Shown one piece after another: positions 1 to 43,771 of a DNA stretch of 43,771 bases. Position 1 is the stretch's first letter. Every line of letters begins with the position of its first letter. Under the pieces are notes generated by a model that saw only the letters and a list, made by a program, of their open reading frames with translations, ran no database searches and was not told the DNA's origin. Made by a program: the position numbers and the translations under genes. Source of the stretch: Clostridia bacterium (GTDB lineage: Bacteria; Bacillota; Clostridia; Oscillospirales; Acutalibacteraceae); NCBI GenBank assembly GCA_017618135.1, contig JAFZUV010000010.1:1-43771 (forward strand), read 5' to 3'.

Positions 1-44
1 TCATTATTAAGTATTCATTAAATAAATCGTGACAGGATTTTCTA

Positions 45-101
45 AATGAATAATGAAAACTTAAAAATGAATAACGAATAATTTCGGTGCGGCTTCGCCA
101 C
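45..101. repeat. AT-rich ATGAATAA-type direct repeats with a small GC hairpin
   Basis: The stretch holds near-repeated units (AATGAATAATGA, AATGAATAACGAATAA) followed by a short hairpin (GTGCGGC TTC GCCAC). Comparable ATGAATAA runs ending in a small GC hairpin are familiar as intergenic repeats in clostridial genomes. No gene is visible in 1-138. Its identity as a dispersed repeat is inferred from appearance only. Confidence 0.35.
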
Positions 102-111
102 AAAATATAAT

Positions 112-138
112 CCCCGAATCGCAATTTGCGGTTCGGGG
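112..138 (-). terminator. Hairpin terminator of the XRE regulator gene
   Basis: A 12-bp stem (CCCCGAATCGCA with TGCGGTTCGGGG, one G-T type mismatch) closes a 3-nt loop directly after the minus-strand stop codon at 139-141. On the minus strand it is followed by an AT-rich ATTATATTTT tract. The T-run is imperfect, so termination efficiency is uncertain. Confidence 0.6.
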
Positions 139-357
139 TTAATTGTTTTCATCATCCTTGTAAGTCATTATGTCTTCAACATTGCATTTTAATATCCTGC
201 AAAACATTTCTATTGTATGCGTGCTTACGCTTTCGTTCCTTTTCAGTCGTGTAATCTGTCCGGGACTAATATGATATTCTTTAATGAGCGTATATTGTGA
301 AACGCCTCTTTCTTTCATAGTTTTCCACAATTTGTCATAGGTTATCATTTTTCTCAT
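139..357 (-). CDS. XRE/Cro-CI family helix-turn-helix regulator
   Basis: This 72-residue protein consists of little more than a Cro/CI-type DNA-binding domain. The HTH lies at about residues 17-45 (SQYTLIKEYHIS, then the recognition helix PGQITRLKRN), followed by the conserved third section in which THTIEMFCRILKC leads into NVEDIM. That pattern is typical of small SinR-like regulators in Firmicutes mobile elements. It is transcribed divergently from a ribbon-helix-helix gene, and the 80-bp gap between them holds a promoter and an inverted repeat, so cross-control or autorepression is likely. No effector domain is present. The target genes are not known. Confidence 0.85.
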   Translation of the reverse strand: MRKMITYDKLWKTMKERGVSQYTLIKEYHISPGQITRLKRNESVSTHTIEMFCRILKCNVEDIMTYKDDENN

Positions 358-364
358 CTCCCTA

Positions 365-394
365 TTGACATATTAACCGATTATAGTATATAAT
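365..394 (+). promoter_or_regulatory. Promoter for the ribbon-helix-helix gene
   Basis: TTGACA at 365-370 and TATAAT at 389-394 are separated by 18 bp. The gene starts 44 bp downstream at 438 with a GGGAGG site at 425-430. The first arm of the operator repeat lies inside the spacer. Confidence 0.7.
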
Positions 395-417
395 TATATT
401 AACCAATATCGGTTAAT
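372..417. promoter_or_regulatory. Operator-like inverted repeat between divergent regulators
   Basis: ATTAACCGAT at 372-381 is matched by its exact reverse complement ATCGGTTAAT at 408-417. A third half-site ATTAACC at 398-404 forms a tighter dyad ATTAACC-N6-GGTTAAT (398-417). The first and second half-sites are 26 bp apart. The array overlaps the promoter spacer and start region, as expected for a repressor site of the XRE or RHH protein. Which protein binds is inference. Confidence 0.6.
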
Positions 418-437
418 GTTTATAGGGAGGTATGCAA

Positions 438-587
438 ATGTCAAAGATAGTGAAATTTATTGAAAGCGATAAAGAACTAATTGATAGAATAACAGAGTAT
501 CAAAAAGCACACGGATTATCTTCATTTATCGCAACTGTAAGGAAATTATGCAATGATGCATTACAAATTGAAAAAATCAGACATTAA
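438..587 (+). CDS. Small ribbon-helix-helix (CopG/ParD-like) protein
   Basis: A 49-codon gene starts with ATG at 438 behind GGGAGG at 425-430 and a consensus promoter. The protein begins MSKIVKFIESD, a short strand-like segment, then has an amphipathic helix ELIDRITEYQKAHG, a turn LSS, and a second helix FIATVRKLCNDAL. This is the layout of RHH proteins such as CopG and ParD/MetJ-type antitoxins. It is encoded 12 bp upstream of a lipoprotein gene and divergent from an XRE regulator. No toxin-like partner is evident, so a toxin-antitoxin role is not supported; a regulatory role is the simplest reading. Confidence 0.6.
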   Translation: MSKIVKFIESDKELIDRITEYQKAHGLSSFIATVRKLCNDALQIEKIRH

Positions 588-599
588 GGGGTGGCAGTT

Positions 600-1100
600 A
601 TGAAAAAGTTTTTAGCAGTTTATTTAGTATTGATGATGATTATTGCCTTGTTTTGTGGTTGTGCTAACAACAATAATAATGAAACAAAAGAAATTGAAGA
701 ACAACCAAAGACAACAGTTTTAACTGTAAACAATATAGAAGACTACATAATTTTTAAAACAGACATAAGTGAACCTGATGTGTTTGAAAATGTTTACGCG
801 GGGGGAATGAATTGCGAAGTTAAACTAACGGTTAAGACTTCAAGTAAGAAAAATATCGAATACGATAACTTGAAAGTTTCATTTAAGATGGTTGCCGAAC
901 CCTCGACTAAGGGATATGGATGGGATAAAATATTCTTTGCTGATACCGAAAAAGAGTTCTTAGGAATTCTGGATATTCCTTACAACGGTGTTTCTGAAAA
1001 TGTTTTTAAGATAGAATCACAATTTTTAAGATATGTTACCGATGACCCCAACTTAAAACTGGTAATCACGCAAGTTTCTGGGGCAGCCATACAAAAATAA
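600..1100 (+). CDS. Uncharacterised lipoprotein
   Basis: The protein has a basic start MKKF, a hydrophobic stretch and a lipobox-like LFCGC ending near residue 21, followed by an Asn-rich linker. It is therefore predicted to be a lipid-anchored surface protein of 166 residues. A GTG at 591 is in frame, but ATG at 600 is preferred because AAGGGG (586-591) then sits at suitable spacing and the signal peptide begins cleanly. The mature part looks like a single beta-rich domain (VKLTVKTSSKKNIEYDNLKV, then FKIES). No family was recognised. It probably shares the promoter of the RHH gene, which ends 12 bp upstream. Confidence 0.75.
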   Translation: MKKFLAVYLVLMMIIALFCGCANNNNNETKEIEEQPKTTVLTVNNIEDYIIFKTDISEPDVFENVYAGGMNCEVKLTVKTSSKKNIEYDNLKVSFKMVAEPSTKGYGWDKIFFADTEKEFLGILDIPYNGVSENVFKIESQFLRYVTDDPNLKLVITQVSGAAIQK

Positions 1101-1181
1101 CACTTTGTTTATGTGGATATATAGGACAGTTCTATGTGTTTTATCTAAGGGGTGCAATTCCGTCAGGCAAAGCCAGTATTA

Positions 1182-1225
1182 AAAAGTCGACATTTTTGAG
1201 AAATCAAGAATGCCGACTTTTCTTT
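1182..1225 (+). terminator. Terminator after the lipoprotein gene
   Basis: AAAAGTCGACATT at 1182-1194 pairs with AATGCCGACTTTT at 1209-1221, leaving a 14-nt loop and one mismatch, followed by a T-rich tail. It closes the transcription unit that starts at 365. Confidence 0.55.
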
Positions 1226-1281
1226 TGTGCAGAATTATGATATGATTATCTCAACAAATCAGGAATTTATGGTGAAAAAGA

Positions 1282-1788
1282 ATGGAAAAACTGAAAACTC
1301 CTTTTGGGGAAATAGAAATACTTATAGACGGGAAACCGTTTTCTTACTCTGTACAAGAGGGCGGAAAACTGGATGTTTTATGTCCGCATATTTTGGGAAG
1401 GTACCAAATCACAATTCATTTTGTTCCTGACGGCAAAGAGCATATAATAGCATGTGTATTTGACGCTAATTGTAAGTATAAGAGAACTCCTGAAAGTGGT
1501 GAACGGCTGGAATGTCAAAGTTTCTATAACGATTGTAGATATAAAATGTCTATTGGAGTTGAATGCGAGGCGGAGTATACAGGCGGAGCACGAATATCTG
1601 ATGAATATGATTACGACGCTGAATACTTAAAAAATGGGATGTCGTATATTGTTTTGCCGGATACCAAAACCGAACAATATGTGTTTGCAATTGCTTGGAT
1701 AGACGGTGTTGGATGGGACGATCCGATAGCGGATAATAAGCGTGATGTAGAAACATGGTTTGGAGCAGATCCGACAGTATCTTTATGA
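1282..1788 (+). CDS. Uncharacterised protein, 168 residues
   Basis: I do not recognise this family. The protein has no signal peptide or membrane segment. It begins with short alternating strands (TPFGEIEILIDGKPFSYSVQ), continues with a Cys-containing beta-rich section and an acidic stretch, and ends with a Trp-rich segment (AIAWIDGVGWDD, then VETWFGAD). That style resembles small single-gene accessory proteins such as immunity proteins, but there is no toxin gene beside it, so no function is assigned. Start choice: the only in-frame stop upstream is at 1273-1275, leaving ATG 1282 as the first start, although its ribosome binding site is weak (GGTGAAAAAGA). Confidence 0.6.
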   Translation: MEKLKTPFGEIEILIDGKPFSYSVQEGGKLDVLCPHILGRYQITIHFVPDGKEHIIACVFDANCKYKRTPESGERLECQSFYNDCRYKMSIGVECEAEYTGGARISDEYDYDAEYLKNGMSYIVLPDTKTEQYVFAIAWIDGVGWDDPIADNKRDVETWFGADPTVSL

Positions 1789-1830
1789 ATTCAAGGTCAT
1801 TTAGGTTAACTAGATAGGAGGTTGATAGAA

Positions 1831-2055
1831 ATGACCTATACAAAACAAGTTCGCGAATATTGCGAAACTCACAAAGGGACACTAATTGATGTTTCAAAAG
1901 TGAAAGACGAAGATTTTTCTGAAATACCATATAAAACATTATTGAAAATTCTAAACCGTCTTGAAGAAGAGAATATCGTTCATACGGTTTCAAAAGAGGT
2001 TTCTTCTTGCGTTTTGGGCAAAAATACGGGGAAAACAGGCGAAATAGGGCTTTGA
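1831..2055 (+). pseudogene. Truncated AbiEi/DUF6088-like winged-helix protein
   Basis: The start ATG at 1831 has AGGAGG at 1816-1821. Residues 1-50 (MTYTKQVREYCETHKG to VPYKT-like IPYKTLLKILNRLEEENI, HTVSK) match what I know of the N-terminal winged-helix segment of DUF6088/AbiEi-type antitoxin proteins, in which KILNRLEEEG-VSKGVY is the usual run. After HTVSKEV the reading becomes a low-complexity tail rich in Gly, Lys and Thr and stops at 2055, where a full-length protein would continue for 100 or more residues. I read it as a gene cut by recombination near 1995. It could still be an expressed short DNA-binding protein. Confidence 0.55.
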
Positions 2056-2102
2056 ACGGGCTTTCGGGCGGTCGAGCGACTGTCCGGGAGCCCGTTTTTT
2101 CT
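2055..2102 (+). terminator. Strong GC-rich terminator
   Basis: AACGGGCT at 2055-2062 pairs with AGCCCGTT at 2089-2096 and is followed at once by a run of six T. The intervening 26 nt can extend the stem through CGGGCGGTCG / CGACTGTCCG with wobbles. It ends transcription before the feo promoter. Confidence 0.8.
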
Positions 2103-2170
2103 GCTTTCAAGGCAAAAATAGTGGTGTACTTCTGGGCGCTCTTTACGGAAACAAAGAACGCCTAAAAGAT

Positions 2171-2192
2171 ACAGCCGGCAGGATTCGAACCC
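2171..2192 (-). other. tRNA T-arm-like remnant, possible attachment-site scar
   Basis: On the minus strand the sequence contains GGTTCGAATCC, the near-universal tRNA T-loop, followed by TGCCGGCTGT as a 3' T-stem and acceptor strand would be. The 5' side (TTTTTTGGG) does not pair with the 3' T-stem, and no anticodon or D arm is visible. It is therefore not a functional tRNA. Its place between truncated accessory DNA and a core operon would suit an old integration site. A chance match cannot be excluded. Confidence 0.4.
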
Positions 2193-2221
2193 AAAAAACT
2201 GTGAATTATTGAAAAAAGCTC

Positions 2222-2250
2222 TTGACAAATTAGCGTATGCTAACTATAAT
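2222..2250 (+). promoter_or_regulatory. Near-perfect sigma-A promoter of the feo operon
   Basis: TTGACA at 2222-2227 and TATAAT at 2245-2250 have the ideal 17-bp spacing. The spacer is almost wholly filled by the palindrome TTAGCGTATGCTAA, so a bound repressor would block RNA polymerase directly. Confidence 0.85.
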
Positions 2251-2280
2251 ATAATACGGTTAGGTAATGCTAACCGTATT
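2230..2280 (+). promoter_or_regulatory. Two tandem DtxR-like operator palindromes at the feo promoter
   Basis: Site 1 is TTAGCGTATGCTAA at 2230-2243, inside the promoter spacer. Site 2 is TTAGGTAATGCTAA at 2260-2273, embedded in an 11-bp perfect inverted repeat AATACGGTTAG / CTAACCGTATT (2253-2263 and 2270-2280) that covers the expected start of transcription. The TTAG...CTAA half-sites resemble the TTAGGTTAGCCTAACCTAA-type box of iron-dependent DtxR/IdeR repressors. The regulator gene is not in the window. Confidence 0.7.
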
Positions 2281-2329
2281 GTTTAGCAAATTGGATAGCG
2301 GCGGCTAACCAATTTTTGGAGGCATCGGG

Positions 2330-2343
2330 TTAGTGTATGCTAA
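2330..2343 (+). promoter_or_regulatory. Third copy of the feo operator palindrome
   Basis: TTAGTGTATGCTAA matches the sites at 2230 and 2260 and lies in the feo leader, 22 bp before the first feoA start. A looser TTAG...GCTAA pair sits between it and the promoter (2283-2308). Confidence 0.6.
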
Positions 2344-2365
2344 TCTGCGCCTGCAGGAGGAAATT

Positions 2366-2578
2366 ATGATCCCACTTTGTTTATCGGAAAAGGGAGAGCC
2401 GCAAATCATAAAAAAGATTGGCGGCAAACCGGAAGTAAAACAACATCTTGAAAATCTCGGTTTCAATGTCGGGGGGACGGTCACGGTTATCAGTTCTCTT
2501 GGCGGTAATGTGATCGTCAAGGTCAAGGAGTCAAGAATCGCCATAAATGATGATCTGGCGAGAAAAATAATGGTTTAA
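2366..2578 (+). CDS. feoA: FeoA-family protein (first copy)
   Basis: This 70-residue protein is a small SH3-like FeoA domain, the cytosolic partner that supports ferrous iron uptake through FeoB. Family signs are GGKPEVKQHLENLGFNVGGTVTVIS, the usual helix-turn-strand with LGF followed by G-x-x-V, and IAINDDLARKIMV at the C-terminus, equivalent to the iALr-ela-kI ending of the family. ATG at 2366 is preferred over an upstream in-frame GTG at 2333 because GCAGGAGG (2353-2360) is well placed and the GTG lies inside an operator copy. It is the first gene of the feo operon. Confidence 0.9.
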   Translation: MIPLCLSEKGEPQIIKKIGGKPEVKQHLENLGFNVGGTVTVISSLGGNVIVKVKESRIAINDDLARKIMV

Positions 2579-2603
2579 TATTTTTCACAAGGAGGAGTAT
2601 ACA

Positions 2604-2825
2604 GTGAAAACACTCAGAGACATAAAGATCGGGGAGACCGCTACAGTCGTAAAGCTTCACGGTGAAGGTGCTGTTAAGAGGCGTATTATGGATATGGGGA
2701 TAACAAAGCATACACCCGTTCGTGTACGAAAGGTTGCACCTCTGGGTGATCCGATCGAGGTTACCGTGAGAAATTATGAACTGTCTATCCGTAAAGCAGA
2801 TGCGGAAATGATAGAAGTCGAGTAA
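2604..2825 (+). CDS. feoA: FeoA-family protein (second copy)
   Basis: A second FeoA domain of 73 residues, only distantly similar to the first, starts at GTG 2604 behind GGAGGA. It shows the classic pattern: LRDIKIGETATVVKL, GEGAVKRRIMDMGI, then TPVRVRKVAPLGDPIEVTVRNYELSIRKADAEMI. This copy is closer to the FeoA consensus (RRIMDMGI, APLGDPIEV, LSIRK) than the upstream one. Paired feoA genes before feoB are common in Clostridia. The two copies probably form homo- or heteromers acting on the FeoB cytosolic region; that is inference from family knowledge. Confidence 0.95.
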   Translation: MKTLRDIKIGETATVVKLHGEGAVKRRIMDMGITKHTPVRVRKVAPLGDPIEVTVRNYELSIRKADAEMIEVE

Positions 2826-2854
2826 AATATCTGCGTATTTTTTTCAGCCGACAG

Positions 2855-2868
2855 TTAGCGTAGGCTAA
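2855..2868 (+). promoter_or_regulatory. Fourth operator palindrome, between feoA and feoB
   Basis: TTAGCGTAGGCTAA lies in the 82-bp gap between the second feoA and feoB. It keeps both half-sites of the upstream copies. No clear promoter accompanies it, so it may act as a roadblock or loop partner. Confidence 0.6.
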
Positions 2869-2907
2869 TTGTTCAAAGCTCAAATGAGCAGAAAGGAAGC
2901 ATTTATT

Positions 2908-5427
2908 ATGGATATCAGAATAGCCCTCGCAGGCAACCCGAACAGCGGTAAAACGACATTGTTTAATGCGCTGACCGGTTCCAATCAGTTCGTAGGAAAC
3001 TGGCCAGGCGTTACGGTGGAGAAAAAGGAAGGCAAACTGAAAAAACACGACGGTGTTATAATCACAGACCTTCCCGGGATTTACTCTCTTTCTCCTTATA
3101 CTCTTGAGGAAGTCGTAGCAAGAAACTATCTCATAGGCGAGCGTCCCGACGCTATACTCAACATTGTTGACGGCACCAATCTTGAAAGAAACCTGTATCT
3201 AACGACGCAACTCACCGAACTCGGCATTCCGGTCGTAGTTGCAATAAATATGATCGACCTTGTTAAAAAAGAAGGCGACAAGATCAATTTGACTGAGCTT
3301 TCCCGCCAGCTCGGCTGTACTGTTGTTGAAATTTCCGCCCTTAAAGGAACCGGCGTTCTTGAGGCGGCGGAGGCCTCCATTGAAGCGGCTAAAAACGGGA
3401 GAACAATACCTCAGCACAGTTTTTCAGGTCCGGTGGAACACGCACTTGCTCATATTGAAGAAGCCGTTGTTCATGATTTACCGGAAGAACAGCAGAGATG
3501 GTACGCCATTAAGATTTTTGAACGCGACGAAAAGGTGCTCGAGAAGATGAACATTCCCGCCGAAACCCTCGATCATATTGAAGAAGACATCAAAGCGGCG
3601 GAAAAAGAGCTTGACGACGATGCGGAGAGCATTATAACCGATGAAAGATATGTTTACATAGCTGAAGTCATCAAGGCTTGCTATAAAAAGAAAAAAGAAA
3701 GGAAACTCACCAAGAGCGACAAGATTGATAAGGTTGTTACTAACAGGTGGCTTGGTCTTCCGATTTTTGCTCTTGTTATGTTTCTGGTTTACTATATAGC
3801 AATGGTTACCGTAGGCACGGCAGCCACCGACTGGGCGAATGACGGACTGTTTGGTGACGGTTATCACCTTTTTGGCATAGGTACCGAGCAATCAGAGGAA
3901 AAGGCAGAGAATTACAGTGCTGCATCCAACGCACTTACCGCATACGGATTTGAATTTGATGCGGAAGATGATGAATTTGACGCAGACGCACTGATTTCCG
4001 AAATAAAGGAATTTACACCTGACAAAGCTTCTGCTGTAACTGAAATCACCGATGATGAAACGCTCGAAGAGTCAACCGTAACCGTTTATTTTGACAATGT
4101 TCCGGAGAATGCGGATGAAGAAGAAACAAACGGTATGACCTTTAAAGAAGCTGTCAATTACTTTTCGGAAAACGGTTTTGAAGAACCCGATCCGGCTGAT
4201 GACGGCGTATGGGTTCCGGGTGTTCCGGCACTGGTTGATAAAGCACTGCTTGATAGTGAAGAGAACGCGCGCGTTCCCGAATGGCTTTACGGTCTTATTA
4301 AAGACGGTATTATTGCCGGTGTCGGCGCGGTGCTTGGTTTCGTGCCTCAGATGTTGGTATTATTCTTCCTGCTGGCATTTCTCGAGGGTTGCGGATATAT
4401 GGCGCGTATCGCCTTTGTTCTTGACCGTATATTCAGAAGATTCGGTTTATCGGGAAAGTCGTTTATTCCTATGCTTGTAGGAACCGGATGTGGAATTCCG
4501 GGTATCATGGCGTCGCGTACCATAGAAAATGAGCGCGATCGCCGTATGACGATTATGACTACAACCTTTATACCCTGCGGTGCAAAACTGCCGTTTATTG
4601 CGATGGTTGCAGGCGCGATCTTCGGTGGCTCTGCGTGGGTTTCAGTATCTGCGTATTTTATCGGTATGGCGGCGATTGTTGTTTCAGGCGTAATGCTTAA
4701 AAAGACAAAGAGATTTGCAGGGGATCCGGCGCCGTTTGTTATGGAGCTTCCCGCATACCATCTGCCTACCTTTGGAAATGTTCTCCGCTCAACCTGGGAG
4801 CGCGGTTGGTCCTTTATTAAAAAGGCAGGAACCATTATTCTCCTTTCAACAATACTGGTTTGGTTTACATCATTCTTCGGCTGGGTTAACGGGTCGTTCG
4901 GTATGCTTGCTGAAGAGGAAATGGGCAACTCAATTCTTGCCTATATCGGCAAGGCATTTGCTTGGGTTTTTGCACCACTCGGCTGGGGCAACTGGAAGGC
5001 GGCTGTTGCTTCCGTTACCGGTCTTGTCGCAAAGGAAAATATCGTTGGTACAATGGGCATTCTTTACGGCGACTGGACAGGAATTGCCGGTGCTTTCGCA
5101 ACAAGATTTGCCGGATTTTCATTCCTCGTGTTCAACCTTCTTTGTGCTCCGTGTTTCGCGGCTATCGGTGCTATCAAGCGCGAAATGAATAGTGCAAGTT
5201 GGACATGGTTTGCCGTATGTTATCAGTGTGGCTTTGCTTATGTAATATCCCTTATGATTAACCAATTTGGTAATCTGTTGACAGGTAATATCTCCAGCGG
5301 CGCCGGAACGGTTGTCAATGTAATAAGTCTTATCGTCGCACTCGCTTTACTTGTTGAAATGGTTTATATGTTGTTCTTTAAGAAGTATAAAGAAGCAACC
5401 AAGCTTACACAAGGAGTTAAAGTGTAA
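2908..5427 (+). CDS. feoB: FeoB ferrous iron transporter with an acidic insertion
   Basis: FeoB imports Fe(II) across the cytoplasmic membrane, gated by its N-terminal G domain. Residues 1-165 carry G1 GNPNSGKT, the G2-region GVTVEKKEG, G3 DLPGIYS and G4 NMID. A helical segment follows, then a membrane domain with the family signatures DGIIAGVGAVLGFVPQ, LEGCGYMAR, GTGCGIPGIMASR and PCGAKLPF. ATG 2908 is chosen because GAAAGGA lies just upstream; in-frame starts at 2869 and 2884 fall near the operator. At 839 residues it is longer than many FeoB proteins (commonly about 650-770) because of an Asp/Glu-rich insertion at about residues 318-452, after the first membrane helix and therefore probably outside the cell. 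The downstream gene encodes its Cys-rich partner. Confidence 0.97.
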   Translation: MDIRIALAGNPNSGKTTLFNALTGSNQFVGNWPGVTVEKKEGKLKKHDGVIITDLPGIYSLSPYTLEEVVARNYLIGERPDAILNIVDGTNLERNLYLTTQLTELGIPVVVAINMIDLVKKEGDKINLTELSRQLGCTVVEISALKGTGVLEAAEASIEAAKNGRTIPQHSFSGPVEHALAHIEEAVVHDLPEEQQRWYAIKIFERDEKVLEKMNIPAETLDHIEEDIKAAEKELDDDAESIITDERYVYIAEVIKACYKKKKERKLTKSDKIDKVVTNRWLGLPIFALVMFLVYYIAMVTVGTAATDWANDGLFGDGYHLFGIGTEQSEEKAENYSAASNALTAYGFEFDAEDDEFDADALISEIKEFTPDKASAVTEITDDETLEESTVTVYFDNVPENADEEETNGMTFKEAVNYFSENGFEEPDPADDGVWVPGVPALVDKALLDSEENARVPEWLYGLIKDGIIAGVGAVLGFVPQMLVLFFLLAFLEGCGYMARIAFVLDRIFRRFGLSGKSFIPMLVGTGCGIPGIMASRTIENERDRRMTIMTTTFIPCGAKLPFIAMVAGAIFGGSAWVSVSAYFIGMAAIVVSGVMLKKTKRFAGDPAPFVMELPAYHLPTFGNVLRSTWERGWSFIKKAGTIILLSTILVWFTSFFGWVNGSFGMLAEEEMGNSILAYIGKAFAWVFAPLGWGNWKAAVASVTGLVAKENIVGTMGILYGDWTGIAGAFATRFAGFSFLVFNLLCAPCFAAIGAIKREMNSASWTWFAVCYQCGFAYVISLMINQFGNLLTGNISSGAGTVVNVISLIVALALLVEMVYMLFFKKYKEATKLTQGVKV

Positions 5428-5449
5428 AAAACGAAAGGAGCGTAATTTT

Positions 5450-5623
5450 ATGTTTGCATGGATTGCGCAAAACCTAGTAACAATCATTGTAATATCCGTA
5501 ATACTGGTTTTGGTCGTAATTGCCGTGTACTCTCTGATAAAAGATAAAAAGAGCAAAAAAGGCGGGTGCACGGGGAACTGTGCGACATGCGGTATGGGAT
5601 GCTCCTACAATAAAGATAAATAA
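5450..5623 (+). CDS. FeoB-associated Cys-rich membrane protein
   Basis: This 57-residue protein has one N-terminal membrane helix (about residues 8-30), a basic stop-transfer segment DKKSKKGG, and a Cys cluster CTGNCATCGMGC near the C-terminus. This is the composition of the small FeoB-associated Cys-rich proteins that replace FeoC in many Firmicutes. ATG 5450 follows AAAGGAG at about 5434-5440, 22 bp after the feoB stop. The Cys cluster may bind iron or an Fe-S centre at the membrane face; that role is inferred, not shown. Confidence 0.9.
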   Translation: MFAWIAQNLVTIIVISVILVLVVIAVYSLIKDKKSKKGGCTGNCATCGMGCSYNKDK

Positions 5624-5625
5624 TA

Positions 5626-5670
5626 GTAAACCCGGGAGTAATTAGTATATTTCTGCTTCCGGGTTTATTA
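5626..5670 (+). terminator. Terminator of the feo operon
   Basis: TAAACCCGGGAG at 5626-5637 pairs with CTTCCGGGTTTA at 5656-5667 around an 18-nt loop, with one mismatch. The following tract is short (TTA TCT). Confidence 0.65.
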
Positions 5671-5691
5671 TCTGATTAGCGGAGGTATATT

Positions 5692-6393
5692 ATGTCTATC
5701 GTTAAATTTGATAATGTTTCAAGGATATATACAAGCGGTGATCACGAACTGCGGGCATTGGATAAAGTGAGTTTTACGCTTGACGAGGGGAAATTCGTTG
5801 TGATACTCGGACCGTCCGGAGCCGGAAAAAGTACGCTTCTCAATCTGCTTGGAGGACTTGACAGTCCGAGCGAGGGCACAATCACCGTTTCCGGTAAGGA
5901 CATCTCAAAGCTGACTGACAACGAACTTGCAGACTATCGTGCTTCAACCGTCGGTTTTGTGTTTCAATTTTATAATCTCATTCCGACGCTTACCGTTTAT
6001 GAGAATGTAAAACTTGTTTCGGAAATATCAAAAGATGCACTTGAAGCGAAGGCTATGATTGGAAAGGTCGGACTGCTTGATCACCTGAATAACTTTCCGT
6101 CGGAGCTTTCCGGCGGCGAACAGCAGCGCATTTCGATTGCGCGTGCCCTGTGTAAAAACCCTAGAATACTGCTTTGTGACGAGCCGACCGGTGCGCTGGA
6201 TTCCGAAACAGGAGTTATGGTACTTAAATTACTGCTTGATATGGCAAAAAACTACGGCAAAACGATTGTGATTGTCACGCACAATCAGAATATCGCAAAA
6301 ATGGCGGATGTTGTAATCCGCGTCAAAAACGGAAAGATCCGCTCGGTAGAGGAGCAGGAAAATCCGCTTTCCGCTGACGAGGTGGAGTGGTGA
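5692..6393 (+). CDS. ABC transporter ATP-binding protein, MacB/LolD type
   Basis: A 233-residue nucleotide-binding subunit with Walker [10 protein letters not shown] (about residues 43-51), Q-loop [13 protein letters not shown], signature LSGGEQQR, Walker [13 protein letters not shown] and switch His in VTHN. The FYNLIP motif and the DEPTGALD ending place it with the MacB/LolD/FtsE branch that powers FtsX-like permeases. Its stop overlaps the permease start by one base (TGATG), so the two are translationally coupled. Because the permease downstream is truncated, the transporter is probably not functional here. Confidence 0.95.
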
Positions 6394-7961
6394 TGCTTTT
6401 AAGAAAATTACTCCGAACTTCCTGGAGCTACAAAGCGCAGTTTTTTTCAATGATTATTATGATGACGCTTGGAATCGGAATTTTCCTCGGCTTTAATATG
6501 GAATGGAAAACAATAGAATATGATGTTTGCGGTTTTTTTGAAGATACAAAATACGCCGACTACCGCCTATATTCCGAAACCGGATTTACAAAAGATGATT
6601 TTAATAAAATTATGTCAATAAAAGGTGTTGACGCGGCAACAAGATATCTTTCCGTAAATCTGGAAATAAAAGGTAAAAGCAAAAAATCTCTTGCGCTTGA
6701 TGTTTCGGAAAACTACACTGTTTCAACCTTTACGGTAATAAGCGGCGAAGAATACGATGAAAAAGGCGACGGGATATGGATTTCGGATAAATTTGCAAGG
6801 CTTAATGATATCTCAATCGGCGATAATCTTACTCTTGAATTTCAGGGTATGGATTATGAATTTGAGGTTGTCGGTCTTATAAAATCCGGTGAGCATATGA
6901 TATGCCTTGCTGACAGTAATCAGGTTATGCCGGACTTTAACACTTTCGGCTTTGCCTACATTTCTCCCGCAAAATTAAGGACTGTTATAAAAGAGAAAGC
7001 AGTAAAAACCGTATCGGATGAGTTACGCAAAGCAGGTCTTTCGGAAGATGTTGCCAAATCTCAAGCTGCTACGGCGGTTACGGACGAAATGCTCGACCGG
7101 GCGACAGATGAGGTTTTTGTGCAAATCAATCTGCGTTCCGGGATGGAAAAAACAAAGCTTGAGGATGCAGTTAAGAAAAAGCTCGGCAAAATGCTTATGG
7201 TCGTATCAAAGGAAGACGATACTGTATATAAGGAAGCTATGGGTGAAGCAACCGAAGGAAAAGCAATGGGGTCTATCCTTCCGGTGCTGTTCCTCGCGAT
7301 AGCGATTTTGACAATGGTTACGACAATGCACCGTATTGCTACCAAAGAAAAAACACAAATCGGCATTCTGAAGGCGCTTGGCTTCAAAAACCGGACAATA
7401 CTATTACACTATTCGTTTTACGGTCTGTTTATAGGAATTGTCGGTTCGGCGCTCGGCGCGGTGTTAGGTTACTTCGTATGCAAAGCGGTAATGAGTGAAA
7501 ACGGTATGATGGGCACATATTTCGATATGCCCGACTGGTCTGCAGCAACGCCTGCGTTTTGCTATCCTGTTATCGCAGGAACCGTGCTTTTGCTTGCGCT
7601 TATCAGTTTCCTGTCCGTTCGCGCACAACTTCGCGGCACGGCGGCGGACGCACTTAGACCTTATACGCCGAAGAAGATGAAAAAATCAATCCTCGAAAAA
7701 CTCCCGTTCTTTGGAAAGATGAATTTTGCAACAAAATGGAATCTGCGAGACCTGATGCGCCACAAGAGCCGTTTTGCCATGACGCTCGTAGGTATCATCG
7801 GCTGTATGGTTTTGATGGTAGGGGGATTGGGTATGCGTGATACAATGTCGGGCTTTCTCGACCTCTTGGATAACGGTGTTTCACATTACCATATTGAGTA
7901 CCGGTCTGTCATAGATCGTGTAGGATATGATATCTCCACTGTGCAAGTCCAGGATCGGTGA
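6393..7961 (+). pseudogene. FtsX/MacB-type ABC permease, 3' end lost at an IS element
   Basis: ATG 6393 is coupled to the ATPase gene. The protein opens with a membrane helix (QFFSMIIMMTLGIGIFLGF), has a large extracytoplasmic domain to about residue 280, then three helices of an FtsX domain with the typical TKEKTQIGILKALGFKNRTIL motif, and a second MacB-like start (RHKSRFAMTLVGIIGCMVLMV). Such double-FtsX permeases normally continue with another large domain and three further helices. Here the reading runs into IS3-family DNA at about 7880 and stops at 7961 after some 25 foreign residues. The last helices are absent downstream of the IS as well, so the loss is a deletion, not a simple insertion. 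Confidence 0.85.
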
Positions 7962-8378
7962 AAGATACATCTTCTGCCCGAACAAACTGAATTCCGTAAC
8001 GTCTGTTACCCATTTCTCATTCGGCTTTTCAGTGCTGAAATCCCTTTCAAGCAGATTTGGCGCGATCTTGCCGACTTCTCCCTTGTATGACTTATATTTC
8101 TTCATCCTGACTTTGCATACAAGCCCAAGGTCTTTCATTAACCGTTGTACTGTCTTGTGATTTATAACATAGTTGCGATTATGAAGCTCTTTGGTCACGC
8201 GTCTGTATCCGTATCTACCTTTGTTTTCAACAAAGATATCGGCTATTTCTTCTTTAACTTCTTTGTATTTGTCTGCATCTGTTCTGTGCTTTTCATAGTA
8301 GTAATAGGTGCTGCGAGGGATTCCGGCGACGTCAATGAGCAGAGATACCTTAAATTCATGCCTCAATTCCCAAATCAC
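7881..8378 (-). pseudogene. IS3-family transposase OrfB, truncated
   Basis: Residues match the N-terminal half of an IS150-like OrfB: ELRHEFKVSLLIDVAGIPRS, the HTH_21 region KGRYGYRRVTKELHNR, then the start of the rve integrase core with the first catalytic Asp in WVTDVTEF. The segment DLHSGDIISYTI precedes the usual position of the second Asp. The reading frame ends after RPVLNMVM, about 100 residues early, without the second Asp or the Glu. The nominal GTG start at 8378 overlaps the orfA stop, but in this family OrfB is normally made as an OrfAB fusion by -1 frameshifting. Confidence 0.9.
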
Positions 8379-8737
8379 TTGTGCTTTTTCTCTTGCCGTA
8401 CCCTTTCGGAAACCAAGGCATTCAATTTTTTTAAGTAAGCATTCTCCGCTCTTAATCTTTGCACTTCTGCAATCAGGTCTTCTTCGACCTTTTTATCCAG
8501 TTTCGGTGGACGTCCTTTCTTCGTTCCGCTCGCTGCCGAGGCTCGTCCGCGACGCTCAACATACAACCCTTCCGGTCCTTCTTCAAGGTAAATTCGTTCC
8601 CAGCTTGCTGCGCGATTGTGTGGTAATTCAAATAACCTTTCCGCTTCTTTGTAACTTAATCTTTCCTCATGCATTGTTTCTACTACTTTTTGTTTAAATT
8701 CTCCTGTGTATCTCTTGTTCGGTATTCCTTTTGGCAT
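8375..8737 (-). CDS. IS3-family transposase OrfA
   Basis: A 120-residue OrfA with an HTH_Tnp-1 domain: RYTGEFKQKVVETMHEERLS, KEAERLFELPHNRAASWERIYLEEG, then a basic linker (GTKKGRPPKLDKK) and a leucine-heptad coiled coil (LIAEVQRLRAENAYLKKLNAL) that mediates multimerisation and the join to OrfB. It is complete, starting at ATG 8737 with AAAGGGG as its ribosome binding site. That site lies within a hairpin described separately. It binds the IS ends in the family. On its own it has no transposase activity. Confidence 0.93.
   Translation of the reverse strand: MPKGIPNKRYTGEFKQKVVETMHEERLSYKEAERLFELPHNRAASWERIYLEEGPEGLYVERRGRASAASGTKKGRPPKLDKKVEEDLIAEVQRLRAENAYLKKLNALVSERVRQEKKHK
8384..8390 (-). 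other. Probable -1 frameshift slippery site of the IS
   Basis: On the minus strand GAAAAAG is read G AAA AAG in the orfA frame, four codons before its stop (8375-8377). A -1 slip there continues as AQVIWELRHEF, which joins smoothly to the OrfB consensus. IS3 elements typically use A AAA AAG, so this is a one-base variant. Confidence 0.6.
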
Positions 8738-8740
8738 GAA

Positions 8741-8796
8741 AAATGCACCCCTTTGTTAGACATTATATCACATTGTCTAACTTTTGGGGTGCATTT
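8741..8796 (-). promoter_or_regulatory. Hairpin covering the IS end, its promoter and the orfA ribosome binding site
   Basis: AAATGCACCCC (8741-8751) pairs with GGGGTGCATTT (8786-8796) and GTTAGACA (8755-8762) with TGTCTAAC (8774-8781), separated by a T-rich internal loop. The apical loop carries the minus-strand TATAAT (in GATATAATG). In read-through transcripts from outside the IS the AAAGGGG site would be locked in the stem. Confidence 0.6.
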
Positions 8797-8930
8797 CAGT
8801 ATATAGAAGTGAGTGCTATTTTTCTTTTCTTCCTATGAAATAATCAGCAGATACCTTATAAAAATAATTTTAGAGTAAAAACACAGTTTTTTCATTGCCT
8901 TTGTTTAATTACATATCCTTATCCGTAATG

Positions 8931-8959
8931 TTGACAGAAAAGCCCAAGTATGATAAAAT
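8931..8959 (+). promoter_or_regulatory. Promoter of the DUF4349 lipoprotein gene
   Basis: TTGACA at 8931-8936 and TAAAAT at 8954-8959 are 17 bp apart, and the gene starts at 8996. Nothing else was seen between the IS end (8798) and this promoter. Confidence 0.75.
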
Positions 8960-8995
8960 ACAGGCGGTAAGCTGTAAATAGAACGGGGTGGGGAT

Positions 8996-9910
8996 ATGAG
9001 TAGGTTTAAAAAAACAGCTTTAGTTATTTTCTCGTTGTTTATGGTGGCTGTTATGCTCTGCGGATGCGGTCAATCCGCGGATAAGAGCGGCGCAAAAAAT
9101 AATGCCGATGAATATTACGGTGATGTGTTTGAGAATTCGGATATTGCCGACATTAAAAGCGAGGCTAAATCGGCGAACGATTCTCAGTCAACCGGAACAA
9201 GCGAGCAGGTAACGCAAAGTCGAAAGATCATAGAATATGTTAATCTCACGGTTGAGACAAAGAAGTTTGACGAACTTATAAAAAGTATTAACTCAGCGGT
9301 AAAAAAATCCGGCGGATATATTGAAAATTCCCAAATAGGCGGAAACAGTTATTATGGCTCGGATAGCCGGACGGCACAGTTGAAAATTCGTATTCCCAAG
9401 GATAAGCAGTCCGATTTTTCTGATTTTATGTCAGAAAACTCTAATATTGTAAATCGGTCTGTAAGCACAGAGGATGTTACCGATGAATATATAGACACGC
9501 AAAGCAGAATTAAGGCGTTGACAATAGAAAAGGAAACGCTTGAAAAATTGCTTGCGCAATCTGCAAATGTTAAAGATACACTGACGGTATATGAAAGACT
9601 TACTGATGTTATAGCCGAGATTGAATCTTATCAGGGAAAGCTCAATCAAATGGATAATTTGATTGACTATACAACATTTACGGTTGATATTGAAGAAGTA
9701 GAAAAGGAAACCGATGTAAAAAAGCAAAACTGGTTTACTAAAACATGGAAGGGTTTTGTAAATAGTCTTTCAAATGTAGGAAACGGATTGCTGAATTTCT
9801 TTTCTTTTGCGTTTTCCGCAATCCCCTATTTGATACTGCCTGCCGTGGTAGCTCTTGTTGTTGTTTTAATTATTCGTCACAGTAAAAAGAAAAGAGCAAA
9901 AAAAGAATAA
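8996..9910 (+). CDS. DUF4349 lipoprotein
   Basis: A 304-residue envelope protein starts with a lipoprotein signal (FSLFMVAVMLCGCG, lipid-modified Cys near residue 23) and a Ser/Asp-rich linker. The DUF4349 domain follows: IIEYVNLTVETKKFDELIKS, GGYIENSQI, LKIRIPKDKQSDF, then the coiled-coil part TDEYIDTQSRIKALTIEKETLEKLLAQ and VYERLTDVIAEIESYQGKLNQMDNL. A C-terminal membrane helix (IPYLILPAVVALVVVLII) and basic tail end the protein. It is thus anchored twice, with a coiled coil outside the cell. The family has no established function. It is monocistronic, between its own promoter and terminator. Confidence 0.92.
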   Translation: MSRFKKTALVIFSLFMVAVMLCGCGQSADKSGAKNNADEYYGDVFENSDIADIKSEAKSANDSQSTGTSEQVTQSRKIIEYVNLTVETKKFDELIKSINSAVKKSGGYIENSQIGGNSYYGSDSRTAQLKIRIPKDKQSDFSDFMSENSNIVNRSVSTEDVTDEYIDTQSRIKALTIEKETLEKLLAQSANVKDTLTVYERLTDVIAEIESYQGKLNQMDNLIDYTTFTVDIEEVEKETDVKKQNWFTKTWKGFVNSLSNVGNGLLNFFSFAFSAIPYLILPAVVALVVVLIIRHSKKKRAKKE

Positions 9911-9926
9911 AACGATATTGATTATA

Positions 9927-9968
9927 AAAGTCTGCATTTTTAAGAGATTAAAGGTGTGGACTTTGTTT
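9927..9968 (+). terminator. Terminator of the DUF4349 gene
   Basis: AAAGTCTGCA at 9927-9936 pairs, with two wobble pairs, with TGTGGACTTT at 9955-9964, followed by a T-rich tract GTTTTTTG. It overlaps the -35 region of the next promoter. Confidence 0.7.
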
Positions 9969-9985
9969 TTTGAATATGATATAAT
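9957..9985 (+). promoter_or_regulatory. Likely promoter of the aquaporin operon
   Basis: TATAAT at 9980-9985 lies 17 bp after TGGACT (four of six -35 consensus bases). The aquaporin gene starts 53 bp downstream with AGGAGG. Confidence 0.5.
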
Positions 9986-10037
9986 GTGTGTAGCATATTA
10001 GGAATGCAATAAAATCATAAAACAGGAGGATGATGTT

Positions 10038-10742
10038 ATGAACAGTTTGTTTAAAAAAGCTATTGCGGAAGGTATCGGTACATTTGTTTTGGTTTTTGTT
10101 GCCTGCGGAGTAGCGGCCTTGACCGGCGGCAGTCTTGTTGCCACATCACTTGCGTTCGGTCTCAGCATAGTAGCTATGGCGTATTCGATAGGCAGAGTAA
10201 GCGGATGTCATGTTAATCCGGCTGTTTCGCTCGGTTGTCTGCTTACAAAACGAATGAGCGGAAAAGAGTTTTTAGTCTATGTCATAAGCCAGCTTATAGG
10301 CGGCACGGCAGGCGCCCTTGTTTTATTTGGTATTTTTGAAAAAACATATATCACCATAGGCGGCAATGCCTGTAACTATGCTGTCGGTTTTTCTGAAAAC
10401 GGATTGATACCCGGCGGCATTGTAGGCGCGCTGATAGTTGAAGCGGTACTTACCTGCATTTTTGTATATACTATACTTAATGTTACTGATGAAAAAGCAG
10501 GAACCGGTAAAATTGCCGGCATAGTAATAGGACTTACATTGACGCTTGTTCATCTTGTAGGCATTGGTCTTACCGGCACTTCGGTAAACCCTGCCCGCAG
10601 TATTGCCACGGCTCTTGCCGACCTGATTTACAAGGGTAGAACAGAGGCTGTTTTGCAGGTATGGATGTTTGTGGCGGCTCCTTTAGTAGGCGCGGCTGTA
10701 GCGGCGTTTTTCTATAAGGTTCTTAACACTGAAAAAGGATAG
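10038..10742 (+). CDS. Aquaporin (MIP family), water-channel type
   Basis: A 234-residue six-helix channel with both half-helix motifs: NPA in HVNPAVSLG (about residue 60) and NPAR in TSVNPARS (about residue 180). The aromatic/arginine filter can be read as Phe in LAFGLSIVAMAY, His in LVHLVGIGLTG, Thr before the second motif and Arg after it, the F-H-T-R set of water-selective AqpZ-type channels rather than glycerol facilitators. It should allow fast osmotic water movement across the cytoplasmic membrane. The start has an AGGAGG site at 10024-10029. A lipoprotein gene follows after 4 bp. Confidence 0.93.
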   Translation: MNSLFKKAIAEGIGTFVLVFVACGVAALTGGSLVATSLAFGLSIVAMAYSIGRVSGCHVNPAVSLGCLLTKRMSGKEFLVYVISQLIGGTAGALVLFGIFEKTYITIGGNACNYAVGFSENGLIPGGIVGALIVEAVLTCIFVYTILNVTDEKAGTGKIAGIVIGLTLTLVHLVGIGLTGTSVNPARSIATALADLIYKGRTEAVLQVWMFVAAPLVGAAVAAFFYKVLNTEKG

Positions 10743-10746
10743 AAAT

Positions 10747-11943
10747 ATGTTCATATGTAACGGCAAGGGTTTGCTCGGGAAGTTTTTAATAACAGCTGTT
10801 TGCTTGCTTATATTGTTACTCCCCTTGAGTGCCTGCACACGCACGGGTAATGATAATTCTTCGGAATCCTTAAGCAATATGTCTGTAGGCGAGGATGTCG
10901 ACAGTTCGGAAGCGTCATCTGTTTCAAGCGTTAAAGTCAAGAGTAATAAAACACGCAAAAAACTTAAAAAAAGCGGTTCTGATGATTCAAGCGTTAATAC
11001 CGTTACGCAAGACGATGATATGGGTGACAGCAATGACGGAAGCGCTCAAAGTCGCAAGCTTGAATACACCTATGTCGATAGGTATTCCGATAACAGTAAA
11101 AATGATCTTGCTTTTACACAAGATGTAACTTATGATAATGCATCGGAGCCAACAGGTAATGATAAACTCCACAAATACCGCTATTTTAATGATTTGGGCA
11201 GCAGTCGTAACTTAAACGGCAGAGTTTTGGTTTATTGCTTTTTTGTAGACGATTCGGAAAGCAGTTGGACTACCGAACAAAGCAACGAATTTTTGACAAA
11301 ACAAATAAATCCCGCACTGGAGTTCATTAAAAGCGAAGCGCGCAGATGGAATATCGAAGTTTCGTTTGATGTGGAGAGTTACTGTAATGAAACATCTTCA
11401 TTTTCCTTAGAGTATAACGGAACAGTCAATAAAGATCTGAGTATCGGCGGTTCAACCAAGGATATACTTGACAAAATAGCTGTAAATATGGGATATGCGT
11501 CCGGAAACGATTTTACCTCTAAGGATAAAAACGCTAAGAGCTATAACGACACCGTATACTTGACATTACTGAACAAAAAAGGAGTTTCGTATACCAGAAA
11601 TCTTTATGTGCACGGTGATGATTATTATACGGATGATAATAATTCTGAGCATTGTGTTGTCTTTTCTCACGCATATGAGGACGCGTTACCGTTTTTGCTT
11701 TCAAAGGAGAGATCTGCTACCGTAGCGCATGAAATACTACATCTTTTCGGCGCGGAAGACTATTACGGTGAAGAACGATTAGCATTGGCGGAGCAGAATT
11801 ATTACTATGATATAATGACTCTCAGTACACGCAACATTAAGCTGCTGAAAATAATGGATATGACGGCGTTTTGTCTCGGCTGGACTGATGATATTCCCGC
11901 GCTTTGTTATAATGAGATATGGATGGGCGCGAGGTACCGGTAG
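10747..11943 (+). CDS. Putative secreted zinc metalloprotease-like lipoprotein
   Basis: The 398-residue protein has a lipoprotein-type signal (ITAVCLLILLLPLSAC) and a long Ser/Lys/Asp-rich linker to about residue 105. The extracellular domain contains HEILHLFGAED near residue 330, which fits HExxHxxGxxD: two His and an acidic or His third ligand with a Glu base, as in metzincin-like and related proteases. The following DIMTLS resembles the Met-containing turn expected downstream of that motif. I cannot name the family, and activity is inferred from the motif alone. It sits 4 bp after the aquaporin gene, probably in one operon, and one base before the AlkD-like gene. Confidence 0.7.
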   Translation: MFICNGKGLLGKFLITAVCLLILLLPLSACTRTGNDNSSESLSNMSVGEDVDSSEASSVSSVKVKSNKTRKKLKKSGSDDSSVNTVTQDDDMGDSNDGSAQSRKLEYTYVDRYSDNSKNDLAFTQDVTYDNASEPTGNDKLHKYRYFNDLGSSRNLNGRVLVYCFFVDDSESSWTTEQSNEFLTKQINPALEFIKSEARRWNIEVSFDVESYCNETSSFSLEYNGTVNKDLSIGGSTKDILDKIAVNMGYASGNDFTSKDKNAKSYNDTVYLTLLNKKGVSYTRNLYVHGDDYYTDDNNSEHCVVFSHAYEDALPFLLSKERSATVAHEILHLFGAEDYYGEERLALAEQNYYYDIMTLSTRNIKLLKIMDMTAFCLGWTDDIPALCYNEIWMGARYR

Positions 11944-11944
11944 A

Positions 11945-12628
11945 ATGGAAAATAACGAAATCAGAGCAAAACTTTTTGCTTTGCAGGATTTAAAGTATAA
12001 GGAATTTCATTCGGGTTTATGTCCGGGTACCGAAAGCATAATAGGTGTAAGAACTCCGAGGCTCAGAGAGCTTTCAAGGGAAATTGCAAAGGGTGATATA
12101 GACGCTTACCTCCAAAACGCAGCAGAGGATTATTATGAGGAGCTTTTACTGAAAGGAATGGTAATAGGTCTTATTAAAAACAATTTGACAAGAACCTGTC
12201 GTTACCTTCAAGGGTTTATTCCGAAAATTGATAACTGGGCTGTTTGCGATATTACGGTGACCGGTCTTAAAATCACTAAAAAATATCAAAAAGAAATGCT
12301 CAATTTTTTAAAGCCGTATCTTGGCTCCGAAAAAGAGTTTGAATTGAGATTTTATATAGTAATGTTGCTGTGCTATTACATAACAGACGACTATATTGAT
12401 ATGGTTTTAAGTGTGCTTGGAAGTGTAAAGCACGAAGGCTATTATGTAAAGATGGCTGTAGCCTGGGCACTGAGCGTAGCTTTTATAAAGTATCCCGAAA
12501 AAACCATGAGGTTGCTTAAATGTAATGACATTGATGATTTCACTTACAACAAGGCTCTCAGCAAGATTACGGATTCATATCGTGTGAGCGGCAAAGCAAA
12601 GGCTCAAATAAGAAAAATGCGAAGATAG
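11945..12628 (+). CDS. DNA alkylation repair protein (AlkD-like HEAT repeat)
   Basis: A 227-residue, all-helical protein of the AlkC/AlkD family, whose members hold damaged DNA in a HEAT-repeat groove and can remove N3/N7-alkylated purines. Diagnostic stretches are IGVRTPRLRELSREI near residue 35, YYEELLLKGMVIG, and IDNWAVCDIT, where the Trp and Asp belong to the catalytic DNA-facing pocket in AlkD. The later GYYVKMAVAWALSVAFI is the equivalent of the conserved YV-MAVAWLLSVCFVKYPE-type helix. ATG 11945 is used, one base after the preceding stop; a longer in-frame start inside the previous gene is unlikely. Confidence 0.85.
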   Translation: MENNEIRAKLFALQDLKYKEFHSGLCPGTESIIGVRTPRLRELSREIAKGDIDAYLQNAAEDYYEELLLKGMVIGLIKNNLTRTCRYLQGFIPKIDNWAVCDITVTGLKITKKYQKEMLNFLKPYLGSEKEFELRFYIVMLLCYYITDDYIDMVLSVLGSVKHEGYYVKMAVAWALSVAFIKYPEKTMRLLKCNDIDDFTYNKALSKITDSYRVSGKAKAQIRKMRR

Positions 12629-12690
12629 AGATTTTATCATCTTGAATAAAACGGGTGTTTTTTGCAAATAATACCCGCGAGGTGATTAAA

Positions 12691-13143
12691 ATGACATTAA
12701 CGCAGAAAGAACAAACACTTATAAAGGACATGAAGGACGCTGAAAAGCTTTGTATCGAGAAGTATAAGAAGGCGTCCGACAGCGCAAAGGATCCGCAGCT
12801 TAAAAATCTGTTCAGCAATCTGTCAAGCGCGGAAACACAGCATTTGAGCATTTTTGAAAAAATGGAGCAGGGAACGGTAGAGCAGCCGCAGAGCGGTAAT
12901 TCCAATCAACCTACTTTTACTGCAACATACGGAAAAGAAGATACACCCGACAAGCAAAACGATAGCTTTCTCTGTTCAGACTTGTTAACCGCCGAGAAGC
13001 ACGCTTCGCATCTTTATGATACCTGCGTATTTGAGTTTTCGGATGCTGGCGCTCGAAAGGCAATAAATGCTATTCAGGCACAAGAGCAGAATCATGGAAA
13101 ATCAATTTACGATTATATGAAAGTGAATAATATGTACTCATAA
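12691..13143 (+). CDS. CotF-like spore coat/ferritin-like protein
   Basis: The 150-residue protein resembles the Coat_F (CotF) family, a four-helix ferritin-like fold: LTQKEQTLIKDMKDAEKLCIEKY in helix 1, LSSAETQHLSIFEKME in helix 2, a polar linker, then LLTAEKHASHLYDTCVFEF and AINAIQAQEQNHGKSIYDYMK. Glu and His residues spaced as in such bundles are visible (E..H in helices 2 and 4). ATG 12691 follows GAGGTG. Members are often small coat proteins of endospores, hinting at a spore former, but related proteins also occur in vegetative cells. A strong terminator follows. Confidence 0.75.
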   Translation: MTLTQKEQTLIKDMKDAEKLCIEKYKKASDSAKDPQLKNLFSNLSSAETQHLSIFEKMEQGTVEQPQSGNSNQPTFTATYGKEDTPDKQNDSFLCSDLLTAEKHASHLYDTCVFEFSDAGARKAINAIQAQEQNHGKSIYDYMKVNNMYS

Positions 13144-13161
13144 CGGATTTTGTTTATCTGT

Positions 13162-13196
13162 ACCCACTCTCCTAAACGGAGAGTGGGTTCTCTTTT
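13162..13196 (+). terminator. Strong terminator after the CotF-like gene
   Basis: A perfect 11-bp stem, ACCCACTCTCC (13162-13172) with GGAGAGTGGGT (13178-13188), closes a 5-nt loop and is followed by TCTCTTTT. Confidence 0.9.
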
Positions 13197-13259
13197 CAGG
13201 GGTTTGTTATATTACGGAAATATATTGTATAATTTTACCGGTGGGGGGGTGACAGTGCT

Positions 13260-14054
13260 TTGAATATAATGTTTTGCGGCGATAGGAATGCCGCTCTCGG
13301 AATACTTTTTTGCGTTACGGCTATATGCCGCAATGAGAAAACGCCCATAACATTTTTTATACTTACTGCAAATATCGATGGTAAAATCGTCGGACTTCCG
13401 AGAGAGTTTTCCAACATACTGGATATTTGCGCAAAAAAAGGCAACAGGGAAAACAAAGTGTATCTTTTTGATATCAGCGAGGTTTTTTCAAAATATTTGC
13501 CCGAGGCTAATATGTCAACGCGTTTTACACCGGCTTGTATGCTCCGTCTTTTCTCCGATATGATTGCGGATATTCCAGAAAAGGTATTATATCTCGATAC
13601 CGATGTTTTATGCCGTAAAGGCTTTAGAGATTTTTATGATACCGATATATCCGATATAGAAATTGCAGGCGTGCCTGACAGATACGGCAAGTGGTTTTTC
13701 GGAAATGTATTTATCCACAATTATCTTAATTCAGGCGTATTGCTTATGAATATGAAAAAAATAAGGGCAAGCGGACTGTTTGCCAAATGCCGCAATTTGT
13801 GCAGAAATAAAAAAATGTTTATGCCTGACCAAAGCTCTCTTAATAAGCTTGCTGTAAAAAAGAAACTGCCCCGCAAATTCAACGAACAAGCGGGTATTAG
13901 GAAAGATACGGTTTTCAAGCATTTCACAACCTTTTTCCGTTTCTTTCCTATATTTCATCATATTACGATAAAGCCTTGGGAAAAGGAAAAAATGCATAAT
14001 ATGCTTGGAATTTATGAGTTTGATTATTTGTATGAGGAGAATTTTTATGAATAA
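13260..14054 (+). CDS. Family 8 glycosyltransferase (first of pair)
   Basis: GT8 enzymes are retaining transferases using UDP-galactose or UDP-glucose. The protein shows the GT8 order: MNIMFCGDRNAALGILFCVTAI at the N-terminus (the D-N-Y/A nucleotide strand), RLFSDMIADIPEKVLYLDTDVL with the Mn-binding DxD (LDTDV, about residue 115), YLNSGVLLMNMKKIR, PDQSSLN, and a C-terminal HHITIKPW with the His-x-KPW motif. TTG 13260 is chosen because GGGGGGGTGA lies about 10 nt upstream; ATG 13269 is the alternative. A TATAAT at 13228-13233 may be the promoter -10. It begins a four-gene cassette with overlapping ends. Confidence 0.88.
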   Translation: MNIMFCGDRNAALGILFCVTAICRNEKTPITFFILTANIDGKIVGLPREFSNILDICAKKGNRENKVYLFDISEVFSKYLPEANMSTRFTPACMLRLFSDMIADIPEKVLYLDTDVLCRKGFRDFYDTDISDIEIAGVPDRYGKWFFGNVFIHNYLNSGVLLMNMKKIRASGLFAKCRNLCRNKKMFMPDQSSLNKLAVKKKLPRKFNEQAGIRKDTVFKHFTTFFRFFPIFHHITIKPWEKEKMHNMLGIYEFDYLYEENFYE

Positions 14055-15000
14055 GGAAATACCGATTTTTTTTACGATTGATAACGGATACGCCCCGTTT
14101 TTGGCGGTTGCGCTTAATTCTGCGGTTAAAAATTCAAGTAAAGATCGGATGTATCACGCGATAGTTTTACATGAAGGAGTAACTTTGGAGAATGAAAACA
14201 AACTAAAGGCTCTTGCGAGAAATAATTTTAAAATAGACGTTATTCCTATGAAAAATAATTTTGATGCGCTCGACGATAGAATGAGCAATCGTCTTCGCTG
14301 CGATTATTTTACGCTTACTATCTATTTCCGCCTGTTTATTCCGGCAATGTTCACAGATTACGATAAAGCTGTATATGTTGACAGCGATGTAGTGATAGCC
14401 GACGATATAGCCAAGCTGTTTGATATAGATATAGGCGATAATTTTATAGGCGCGTGCAATGATTTATCTATTGCCGATGTACCGCCGTTGGTGGCGTATA
14501 CCGAGAATGCCGTTGGCGTGAAAGCACACGAATATATAAACTCAGGTGTACTGCTTATGAATCTTAAAAAGCTGAGAGAGGAAAAATTTGAAGAGCATTT
14601 TTTAAATCTTCTCAATACATATCATTTTGATTCAATAGCTCCGGACCAGGATTATTTAAATGCTATTTGCAATGGTAAAATCCATTATCTTGATAAGCGA
14701 TACGACGCTATGCCGAATAACGCGCGTCCGGTATGTGAAAATCCGATTATAATTCATTATAATCTTTTTGAAAAACCCTGGTGTTATGACGGCATTCAGT
14801 ATGAAAGCGAGTTTTGGTATTATGCTGAAGATTGCGGGTTTATTGGAGAAATAAAAGAGTTTAAGGCAAATTATAATGATGAGAAAAAGCAGGCGGATAA
14901 GGAGTGCCTGGAGCTTCTTGTAAAGAGGGGTATTGAAATACCTGAAAACGAGATTACTTTCAAAAAAATGAATGAAAATGGAGTTAAAATCAGATTATGA
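14047..15000 (+). CDS. Family 8 glycosyltransferase (second of pair)
   Basis: A 317-residue GT8 enzyme, clearly paralogous to its neighbour: IPIFFTIDNGYAPFLAVALNSAV, then CDYFTLTIYFRLFIPAMFTDYDKAVYVDSDVVI with the DxD, YINSGVLLMNLKKLREEKF, APDQDYLN, and IIIHYNLFEKPW. The C-terminal 60 residues form a charged helical tail. ATG 14047 overlaps the previous gene by 8 nt and follows TATGAGGAG. Two consecutive GT8 genes suggest stepwise addition of two hexoses to the same acceptor. The next gene overlaps it by 4 nt (ATGA), so the acceptor may be made by the acyltransferases encoded downstream. Confidence 0.92.
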   Translation: MNKEIPIFFTIDNGYAPFLAVALNSAVKNSSKDRMYHAIVLHEGVTLENENKLKALARNNFKIDVIPMKNNFDALDDRMSNRLRCDYFTLTIYFRLFIPAMFTDYDKAVYVDSDVVIADDIAKLFDIDIGDNFIGACNDLSIADVPPLVAYTENAVGVKAHEYINSGVLLMNLKKLREEKFEEHFLNLLNTYHFDSIAPDQDYLNAICNGKIHYLDKRYDAMPNNARPVCENPIIIHYNLFEKPWCYDGIQYESEFWYYAEDCGFIGEIKEFKANYNDEKKQADKECLELLVKRGIEIPENEITFKKMNENGVKIRL

Positions 15001-15866
15001 TTTTGGAAGAAACAAGATTACAGGTTATAGATAACATTAAAACTGCCGCCGAAAGCGGAGAGTTTCATAAAAAGGTCGAGGTTAACGATCCCGTACTTTC
15101 CCGTGAAGAAAGTAAAATTATAACCGATTCGTTTACTGAAAATCGTCTAAAAATAGGGTTTAAGTTGAAATCGCTAATTGCCTGTGCTATTGCCGATATC
15201 GCTATGTGGGTGATAAATAAGGATACAAAAATCATCGGTTTCGAGAAGATACCGAAAAACCTTGGCGGAGTTATTGTCACCAGCAATCATTTTTCACCGT
15301 TTGAAAACACAATAATAAGGCACTTAAACCGTAAAATGGGCAGGCGTAAACTGAACATAATATGTCAAGATTCAAATTTTGCCATGTCAGGTCCTGTCGG
15401 CTTTTTGATGAACTATGCAAATACTATACCGATAACGGCTGAACCACGGTATCTTGCCCGTGATTTTCTGTCCATACTCAAAGAAAAACTTGTAATTAAA
15501 GGCGAAAGCGTGCTTTTATATCCCGAACAGGAAATGTGGTTTAATTACCGCAAACCCCGACCACCCAAAGGCGGCGCCTACTTTTACGCGGCGAAGCTCA
15601 ATGTGCCGATAATCTCCTGCTTTGTAGAAATGATTGACACCGGAATTCAATACGGTAAGACCGGGCATTTTAACAAGGTTAGATTTAAGCTTTATATACT
15701 TGATGTGTTATATTCGGATAAGGATAAAACTACAAAGGAAAATACAGAGGAACTCGCCGCCGCAGATTATAAATTAAAAAAAGAATGCTACGAAAGAGTG
15801 TACGGTAAGAAACTTAACTATAATTTTGACCCGTCTGACATAGCCGGATATAGGTATGATAAATGA
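14997..15866 (+). CDS. PlsC-like acyltransferase with altered HX4D motif
   Basis: A 289-residue protein of the glycerolipid acyltransferase superfamily, which moves acyl chains onto glycerol-phosphate or other hydroxyl acceptors. Motif I is NHFSPFEN, that is HX4E where the family has HX4D. Motif II-like residues follow in FAMSGPVGFLMNYANTIPI, and the PEG-type motif III reads YPEQEMW. A hydrophobic segment (IACAIADIAMWVI) precedes motif I. The Asp-to-Glu change in the catalytic dyad is conservative, but activity is not certain. The start overlaps the GT8 stop as ATGA, which indicates translational coupling. Confidence 0.8.
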   Translation: MILEETRLQVIDNIKTAAESGEFHKKVEVNDPVLSREESKIITDSFTENRLKIGFKLKSLIACAIADIAMWVINKDTKIIGFEKIPKNLGGVIVTSNHFSPFENTIIRHLNRKMGRRKLNIICQDSNFAMSGPVGFLMNYANTIPITAEPRYLARDFLSILKEKLVIKGESVLLYPEQEMWFNYRKPRPPKGGAYFYAAKLNVPIISCFVEMIDTGIQYGKTGHFNKVRFKLYILDVLYSDKDKTTKENTEELAAADYKLKKECYERVYGKKLNYNFDPSDIAGYRYDK

Positions 15867-16618
15867 GAGAAGTAAGATATTACAATGATTATACCGATGA
15901 TTTTTCAAAGAGTAAAAATCAGAGCTTTAAACTTCCGAATGATTATGAGCATATAAAAACGGGCTTTTTTTCAAAGCTTTCATCAGTTGTGGTTTATACC
16001 CTTGCAATAGTGTTTTCAAGTATCTGCTTAAGAATATTTCTGCATTTAAGATTTTCGGGGAAAAACAAATTCAAAAAAGTAAATGGCGGATTTTTTATTT
16101 ACGGAAATCATACGCAAAGTGTCGGGGATGTTTTTATTCCCGCGCTTGCCGCTTTTCCGCGGCGAATTTATACGGTAGCGTCAACCGCAAATTACGGTAT
16201 TCCCGTGATAGGCAAGATACTAAGGCCGCTCGGCGCGCTCCCCGTAATACCTACCCTTAAAGGTATCAGTAATCTTGAAACGGCGATAAAAAAGCGGGCG
16301 GAGGAAAACCATCCGATAGTAATTTATCCTGAGGCGCATGTTTGGGATTATTATACCGGTATCAGGCCTTTTCCCGACACTTCTTTTAAATTCCCGGTTA
16401 AGCTTGATATGCCTGTTTTCAGCATGACGGCAACCTACAAAAAATCCAAATTTTTTAAAAAGCCTATAATAAATATCATAATTGACGGACCTTTCTACCC
16501 TGAGGGTGAAACGGTAAAGGGGAAAGCTCAATCTTTGCATGATAAAGTGTATGAAAGTTTGACTGCAAACGCTAAGCAAAGCAATTTTAGTTATATAGAA
16601 TATAAAAAAGCCGAGTGA
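15863..16618 (+). CDS. PlsC-like acyltransferase, HX5D variant
   Basis: A 251-residue acyltransferase-like protein with an N-terminal membrane helix (VVVYTLAIVFSSICLRIFL). The catalytic region reads YGNHTQSVGDVFIPALAAFPRR, giving His-X5-Asp rather than HX4D. This NHTQ..GD form recurs in Firmicutes homologues that I remember, so it is a subfamily trait and not damage. Next come ANYGIPVIGKILRPLGALPV and the PEG-like IVIYPEAHVWDYYTGIRPF. It overlaps the previous gene by 4 nt (ATGA). With the paired GT8 enzymes it may build an acylated glycolipid or modify a cell wall polymer. Confidence 0.8.
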   Translation: MREVRYYNDYTDDFSKSKNQSFKLPNDYEHIKTGFFSKLSSVVVYTLAIVFSSICLRIFLHLRFSGKNKFKKVNGGFFIYGNHTQSVGDVFIPALAAFPRRIYTVASTANYGIPVIGKILRPLGALPVIPTLKGISNLETAIKKRAEENHPIVIYPEAHVWDYYTGIRPFPDTSFKFPVKLDMPVFSMTATYKKSKFFKKPIINIIIDGPFYPEGETVKGKAQSLHDKVYESLTANAKQSNFSYIEYKKAE

Positions 16619-16643
16619 CCTTTTTATGTCGCTCGGCTTTTTT
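16605..16643. terminator. Bidirectional terminator between convergent operons
   Basis: AAAAAGCCGAGTGAC (16605-16619) pairs with GTCGCTCGGCTTTTT (16628-16642) through 15 bp with one wobble. There are T tracts on both strands, so it can end the GT8/PlsC cassette and the opposing metG-tatD unit. Confidence 0.88.
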
Positions 16644-16655
16644 GTTCAAAGAAAA

Positions 16656-16769
16656 TCAGTCGCAGTCCATATCGGATTTTTTATTACTGCTGTTGTTATT
16701 GCTTTTGTTCTGCTCGTTAGTGTCATTTTTATTAGTAGAATTTGAGTTCTTTCTGTTCTTATCTTCCAC
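16656..16769 (-). CDS. Tiny Asn-rich ORF
   Basis: A 37-codon minus-strand reading starts at GTG 16769, 6 nt after GCGGGGTGA. The product is dominated by Asn, Lys and Ser (NRKNSNSTNKN, QNKSNNNSSNKKS) and ends DMDCD. Similar low-complexity Asn/Lys peptides occur in spore formers, but I know of no specific family match. It lies between the tatD stop and the bidirectional terminator, so it would be the last gene of that operon. Support is a ribosome binding site and position only. Confidence 0.4.
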   Translation of the reverse strand: MEDKNRKNSNSTNKNDTNEQNKSNNNSSNKKSDMDCD

Positions 16770-16820
16770 AAAAATCACCCCGCTTTCACAATTATTATCT
16801 GTGAAATACGGGGTAATATT

Positions 16821-17606
16821 CTAAAAGCCGAATAAATTTTTTGCATTTTCGCGGGTTTGATACAAAACCTCGTCGCGCTTAGTACCTAAAATCTCTGCAA
16901 CTTTTTGTGCCGTTAAGGCGATATAACCGGAGTGGCAAAGCTTTCCCCGGTACGGCTCGGGAGCTAAATACGGGCAGTCTGTTTCAAGAAGCAGACGGTC
17001 TTTTGGTATTGCTTTTATAACTTCCGGAAGTTTTTTTGCGTTTTTGAATGTTACAATGCCGCCTACACCTATATACATACCGAGTTTTATAATTCCCATA
17101 GCCGTTTCGGTACTGCCTGAAAAGCAGTGCAAAACGCCTTGCGGCTTGTAGTGTTTTAGAATTTCGAGCGTGTCGGCGTGAGCGTCCCTGTCGTGAACAA
17201 TAATCGGCAAATCAAGCTCATTTGCTAAAATTATTTGGTCTTCAAAAAACTTTAACTGTTCTTTTCTGTTATCTGAAGTCCAATAATAATCAAGCCCTAT
17301 TTCGCCTATTGCAACGCACTTTTCGTGCGATGAAAGAACGCGAATTTCTTCAACAGTCGTTCCGCTTTGCAGATTTCCCGGGTGAATACCCACCGCGGCG
17401 TAAACAAAATCGTACTTTTCCGCAAGGGCGAGCGTTTTTTCAGCGGAGAACCCGTCCACAGCGCAGGTGACGATTTTGTCAACGCCGTTTTTGTTAAGGG
17501 AACATAGAAGCTCATCCCGTATACCGTCAAATTTTTCATCGTCATAATGCGCGTGGGTATCAATTATAAGATTTTTAAATAGTTTTAACTCATCCGGATA
17601 AATCAT
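16821..17606 (-). CDS. tatD: TatD-family metal-dependent hydrolase
   Basis: A 261-residue TIM-barrel amidohydrolase with metal-ligand motifs in order: DTHAHYDD (His-x-His), AIGEIGLDYYW (the bridging Glu), PIIVHDRDAH, VLHCFSGS (His), and LLETDCPYLAPEPYRGK (catalytic Asp). TatD enzymes are Mg-dependent DNases (3'-5' exonuclease in E. coli) and some act on D-aminoacyl-tRNA or other substrates. The start overlaps the metG stop by 4 nt (ATGA), an arrangement that is conserved widely in Firmicutes. The C-terminal KRDEVLYQTRENAKNLFGF is the normal family ending. Confidence 0.96.
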   Translation of the reverse strand: MIYPDELKLFKNLIIDTHAHYDDEKFDGIRDELLCSLNKNGVDKIVTCAVDGFSAEKTLALAEKYDFVYAAVGIHPGNLQSGTTVEEIRVLSSHEKCVAIGEIGLDYYWTSDNRKEQLKFFEDQIILANELDLPIIVHDRDAHADTLEILKHYKPQGVLHCFSGSTETAMGIIKLGMYIGVGGIVTFKNAKKLPEVIKAIPKDRLLLETDCPYLAPEPYRGKLCHSGYIALTAQKVAEILGTKRDEVLYQTRENAKNLFGF

Positions 17607-19519
17607 CTTATTTTACTGCCGGGCGTAACACCGTCTAAAAATACAACCTTTATTTTATCATCCGCGTCGGCGGCCAAAATCATACCGTTTGACTCAACTC
17701 CACAAAGCGTTGCGGGCTTGAGATTTGCAACAACTATAACAGTTTTGCCTATAAGCTCGTCGGGTGTGTAGAATTTGGCAATTCCCGAAGCTACGATGCG
17801 AGGTGTGCCTGAGCCGTCGTCGAGCGTAAGCTTTAAAAGCTTTTTAGCCTTTGGTATCGGCTCGCAGGAGGTAACTTTTGCCGCACGAAGCTCGATTTTT
17901 GCAAAATCATCAATAGATATTTGATCAAGCTTAACTGTGTTTTCCGTTTTTAATTCCGCAACCTCTTTTTTTTCGGCTATTTCGGCGAGCGCCTTTTCGG
18001 CATCTATCCTCGCAAAGAGCGGTTTTGCTTCGCCTACAGTGTAGGAGTTTACAGCACCGAATGTGAGCGCATCTTCATCTGTGCCGATGAGAGCTTTTAT
18101 TTTATCTGAACACTCAGGCATAGCAGGATAAATAAGTATGCCTAATATTCTTATACATTCGAGCAGGTTGTAAAGTACGGCTTTGAGCCTGTCTTTATCA
18201 TCCTCGCTTTTAGCAAGCAGCCACGGGGCGGTTTCGTCAATATATTTATTTGAACGCTTTGCAAGAGACATAATTGCCGCTACCGCGTCGGCGTTGTGAT
18301 ATAATTCCATATTTTCGGTGTATTTTTTAACCGCGTCGGCGGTAAACGCTTTAAGCTCATTGTCAAGCGCATCGCTTTTCCCGAGAGAGTCCACCGTGCC
18401 GTCAAAATACTTGCCCGCCATTGCAATACTTCGGTTTACAAGATTACCAAGCGTGTTAGCAAGGTCGGTATTATATTTACCTATAAAAGATTCATAGGTA
18501 ATAGTACCGTCCTGTGTAAAAGGTATTTCGCTTAAAAGGTAATACCTTACTGCATCTGCTCCGAACATTTCAGCCAACTCGTCCGCATAAATAACATTGC
18601 CCTTTGATTTAGACATTTTATCTTCGCCTACAAGTACCCATGGGTGGCCGAGAACCTGTTTTGGCAACGGCTCACCGAGAGCCAAAAGAATAATAGGCCA
18701 GTAAATAGTGTGAAAACGCACAATATCCTTACCTATGACATGAAGGTCGGCAGGCCAATACTTTTTATAGCTTTCACCCGTATTACCGTCAGTATCGTAG
18801 CCTATACCGGTGATATAGTTTGAAAGCGCGTCAATCCACACATAAATTACATGGTCTTTATCGAAAGTCACAGGGATACCCCATTTAAAACTTGAACGAG
18901 AAACGCAAAGGTCTGCAAGACCGGGTTTAATAAAGTTATTTATCATCTCGTTTTTGCGTGACTCGGGTTTTATGAAATCGGGGTTATCTTTGTAGTATTT
19001 AACGAGAGCGTCCTGATATTTTGAAAGGCGCAGAAAATAAGCTTCCTCTTTTGCGTCTATAACATCTCTGCCGCAATCGGGACATTTTCCGTCAACGAGT
19101 TGTGACGCTGTAAAGAATGATTCGCAGGGCACACAGTATTTCCCTTCATATGCGCCTTTGTAGATATCGCCTTTATCGTAAAGTTTTTTGAAAATATGCT
19201 GTACGGCTTTTTCGTGGTCGGCATCAGTGGTTCGAATGAATTTATCATAGCTTGTGTTAAGACTGTTCCATACATACTTTATTTCGCCCGATATCTTATC
19301 TACATATTCTTTAGGCGTTACGCCTTCATTCTTTGCACATTCCTCGATTTTCTGACCGTGCTCATCGGAGCCGGTCATAAAGAAAACATCGAAGCCGTTC
19401 TGCCTTTTATAGCGTGCTATCATATCGGCAAGGACAACATCATAAGCATTACCGATATGCGGCTTGCGTGAAGTGTACGCGATAGCCGTCGTGATATAAA
19501 ATTTCTTTTTTTCTGACAT
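17603..19519 (-). CDS. metG: Methionyl-tRNA synthetase with C-terminal tRNA-binding domain
   Basis: A 638-residue class I aminoacyl-tRNA synthetase that charges tRNA-Met. The HIGH motif is HIGN (residues 21-24) and the KMSKS loop is KMSKSKGN (about residue 300). A single CxxC-x(n)-CxxC zinc knuckle (CVPCESF...KCPDCG, about 127-147) is present, as in the Bacillus-type enzyme. The last 105 residues (IDDFAKIELRAAKV, GVESNGMILAA) are an EMAP/Arc1-like tRNA-binding domain. No T-box leader is evident; the gene follows the preceding one after 15 bp, so it depends on upstream promoters. Confidence 0.98.
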   Translation of the reverse strand: MSEKKKFYITTAIAYTSRKPHIGNAYDVVLADMIARYKRQNGFDVFFMTGSDEHGQKIEECAKNEGVTPKEYVDKISGEIKYVWNSLNTSYDKFIRTTDADHEKAVQHIFKKLYDKGDIYKGAYEGKYCVPCESFFTASQLVDGKCPDCGRDVIDAKEEAYFLRLSKYQDALVKYYKDNPDFIKPESRKNEMINNFIKPGLADLCVSRSSFKWGIPVTFDKDHVIYVWIDALSNYITGIGYDTDGNTGESYKKYWPADLHVIGKDIVRFHTIYWPIILLALGEPLPKQVLGHPWVLVGEDKMSKSKGNVIYADELAEMFGADAVRYYLLSEIPFTQDGTITYESFIGKYNTDLANTLGNLVNRSIAMAGKYFDGTVDSLGKSDALDNELKAFTADAVKKYTENMELYHNADAVAAIMSLAKRSNKYIDETAPWLLAKSEDDKDRLKAVLYNLLECIRILGILIYPAMPECSDKIKALIGTDEDALTFGAVNSYTVGEAKPLFARIDAEKALAEIAEKKEVAELKTENTVKLDQISIDDFAKIELRAAKVTSCEPIPKAKKLLKLTLDDGSGTPRIVASGIAKFYTPDELIGKTVIVVANLKPATLCGVESNGMILAADADDKIKVVFLDGVTPGSKIR

Positions 19520-19534
19520 ATTTCTAACCCTCTT

Positions 19535-22216
19535 TTACGGTTTTCTGAACAAGAATGCCAACAGTGAAAAAACAGTTGCTAAAAGCTCAAATATCAGAAT
19601 TGACAATCCGGAAAGCATACCTGCCGATTGTGCAAAGGAAGTAAAAGCAAAGTACCAAATACCCAGTATAGACGCCAATACATAAAATACAGACAGTATA
19701 TTGTTTGAAATTCTGATGCGTGAGGCACAATTCATTATTTGTAAAAGCGCAAGCTTGCTGCCTGAAAAACTTGCCGGCGCCGAAACAAAGCTTGTTTTGG
19801 CAGTAGCACCCTCGTACATATGAACGCCAACGTTGGTCATAACTTTTACAGAATCATCGTAAAGACCAAAGTAGTCGCAAATCATTTCTTCGCTCACATT
19901 GGGATCACAGTTTCTTATGAGCAGAGTAACTCCAAGCCGCGATATTTGCCGTAGCAGTTTTTGAATATCCGACCTTACCTCGTACTGTATAACGATAAGC
20001 GCATTAGCCTTACTTTCGGTACCTACATATACGGGAAAATACCCGTTTCGAAGTATCTTTTTATCAACCTCAATACTCGGTACTTCAATACCGTGCGCTT
20101 CCATAAGTGTTCGATTGCCGATAAACAAAAGCTCATTGTCTACCCAACCGGATATTCCGAGTTTTTCTTCATATTTTATTGTGTCCGAATCAGGCTTTTT
20201 GTATGAGGTGTTTGTTCCGGCAATTTTATTGAATATCGGAGCGAGAGGACTTCCTATAGCTTCGGTAAGCGCCGCCGCGTTTACGATTGTTTTATCAACA
20301 TCGTTTTCGGATAAAACCCTGAAATTTTTCAGTTTTATACTTCCGCTCGGGAAGATATCGGAGGTTTCAATAACAGCCGCATTGGCAAGCTCTATGCTGT
20401 CCGCCCCGAAAGTTCCGGCAATCATACCGCCTTTTTTCGAAAGCTTTCTGCTTGCTGAAAAAAGAGGAAGCGCGTCTACAAACATTACCGCCGGCATAGC
20501 TGCCATAACGGTCGCCGCATAAGCGGCATAAATTGCTGCGAAGGCGGATTTGTAATAAAAGTATCCCATAGCCGCGCCTATAACCGATAAAACAAGAGTT
20601 GTAATAAATACTATGGGTATTTTACCGGAAAACTTTTTCTTATAAAGTGAAAACTTTAAATAGTCGCCTATAAACTCGGCTTTTTTGGGAGCCGCAATCA
20701 AGACATCTCCGTCAATGGCGTTTTTTGCCATAGCAAGCGCGGTAGAACTGTCTTTAATAAAAGAAACAGCAAATTTTTCCCTCTTATTCTTTATGGCATT
20801 AACGTTTAAAAGCGTTGCAGAAGTTTGTAAAAATTTAATTATCGATCTTATAAGAATAATCAGCGAAGATAAGAGTATCAGATGATAAATATTCTCACCG
20901 TTTACCATTGCAATAATACACAACGGTATGCTGAATATCGCGCACAAGGCGACAAGACAGTCGTGCGAAGCACTGTGCTTAAACAGATTAAATAAATCTA
21001 TAAACATTTTAATATTGGCGGCAATTGATATAAAAAGAAGCGTACTGCACAGGATGACAACTGATTTTGTTGAGCTTATAACCTTGTCGGAAAGAAAAGG
21101 AGTAAGAAAAAGTGAGGTAACAAACGCACATAAGACACATATAAGCATTGATAAAAAGTTATTTCGCCTTTTAATATAAAGATTTCTTGCAAACGCCTTT
21201 GCAGAAAGCATATCGGTAATCTCACCTTTTGGTGTAAACAAATCAAAGTCACTGGTCTCAAATACCGTATCATTTGATTGCTGTTCGGCTTCATTGGCGC
21301 CTGTCAACTCTTGATTTATATCAATTATTCTTGTTGAACTGCTTATGTTTATCCTGCCTGTATTTCCCTTCTCATCCTTGATAGGAGTAAAACGGATAGT
21401 GGCAGTGTCAGACAATTCCCCGTAATCTGTATCCCCTTTCTCAACCATATGTGAGTTGTCGATATCAGAGATATCGGGAATACTATCACTTTCTTTTGAC
21501 TTTTCGGTTTCGTTCGGAAAAATTTCATCAAAGATGCTCTTTTCGAACCTCTGCTTTGATTCATTAGCCAGTCTTTTAAAAGTTGGGGTGGGGGAGGGAG
21601 ATTGTTCGTTTTCTTTTGGATTTTCTTTTATCTCTTCGGTTTTATCAGGAGCATCGTTATTTTCATCAATACCTTCAAGCAAAAAATCATCCTTTTCAGG
21701 CTTGCCTAAGGTATCAATGGTTACATTGTATTTTTCCGAGAGCTGATTTATAAGGCTGTTACTGTCACTTTTTATAATTTCAGCTACGCTCTCAAGCTTG
21801 TAAAGGGGAGCTTCGTCCTTCGTAACATCATGACCCTTTTCATCAATGGTATACCGCTTTAGTTTTTCAAGAAGCGATATATCTTTTTCTTCGCTTTTTT
21901 TATCCGCTTCATTTTTTGAAGTTTGACTATCTGATTCGTTTTTTTTGTGTGATATTTCAGTATAAGATGAATTTATATCATCATCCGCGTTTGTATTCAC
22001 TTTAACTTTTGCTTTAAGGGAAGCGAGAGGTGATAATGCTTTATTATCATTTTGGTCGGAAACAGTGCGGTTGTCGCCGGTTTTTAAAGATATATTATCA
22101 CCAAACGCAGATAAAACCTCTTTATTCTTTCCGGCGAGTAAATCTCCTTTGTCTTCATATGAAAAGTCTATGTCCATAATAAAATTATCGTTATAATCAT
22201 TTGTTTTCTTTGACAT
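19535..22216 (-). CDS. Degenerate P-type-ATPase-like membrane protein (pseudoenzyme)
   Basis: The first 340 residues are acidic and low in complexity (many Asp, Glu, Ser, Lys) and probably disordered. From about 352 the layout follows a P1B-type ATPase: four helices (352-463), a soluble segment, two helices (532-580) with MPAV where CPx-type proteins have their metal Cys-Pro, then KLSKKGGMIAGTFGADSIELANAA before the expected phosphorylation site, and two C-terminal helices (838-890). The DKTGT site reads ETSDI (617-621), the TGD site reads RNCDP, and GDGxNDxxA is absent. The N-domain-like GISGWVDNELLFIGNRTLM (687-705) is well kept. It cannot form the aspartyl-phosphate in the normal way, so a scaffold or sensor role is inferred. 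It lies in the rlmB-metG operon. Confidence 0.75.
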   Translation of the reverse strand: MSKKTNDYNDNFIMDIDFSYEDKGDLLAGKNKEVLSAFGDNISLKTGDNRTVSDQNDNKALSPLASLKAKVKVNTNADDDINSSYTEISHKKNESDSQTSKNEADKKSEEKDISLLEKLKRYTIDEKGHDVTKDEAPLYKLESVAEIIKSDSNSLINQLSEKYNVTIDTLGKPEKDDFLLEGIDENNDAPDKTEEIKENPKENEQSPSPTPTFKRLANESKQRFEKSIFDEIFPNETEKSKESDSIPDISDIDNSHMVEKGDTDYGELSDTATIRFTPIKDEKGNTGRINISSSTRIIDINQELTGANEAEQQSNDTVFETSDFDLFTPKGEITDMLSAKAFARNLYIKRRNNFLSMLICVLCAFVTSLFLTPFLSDKVISSTKSVVILCSTLLFISIAANIKMFIDLFNLFKHSASHDCLVALCAIFSIPLCIIAMVNGENIYHLILLSSLIILIRSIIKFLQTSATLLNVNAIKNKREKFAVSFIKDSSTALAMAKNAIDGDVLIAAPKKAEFIGDYLKFSLYKKKFSGKIPIVFITTLVLSVIGAAMGYFYYKSAFAAIYAAYAATVMAAMPAVMFVDALPLFSASRKLSKKGGMIAGTFGADSIELANAAVIETSDIFPSGSIKLKNFRVLSENDVDKTIVNAAALTEAIGSPLAPIFNKIAGTNTSYKKPDSDTIKYEEKLGISGWVDNELLFIGNRTLMEAHGIEVPSIEVDKKILRNGYFPVYVGTESKANALIVIQYEVRSDIQKLLRQISRLGVTLLIRNCDPNVSEEMICDYFGLYDDSVKVMTNVGVHMYEGATAKTSFVSAPASFSGSKLALLQIMNCASRIRISNNILSVFYVLASILGIWYFAFTSFAQSAGMLSGLSILIFELLATVFSLLAFLFRKP

Positions 22217-22235
22217 ATAACATACCCCAAACTAT

Positions 22236-22988
22236 TTATTCGTTCCTTAATTTCATAATGTTGTACATCAGGATACCCGCCGCAACAGAGGCGTTAAGCG
22301 AGTTAATTTTGCCACGCATCGGCAGACTGATTATTTTATCACATTTTTTAAGGACTAACGGTCCTATACCTTTTCCTTCATTTCCTATTACAAGCGCCAA
22401 CGGTATATGGTAATCGCAAGCCGAGTAGTTCTCACCTGACATATCCGCGCCGAAAACCCATATGCCGTTTTGTTTTAATTCGTCTATTGTCGCTGCAATA
22501 TTGGTCACACGGGCAACACGAATATATTCGAGGGCTCCGGCACTGGTTTTTGCCACGGTGGCGTTAAGCGAAGCGGAGCGCCGCTTAGGAATAATAATAC
22601 CATGCACGCCGCAAACCTCCGCTGTTCGGATAATGGCGCCTAAATTATGCGGATCTTCTATTTCATCACAAATCAAAAGAAAAGGATCTTCGCTTCGCTC
22701 TTTTGCATAATTCAAGATATCGTCAATAGAAGCATACTCGTGACCTGCATACATTACCGCAACGCCCTGATGGTTAGTGCCGCCGCAGTAAAAATCAAGC
22801 TTCTGAGGACTTACTTCTTTTATAAGTATACCTCTTTTTGAGCATTTGGCGATTATTTCCTTGATACTGCCGCCGGAGGCACCGTGAGCTATAAGTAATC
22901 GTTCGATTTCTCTGCCGGAACGGATTGCTTCAAGAACAGGATTTTTTCCGCAAATTATGTTGTTCTGTTTATCTGAGCCTTTGAGCAT
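22236..22988 (-). CDS. rlmB: 23S rRNA 2'-O-methyltransferase, TrmH/RlmB type
   Basis: A 250-residue SPOUT methyltransferase that uses S-adenosylmethionine to methylate a ribose 2'-OH, in RlmB at G2251 of 23S rRNA (E. coli numbering). The substrate-binding N-domain starts IICGKNPVLEAIRSG. The trefoil-knot motifs are IEDPHNLGAIIRTAE (motif 1, with Asn and Arg), LALVIGNEGKGI (motif 2) and ISLPMRGKINSLNASVAAGILMY (motif 3). ATG 22988 follows AAGGTGATAATA; an in-frame start six codons earlier is less well placed. A minus-strand TATAAT lies at 23018-23023. Confidence 0.93.
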   Translation of the reverse strand: MLKGSDKQNNIICGKNPVLEAIRSGREIERLLIAHGASGGSIKEIIAKCSKRGILIKEVSPQKLDFYCGGTNHQGVAVMYAGHEYASIDDILNYAKERSEDPFLLICDEIEDPHNLGAIIRTAEVCGVHGIIIPKRRSASLNATVAKTSAGALEYIRVARVTNIAATIDELKQNGIWVFGADMSGENYSACDYHIPLALVIGNEGKGIGPLVLKKCDKIISLPMRGKINSLNASVAAGILMYNIMKLRNE

Positions 22989-23092
22989 TATTATCACCTT
23001 GTGCAATAATATATTAGATTATACCACAAGAGTTTATAAAAATAAAGACTAAATTCCAAAAAAACACATTATATTGTGGTTGAAATCACTTG

Positions 23093-23121
23093 TTGACAAA
23101 ACTTTTAGTAAATATTATAAT
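23093..23121 (+). promoter_or_regulatory. Consensus promoter of the racemase/ATP-grasp/AsnB operon
   Basis: TTGACA at 23093-23098 and TATAAT at 23116-23121 have 17-bp spacing, all twelve consensus bases. The first gene starts 38 bp later behind GGGAGG. Strong constitutive expression is expected. Confidence 0.9.
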
Positions 23122-23158
23122 TATTTGATAGAACAAAATGTATTATCGGGAGGCTTTT

Positions 23159-24295
23159 ATGTTCCGGAAAACCTACCTTGAAATTGACCTTGAGGCACTT
23201 CAGTACAATATAGCTCAGATAAGGGAAAAGTTCCCTGATTACAGGTACTATTTCGGTGTTGTAAAAGCCAATGCATACGGTGCCGGTATTCATTCGGTAA
23301 ACGCGATGATTAAAGCGGGAATAAATTATATTGCGGTATCTTCGCTTGAAGAGGCGCTTTCAGTCCGTAAAGAAAACCGCAAAATACCAATTCTCATTTT
23401 GGAACCCATATGTTTTGAAGGTCTTCGCATTGCCGCAGAGAACGGAATAACCGTTACGGTGGACAATCGGGAATACTTTGATAAAATGCTGTCTGCGGGC
23501 CTGAATATCAGATTTCATATCAAGGTAGATTGCGGTATGAATCGTTTTGGGCTTACTGATAGGACTGATGTAAAATATATTGTTGATAATGCAAATGACA
23601 GTGTGAGCTTAGAAGGCGTTTTCACTCAGCTTTCAAGCGGTGCCGGCGAGCGTTACGGGAAACAAATGGCGCTGTTTAAAGAACGGACAAGTCTGATAGA
23701 CCTAAAAAAAATAAAGATTGTTCATATTGATAGGTCGCTAACGCTCGAACAACATAAAAAAATTGATTTTGCAAACGGCGTGCGGCTTGGTATTGTTATG
23801 TACGGTTTTTCTAAAATGCCGCCGGAAATATCGGTAAAGCGTAAAATCCTTAACAAACTTACAGGTAAAAAACCGTCGGAGCCTTCGTCTTTAAAACTTA
23901 AAAATGTTATAAGCTTTTACACCGAGGTTCTTGAAATTAAAAGAGTAGCACCCGGCGAGAGTGCGGGGTATGGCGGTATGTTTGACAGTAAAAGTGATAC
24001 GCTGATAGCTGTAATGCCGTACGGCTTTGCGGATTTTTCACTTATAGGCAAGACGCAGGTATTTATAGGAGGGAAAAAGCGAAATATAGTGGTCAACTAT
24101 ATGGATGTCACCTCCGCTGTGGTTGACGGTACGGTAAATATAGGCGATAAGGTGGAAATATTCGGTGATAATATTACGCCGAGGGATGCCAGCCGTCAAG
24201 CGGGCGTTAATGTGTATAAGCTCATAACAAGCGTTACAAATCGTGTTCCGAGGGTGTATATTGAAAGCGGCAACCGCACGGAAGTAAAATACTGA
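23159..24295 (+). CDS. Alanine-racemase-fold PLP enzyme (amino-acid racemase)
   Basis: A 378-residue fold-type III PLP enzyme. PLP Lys36 lies in VVKANAYGAG and the second catalytic base Tyr271 in SAGYGGMF. KVDCGMNRFG (123-131) and RLGIVMYGF are also conserved. The PLP-phosphate motif is unusual: the canonical HxxNS is HIDRS here (189-193), and the active-site MDM-T section reads YMDVTSA. Such changes can go with a different substrate, so racemisation of serine, aspartate or another amino acid is possible. ATG 23159 is preferred over an in-frame upstream ATG because GGGAGG (23148-23153) fits. It heads a three-gene operon with an ATP-grasp ligase and AsnB. Confidence 0.9.
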   Translation: MFRKTYLEIDLEALQYNIAQIREKFPDYRYYFGVVKANAYGAGIHSVNAMIKAGINYIAVSSLEEALSVRKENRKIPILILEPICFEGLRIAAENGITVTVDNREYFDKMLSAGLNIRFHIKVDCGMNRFGLTDRTDVKYIVDNANDSVSLEGVFTQLSSGAGERYGKQMALFKERTSLIDLKKIKIVHIDRSLTLEQHKKIDFANGVRLGIVMYGFSKMPPEISVKRKILNKLTGKKPSEPSSLKLKNVISFYTEVLEIKRVAPGESAGYGGMFDSKSDTLIAVMPYGFADFSLIGKTQVFIGGKKRNIVVNYMDVTSAVVDGTVNIGDKVEIFGDNITPRDASRQAGVNVYKLITSVTNRVPRVYIESGNRTEVKY

Positions 24296-24311
24296 TAAAC
24301 AGGGGATAGGT

Positions 24312-25544
24312 ATGGAGGATTTTATAGCTCTGATAATAGGCAGTGATATTAACGCTTATTATCTTGCGAGATGTTATCACGAATTAACGGGGAAAAAAGC
24401 GGATATGTTGGCGCTTAAGCCTGTTGGCGAAAAACCGTTTGCATATACAAGATTTACTAAAATACACAATATTGAGTATGTAGATAATATATGGGAAGAA
24501 TCGGTTTTTTTATCAGTGCTTGACCAATATTACGAAAACCATAAGGACAAAAAAATACTGCTTGTAAGCAGTAACGAAACCTATGGAGAATTTATCGCAA
24601 AAAATCAAGATGATTTAAGAAATAAATTTTATTTCAATTACCCTTCGGTTGAGCTTCAAAGGACGCTTGTAAACAAAGAGCTTTTTTACAAGACCTATGC
24701 CGACAGCGTGCTTTGTCTTCCTAAAACCGTATATTTTGATGTTAAGGCGGATACCGAAATACCTCAAGACCTCGTATATCCGATAATTGTAAAACCCGCC
24801 AATGTCGTGCTTTTTAAGCATATTACTTTTAATGGAAAGCGTAAAATTTACAGACTGAATACGAAAGAAGAGCTAAAAGAGGTTATCGGTTATTTTAAAA
24901 ACAGCGATTATGATGATACACTGATTATTCAAGAGTATATTCCCGGCGATGATTCTCATTTGTTTGACGCGGTGGTTTATATGGGCAAGGATAAAAAAGC
25001 CAAACTTTGTTCTTTTGCTCAAATCGGTCTCCAGGAGCATAGTCCCCGTATGATTGGAAACGCCGCAGTGCTTATAAACGGCTACTCACAGTTTGAAGGT
25101 GTAGATGAGCAGATAGGCAAAATTGTAGAGTTTATGGAAGATATAGACTATCAGGGATTTGCCGAGTTTGATATGAAGTATGATTCACGCGATGGGAAAT
25201 ATAAAGTAATGGAAATAAATGCCCGTCAGGGCAGATGCTCTTATTATATAACGCCTTGCGGATATAATCTCATAGAGGTTTTGTATAGGGACTTAATAGC
25301 AAATGAAGATATGCCGTTTGAAAAGGTTGACAGCGTTCAGCTTGAAACATTTGTGCCGAAGCCGGTTGCAAAAAAATATATAGTAAATGAAGAGTTCAGG
25401 CAAAAGGCGTTGTCGCTGTGGAAACATAGAGTTGACCCTTTGCGCTATAATAAAGATAACGGAATATCGCGTAAGCTTATGCTTTTTAAAATAGGCTATA
25501 ACTATAAAAAAGCTTACAAAAAATTCACTTGGAATTGGAATTGA
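24312..25544 (+). CDS. ATP-grasp carboxylate-amine ligase, D-aspartate-ligase-like
   Basis: A 410-residue ATP-grasp enzyme that should activate a carboxylate as acyl phosphate and join it to an amine. Visible elements are the nucleotide Lys in YPIIVKPANVV, the hinge-strand IIQEYIPGDDSHLFDAVVYM, and the metal-binding Glu-x-Asn in YKVMEINARQGR with the preceding GFAEFDMKYD. The N-terminal ALIIGSDINAYYLAR strand-helix resembles a pre-ATP-grasp domain. This is the architecture of the D-aspartate ligases that add a cross-bridge residue to peptidoglycan precursors (Aslfm in Enterococcus faecium). Substrate assignment rests on context: a racemase gene 16 bp upstream and AsnB 6 bp downstream. Confidence 0.8.
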   Translation: MEDFIALIIGSDINAYYLARCYHELTGKKADMLALKPVGEKPFAYTRFTKIHNIEYVDNIWEESVFLSVLDQYYENHKDKKILLVSSNETYGEFIAKNQDDLRNKFYFNYPSVELQRTLVNKELFYKTYADSVLCLPKTVYFDVKADTEIPQDLVYPIIVKPANVVLFKHITFNGKRKIYRLNTKEELKEVIGYFKNSDYDDTLIIQEYIPGDDSHLFDAVVYMGKDKKAKLCSFAQIGLQEHSPRMIGNAAVLINGYSQFEGVDEQIGKIVEFMEDIDYQGFAEFDMKYDSRDGKYKVMEINARQGRCSYYITPCGYNLIEVLYRDLIANEDMPFEKVDSVQLETFVPKPVAKKYIVNEEFRQKALSLWKHRVDPLRYNKDNGISRKLMLFKIGYNYKKAYKKFTWNWN

Positions 25545-25550
25545 TACTAT

Positions 25551-27386
25551 ATGTGCGGATTTTGCGGATTTGCAGATAAACTTAACGAAAAAGAAAAGAA
25601 AGAAATTATAAAAGGTATGGCGGACAGAATTATCCACAGGGGACCTGACAGCGACGGATATTTTGTCGACAGTTGCGTTGCTATGGGCTTTCGCAGATTG
25701 TCCATTATTGACCTTACAGGCGGTGACCAGCCGATTTTCAACGAAGACAGAAGCGTTGTAGTTATGTTTAACGGTGAGATTTATAACTACCGCGAGCTGC
25801 GTAATGAGTTGAAAGCGCAGGGGCATATATTCGCTACAAACAGCGATACCGAGGTTATAGTTCACGGATATGAGCAGTATGGTACAGATGTATTTTCCCG
25901 CCTTCGCGGAATGTTCGGTATACTCATATATGATAAGAATAACAGTACTCTTATTTGCGCGCGTGATTTTTTCGGTATAAAGCCGGTTTATTATTATTTT
26001 GATAATGAAACCTTTATGGCGGGCAGTGAAATCAAGAGCTTTTTGTCACATCCCGGCTTTAAAAAAGAGCTTAATAAAAAGGTGCTTTCAATGTATTTGT
26101 GCTACGGTACAAACCATATGGAGGAAACCTTTTTTGAAAACACAAAAAAACTGCTTCCCGGTCATTTTTTACAGTATAAGGACGGTCAGCTCAAAGTGTG
26201 CCGGTATAGTAAGCTTGACTATGAAAAGCAGGAAAAGCCTTATGAGTACTATGAAAATCTTGTAAAGGAAACGCTTGAATCATCGGTAGAGTACCATAAA
26301 ATAAGCGATGTCGAGGTAGGCTCATATCTTTCAGGCGGCGTCGATTCTTCATATGTAGTATCAGTTGCCAAGCCTAATAAGACATTTACCGTTGGCTTTG
26401 AGGGTAAGGGCTTCAGTGAAATTGAATACGCAAAGGGGCTTTCAGACCACTTTGGCGTAGAGCATTTCAGTAAAACGATTTCTGGCGATGAGTTTTTTGA
26501 TATATTGCCAACCGTCCAATATCACCTTGACGAGCCGAGCGCTAATGTAAGCGCGGTGCCGCTTTATTTTTTAAGTCGCTTAGCGCGTACAAAGGTTAAG
26601 GTCGTATTGTCGGGCGAGGGCGCGGATGAAATGTTCGGCGGATACAATGAGTATAATGTGCAGGGCGCTGCAAAGCAATACCTAAGACTGCCTCTTTTTG
26701 TGCGTAAAGGTATAGCCGCCGCGGTGCGTCCGTTACCTTATTTTAAGGGTAAGCATTTTATTGAGAAGTATGGCAAAGAGTTGTCGCATCGCTATTATAA
26801 TAAAACGGAAATGTTCCTGCCCGATGAAGTGAGCGATGTACTCAAAGACGAATATAAACCTACATTAAGCCCCTTTGACCTTTGTACTCCGTTTTACAAT
26901 GAGGTAAAGGGGAAAGACGATGTACTGCGCAAAATGTATATCGATCTTAATTTCTGGCTTCCCCATGATATACTGTTGAAAGCTGATAAAATGTCTATGG
27001 CGAACAGCGTTGAGCTTCGTGTTCCTTTTTTAGATAAAGAGGTGTTCGCTCTTTCGAGAAGAATACCCACTAAGTATTTGATACACGATAATCAGACCAA
27101 ATATATTTTCCGCCGCGTTGCCGAGAAGTGCATACCTCAAGAGTGGGCAAAGAGAAAGAAGCTCGGTTTCCCCGTGCCGTTTGGCAACTGGATAAAAGAG
27201 GACAAATACTATAATCAGGTAAAAGAGCTTTTCAGCAGTGAATTTGCCGCTTCGTTTTTCGATACGGATAAAATAATCCGTATGCTTGATAATCACCATA
27301 ACTGCACGGCTAAGAACGGCAAAAAAATCTATGTCATATTTTCTTTCCTTGTTTGGTATAAAAGATTCTTTATTGATGAGGTATAA
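25551..27386 (+). CDS. asnB: Glutamine-hydrolysing asparagine synthetase family protein
   Basis: A 611-residue two-domain amidotransferase. The N-terminal glutaminase has the nucleophile Cys2, RGPDSDGYF, FNGEIYNYREL and the DTEVI motif. The C-terminal synthetase domain has the ATP PP-loop SGGVDSS and GEGADEMFGGY with LKADKMSMANSVELRVPFLD. Classical members amidate free aspartate; AsnH/LtsA-type members amidate peptidoglycan stem or bridge carboxylates. Placed after a racemase and a D-aspartate-ligase-like gene, it may convert a D-Asp bridge to D-Asn, but ordinary asparagine synthesis is the conservative alternative. Start ATG 25551 lies 6 bp after the ligase stop. Confidence 0.95.
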   Translation: MCGFCGFADKLNEKEKKEIIKGMADRIIHRGPDSDGYFVDSCVAMGFRRLSIIDLTGGDQPIFNEDRSVVVMFNGEIYNYRELRNELKAQGHIFATNSDTEVIVHGYEQYGTDVFSRLRGMFGILIYDKNNSTLICARDFFGIKPVYYYFDNETFMAGSEIKSFLSHPGFKKELNKKVLSMYLCYGTNHMEETFFENTKKLLPGHFLQYKDGQLKVCRYSKLDYEKQEKPYEYYENLVKETLESSVEYHKISDVEVGSYLSGGVDSSYVVSVAKPNKTFTVGFEGKGFSEIEYAKGLSDHFGVEHFSKTISGDEFFDILPTVQYHLDEPSANVSAVPLYFLSRLARTKVKVVLSGEGADEMFGGYNEYNVQGAAKQYLRLPLFVRKGIAAAVRPLPYFKGKHFIEKYGKELSHRYYNKTEMFLPDEVSDVLKDEYKPTLSPFDLCTPFYNEVKGKDDVLRKMYIDLNFWLPHDILLKADKMSMANSVELRVPFLDKEVFALSRRIPTKYLIHDNQTKYIFRRVAEKCIPQEWAKRKKLGFPVPFGNWIKEDKYYNQVKELFSSEFAASFFDTDKIIRMLDNHHNCTAKNGKKIYVIFSFLVWYKRFFIDEV

Positions 27387-27388
27387 AA

Positions 27389-28099
27389 ATGCTTAAAATA
27401 GAACATTTAACTAAAACATTTGGTGATAAAAAGGCGGTAGACGACCTATCGCTTGAAATCGGCGCGGGTGAAATATACGGTTTTATCGGTCATAACGGCG
27501 CCGGTAAGACCACAACTCTTAAATCGGTATGCGGTATACAGAGCTTTGACAGCGGAAGTGTAACACTTGACGGTTTGTCTGTCATATCGGACCCTATAGC
27601 CTTTAAAAAACAGATAGCATACATACCTGATAATCCCGATTTATATGATTTTATGTCCGGAATCAAGTATTTGAACTTTATCGCTGATATTTTCAAGGTC
27701 GATGAAAACACAAGAGCGGAGAGGATAGAAAAATACGCCGGTATTTTTTCTTTAACCGATGACCTCGCTCAGCCGATTTCGGCATATTCTCACGGTATGA
27801 AACAGAAATTGGCAATTATATCTGCTTGGCTTCATAATCCCCGTCTTATAATTATGGATGAGCCGTTTGTAGGACTTGACCCTAAAGCTTCGCACAGCCT
27901 TAAACAAATGATGAGGGAGATTTGTGAAAACGGTGGAGCAATATTCTTCTCGACCCATGTTTTAGAGGTTGCTGAAAAGCTTTGCGACAAGGTCGCAATT
28001 ATTAAAGACGGTAGGCTCATAAAGAAAGGAACTATGGATGAGGTTAAGGGAGACGAAAGTCTTGAAGAAGTATTCCTGGAGCTGGAGGCGGAGAAATGA
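27389..28099 (+). CDS. ABC-2 type ATP-binding protein
   Basis: A 236-residue CcmA/DrrA-like ATPase with Walker A GHNGAGKTT, Q-loop region IPDNPDLYDFMS, Walker B LIIMDEPFVGLD and switch His in FFSTHVLE. The signature is YSHGMKQK instead of LSGGQ, a form frequent in exporters of this group. The start is 2 bp after the asnB stop, so it may read through from the same promoter. Its stop overlaps the permease start by 4 nt (ATGA). Confidence 0.95.
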   Translation: MLKIEHLTKTFGDKKAVDDLSLEIGAGEIYGFIGHNGAGKTTTLKSVCGIQSFDSGSVTLDGLSVISDPIAFKKQIAYIPDNPDLYDFMSGIKYLNFIADIFKVDENTRAERIEKYAGIFSLTDDLAQPISAYSHGMKQKLAIISAWLHNPRLIIMDEPFVGLDPKASHSLKQMMREICENGGAIFFSTHVLEVAEKLCDKVAIIKDGRLIKKGTMDEVKGDESLEEVFLELEAEK

Positions 28100-29691
28100 T
28101 AAAAACTCTCCTTAAAAAACAGTTCTCCGAAATATTTAAGGCATATTTTTTTGACGCCAAGAAAAACAAGTCGCGCTCAAAGACTTCCACCGTTTTATAC
28201 TTTTTGCTTTTCATATTTGTTATGGTGGGCGTTATGGGCGCTATGTTCGGTGCGCTTTCTTTTTCGCTCAGTCCCATAATAGCTCTGGGCTTCGGTTGGC
28301 TTTACTTTGCTGTTATGGTATTGCTGTCAATCCTGTTCGGAGTTTTCGGCAGTGTGTTTTCAACCTATTCTGGGCTCTATCTTGCAAAGGACAACGATTT
28401 GCTTTTATCGATGCCGATACCTGTTCGCGCTATTATGGTATCGCGCCTTTTGGGCGTTTACCTTATGGGACTTATGTATTCTTCGGTGGCGATAATTCCC
28501 GCAATAGTTGTATACTTCATATTCTCCAAGGCAAGCGTTATGAGTATAGTTGGCGCGTTGCTTTTGCCTGTTACCGTTTCGCTTTTTGTACTGGCGCTAT
28601 CCTGTATATTCGGTTATTTTGTTGCAAAAATCAGTTTAAAGCTTAAAAATAAGAGCTTTGTTACGGTTCTTATTTCACTTGCGTTTTTTGCGCTTTATTA
28701 CTTTGTATACTTTAAAGCAAGCGCATTTTTAGGCGAGTTTATAAAAAATGTTATGATATACGGTGAAAATATCAAAGAACGCGCCTATGTTGTGTATATA
28801 ATAGGAAGGTCTGGCGAGGGTGCCGTTGTTCCGCTTGTTGCGGTAAACCTTGTAGTATCAGTCCTCCTTTTTGTAACTCTTTATGTGATTTCGAAGAGCT
28901 TTATAAAAATAGCGACAAGTACCGCCGCGGTCAAAAGGGTAAAATATTATAGAAAGCGTGAAAAAATGCATTCTTCACTTAGTGCGGTAATGCTTAAAGA
29001 ATTAAAACGCTTTACAAGCAGTCCCAATTATATGCTTAATTGCGGACTCGGGATAGTGTTTATGATAGCCGCGGGTGTTTTTGTGCTTATAAAAGGCGGT
29101 GCTATAAGAGAAACCATACTGCCGCAGTTTTCGGGATATGAGGGATTGACCGTAGCTGCCGCTTGCGCCGTTGTTTGTATGCTTGTTTCAATGAATGATA
29201 TCGCAGCGCCGTCAGTGTCGCTTGAAGGTAAAACTCTCTGGCAGATACGCTCGTTGCCGGTAGGTACAAATACGATACTTAAATCTAAATATCTGCTTCA
29301 GATTTGTATAAATATTATTCCGGCACTGTTTTGTGCTTTTGCCGCCCTTGTGGTTCTTCGTCCGGATATTTTAACCGCAATTCTTTTTGTGGCTTTATGT
29401 ACCGCCTATGTAGTGTTCCATGCGCTGTACAGCCTTTATTGCGGACTTCATAAGGTCAATCTTGATTGGACAAATGAAGTGGTGCCGATAAAACAGGGAC
29501 TGAGTGTCGTGTTTGCCATATTCGGCGGATGGGGTGTAGCTATAGCCATAGGCGCTCTTTTCCTGATTGCCGGCGCTGTTATGCCGGTTGGCGTTTATCT
29601 CTTTATAATACTTTCAATCATTTTGTTGCTCTCTGCGTTTATATATCGTTGGATAAACACCTCGGGCGTAAGAGTTTTCGAGGAGCTTTAG
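28096..29691 (+). CDS. ABC-2 type exporter permease, about 12 membrane helices
   Basis: A 531-residue integral membrane protein that partners the ATPase just upstream. After a basic N-terminus (KKQFSEIFKAYFFDAKKNKSR) there are about twelve hydrophobic segments in two groups of six, with a short cytosolic stretch between (SFIKIATSTAAVKRVKYYRKREKM). The central motif DNDLLLSMPIP after the second helix is characteristic of the double-size ABC-2 exporters of Firmicutes. The substrate is unknown. Location after a wall-precursor operon could suit a role in envelope maintenance, but this is weak inference. Confidence 0.85.
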   Translation: MIKTLLKKQFSEIFKAYFFDAKKNKSRSKTSTVLYFLLFIFVMVGVMGAMFGALSFSLSPIIALGFGWLYFAVMVLLSILFGVFGSVFSTYSGLYLAKDNDLLLSMPIPVRAIMVSRLLGVYLMGLMYSSVAIIPAIVVYFIFSKASVMSIVGALLLPVTVSLFVLALSCIFGYFVAKISLKLKNKSFVTVLISLAFFALYYFVYFKASAFLGEFIKNVMIYGENIKERAYVVYIIGRSGEGAVVPLVAVNLVVSVLLFVTLYVISKSFIKIATSTAAVKRVKYYRKREKMHSSLSAVMLKELKRFTSSPNYMLNCGLGIVFMIAAGVFVLIKGGAIRETILPQFSGYEGLTVAAACAVVCMLVSMNDIAAPSVSLEGKTLWQIRSLPVGTNTILKSKYLLQICINIIPALFCAFAALVVLRPDILTAILFVALCTAYVVFHALYSLYCGLHKVNLDWTNEVVPIKQGLSVVFAIFGGWGVAIAIGALFLIAGAVMPVGVYLFIILSIILLLSAFIYRWINTSGVRVFEEL

Positions 29692-29695
29692 TGAT

Positions 29696-30139
29696 ATGAA
29701 AATAAGGAATAACCTCGTTATTATACTGGTTTTTATCCTGTCCTTAATTCTGGTGGCGCCTTTATACGGCTGTGTGTCAGACGATGCAAAAGAAAAGGGT
29801 AAAAACAATTCGGCTGTAAGTTTATATGAGCGGCTTTCGGGCGTTTGGGTAAACAAGCCCGCTGATACAGAAGAGGAATTTTTTCCCTCAATTACTCTTA
29901 AAAGCGATAAGACATTTAAACTCACCGTCAATCTTTTAGAGGGTATGGGCAACGCCGAAGGCGTGTACAGCGTAAAAAGCGGTAAAATACACTGTATAAT
30001 AAAGGCAAAAGACTTTTCCGGTTTTGTAGGCGACGAACAGCCCGAATATATTTTTAAAATTGACGGTGATCGTCTTATATATGAAAGCGATATGATAGGT
30101 ATAACCAATAAAGGTGATGTATTTAAGCATAAAGAATAA
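29696..30139 (+). CDS. Uncharacterised lipoprotein after the ABC-2 exporter
   Basis: A 147-residue protein with a signal helix (LVIILVFILSLILVAPLYGC, lipid-modified Cys at about residue 26). The mature domain looks like a small beta-barrel: LSGVWVNKP, FPSITLKSDKTFKLTVNLLEGM, GVYSVKSGKIHCIIK, YIFKIDGDRLIYESD. That reading pattern (gain-of-mass, G.W....., ...f.d.g.f.......G.Y....g.i.......) is typical of calycin/lipocalin-like DUF domains in Clostridia. Its ligand is unknown. It starts 4 bp after the permease stop and ends the operon at a terminator. Confidence 0.75.
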   Translation: MKIRNNLVIILVFILSLILVAPLYGCVSDDAKEKGKNNSAVSLYERLSGVWVNKPADTEEEFFPSITLKSDKTFKLTVNLLEGMGNAEGVYSVKSGKIHCIIKAKDFSGFVGDEQPEYIFKIDGDRLIYESDMIGITNKGDVFKHKE

Positions 30140-30155
30140 TGAATATCAAAAACAC

Positions 30156-30195
30156 AAAAACTCCCGGGCGGAAATTTTGCCGGGGAGTTTTTGTT
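30156..30195 (+). terminator. Terminator before the zinc regulon
   Basis: AAAAACTCCC at 30156-30165 pairs with GGGAGTTTTT at 30183-30192 around a GC-containing loop that can pair further, ending in a T-rich tract that merges with the next -35 element. Confidence 0.85.
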
Positions 30196-30222
30196 GACTT
30201 TTTTTGTGCTTGGTGTTATACT
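30194..30222 (+). promoter_or_regulatory. Promoter of the zur-znu operon
   Basis: TTGACT at 30194-30199 and TATACT at 30217-30222 are separated by 17 bp. The palindrome at 30223-30245 begins at the next base, so a bound repressor would cover the transcription start. Confidence 0.8.
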
Positions 30223-30245
30223 AATTTGCGAAAGTTTCGCAAATT
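30223..30245. promoter_or_regulatory. Perfect 23-bp palindrome, candidate Zur operator
   Basis: AATTTGCGAAA, one central G and TTTCGCAAATT form an exact 11-1-11 inverted repeat. It lies between the -10 element and the start of a Fur-family repressor gene that leads a zinc uptake operon, so autoregulation by that repressor is the obvious reading. It differs from the Bacillus Zur box (AAATCGTAATNATTACGATTT), sharing only the general Fur-family size and symmetry. Confidence 0.8.
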
Positions 30246-30256
30246 GAGGTGAGCAT

Positions 30257-30649
30257 ATGCCAAAATATGAAACAAGGCAGAGAAAGGAGCTTTTGGATTT
30301 TCTCTGTGATAATGCGGATAGACCGCTTACCGCCGGCGATATGGCGGTGTCCCTTAAAGAAAAGGGAATAAGCCTCAGCGCCATTTACCGCAACCTGTCT
30401 GATCTTCAGGACGAGGGAAAGGTGCAAAGGCTGACAATAGGCGGCAAAAAAAGGGTTTATTACCGATATACCGGCGCCAAGGAGTGTGAAAAACACCTGC
30501 ATTTGTCCTGCTTTAAATGCGGTCATACCTTTCATATGGGAGCAACGACAACTGACGCGCTTGTTAAAGAGGTTATGAGCGAGTCTGATTTTAAGGTGGA
30601 CAGTGCAAATACCGTGCTTTACGGTGTATGTAAGCAGTGCAGAAAATAA
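30257..30649 (+). CDS. zur: Fur-family transcriptional regulator, probable Zur
   Basis: A 130-residue Fur-type repressor. Residues 1-80 form the winged helix (RQRKELLDFLCDN, LTAGDMAVSLKEKGISLSAIYRNLSDLQDEGKVQRL). The dimerisation domain has the regulatory His/Cys pattern EKHLHLSCFKCGHTFHM and the structural zinc pairs CFKC and CKQC at the C-terminus. Fur-family members sense iron, zinc, manganese or peroxide; Zur is proposed because all downstream genes are a zinc/manganese ABC uptake system. The gene begins 12 bp after the palindrome and should repress itself and the operon when zinc is plentiful. Confidence 0.85.
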   Translation: MPKYETRQRKELLDFLCDNADRPLTAGDMAVSLKEKGISLSAIYRNLSDLQDEGKVQRLTIGGKKRVYYRYTGAKECEKHLHLSCFKCGHTFHMGATTTDALVKEVMSESDFKVDSANTVLYGVCKQCRK

Positions 30650-30679
30650 TATTTTTGAATTTTTTAAGGAGGCGGTAAA

Positions 30680-30970
30680 ATGTCAGGAATTATGCGTTTG
30701 ACAGCGATTGTTTTGTCAGTTCTTATGCTTGCGCTCTGCTTTACCGCCGTCGTGGCTGTTTTTCATCTGCATTCAGGGGATTGCACCGGTGATGATTGTC
30801 CGGTATGCGCCGCCGTATCGTTTAATAAGGGCGTTTCCGGGATGCTGTCAATCCTTTTTGCGTGCATTCTTATGGCAAAATTGCTTTTTGAGGTTAAAGG
30901 CTTTGGTGCCGTAAACGGGGAACCTGTTCGGGTCACCCCCGTATTATTGAAGGTTAAGATGATTGATTAA
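30680..30970 (+). CDS. Small membrane protein with His/Cys motif in a zinc operon
   Basis: A 96-residue protein with two membrane helices: residues 5-28 and about 48-68. Between them is FHLHSGDCTGDDCPVCAA, which offers two His and three Cys in 16 residues, suited to a metal or a disulfide outside the membrane. The C-terminal 25 residues are soluble. I know of no characterised family with this exact arrangement, though short unannotated genes of this type occur beside zinc ABC genes. Start ATG 30680 follows AAGGAGG. Zinc capture or transfer to ZnuA is inference from motif and context. Confidence 0.75.
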   Translation: MSGIMRLTAIVLSVLMLALCFTAVVAVFHLHSGDCTGDDCPVCAAVSFNKGVSGMLSILFACILMAKLLFEVKGFGAVNGEPVRVTPVLLKVKMID

Positions 30971-31015
30971 ATATATTTTCACGATGACAAATACTAAAAT
31001 AATCGGAGGATATTT

Positions 31016-31981
31016 ATGAAAAAAATAATCGCTTTGGCGTTTTGTATAGTTTTGATTTTTACTTTGTCCGCTTGCGGAGGCTCTGCGGATAATTCGGAAA
31101 TAAAAATAGTAACCACCATTTTCCCGGTATATGACTGGGTCAGGGAAATTGCAGGGGACAATAAAAATATTGATATTACAATGCTGCTTGACAGCGGCGC
31201 GGATCTTCACAGCTTTCAGCCTACAGCGGAGGATATAATAAAAATATCCACCTGCGATATGTTTATTTATGTAGGCGGTGAATCAGATAAGTGGGTAAAC
31301 GATGCCCTTGCTGAAAAGCAAAATAAGGATATGGTTGCAATAAATCTGCTTGATTTACTCGGTGAGGGAAAAAAGCAGGAAGAAATCAAAGAAGGTATGG
31401 AGGCAGAGGAAGAAGGCGGTGACTCAGGCGAAGAAAAGGAAGCTGAGTACGATGAGCATATATGGCTTTCGCTCAAAAACGCATCATTGCTTTGCCTTAA
31501 AATAAATGATGAGCTTTGCAAAATAGACAAATCCGGGGCCGAGGGCTATAAGACAAATGCAATAAACTATACTCAAAAGCTCGGCAATATTGATAAGCAA
31601 TATGAATTGGCTGTAAGTAATTCCTCGTCTAAAACATTGGTTTTCGGAGATCGTTTCCCGTTCAGGTATCTTGCGGATGATTACGGGCTTGATTATTTTG
31701 CCGCTTTCGCAGGCTGTTCCGCTGAGAGTGAAGCAAGCTTTGAAACCGTTGTGTTTCTTGCAAATAAGATTGATGAACTGGGACTTAACAGTATTATAAA
31801 AATAGAAGGCTCGGACGGTAAGCTTGCAAATACAATTAAGGAAAATACCAAGTCGAAAAATGCTCAGATACTAACGCTTGATTCAATGCAATCCGTAACC
31901 TTAAAGCAAGTAGATAGCGGTGTTACATATACAGGCATTTGTGAAAAAAATCTCGATGTGCTTAAAATAGCGCTCGGTTAA
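31016..31981 (+). CDS. znuA: Zinc/manganese ABC transporter substrate-binding lipoprotein, ZnuA-like
   Basis: A 321-residue cluster-9 solute-binding protein with a lipobox (LSACG, Cys near residue 20). The metal-binding residues are in LDSGADLHSFQPTAEDI (first His) and DEHIWLSLKNA (second His), followed by RFPFRYLADDYGLDY and an acidic ligand region further on. Zinc-type ZnuA proteins usually carry a His-rich loop; here the loop (residues about 115-148) is Glu-rich instead (EEIKEGMEAEEEGGDSGEE). The start ATG 31016 follows GGAGG. The protein captures metal outside the membrane and delivers it to ZnuB. Manganese specificity is not excluded, but the Fur-type regulator argues for zinc. Confidence 0.92.
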   Translation: MKKIIALAFCIVLIFTLSACGGSADNSEIKIVTTIFPVYDWVREIAGDNKNIDITMLLDSGADLHSFQPTAEDIIKISTCDMFIYVGGESDKWVNDALAEKQNKDMVAINLLDLLGEGKKQEEIKEGMEAEEEGGDSGEEKEAEYDEHIWLSLKNASLLCLKINDELCKIDKSGAEGYKTNAINYTQKLGNIDKQYELAVSNSSSKTLVFGDRFPFRYLADDYGLDYFAAFAGCSAESEASFETVVFLANKIDELGLNSIIKIEGSDGKLANTIKENTKSKNAQILTLDSMQSVTLKQVDSGVTYTGICEKNLDVLKIALG

Positions 31982-31998
31982 AAAAAGAGGCAGGAAGT

Positions 31999-32703
31999 AT
32001 GTCTTTAATAGAATGTAAAGATTTATCGCTCGGATATGACGGGCATGAAATAGTAAAAAACTTGAGTTTCAGTGTGAAATCCGGAGATTATTTATGCATA
32101 GTCGGGGAAAACGGCTCGGGGAAGACAACCCTTATGAAAACGGTTTTGGGACTTAATCCGCTGATTTCCGGTGAAATAAATTTCGGTGACGGTTTAAAGA
32201 AAAATGAAATAGGTTATCTTCCTCAGCAAACACCCGTTCAGCGTGATTTTCCGGCAAGCGTTTTTGAAATTGTGCTTTCCGGATTTTGCGGCGGTATGGG
32301 AATAAAACCCTTTTATAACAGGCAGCAGAAGGAAGAAGCAGTCTGCAATATGGAGAAAATGGGAATTTCCAATCTTAAAAACCGGTGTTACAGAGAGCTT
32401 TCCGGGGGACAGCAGCAACGCGTGCTTTTAGCCCGTGCGCTTTGTGCCACCAAAAAGCTTATCCTTTTGGATGAGCCTGTTTCCGGGCTTGACAGTAAGG
32501 CCGCAGCCGAGATGTATTCGATAGTAAAGAGGCTTAATTCTGAAGATGGTATTACAGTTATTATGATTTCTCACGATATATCTGCGGCAGTAAGCTATGC
32601 GTCGCATATTCTTCACATAGGCACTTCCTGTCTTTTCTGCACAAAAGAGGATTATATTAAAAATCAAACCACAGTTTTTCCGGAGGTGACCGGAAATGAG
32701 TGA
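31999..32703 (+). CDS. znuC: Zinc ABC transporter ATP-binding protein
   Basis: A 234-residue nucleotide-binding subunit with Walker A GENGSGKTT, Q-loop IGYLPQQTPVQRDFPASVFEIV (the PQ...DFP motif typical of the zinc/manganese group), signature LSGGQQQR, Walker B LILLDEPVSGLD and switch His in ISHD. The C-terminal Cys-containing part (HIGTSCLFCTKEDY) is usual for Firmicutes members. The gene overlaps znuB by 8 nt, which supports coupled translation. Confidence 0.95.
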   Translation: MSLIECKDLSLGYDGHEIVKNLSFSVKSGDYLCIVGENGSGKTTLMKTVLGLNPLISGEINFGDGLKKNEIGYLPQQTPVQRDFPASVFEIVLSGFCGGMGIKPFYNRQQKEEAVCNMEKMGISNLKNRCYRELSGGQQQRVLLARALCATKKLILLDEPVSGLDSKAAAEMYSIVKRLNSEDGITVIMISHDISAAVSYASHILHIGTSCLFCTKEDYIKNQTTVFPEVTGNE

Positions 32704-33550
32704 GTCATTAAATCAACTTTATACCTATCTTCAGTTTCCGTTTGTGAGATATGCTCTTATAGTAGGCGTTCTTATAGCGCTTTGTTCTTCATTGCTCGGT
32801 GTTACGCTTGTGCTTAAAAGGTTTTCATTTATAGGGGACGGACTGTCCCATGTTGCTTTTGGCGCTATGGCGGTAGCGGCGGTAGCGGGACTTACAAACG
32901 ATATGCCGCTTGTGCTATTAATTACCACCGTAAGCGCAATTCTTCTTTTGCGTACCGGCACTAATACTAAAATTAAAGGCGATGCGGCGGTCGCTATGAT
33001 TTCCGTAGGGGCGTTAGCCGTAGGATATTTGCTTATGAATGTATTTTCAAAATCGGCAAATGTTTCGGGCGATGTCTGCACAACTCTTTTCGGGTCAACA
33101 TCCATACTTACGCTGAATAAGGCAAAAGTCTGGTTATGTGTTGTGATTTCCGTGATAGTCGTCGCTGTGTTTACCGTGTTTTATAATAAGGTGTTTGCTC
33201 TTACGTTTGACGAGAATTTTGCAAGAGCTACCGGCACAAAGATAAGCGTATACAACCTGATTATCGCCGTAATTATTGCGGCGGTAATAGTGCTTGCAAT
33301 GAATCTTGTAGGTTCACTGCTTATTTCCGCGCTGGTTATTTTCCCGGCGCTGTCTGCTATGCGGATTTTCAAAACATTCAGATCCGTAACGGTTTGCTCC
33401 GCTGTTGTATCTGTTATATGCGCACTTGCCGGAATACTGATTTCGATAGTTGTATCCACACCTGTGGGGTCTACTATAGTTTTGGTGGATATATTTGTGT
33501 TTTTTGGCTTCTGTATTGTGGGCAATTTAGTCAAGAGGTGCAAAAAATGA
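32696..33550 (+). CDS. znuB: Zinc ABC transporter permease
   Basis: A 284-residue ABC-3 family permease with about eight membrane helices. Motifs include GVTLVLKRFSFIGDGLSHVAFGAMAVA, the coupling-helix region, and FDENFARATGTKISVYNLIIAVIIAAVIVLAMNLVGSLLISALVIFPALSAM, where NLVG.LL..ALLI.PA is a hallmark of the family. It forms the metal channel in the cytoplasmic membrane with ZnuA as donor and ZnuC as motor. Its stop overlaps the next start by 4 nt (ATGA). Confidence 0.95.
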   Translation: MSESLNQLYTYLQFPFVRYALIVGVLIALCSSLLGVTLVLKRFSFIGDGLSHVAFGAMAVAAVAGLTNDMPLVLLITTVSAILLLRTGTNTKIKGDAAVAMISVGALAVGYLLMNVFSKSANVSGDVCTTLFGSTSILTLNKAKVWLCVVISVIVVAVFTVFYNKVFALTFDENFARATGTKISVYNLIIAVIIAAVIVLAMNLVGSLLISALVIFPALSAMRIFKTFRSVTVCSAVVSVICALAGILISIVVSTPVGSTIVLVDIFVFFGFCIVGNLVKRCKK

Positions 33551-34086
33551 AAAAAATAATAAGTGTCTTATCAGCCGCGGTGATTATTTTTATGCTTTGC
33601 GCGTGTAACGATATTGATACCGGGCGAACAAAAAAGAATAACACAAAAACCGTAGACGATATACTTAACGAGGCTGCCGGGGATGATAAAGGAGCTTCTG
33701 TCGCATTGTCCGGCGGTATAGATTTTGTCGCGGATAAGCTTAATAAAGAAAACTGTGATATTGACCTTACGAGTATGAATTCCACTATGGTCTATTCCGA
33801 AGTAAACAATATGATGGTAAATCCTGATGACTATGTGGGTAAAACAATAAAAATGAGAGGTCAGTTCAGCGTTTTCGGCGGTGATAAGCGTAACTATTAC
33901 GCCTGTATTATAGCCGACGCTACCGCTTGCTGCTCACAGGGCATAGAGTTTATATCAAAGAAGGAACGCAAATACCCTGAGGAATATCCGGAAATCGGAA
34001 ATGAAATAACCGTTGTGGGTGAGTTTGAAACCTACTTTGAGGGAGACAGGAAGTACTGCCAGCTTAAAAATGCTCTTATAAGTTGA
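33547..34086 (+). CDS. Lipoprotein with OB-fold-like domain ending the zinc operon
   Basis: A 179-residue protein with a lipobox MLCACN (Cys near residue 20) and an Asp/Lys-rich linker. The C-terminal 110 residues contain MVNPDDYVGKTIKMRGQFSVF, ACCSQGIEF with a double Cys, and YPEIGNEITVVGEFETYFEGDRKYCQLKNALI. The run N-P-x-x-Y-x-G-K-x-I-x-x-x-G is the familiar start of an OB-fold strand pair seen in metal-transport-associated lipoproteins of Firmicutes. It begins by ATGA overlap with znuB. A role in zinc capture or release outside the membrane is likely, but the specific function is not known. Confidence 0.75.
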   Translation: MKKIISVLSAAVIIFMLCACNDIDTGRTKKNNTKTVDDILNEAAGDDKGASVALSGGIDFVADKLNKENCDIDLTSMNSTMVYSEVNNMMVNPDDYVGKTIKMRGQFSVFGGDKRNYYACIIADATACCSQGIEFISKKERKYPEEYPEIGNEITVVGEFETYFEGDRKYCQLKNALIS

Positions 34087-34111
34087 CTTTTTGTGTTTTG
34101 GATGATATAAT
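34083..34111 (+). promoter_or_regulatory. Promoter of the zinc-ribbon/TM2 gene
   Basis: TTGACT at 34083-34088 and TATAAT at 34106-34111 with 17-bp spacing, followed by ATCGGAGG before ATG 34141. The -35 overlaps the last codons of the zinc operon. Confidence 0.8.
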
Positions 34112-34140
34112 TTCAGTATAAAATTATCGGAGGTAATGTT

Positions 34141-34554
34141 ATGTATTGTAAAAATTGTGGTGAGCAAATCGATGCTCAGGCGGCTGTATGCGTAAAGTGC
34201 GGATTTCAGAACGGTACAGGCAACAGTTATTGTCAGAATTGCGGTTCGCAGGTAGCGCCGGGTGCAAGTGTTTGTATGAGTTGCGGTTACGCATTAGAGC
34301 AGAAACCACAATATGATCCGGCACTTCAAAAGTCAAAGCTTGCGGCAGGCTTGCTCGGTATCCTTTTAGGCGCGTTCGGCGTACATAATTTTTATCTCGG
34401 ATTTACCGGCAAGGCGGTTGCTCAGTTGCTTATAAGTGTTCTCACTTGCGGCGTAGGCGCGGCTGTTTCAGGCGTTTGGGGACTTGTTGAGGGCATTATG
34501 ATACTTACCGGGTCCATCAATAAAGACGCAAAGGGTATTCCGCTTAAGGATTAG
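34141..34554 (+). CDS. Double zinc-ribbon protein with TM2 domain
   Basis: A 137-residue protein with two zinc ribbons at the N-terminus, CKNCGEQIDAQAAVCVKCG and CQNCGSQVAPGASVCMSCG, each with two CxxC knuckles, followed by a linker and a TM2 domain: LAAGLLGILLGAFGVHNFYLGFTGKAVAQLL and a second helix pair ending WGLVEGIMILTG. The motif G..G.H.FYLG is the signature of TM2 proteins. These are widespread small membrane proteins without a settled function. It has its own promoter and terminator. Its placement next to the zinc regulon may be chance, though its ribbons would consume zinc. Confidence 0.92.
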   Translation: MYCKNCGEQIDAQAAVCVKCGFQNGTGNSYCQNCGSQVAPGASVCMSCGYALEQKPQYDPALQKSKLAAGLLGILLGAFGVHNFYLGFTGKAVAQLLISVLTCGVGAAVSGVWGLVEGIMILTGSINKDAKGIPLKD

Positions 34555-34560
34555 AAAGGT

Positions 34561-34587
34561 AAAGCGCCCCTGCCGGGGCGCTTTTTG
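34561..34587 (+). terminator. Terminator of the TM2 gene
   Basis: AAAGCGCCCC at 34561-34570 pairs with GGGGCGCTTT at 34575-34584, with a T tail. The next gene starts within 10 bp, so that gene depends on read-through or on an unseen promoter. Confidence 0.9.
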
Positions 34588-34593
34588 TCTGAT

Positions 34594-34953
34594 ATGATAA
34601 ATTTCATTAAAAACCACAAATTCGGTATATCTCTGCTGGCGGCGCTGCTTGCAGGCGTAATAATAGTATACTTTTCAGGGGGTTGCCCGATATATCGGAT
34701 ATTTGGCGTAGAGTGTTTAAGCTGCGGTATGACTCACGCGGTGCTTAACGCGTTAAAGCTTAACTTTAAATATGCTTTTCGTTATCATCCTATGTTTTGG
34801 AGCACTCCCATAATCGGCGCCTATATACTGTTTGAAGGAAAACCTTTTAAGAAAAAGTCTGTTAACATAGCGGTTCTAATCATAATTATATCAGGATTTA
34901 TTGTGCAGTACATATTAAAATATGAAGGTATTATAAAATATCCGGGATTATAA
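34594..34953 (+). CDS. DUF2752 membrane protein
   Basis: A 119-residue protein with three hydrophobic segments and the DUF2752 motif CPIYRIFGVECLSCGMTHA (usual form CPxxxxxGxxCPGCGxTRA), which places two Cys pairs near a membrane edge. The family is common in Firmicutes and Bacteroidota and its function is unknown. The start is uncertain: ATG 34594 is used, while an in-frame TTG at 34585 overlaps the upstream terminator, and neither has a clear ribosome binding site. Frequently such genes sit beside TM2 proteins, as here. Confidence 0.85.
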   Translation: MINFIKNHKFGISLLAALLAGVIIVYFSGGCPIYRIFGVECLSCGMTHAVLNALKLNFKYAFRYHPMFWSTPIIGAYILFEGKPFKKKSVNIAVLIIIISGFIVQYILKYEGIIKYPGL

Positions 34954-34978
34954 AGCGCGGCTTTAAGCCGCGCTCTTT
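34954..34978. terminator. Bidirectional terminator whose loop is a stop codon
   Basis: AGCGCGGCT (34954-34962) pairs with AGCCGCGCT (34966-34974), and the 3-nt loop TTA (34963-34965) is the minus-strand stop codon of the antiporter gene. It separates the converging DUF2752 and antiporter genes. Confidence 0.75.
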
Positions 34979-36192
34979 GTTTTATCCTTGTATGAAAGCT
35001 TTAATAGTATCGGCGTTATAAGCGCGGCAAGAATAATACACAATACGATTGCCGGCAATATATCGGGATTTATATTTCCCGATGTTATACCCTTCTGCGC
35101 TACCATAAGTGCAACCTCGCCTCTTGCAACCATACCAACGCCAACGCGAAGCGAGTCTTTTTTGCTCATTTTGAAGAGCCTCGCCCCGATTCCACAACCG
35201 ATAACCTTCGTTACTACCGCCATAATAAACAGTATGACGGCGAAGAAGAGTATTTTGACCGTGATTCCCGAAAGATTTGTGCGAAGTCCTATGCCCGCGA
35301 AGAAAATCGGGGAAAAGAAGAGGTAGGAGGCGACGGTCATTTTCTTTGCAACATACTGTCTCATATTTGTAAGGTTGCAAAGGATTACACCCGCAAAATA
35401 AGCGCCTGTTATATCAGCCACGCCGAAAAACCTCTCCGCGCAGTAAGCCATAATAAGGCAAAATGCCAGCGCCCAAACGGCTATTCTTCGGTTGTGTGAG
35501 TGATGTATGGCAATTCTTTTGAATAAGTGATATACGATAAAGCCCACGACGGCGGTGAAGGTGAAAAACAAAAAAATCTTGAATGTTACGAGTAAGGGAC
35601 TTACGCTTTTATCACTCACGCCTGTCAGCACGCTTAAAACAATAATTCCGATAATATCATCTATTATCGCGGCGGCAAGCAGTGTAGCGCCCACATTTGA
35701 CTTTATTTTGCCCATTTCGTTAAGCGTTTCAACCGTTATGCTGACGCTTGTTGCGGCGAAAACAACGCCGACAAAAGCGGAGTTTAAAAAGGCTTGAAAA
35801 TTAAAACCGGTTCCGAAAAACAAGTAATAAGCACCGCCGCAGCCGAGTATCGGCACAAAAACGCCGAGCGTGGCAATTAAAAGCGCCGCCGGTCCGGTCT
35901 TTTTAAGCTCTGATATGTCGGTATCAATTCCGGCGGTAAACATAAGCATTATAACGCCGATTTCGGATACCTTTGTCAAAAAATCAGACTCCTCTAAAAG
36001 CCCTAAACAGCTCGGTCCTAACAGTACTCCGGCAACAAGCGCGCCCACTACCTGAGGCATGTGTACCTTTGCAGAGGCAATCCCAAACAGTTTTGTGAAT
36101 AAAAGTATTAAGGCTATAGCAAGTAAATAGCCGTACGCACCCAAATTAAATGCCCTCTTTCCGTGAAAAATGGGCGAAACTATTTCGCCCAT
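34963..36192 (-). CDS. Cation/proton antiporter, CPA2 (KefB/NapA-like)
   Basis: A 409-residue protein with 12 or so membrane helices and the Na+/H+ exchanger domain. Typical elements are PQVVGALVAGVLLGPSCLGLL near residue 45, EIGVIMLMFTAGIDTDI, AAIIDDIIGIIVLSVLTG with the double Asp of the ion-binding site, GAYFAGVILCN, FSPIFFAGIGLRTNLS and VGMVARGEVALMVAQKG. Exchange of Na+ or K+ for H+ supports pH and salt balance. No nucleotide-binding C-terminal RCK domain is present, unlike Kef proteins. The stop lies within the loop of the downstream hairpin. It follows the DUF1846 gene by 18 bp, so one transcript is likely. Confidence 0.93.
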   Translation of the reverse strand: MGEIVSPIFHGKRAFNLGAYGYLLAIALILLFTKLFGIASAKVHMPQVVGALVAGVLLGPSCLGLLEESDFLTKVSEIGVIMLMFTAGIDTDISELKKTGPAALLIATLGVFVPILGCGGAYYLFFGTGFNFQAFLNSAFVGVVFAATSVSITVETLNEMGKIKSNVGATLLAAAIIDDIIGIIVLSVLTGVSDKSVSPLLVTFKIFLFFTFTAVVGFIVYHLFKRIAIHHSHNRRIAVWALAFCLIMAYCAERFFGVADITGAYFAGVILCNLTNMRQYVAKKMTVASYLFFSPIFFAGIGLRTNLSGITVKILFFAVILFIMAVVTKVIGCGIGARLFKMSKKDSLRVGVGMVARGEVALMVAQKGITSGNINPDILPAIVLCIILAALITPILLKLSYKDKTKSAA

Positions 36193-36210
36193 AAATTAAA
36201 TGTATTTGCT

Positions 36211-37695
36211 TTATGTGTGATAAAGTTTTTTGGTTTGATATTTCGGTTCACAGGTGATGTTAACACCAAGCTTTTTAAAGGTCTGTTCGTCAACTCTTGA
36301 CAGAATAACAGTTGAGTGAGCTTCGCAGCCTTTAAGCATATTCAGCCCGTCAAGCGCTTTTTTAGCCGTGCCGTTTGTAGCGGCACAGATAGAAAGAGCT
36401 ATTAAAACCTCGTCGGTATGAAGCCTCGGATTATGGTTGCCGAGCACACCTGTTTTCATCCTCTGAATAGGCTCGATTATTGTAGGCGACAGAAGCTCGA
36501 TATCATCCGGTATGCCTACAAGTTCTTTAAGAGCGTTAAGCAAAACTCCTGAAGAGGCGCCGAGCAGGGAAGAGGTTTTGCCGGTTATTATCCTGCCGTC
36601 AGGCAGTTCTATCGCCGCCGCCGGAGCGCCTGTAAGCTCGGCTTTTTTAAGCGCCGCCGCTACTACCGGTCTGTCATCAATAGTGAGATGAAGCTGGTTC
36701 ATAAGAAGCTCTATTTTCGCAACTTCCGATTGCTCGCCAAGCCCCTGCCTTACATTACACATAGCAGAGTAGTATCTGCGTATTATCTCAAGATTTGCCG
36801 CACTGCGTACCGCCTCATCGTCAGAAATGGCAAAGCCCGCCATATTAACCCCCATATCGGTAGGACTTTTATAAGGCGATGTCCCCATAATTTTCTCAAG
36901 CATGGCACTAAGTACCGGGAAAATTTCAATATCGCGGTTGTAGTTTATCGTGGTTTTCCCGTAAGCCTCAAGGTGGAAGGGGTCTATCATATTTACATCG
37001 TTAAGGTCGGCGGTCGCCGCCTCGTAAGCCACATTTACCGGGTGCTTTAAGGGGAGATTCCATATCGGGAAGGTCTCAAATTTGGCATATCCGGCCTTTA
37101 CACCCCTTTTGGACTCATGATAAAGCTGGGAAAGGCAGGTAGCCATTTTACCGCTGCCCGGACCGGGAGCGGTTACAACAATAAGCTTCCGCTCGGTTTC
37201 TATATAATCGTTTTTGCCGAAGCCTTCGTCACTTACTATAAAGGGTATGTTGGAGGGGTAATCGGCTATCGGATAATGACGGTAGGATTTTATTCCAAGG
37301 CTTTTAAGGCGGTTTTCAAAAGCTATGGCAAGCGGTTGACCCGTAAATCGGGTAATAACAACACTTCCCACATACAGCCCTATTCCGCGGAATGCGTCAA
37401 TCAGCCTTAATGTTTCAAGGTCGTATGTAATGCCGAGGTCGCCGCGGCGCTTGTTTTTCTCAATCGCGTCCGCGTTTATAACTATTACGATTTCCGCCTC
37501 GTCCTTCAGCTCTAAAAGCATCCTTACCTTTGAATCGGGCGCGAAGCCGGGCAGTACGCGCGAAGCGTGATAATCATCAAAAAGCTTGCCGCCGAACTCC
37601 ATATAAAGCTTGTCCCCGAACATAGCTATCCGGTCACGAATGTTCTGTGATTGCAACCTTATGTATTTGCCGTTGTCAAAACCCGCCTTTATCAT
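36211..37695 (-). CDS. DUF1846 protein
   Basis: A 494-residue cytosolic protein that covers the full DUF1846 family, starting IKAGFDNGKYIRLQSQNIRDRI and including RMLLELKDEAEIVIVINADAIE, APGPGSGKMATCLSQLYHE, a glycine-rich loop that resembles a P-loop, and a later catalytic-looking segment GVNMAGFAISDDEAV. Family structures show a Rossmann-like nucleotide-binding fold, but the reaction is not established. The ribosome binding site on the minus strand is GGAGGGG. A minus-strand TATAAT lies just upstream (about 37723-37730). Confidence 0.92.
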   Translation of the reverse strand: MIKAGFDNGKYIRLQSQNIRDRIAMFGDKLYMEFGGKLFDDYHASRVLPGFAPDSKVRMLLELKDEAEIVIVINADAIEKNKRRGDLGITYDLETLRLIDAFRGIGLYVGSVVITRFTGQPLAIAFENRLKSLGIKSYRHYPIADYPSNIPFIVSDEGFGKNDYIETERKLIVVTAPGPGSGKMATCLSQLYHESKRGVKAGYAKFETFPIWNLPLKHPVNVAYEAATADLNDVNMIDPFHLEAYGKTTINYNRDIEIFPVLSAMLEKIMGTSPYKSPTDMGVNMAGFAISDDEAVRSAANLEIIRRYYSAMCNVRQGLGEQSEVAKIELLMNQLHLTIDDRPVVAAALKKAELTGAPAAAIELPDGRIITGKTSSLLGASSGVLLNALKELVGIPDDIELLSPTIIEPIQRMKTGVLGNHNPRLHTDEVLIALSICAATNGTAKKALDGLNMLKGCEAHSTVILSRVDEQTFKKLGVNITCEPKYQTKKLYHT

Positions 37696-37734
37696 TACAT
37701 ATCCCCTCCAGTAATAACCTATACATTATAACGC

Positions 37735-37775
37735 AATATCCGCCGCCTTGCAAGTAGGCGGCGGATATTTTTTTA
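37735..37775 (+). terminator. Terminator-like hairpin without an obvious plus-strand gene
   Basis: AATATCCGCCGCCT (37735-37748) pairs perfectly with AGGCGGCGGATATT (37756-37769), with a 7-nt loop and a TTTTTT tail on the plus strand. No plus-strand gene precedes it. On the minus strand it stands between the gap and the DUF1846 promoter, without a T tail. Confidence 0.65.
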
Positions 37776-37899
37776 GAAAAATATATAAAATTTATATGCC
37801 TGACCGAACATCATACACGGTGTGATGTGGGGCTGCACCTTACGGATACCATAAATGCTGCGGCGCGCTTCGCCTCTTATAAAAAAATGCGCGAATCGG

Positions 37900-37937
37900 C
37901 GCTTGTCAACTTATGATTGCCCATAAGTTGACGAGCG
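37900..37937. repeat. Long 16-bp hairpin with 6-nt loop
   Basis: CGCTTGTCAACTTATG (37900-37915) pairs with CATAAGTTGACGAGCG (37922-37937), 15 perfect pairs and one wobble. There is no T tail on either strand, so it is not a simple terminator. Confidence 0.6.
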
Positions 37938-38014
37938 TCGGTTTTATTGTGCCTTTTCTCTTTCTGTCTTTGCCGAGGCATATGCCGGATTGCAAATTTC
38001 AGACATCAGGTATA

Positions 38015-38042
38015 TAAAAAGGAACGGCACATAGGCCGTTCC
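38015..38042 (-). terminator. Terminator of secA
   Basis: On the minus strand GGAACGGC, a 6-nt loop and GCCGTTCC (together 38021-38042) are followed by TTTTTATATA. Confidence 0.85.
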
Positions 38043-38060
38043 CTGTAGCATTAACAATTT

Positions 38061-40790
38061 TTATTCAAGCCCTTTACCGCAGCAGCGCTTATATTTTTTA
38101 CCGCTGCCGCAGGGGCATAGGGCGTTTTTGCTTACAACGCCTTTGCCTCTTACCGTTGCCGGCTTTTCACCGGTGCCGGTTTCCTCGGCAACCTTTTCGC
38201 GCTTTACTTCCTCATCGCGGCGCACCTGAACGGTGAGTACAAGCTTTGCGGTTTGTTCTCTTATAGCGTCGGTCATAGCCGAGAACATATCGTAGCTTTC
38301 ATTACGGTATTCAACAACCGGGTCATGCTGACCGTAGGCGCGAAGTCCTATACCCTGGCGGAGTCTGTCCATATTATCGATATGGTCCATCCAGTTGGTA
38401 TCTACGCTGCGTAAAAGCATTACCCGCTCAATCTCGCGCATAAGCTCGCTTCCAAATTGCGCCTCGCGCGCATCATATATATTATGAGCCTTTTCTTTGA
38501 GCGTTTCGGCTACTTCCTCGCGGCTTATATTACCGAGCTCTTCGGGCGTATAGCGTAAATCGCCGCTGTCGGTTATCATACCGGCAAAGTGCTCGCGGAG
38601 TCCTTTAATATCCCAGTTATCGTGAATGTTATCGTCCGCAAGATAGATTTTTGTGTAAACATCAATGGTATCGTCAATCATCTTAAGTACGGTTTCCTTG
38701 ATGTTTTCACCGTCTAAAACGCGGTTGCGCTGTTCATATATAAGCTCGCGCTGTTTGTTCATAACATCGTCATACTGAAGCACGCTCTTGCGCGCCGCAA
38801 AATTCATACCCTCTTTTTTGCGCTGTGCGCTTTCAATGGTACGGGATAAAAGACCGCTTTGAAGCGGCATATCCTCGCTTACCCGCATAGTATCCATAAT
38901 ACTCGATATACGCTCGCCGCCGTAGAGGCGCATAAGGTCGTCCTCAAGAGAAATATAGAACTTTGTATATCCGGGGTCGCCTTGACGGCCGGCACGGCCA
39001 CGGAGCTGGTTGTCTATTCGCCTTGAATCGTGCCGCTCGGTACCTATAATGCATAGACCGCCGGCTTCGCGCACCTTTTCCGCCTCGGGTGCTATTTCCG
39101 ATTTGTACTTATCATAAAACGCCTTAAACTTTTCACGCGCCGAAATAATATCCTTATCGTCAGTTTCGGCAAAGCCTGTAGCTTCGGCGATTATTTCCTC
39201 GCTCAGTCCTTCTTTTTTAAGCTCGGATTTAGCCAGATACTCCGCGTTACCGCCGAGCATTATATCGGTGCCTCGTCCCGCCATATTGGTAGCTATGGTA
39301 ACCGCGCCGAATTTACCTGCCTGAGCAATAATCTCAGCCTCGCGCTCGTGGTGCTTGGCGTTTAAAACATTGTGCTTAACACCCTGCTTTTTAAGAAGTG
39401 CCGAGAGCAGCTCTGATTTTTCGATAGTAACCGTACCCACAAGGACCGGTTGACCTTTTTTATTAGCCTCAATTATTTTGTCGATTACCGCGCCGAATTT
39501 CGCGCGTTCGGTTTTATAAACCGCGTCGTCGTCATCAATACGGATAAGCGATTTGTTGGTGGGTATTTCTATAACATCAAGCTTATAAATCTCTTGAAAT
39601 TCCGCTTCCTCTGTCATAGCGGTACCGGTCATACCCGAAAGCTTATTATAAAGGCGGAAGAAGTTTTGGAAGGTAATGGTTGCAAGGGTTTTTGACTCGC
39701 GTTCCACCTTCACGCCCTCTTTTGCCTCTATCGCCTGATGAAGTCCCTCGTTATACCGCCTGCCGAACATAAGGCGGCCGGTAAATTCGTCAACGATTAT
39801 AACCTCGCCGTCTTTTACAACATAGTCAACATCACGCTTCATAATGCCGTGCGCGCGTATCGCCTGGTTTATGTGGTGGGCGATTTCTATGTTTTCGGTG
39901 TCGTTGAGGTTTCCAATGCCGAAGAATTTTTCCGCTTTTTCAACACCAGACGGTGTAAGCGTTGCGGTTTTTGCCTTTTCGTCGACTACATAATCGCCGT
40001 CAAACGCCTGCTGTTCATCGGTAGCCTTGTCGTCGGTTTCCTTTACTTTAACCATTTTAAGTGTCAGAGCAAACTTGTTTGCGGTTGTATAAAGGTCGGT
40101 CGATTTGCTTCCCTGACCGGAAATAATAAGCGGTGTGCGCGCTTCATCTATGAGAATTGAGTCAACCTCGTCCACAATAGCAAAATTGTGACCGCGCTGA
40201 ACCTTGCCTTCTTTATAAGTCACCATATTATCGCGCAGATAGTCAAATCCAAGCTCGTTGTTGGTGCAATAGGTAATGTCCGCATTATAAGCTTCACGCT
40301 TACTGTCGTTATCCATACCGTGTATAATAAGACCTACCGTAAGCCCTAAAAATCTGTAAAGCTTGCCCATCCACTCGGAGTCGCGCTTTGCAAGATAATC
40401 GTTTACGGTTACAATGTGAACGCCTTTGCCTGACAGCGCGTTAAGGTATGCCGGCAGAGTTGCAACAAGCGTCTTGCCCTCACCGGTTTTCATTTCGCTT
40501 ATTCGTCCCTGATGCAGAATAATTCCGCCTAAAATCTGAACGGGGAAGTGACGCATACCAAGCACTCTGTCTCCCGCCTCACGGCATACCGCAAAGGCTT
40601 CGGGCAGGATATCGTCAAGCGTTTCACCGGATTGCAGTCTGTTTTTAAACTCATCTGTTTTATTGCGAAGCTGTGTATCGCTTAATTTTCTGTACTCTTC
40701 TTCAAGAGCTAAAGCTCTATTAAGTAACGGTGTAACTCTTTTTATTTCTCTGGCACTGTAATTGCCGAACATTTTTCTTAAAATACTCAT
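38061..40790 (-). CDS. secA: Preprotein translocase ATPase SecA
   Basis: SecA drives secretory proteins through SecYEG. The 909-residue product has Walker A KTGEGKTL, Walker B with [16 protein letters not shown], the cross-linking domain, and motif IV-VI residues [19 protein letters not shown] and [15 protein letters not shown]. The C-terminus has the zinc-binding SEC-C sequence [14 protein letters not shown], which contacts SecB or the ribosome in other species. ATG 40790 follows TGAGGA; an upstream in-frame start (40808) overlaps the apbE stop. Length is normal for the family. It follows apbE in the same direction. Confidence 0.98.
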
Positions 40791-40804
40791 ATTTTCCTCA
40801 CAAA

Positions 40805-41755
40805 TCAATTTTTAAACTCTATTATTCCGTTTTTATTTTCGAGTCCTTTTGTCAGTATTACTTTATAATTCTTATCAACAAAGACTGCTTCAAAACCCGC
40901 AGTTCCTTCTATCAATTTTTTTGCGTCCCTTAGTCCGTATATAACGCATATTGTTGAAAGTGCGTCACAGTCTGCCGAAGTGGCGCCTATAACCGAAGCG
41001 CTCAGTAGATCGGTTTTTACGGGGTAACCGGTTTTAGTATCCAGTATATGGTGGTATAACTCGCCGCCGCTTTTAAAATAACGCTCATATATACCTGAAG
41101 TGGAAACGCTTTTATTCTTAAGCTTAACGGTAGCCAGAGTATCGCTTTCACTGAATGGCTTTTTAATACCTATATTATAAAAGCGGTCACCAAAAACGGT
41201 CACATTGCCGCCCAGATTTATAATTCCTTTTTTTACGCCTTTCTGCTTAAAAAAATCGAGGAGTTTATCTGAAACAAAGCCTTTAGCGATACCGCCGAGG
41301 TCAATTTTTTTGCCGCCCGCGTCAACCGAATCGGTTATTACTTTTACACTTTCATAATCAACATTCTTAAGCGCCTCCGAGATTTCATCACGGCTTGGTA
41401 CAACCTCGTCTTTGAAGCTCCAAAGACTTACGAGGTCGGCTACGGTTATATCGAATTTTCCCTTTGTCAGCGCAGAATAGTAAACACCCTTTTTTATAAT
41501 CTCAAGCGTATCGGGACTTACTTTCTCATTACCGCCGTTAAGGCTTGATATTTCGCTGTTTTTATTGGTTCTGCTCAGGGTTTTATCGTAATTTTCACAT
41601 AAAGAAAAAGCGGCGTTTAGTATTTCGTCGCTGCAATCCGCCGTAAGAGTTACGGCGGTATCAAAATGAATTTGGGTGGCTGTGTTTTCCGTATTCGCGC
41701 AAGAACACAGAAGCGACAGCATTAAAACAGTGGCAAGCGTTATGGGTTTTTTCAT
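40805..41755 (-). CDS. apbE: FAD:protein FMN transferase, ApbE
   Basis: A 316-residue lipoprotein-type enzyme that splits FAD and attaches FMN to a Thr or Ser of target proteins such as RnfG/NqrC or PplA outside the membrane. The signal is [13 protein letters not shown]. The active-site section [29 protein letters not shown] (Mg and flavin binding), [29 protein letters not shown] and [15 protein letters not shown] are all visible. ATG 41755 is chosen because the upstream extension would need TTG. No flavinylated partner is in the window. It is divergent from the NusG-II/Gx transporter genes, which are its likely functional partners. Confidence 0.92.
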
Positions 41756-41794
41756 AATGTCATTATACAACTTCTTTTCTTTTTTGTAAAGCTA

Positions 41795-41803
41795 TGTTAT
41801 AAT
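41795..41803 (+). promoter_or_regulatory. Extended -10 promoter for the NusG-II/Gx operon
   Basis: TGTTATAAT gives the TGn extension (41795-41797) and a full TATAAT (41798-41803). No good -35 element is seen. The gene starts 93 bp downstream, after a folded repeat at 41818-41860. Confidence 0.5.
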
Positions 41804-41817
41804 AATTATATGTCTTT

Positions 41818-41870
41818 GACTCCTCCGAGTAAAGGGAGTCAGCACGGCAAAGCCGTGACTGAGGGATTGT
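41818..41870. repeat. REP-like double-hairpin repeat
   Basis: GACTCC (41818-41823) pairs with GGAGTC (41835-41840), and CACGGC (41843-41848) with GCCGTG (41852-41857) over an AAA loop, ending ACTGAGGGA. On the minus strand it reads TCCCTCAGTCACGGCTTTGC..., a form I associate with dispersed palindromic repeats of Ruminococcaceae and related groups. It sits in the leader of the NusG-II gene. Confidence 0.6.
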
Positions 41871-41895
41871 TATATCGTTAAAGGGGGCGAGCGGC

Positions 41896-42210
41896 GTGAA
41901 AAAGGGCGATATTATACTTTGCTCGGCAATTTGCGTTTTTTCAGCCTTGCTGGCACTTTTGTTTCTTACCTTTAAAAACAACGGGAAAACCTTGATAGTT
42001 AAAGTTGATAATAAACCTCTTTACGAATATTCGCTCGGTACCGACCGTGAAATTGAATTAGAGCATAATACCGCTGTCATCAAGGACGGCGAGGTCTATA
42101 TGCTGGAGGCTGACTGCAAAAATCAGATTTGCGTCAGAACAGGCAAAATTTCAAAAAGGGGTGAGTGTATCGTATGCCTTCCGAACAGGGTAATTCTCGA
42201 GATAAAGTAA
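41896..42210 (+). CDS. NusG domain II protein (EetA-like)
   Basis: A 104-residue protein with one N-terminal membrane helix (ILCSAICVFSALLALLFLTF) and a small extracellular NusG-II domain: TLIVKVDNKPLYEYSLGTDREIELEHNTAVIKDGEVYMLEADC KNQIC VRTGKI, ending ECIVCLPNRVILEI. The C-x4-C...C-x2-C arrangement is conserved in the group. Starts at GTG 41896 with AAGGGGGCGAG. In Listeria a protein of this type (EetA) is part of flavin-based extracellular electron transfer, beside EetB and ApbE. The same three-part association is present here, so a role in flavin or redox handling is plausible. Confidence 0.85.
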   Translation: MKKGDIILCSAICVFSALLALLFLTFKNNGKTLIVKVDNKPLYEYSLGTDREIELEHNTAVIKDGEVYMLEADCKNQICVRTGKISKRGECIVCLPNRVILEIK

Positions 42211-42698
42211 AGAGGCTTGCCGTGTGGGCTTTGCTCACTTCCGTCTGCCTTATAGTAGGGTACATAGAAAGTATTGTAAATCTCTTTTTTATCGCTCCGG
42301 GAGTGAAGCTGGGGCTTGCAAACAGTGTTGCCTGCGCACTGGTTTTAAAGGATGATGTTAAGGGAGCTGTCGCGGTAAATTTATCACGGATACTTATATC
42401 GGCGTTGCTTTTCGGCTCTCCGGTATCACTTATGTTTGCGCTTTCCGGCGGTACCGTTTCCGTTACTGCTATGATTCTTTTGAAAAAATGCCGTCATCTT
42501 TCCGTATTGGGAATAAGCGGAGCCGGTGGAGTACTGCACAATATTGCTCAATGCGCTGTGGGAATTGTTTTTATAGGTATAGGAATAATTTATTATTTAC
42601 CAATATTGCTTTTGTCGGGTGTAGTATGCGGTGTAGCGGTGGGCTTTCTCGCAAAATTGATACTTAAAAGGATAGAAAAGAGTGGGAAATATGTATAA
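42174..42698 (+). CDS. Gx transporter family protein (EetB-like, HepT-I domain)
   Basis: A 174-residue integral membrane protein with about five helices and the family motifs ESIVNLFFIAPGVKLGLANSVACALVL, the repeated small-residue stretches FALSGGTVSVTAMILL and GAGGVLHNIAQCAVGI. The family (annotated also as heptaprenyl diphosphate synthase component I) resembles ECF S components and may carry a flavin, quinone precursor or other small molecule. It overlaps the NusG-II gene by 37 nt. ATG 42174 is chosen for the AAAAGGGG upstream; an in-frame GTG at 42165 is too close to that site. Functional coupling with the ApbE gene nearby is inferred. Confidence 0.88.
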   Translation: MPSEQGNSRDKVKRLAVWALLTSVCLIVGYIESIVNLFFIAPGVKLGLANSVACALVLKDDVKGAVAVNLSRILISALLFGSPVSLMFALSGGTVSVTAMILLKKCRHLSVLGISGAGGVLHNIAQCAVGIVFIGIGIIYYLPILLLSGVVCGVAVGFLAKLILKRIEKSGKYV

Positions 42699-43428
42699 TG
42701 CCTTTGCTAAATATTACGATATACTTATGCGAGATGTGGATTACCATGCTCGCGCTGATTATATATGCTCTTTATTCAGCAAATACGGTAAAAAACCGAA
42801 GCTTCTGCTTGACCTCGCTTGCGGAACAGGCAGCTTTTCAAATGAGTTCTCGCACAGGGGCTTTTCAGTTATAGGTGTTGATATTTCGGAGGAAATGCTT
42901 TGTATTGCACAGGAGAAGTCAATCAAGCAGGGAAACAATGTTTTATATATTTGCCAACCGGCGCAGGAATTAAAGCTTCATAGCACGGTTGACGGCGCTG
43001 TTTGTTTGCTTGACAGTTTAAATCATATCATAGATTACAGCGAACTTTGTGAAGTGTTTATTAAAGTTTCTGATGCTTTAGAAAAAGATGCCCTTTTTAT
43101 TTTTGATATGAACACGGTTTATAAGCATAAGAATATTCTTGCCGATAACGCGTTTGTTATTGAGGAGGACGGTATTTTTTGCGTATGGCAGAATTTTTAT
43201 AATAAAGATTTGCATACTACCGACATTATCCTCGACTTTTTTGAAAAACAAGGAAATAAATACGAAAGATACAGCGAGTGTTTCAGTGAGCGGGCATATA
43301 CCAAGAGGGAAATATATACGGCAACTGAAAAGGCGGGATTAAGAATTGAGGCGTGTTTAGGCGATATGAGTGGGGATAAGCCGGATAGTCGAGAAAGCCG
43401 CATGTTTTTTGTGGCAAGGAAAGTTTAA
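42691..43428 (+). CDS. Class I SAM-dependent methyltransferase
   Basis: A 245-residue Methyltransf_25-type enzyme. SAM motif I is LLLDLACGTGSFSNEF (about residues 39-54), followed by the acidic loop VIGVDISEEMLCIAQEK, and then DGAVCLLDSLNHI, the substrate-side motif characteristic of this clan. The C-terminal half has beta-rich stretches (CVWQNFYNKDLHTTDIILDFF) that often form the substrate lid. Overlap with the Gx transporter gene (8 nt) indicates one operon. The substrate is unknown; the nearby flavin- or quinone-related genes make an isoprenoid quinone methyltransferase conceivable, without direct support. Confidence 0.9.
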   Translation: MYNAFAKYYDILMRDVDYHARADYICSLFSKYGKKPKLLLDLACGTGSFSNEFSHRGFSVIGVDISEEMLCIAQEKSIKQGNNVLYICQPAQELKLHSTVDGAVCLLDSLNHIIDYSELCEVFIKVSDALEKDALFIFDMNTVYKHKNILADNAFVIEEDGIFCVWQNFYNKDLHTTDIILDFFEKQGNKYERYSECFSERAYTKREIYTATEKAGLRIEACLGDMSGDKPDSRESRMFFVARKV

Positions 43429-43511
43429 AGGATAGTTTCAGCCCGATTGAAGTAACAAAATCTTCTTTTACAAATATACTGTAATTAAAAGAGAAAAAAA
43501 CAAAAAAATAC

Positions 43512-43540
43512 TTGACAACACTATGCGCTTATGATATTAT
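43512..43540 (+). promoter_or_regulatory. Promoter of the tRNA operon
   Basis: TTGACA at 43512-43517 and TATTAT at 43535-43540, 17 bp apart, 47 bp before the first tRNA. The AT-rich stretch upstream (43455-43510) may serve as an UP element. Confidence 0.8.
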
Positions 43541-43586
43541 ATTGCTTGTCGCCGGTGAGTTGCAACGCAAAACCAGCGCTTTTTGT

Positions 43587-43662
43587 GGGAGCATAGCTCA
43601 GCTGGGAGAGCATCTGCCTTACAAGCAGAGGGTCATAGGTTCGAGCCCTATTGTTCCCACCA
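43587..43662 (+). tRNA. tRNA-Val (anticodon TAC)
   Basis: A full cloverleaf of 76 nt including an encoded CCA: acceptor GGGAGCA/TGTTCCC, D arm with AGCTCAGCTGGGAGAGC, anticodon loop CTTACAA with TAC at 43620-43622 (reads GTA and related Val codons), and T loop TTCGAGC. The encoded CCA is at 43660-43662. Confidence 0.97.
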
Positions 43663-43665
43663 TCC

Positions 43666-43742
43666 GGCCTGGTAGTTCAGCTGGTTAGAACGCTAGCCTG
43701 TCACGCTAGAGGTCGTGGGTTCGAGCCCCATCCAGGTCGCCA
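43666..43742 (+). tRNA. tRNA-Asp (anticodon GTC)
   Basis: A 77-nt cloverleaf including CCA, 3 nt after tRNA-Val: acceptor GGCCTGG/CCAGGTC with one wobble, D arm AGTTCAGCTGGTTAGAAC, anticodon GTC in CCTGTCACG, T loop TTCGAGC and discriminator G73, an identity element of tRNA-Asp. Confidence 0.97.
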
Positions 43743-43745
43743 TTC

Positions 43746-43771
43746 GCCTCTGTAGCTCAGTCGGTAGAGCA
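43746..43771 (+). tRNA. tRNA, 5' part only (cut by the window edge)
   Basis: GCCTCTG followed by TAGCTCAGTCGGTAGAGCA has the acceptor strand and D arm of a tRNA. The anticodon lies beyond the window, so the amino acid cannot be named. Confidence 0.85.

Follow-up and report, generated by a model that had tools for sequence, protein, structure and literature searches.

A candidate pseudoenzyme family of the P-type ATPase fold, usually encoded next to rlmB, in one bacterial order

We report on gene X, an open reading frame encoding 893 amino acids with an ATG start and no internal stop, which is located on the minus strand of the window, i.e. the whole stretch of 43,771 nucleotides that was analysed. 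The gene is part of a cluster with the order rlmB - X - metG - tatD, all on the minus strand, and the gaps around it are 19 nt to rlmB (upstream) and 15 nt to metG (downstream):

22236..23006, minus strand: rlmB, 23S rRNA (guanosine-2251) 2'-O-methyltransferase, directly upstream of gene X (TIGR00186, E 1.8e-74)
19535..22216, minus strand: gene X, degenerate P1B-type ATPase-like membrane protein (profile homology and predicted structure)
17603..19519, minus strand: metG, methionine-tRNA ligase, directly downstream of gene X (PRK12267, E 1.8e-265)
16821..17606, minus strand: TatD-family nuclease gene, last in the cluster (PF01026, E 7.2e-82)

The rlmB gene is directly upstream of X at 29/30 loci of the genus (window included), 71/73 loci from public contigs and 56/60 loci from the order. 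The order exceptions are L188, where only 92 nt separate the start of X from the end of a contig, L050, where the X frame is split, L185, which has a gap of 649 nt, and L031, where a different gene occupies this position. The gene that precedes X in place of rlmB in the last case (L031:2137-3501, plus strand, family f2) is by eye a probable obgE. The metG gene is found within 650 nt downstream of X at 61/73 of the public-contig loci and was seen in none of the 60 order stretches. Hence, of the tie to rlmB and metG put forward in an earlier reading of the window (the sequence-only reading), the rlmB part extends over the order but the metG part is local to close relatives, and a functional link between X and metG was rejected. 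Directly downstream of X, a gene for an EF-G-like GTPase is present in 9/57 order loci, e.g. L041, L046, L047 and L050 (L169 and L172 left out of this count; Pfam identity checked on one copy), and no other gene occurs immediately downstream in more than three order loci. In two MAGs, L050 (4164-5255 and 5268-6560) and L040, X is split in two frames, which could be due to an error in sequencing or could mean that the protein exists there as two chains.

P-type homology and the old catalytic site

The X protein matches the NCBIfam CopA model (E 1.8e-12, residues 529-785) and Legionella CopA 3rfu, the latter with E 9e-8 for the PDB sequence and E 2.4e-34 when a family profile was used; given these values the P-type homology is not due to chance. 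Pfam-A gave no match to the full-length window protein even at E 1, and none of the 27 trimmed members of the order profile (see below) has a match at E 0.01. In the predicted structure, a P/N arrangement and a P1B membrane topology and bundle are present. The P-type fold that had been read from the letters is thus supported by this model as well as by the profile matches, and the N-domain-like stretch named in that reading, GISGWVDNELLFIGNRTLM, is indeed present at residues 687-705. In a phylogenetic tree, a branch of length 1.07 (support 1.0) separates 68 X sequences from 32 genuine pumps, a split that carries no date; in a smaller tree with 19 pumps, taken from one strand only, the support for the X clade was 0.50.

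The motif register was obtained from an ungapped profile alignment of X to Legionella CopA, in which residue 617 corresponds to the phosphorylated Asp and residue 771 to the Asp of TGD. Columns and motifs were counted in 74 sequences (the window and 73 relatives from public contigs, referred to as close relatives), in the 60 order loci, and in 59 order representatives, which are the 60 order loci minus the two with split frames (L040 and L050) plus the window. The sites of interest in the window are:

20354..20368, minus strand: residues 617-621, ETSDI as the equivalent of DKTGT, followed by the family-conserved F622-P623 (profile alignment)
19904..19912, minus strand: N769-C770-D771, the equivalent of TGD (profile alignment and column counts)
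19808..19849, minus strand: residues 790-803 (placed by eye), where GDGxND would fall, motif absent (motif counts)
20099..20158, minus strand: residues 687-706, a highly conserved N-domain stretch (GISGWVDNELLFIGNRTLM) with G687 and G700 (column counts)
20621..20788, minus strand: residues 477-532, a reduced remnant of the actuator domain, located between TM4 and TM5, without TGE (profile alignment and predicted helices)

The replacement of DKTGT by ETSDI at residues 617-621, as claimed earlier, was recovered in the translated reading frame, and neither DKTGT nor GDGxND was detected in any of the 74 close relatives or the 60 order loci. The claimed lack of GDGxND therefore applies to the window and to every set inspected, and its absence is a trait of the predicted proteins of the whole X family as sampled. 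A DKTGS string in one order sequence (L157) is located in the tail, outside the P domain. An alternative register that would rescue DKTGT was rejected since residue 617 aligns with the catalytic Asp and the commonest Asp of the family (618) is one residue off, and no homologue in the two sets keeps the motif in another register. ETSDI itself is not conserved among the 74 sequences. As a control, 32 of 34 non-X matches to the same profile keep both DKTGT and GDGxND; these 34 are the subset of all matches whose loci came from the class draw and from the re-search of 13 genomes (see below). Of the remaining two, L213 is a pump gene whose frame is broken, with DKTGT on the second piece, and L215 is a degenerate pump with SKTG.

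Other hallmarks of P-type pumps are missing as well. Specifically, the window protein has no TGE, and TGE[SPA] occurs anywhere in the protein in only 1/60 order loci and 1/74 close relatives; bare TGE, counted at any position, occurs in 13/60 and 36/74, and the tail consensus itself contains IDLTGE. The actuator remnant covers approximately 52 profile positions vs 118 residues in Legionella CopA. CP[CHS], which marks the CPx metal site of the M4-like helix, is present in none of the 59 order representatives, the window reading AMPA at this place; one of 60 has it at some position once both split sequences are counted, and among close relatives it was found in 4/74, in all cases clearly upstream or downstream of the M4-like helix. 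The adenine-binding SEHP motif of the N domain is absent from all 74 close relatives and all 59 order representatives. Moreover, no column after residue 775 is acidic in ≥45% of the order representatives, and therefore the metal site of P-type/HAD enzymes looks to be missing throughout the family. Taken together, X is very probably not a working P-type ATPase.

Part of the old active site is nevertheless retained. The TGD motif had been reported to read RNCDP; the string is as stated, at residues 768-772, with Thr and Gly lost, but the Asp remains as D771, which is conserved in 58/59 order representatives together with Thr or Ser at 769 in 43/59, while the former Gly position is R, C, F or other residues. 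Position 617, which is Glu in the window, is Asp in 16/59 and position 618 in 39/59, such that 50/59 have Asp at one or both positions and nine, the window among them, at neither; residue 620 is Asp or Glu in 52/59. Among the 74 close relatives D617 is present in five and D618 in none. An Asp at or next to 617 is thus common in other families and rare near the window, which makes its loss a trait of the window's relatives: where the active site used to be, the X family keeps a putative cluster of acidic residues, of which the window's closer relatives appear mostly to have given up the key Asp. Further conserved columns are G700 (59/59), G687 (58/59), Y745 (56/59), F622 (51/59), P623 (49/59) and N773 (47/59), and two prolines are conserved at columns 574 (48/59) and 584 (47/59).

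As a counterpoint to complete inactivity, the Asp at or next to 617 in 50/59 and D771 in 58/59 mean that other families may still carry out some chemistry. In most families of the order, a residual activity of the HAD type, either phosphatase or phosphotransfer, might operate through Asp 617/618 together with T769, D771 and the acidic residue at 620, with the window's relatives having lost it later, and the frequencies given above for these four sites fit such a scheme. We regard it as quite unlikely, as the carboxylate of motif IV is missing (cf. the lack of an acidic column after 775), the Asp occurs in two registers and the window has neither. In line with this, the combination of a DxD in HAD phosphatase motif I and an acidic pair in motif IV was not found, the window being without Asp at 617/618.

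Distribution and selection

With the X protein as query, matches at E 1e-5 were obtained in 56/60 related genomes, own genome included, and in 34/36 other genomes of the genus; some of the weaker matches at the order level could be ordinary pumps. At E 0.001, this query gave no match other than X itself in the genome of the window. Searches with a 27-row order profile (the family profile), which score only the best first-look candidates per genome (five in the class draw, seven in the order and phylum draws), gave a picture with two peaks. In the class draw (245 genomes), each of the nine members of the order has a full-length match with E ≤ 4e-118 vs a best value of E 2.3e-37 in the other 236, where only the pump-like middle is covered. 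In the phylum draw 2/199 genomes pass E 1e-38, both from the order, and no full-length X was detected outside the order in these two draws (245 and 199 genomes).

Within the order, 184/197 genomes pass E 1e-60 with a single match each (150/155 of the good genomes), and the remaining 13 gave weaker matches only upon re-search. Four of the five good genomes that are without an X match have no RlmB above the cut-off, just weaker SpoU-type matches. In the fifth (G303), rlmB is situated 422 nt from a contig end and is followed by an open frame (L216:2220-2642) with the tail motif EFSVEDILAEF (see below), which very likely is the start of an X gene cut by the contig, so that G303, too, very likely has X. 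With no RlmB above the cut-off in four and a contig end in the fifth, the gaps can be accounted for by loci that were lost or not assembled. The X family is single-copy and nearly universal in the sampled genomes of one order.

Four matches to the family profile are present in the window's genome, X and three others, one of which (C9:132994-133806) is listed and covers profile positions 201-480 only, like ordinary pumps. Pseudoenzymes often regulate active relatives, and X, which retains the overall shape of a pump in the predicted model, might accordingly act as a pseudo-subunit that regulates a genuine P1B pump of its own cell and pairs with this pump via the membrane or the N domain. The three additional matches would provide candidates for such a pump. 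The recurrent neighbour of X is, however, rlmB and not a pump gene, and profile matches occur in 231/245 class genomes whereas full-length X is confined to nine genomes of the order; with pump matches this widespread, co-occurrence of pumps and X does not discriminate. We therefore find a role as pump partner unlikely.

Selection was estimated as dN/dS (NG86) for 18 pairs with dS < 1.6, of which 14 are listed; the pairs share sequences and none of those listed includes the window gene. Overall dN/dS in the 14 listed pairs ranges from 0.073 to 0.249, i.e. it is low among relatives of the window gene, and purifying selection on the whole X protein, as measured on these relatives, is a safe statement. 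For the four closest pairs (dS < 0.8), dN/dS of the P/N part (residues 601-830) is 0.025-0.050 and of the tail 0.104-0.246. The P/N part is lowest by dN in 12/14 and by dN/dS in 8/14 listed pairs, and the last 63 residues of one close pair have still lower values. In most listed pairs the dead head is thus, by dN, under no weaker constraint than the membrane part.

These data bear on two further explanations. Loss of motifs alone would fit a decaying or misassembled pump gene, as would the two order loci with split frames (L040 and L050), which possibly reflect sequencing or assembly errors. None of the 34 matched genus relatives has a stop inside the match, however, dN/dS is far below 1 and the gene is retained across the order; decay was rejected on these grounds and its probability is close to nil, which agrees with the earlier statement that a frame open over 893 codons is not a decaying gene. 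Alternatively, X could use the transmembrane bundle of the pump as a channel or carrier that works without ATP. The predicted P1B-like membrane helices, the prolines at 574 and 584 and a Trp at 880 (55/59, Ala in the window) are compatible with transport, but a channel has no need of the head, which is the part with the lowest dN in 12/14 listed pairs, and CP[CHS] is missing in all 59 representatives; we consider this improbable. W880, near the C-terminus, is the top-scoring conserved column of the order, and its replacement in the window is found alongside the lost Asp.

The N-terminal tail and a possible role

The N-terminal part of the window protein was described as an acidic, probably disordered stretch of about 340 residues, and this is what we find for residues 1-334 (22% D+E and 13% K+R):

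21215..22216, minus strand: residues 1-334, N-terminal tail, acidic and mostly predicted disordered (composition; pLDDT mostly < 60)
21722..21880, minus strand: residues 113-165, conserved tail block, candidate counterpart of the S[VIL][DE][DE]IL motif (68-row alignment)

In the 68-row alignment (the 74 sequences minus L117, L118 and L120-L123), there is no variation at Y139 and L141, and at least 90% of the rows share L115, D125, G128, P137, V144, I147, T273, F276 and P278. The tails of other families carry S[VIL][DE][DE][IL][LIM] near the N-terminus, e.g. FSLEDILAEF and FSIDDILAEF. The strict motif was detected in 15 of 56 tails (the 60 order loci minus L040, L050 and two with tails shorter than 60 aa; the window is not among them), whereas 500 rounds of shuffling gave 0.09 matching tails on average and never more than 2, and 41/56 are unmatched; the G303 frame adds one instance outside this count. 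A few candidate intermediates, e.g. LQSVEEILAEM (L120) and FSVDDILNEV (L123), were compared by eye with YxLESVAEIL of the window's relatives, and suggest that the motif of the other families and the YxLESVAEIL block are linked. A search at the DNA level in eight genomes gave a match in three, each inside X. The idea that the tail motif is a docking code shared with other proteins was rejected since, among proteins of ≥80 aa in loci L001-L123 and in the eight genomes, it was seen outside X solely in the split N-terminal X frame of L050. With respect to docking of the tail on the head, blocks 111-170 have pLDDT 58-78 in the predicted model and the tail block is poorly ordered in the full-length model.

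The catalytic parts are lost, yet the gene is near-universal, single-copy and usually located beside rlmB, and X therefore probably has a non-pumping job. That X is a pseudoenzyme, i.e. a homologue of an enzyme that has lost catalytic residues and is kept under purifying selection, is well supported by the sequences, from which we infer the catalytic inactivity itself. The sequence-only reading had proposed a candidate pseudoenzyme with a new role: the catalytic loss stands, and the new role is something that we, too, can only infer. On balance we lean towards an order-wide, P1B-derived family that has lost pumping and now acts as a membrane-anchored scaffold or sensor, while for the scaffold or sensor function taken by itself the case is evenly poised; a pump partner, residual HAD chemistry and a channel are ranked lower.

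In the mechanism that we propose, X would descend from a P1B metal pump. By sequence and predicted structure, the P1B topology and the P/N head remain, whereas the motif with the phosphorylated Asp, the hinge that binds Mg, the loop for dephosphorylation, the CPx metal site within the membrane and roughly half of the actuator domain are gone. The N-domain cleft, with its near-invariant glycines, together with Y745, D771 and N773 may hold a fixed or ligand-gated shape of the head, and the long acidic tail may hold a cytosolic partner at the membrane via short motifs, S[VIL][DE][DE]IL in other families and YxLESVAEIL among the relatives of the window. A ligand or partner of the head is suggested by the constraint found there, and a recruited protein by the tail motifs; both are hypothetical, and scaffolding is suggested by what X has lost. 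A more far-reaching and tentative version, which we regard as possible but rather doubtful, is that early in the order a metal pump turned into a non-transporting membrane hub, since then fixed in single copy throughout the order, in which the head senses a nucleotide or other ligand and the S[VIL][DE][DE]IL peptide of the tail recruits a cytosolic partner, and which may be essential in these gut bacteria.

Known systems and other degenerate pump relatives

Compared with the P1B copper pumps CopA (Legionella, 3rfu/4bbj; Archaeoglobus, 3a1c), X is without DKTGT, GDGxND, the TGE loop, CPx and SEHP, its actuator domain is approximately halved, it has no Pfam domain and instead carries a long, acidic and mostly disordered tail. 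In the open-licence PMC literature we found no bacterial P-type pseudo-ATPase, and only human TMEM94/ERMA as a catalytically dead P-type relative, a status that is disputed. One report (PMC12134183) describes a P-type architecture without TGES and with ten membrane helices, names D417, gives micromolar AMPPCP binding and no ATPase activity, and argues against the status of a P-type Mg2+ ATPase. The opposite view, that of an ER Mg2+ ATPase, is taken in another (PMC13322241). By description, TMEM94/ERMA resembles X in its P-type architecture without TGES and in the reported lack of ATPase activity, and differs from it in the ten membrane helices, D417 and the binding of AMPPCP.

We regard the X family as a pseudoenzyme family of the P-type fold; it is matched by no Pfam model. 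It represents a natural test of what the scaffold of a pump can do without pumping, and X is a marker gene for a bacterial group that is common in animal guts.

In family f19, a second degenerate P-type-ATPase-like protein (gene Y) is encoded just upstream of rlmB, such that two pump relatives flank rlmB:

L046:8051-10261, minus strand: gene Y, 736 aa
L189:540-2750, plus strand: gene Y
L190:3-2441, plus strand: gene Y

The three Y sequences have neither DKTGT nor GDG (and hence no GDGxND); L189 has a DKTGG near residue 220, in the actuator part. Gene Y is thus like X P-type-like without the two motifs and part of the same rlmB cluster but, unlike X, the L046 protein matches the E1-E2 actuator domain PF00122. 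Strong full-length matches to Y were obtained in 3/117 order genomes, all of f19. Inactive pumps may have evolved repeatedly within the order. Finally, an f19 genome encodes a third degenerate P1B-like protein (L215; G448:C13:81123-81701), which has SKTG for DKTG and GDD for GDG.
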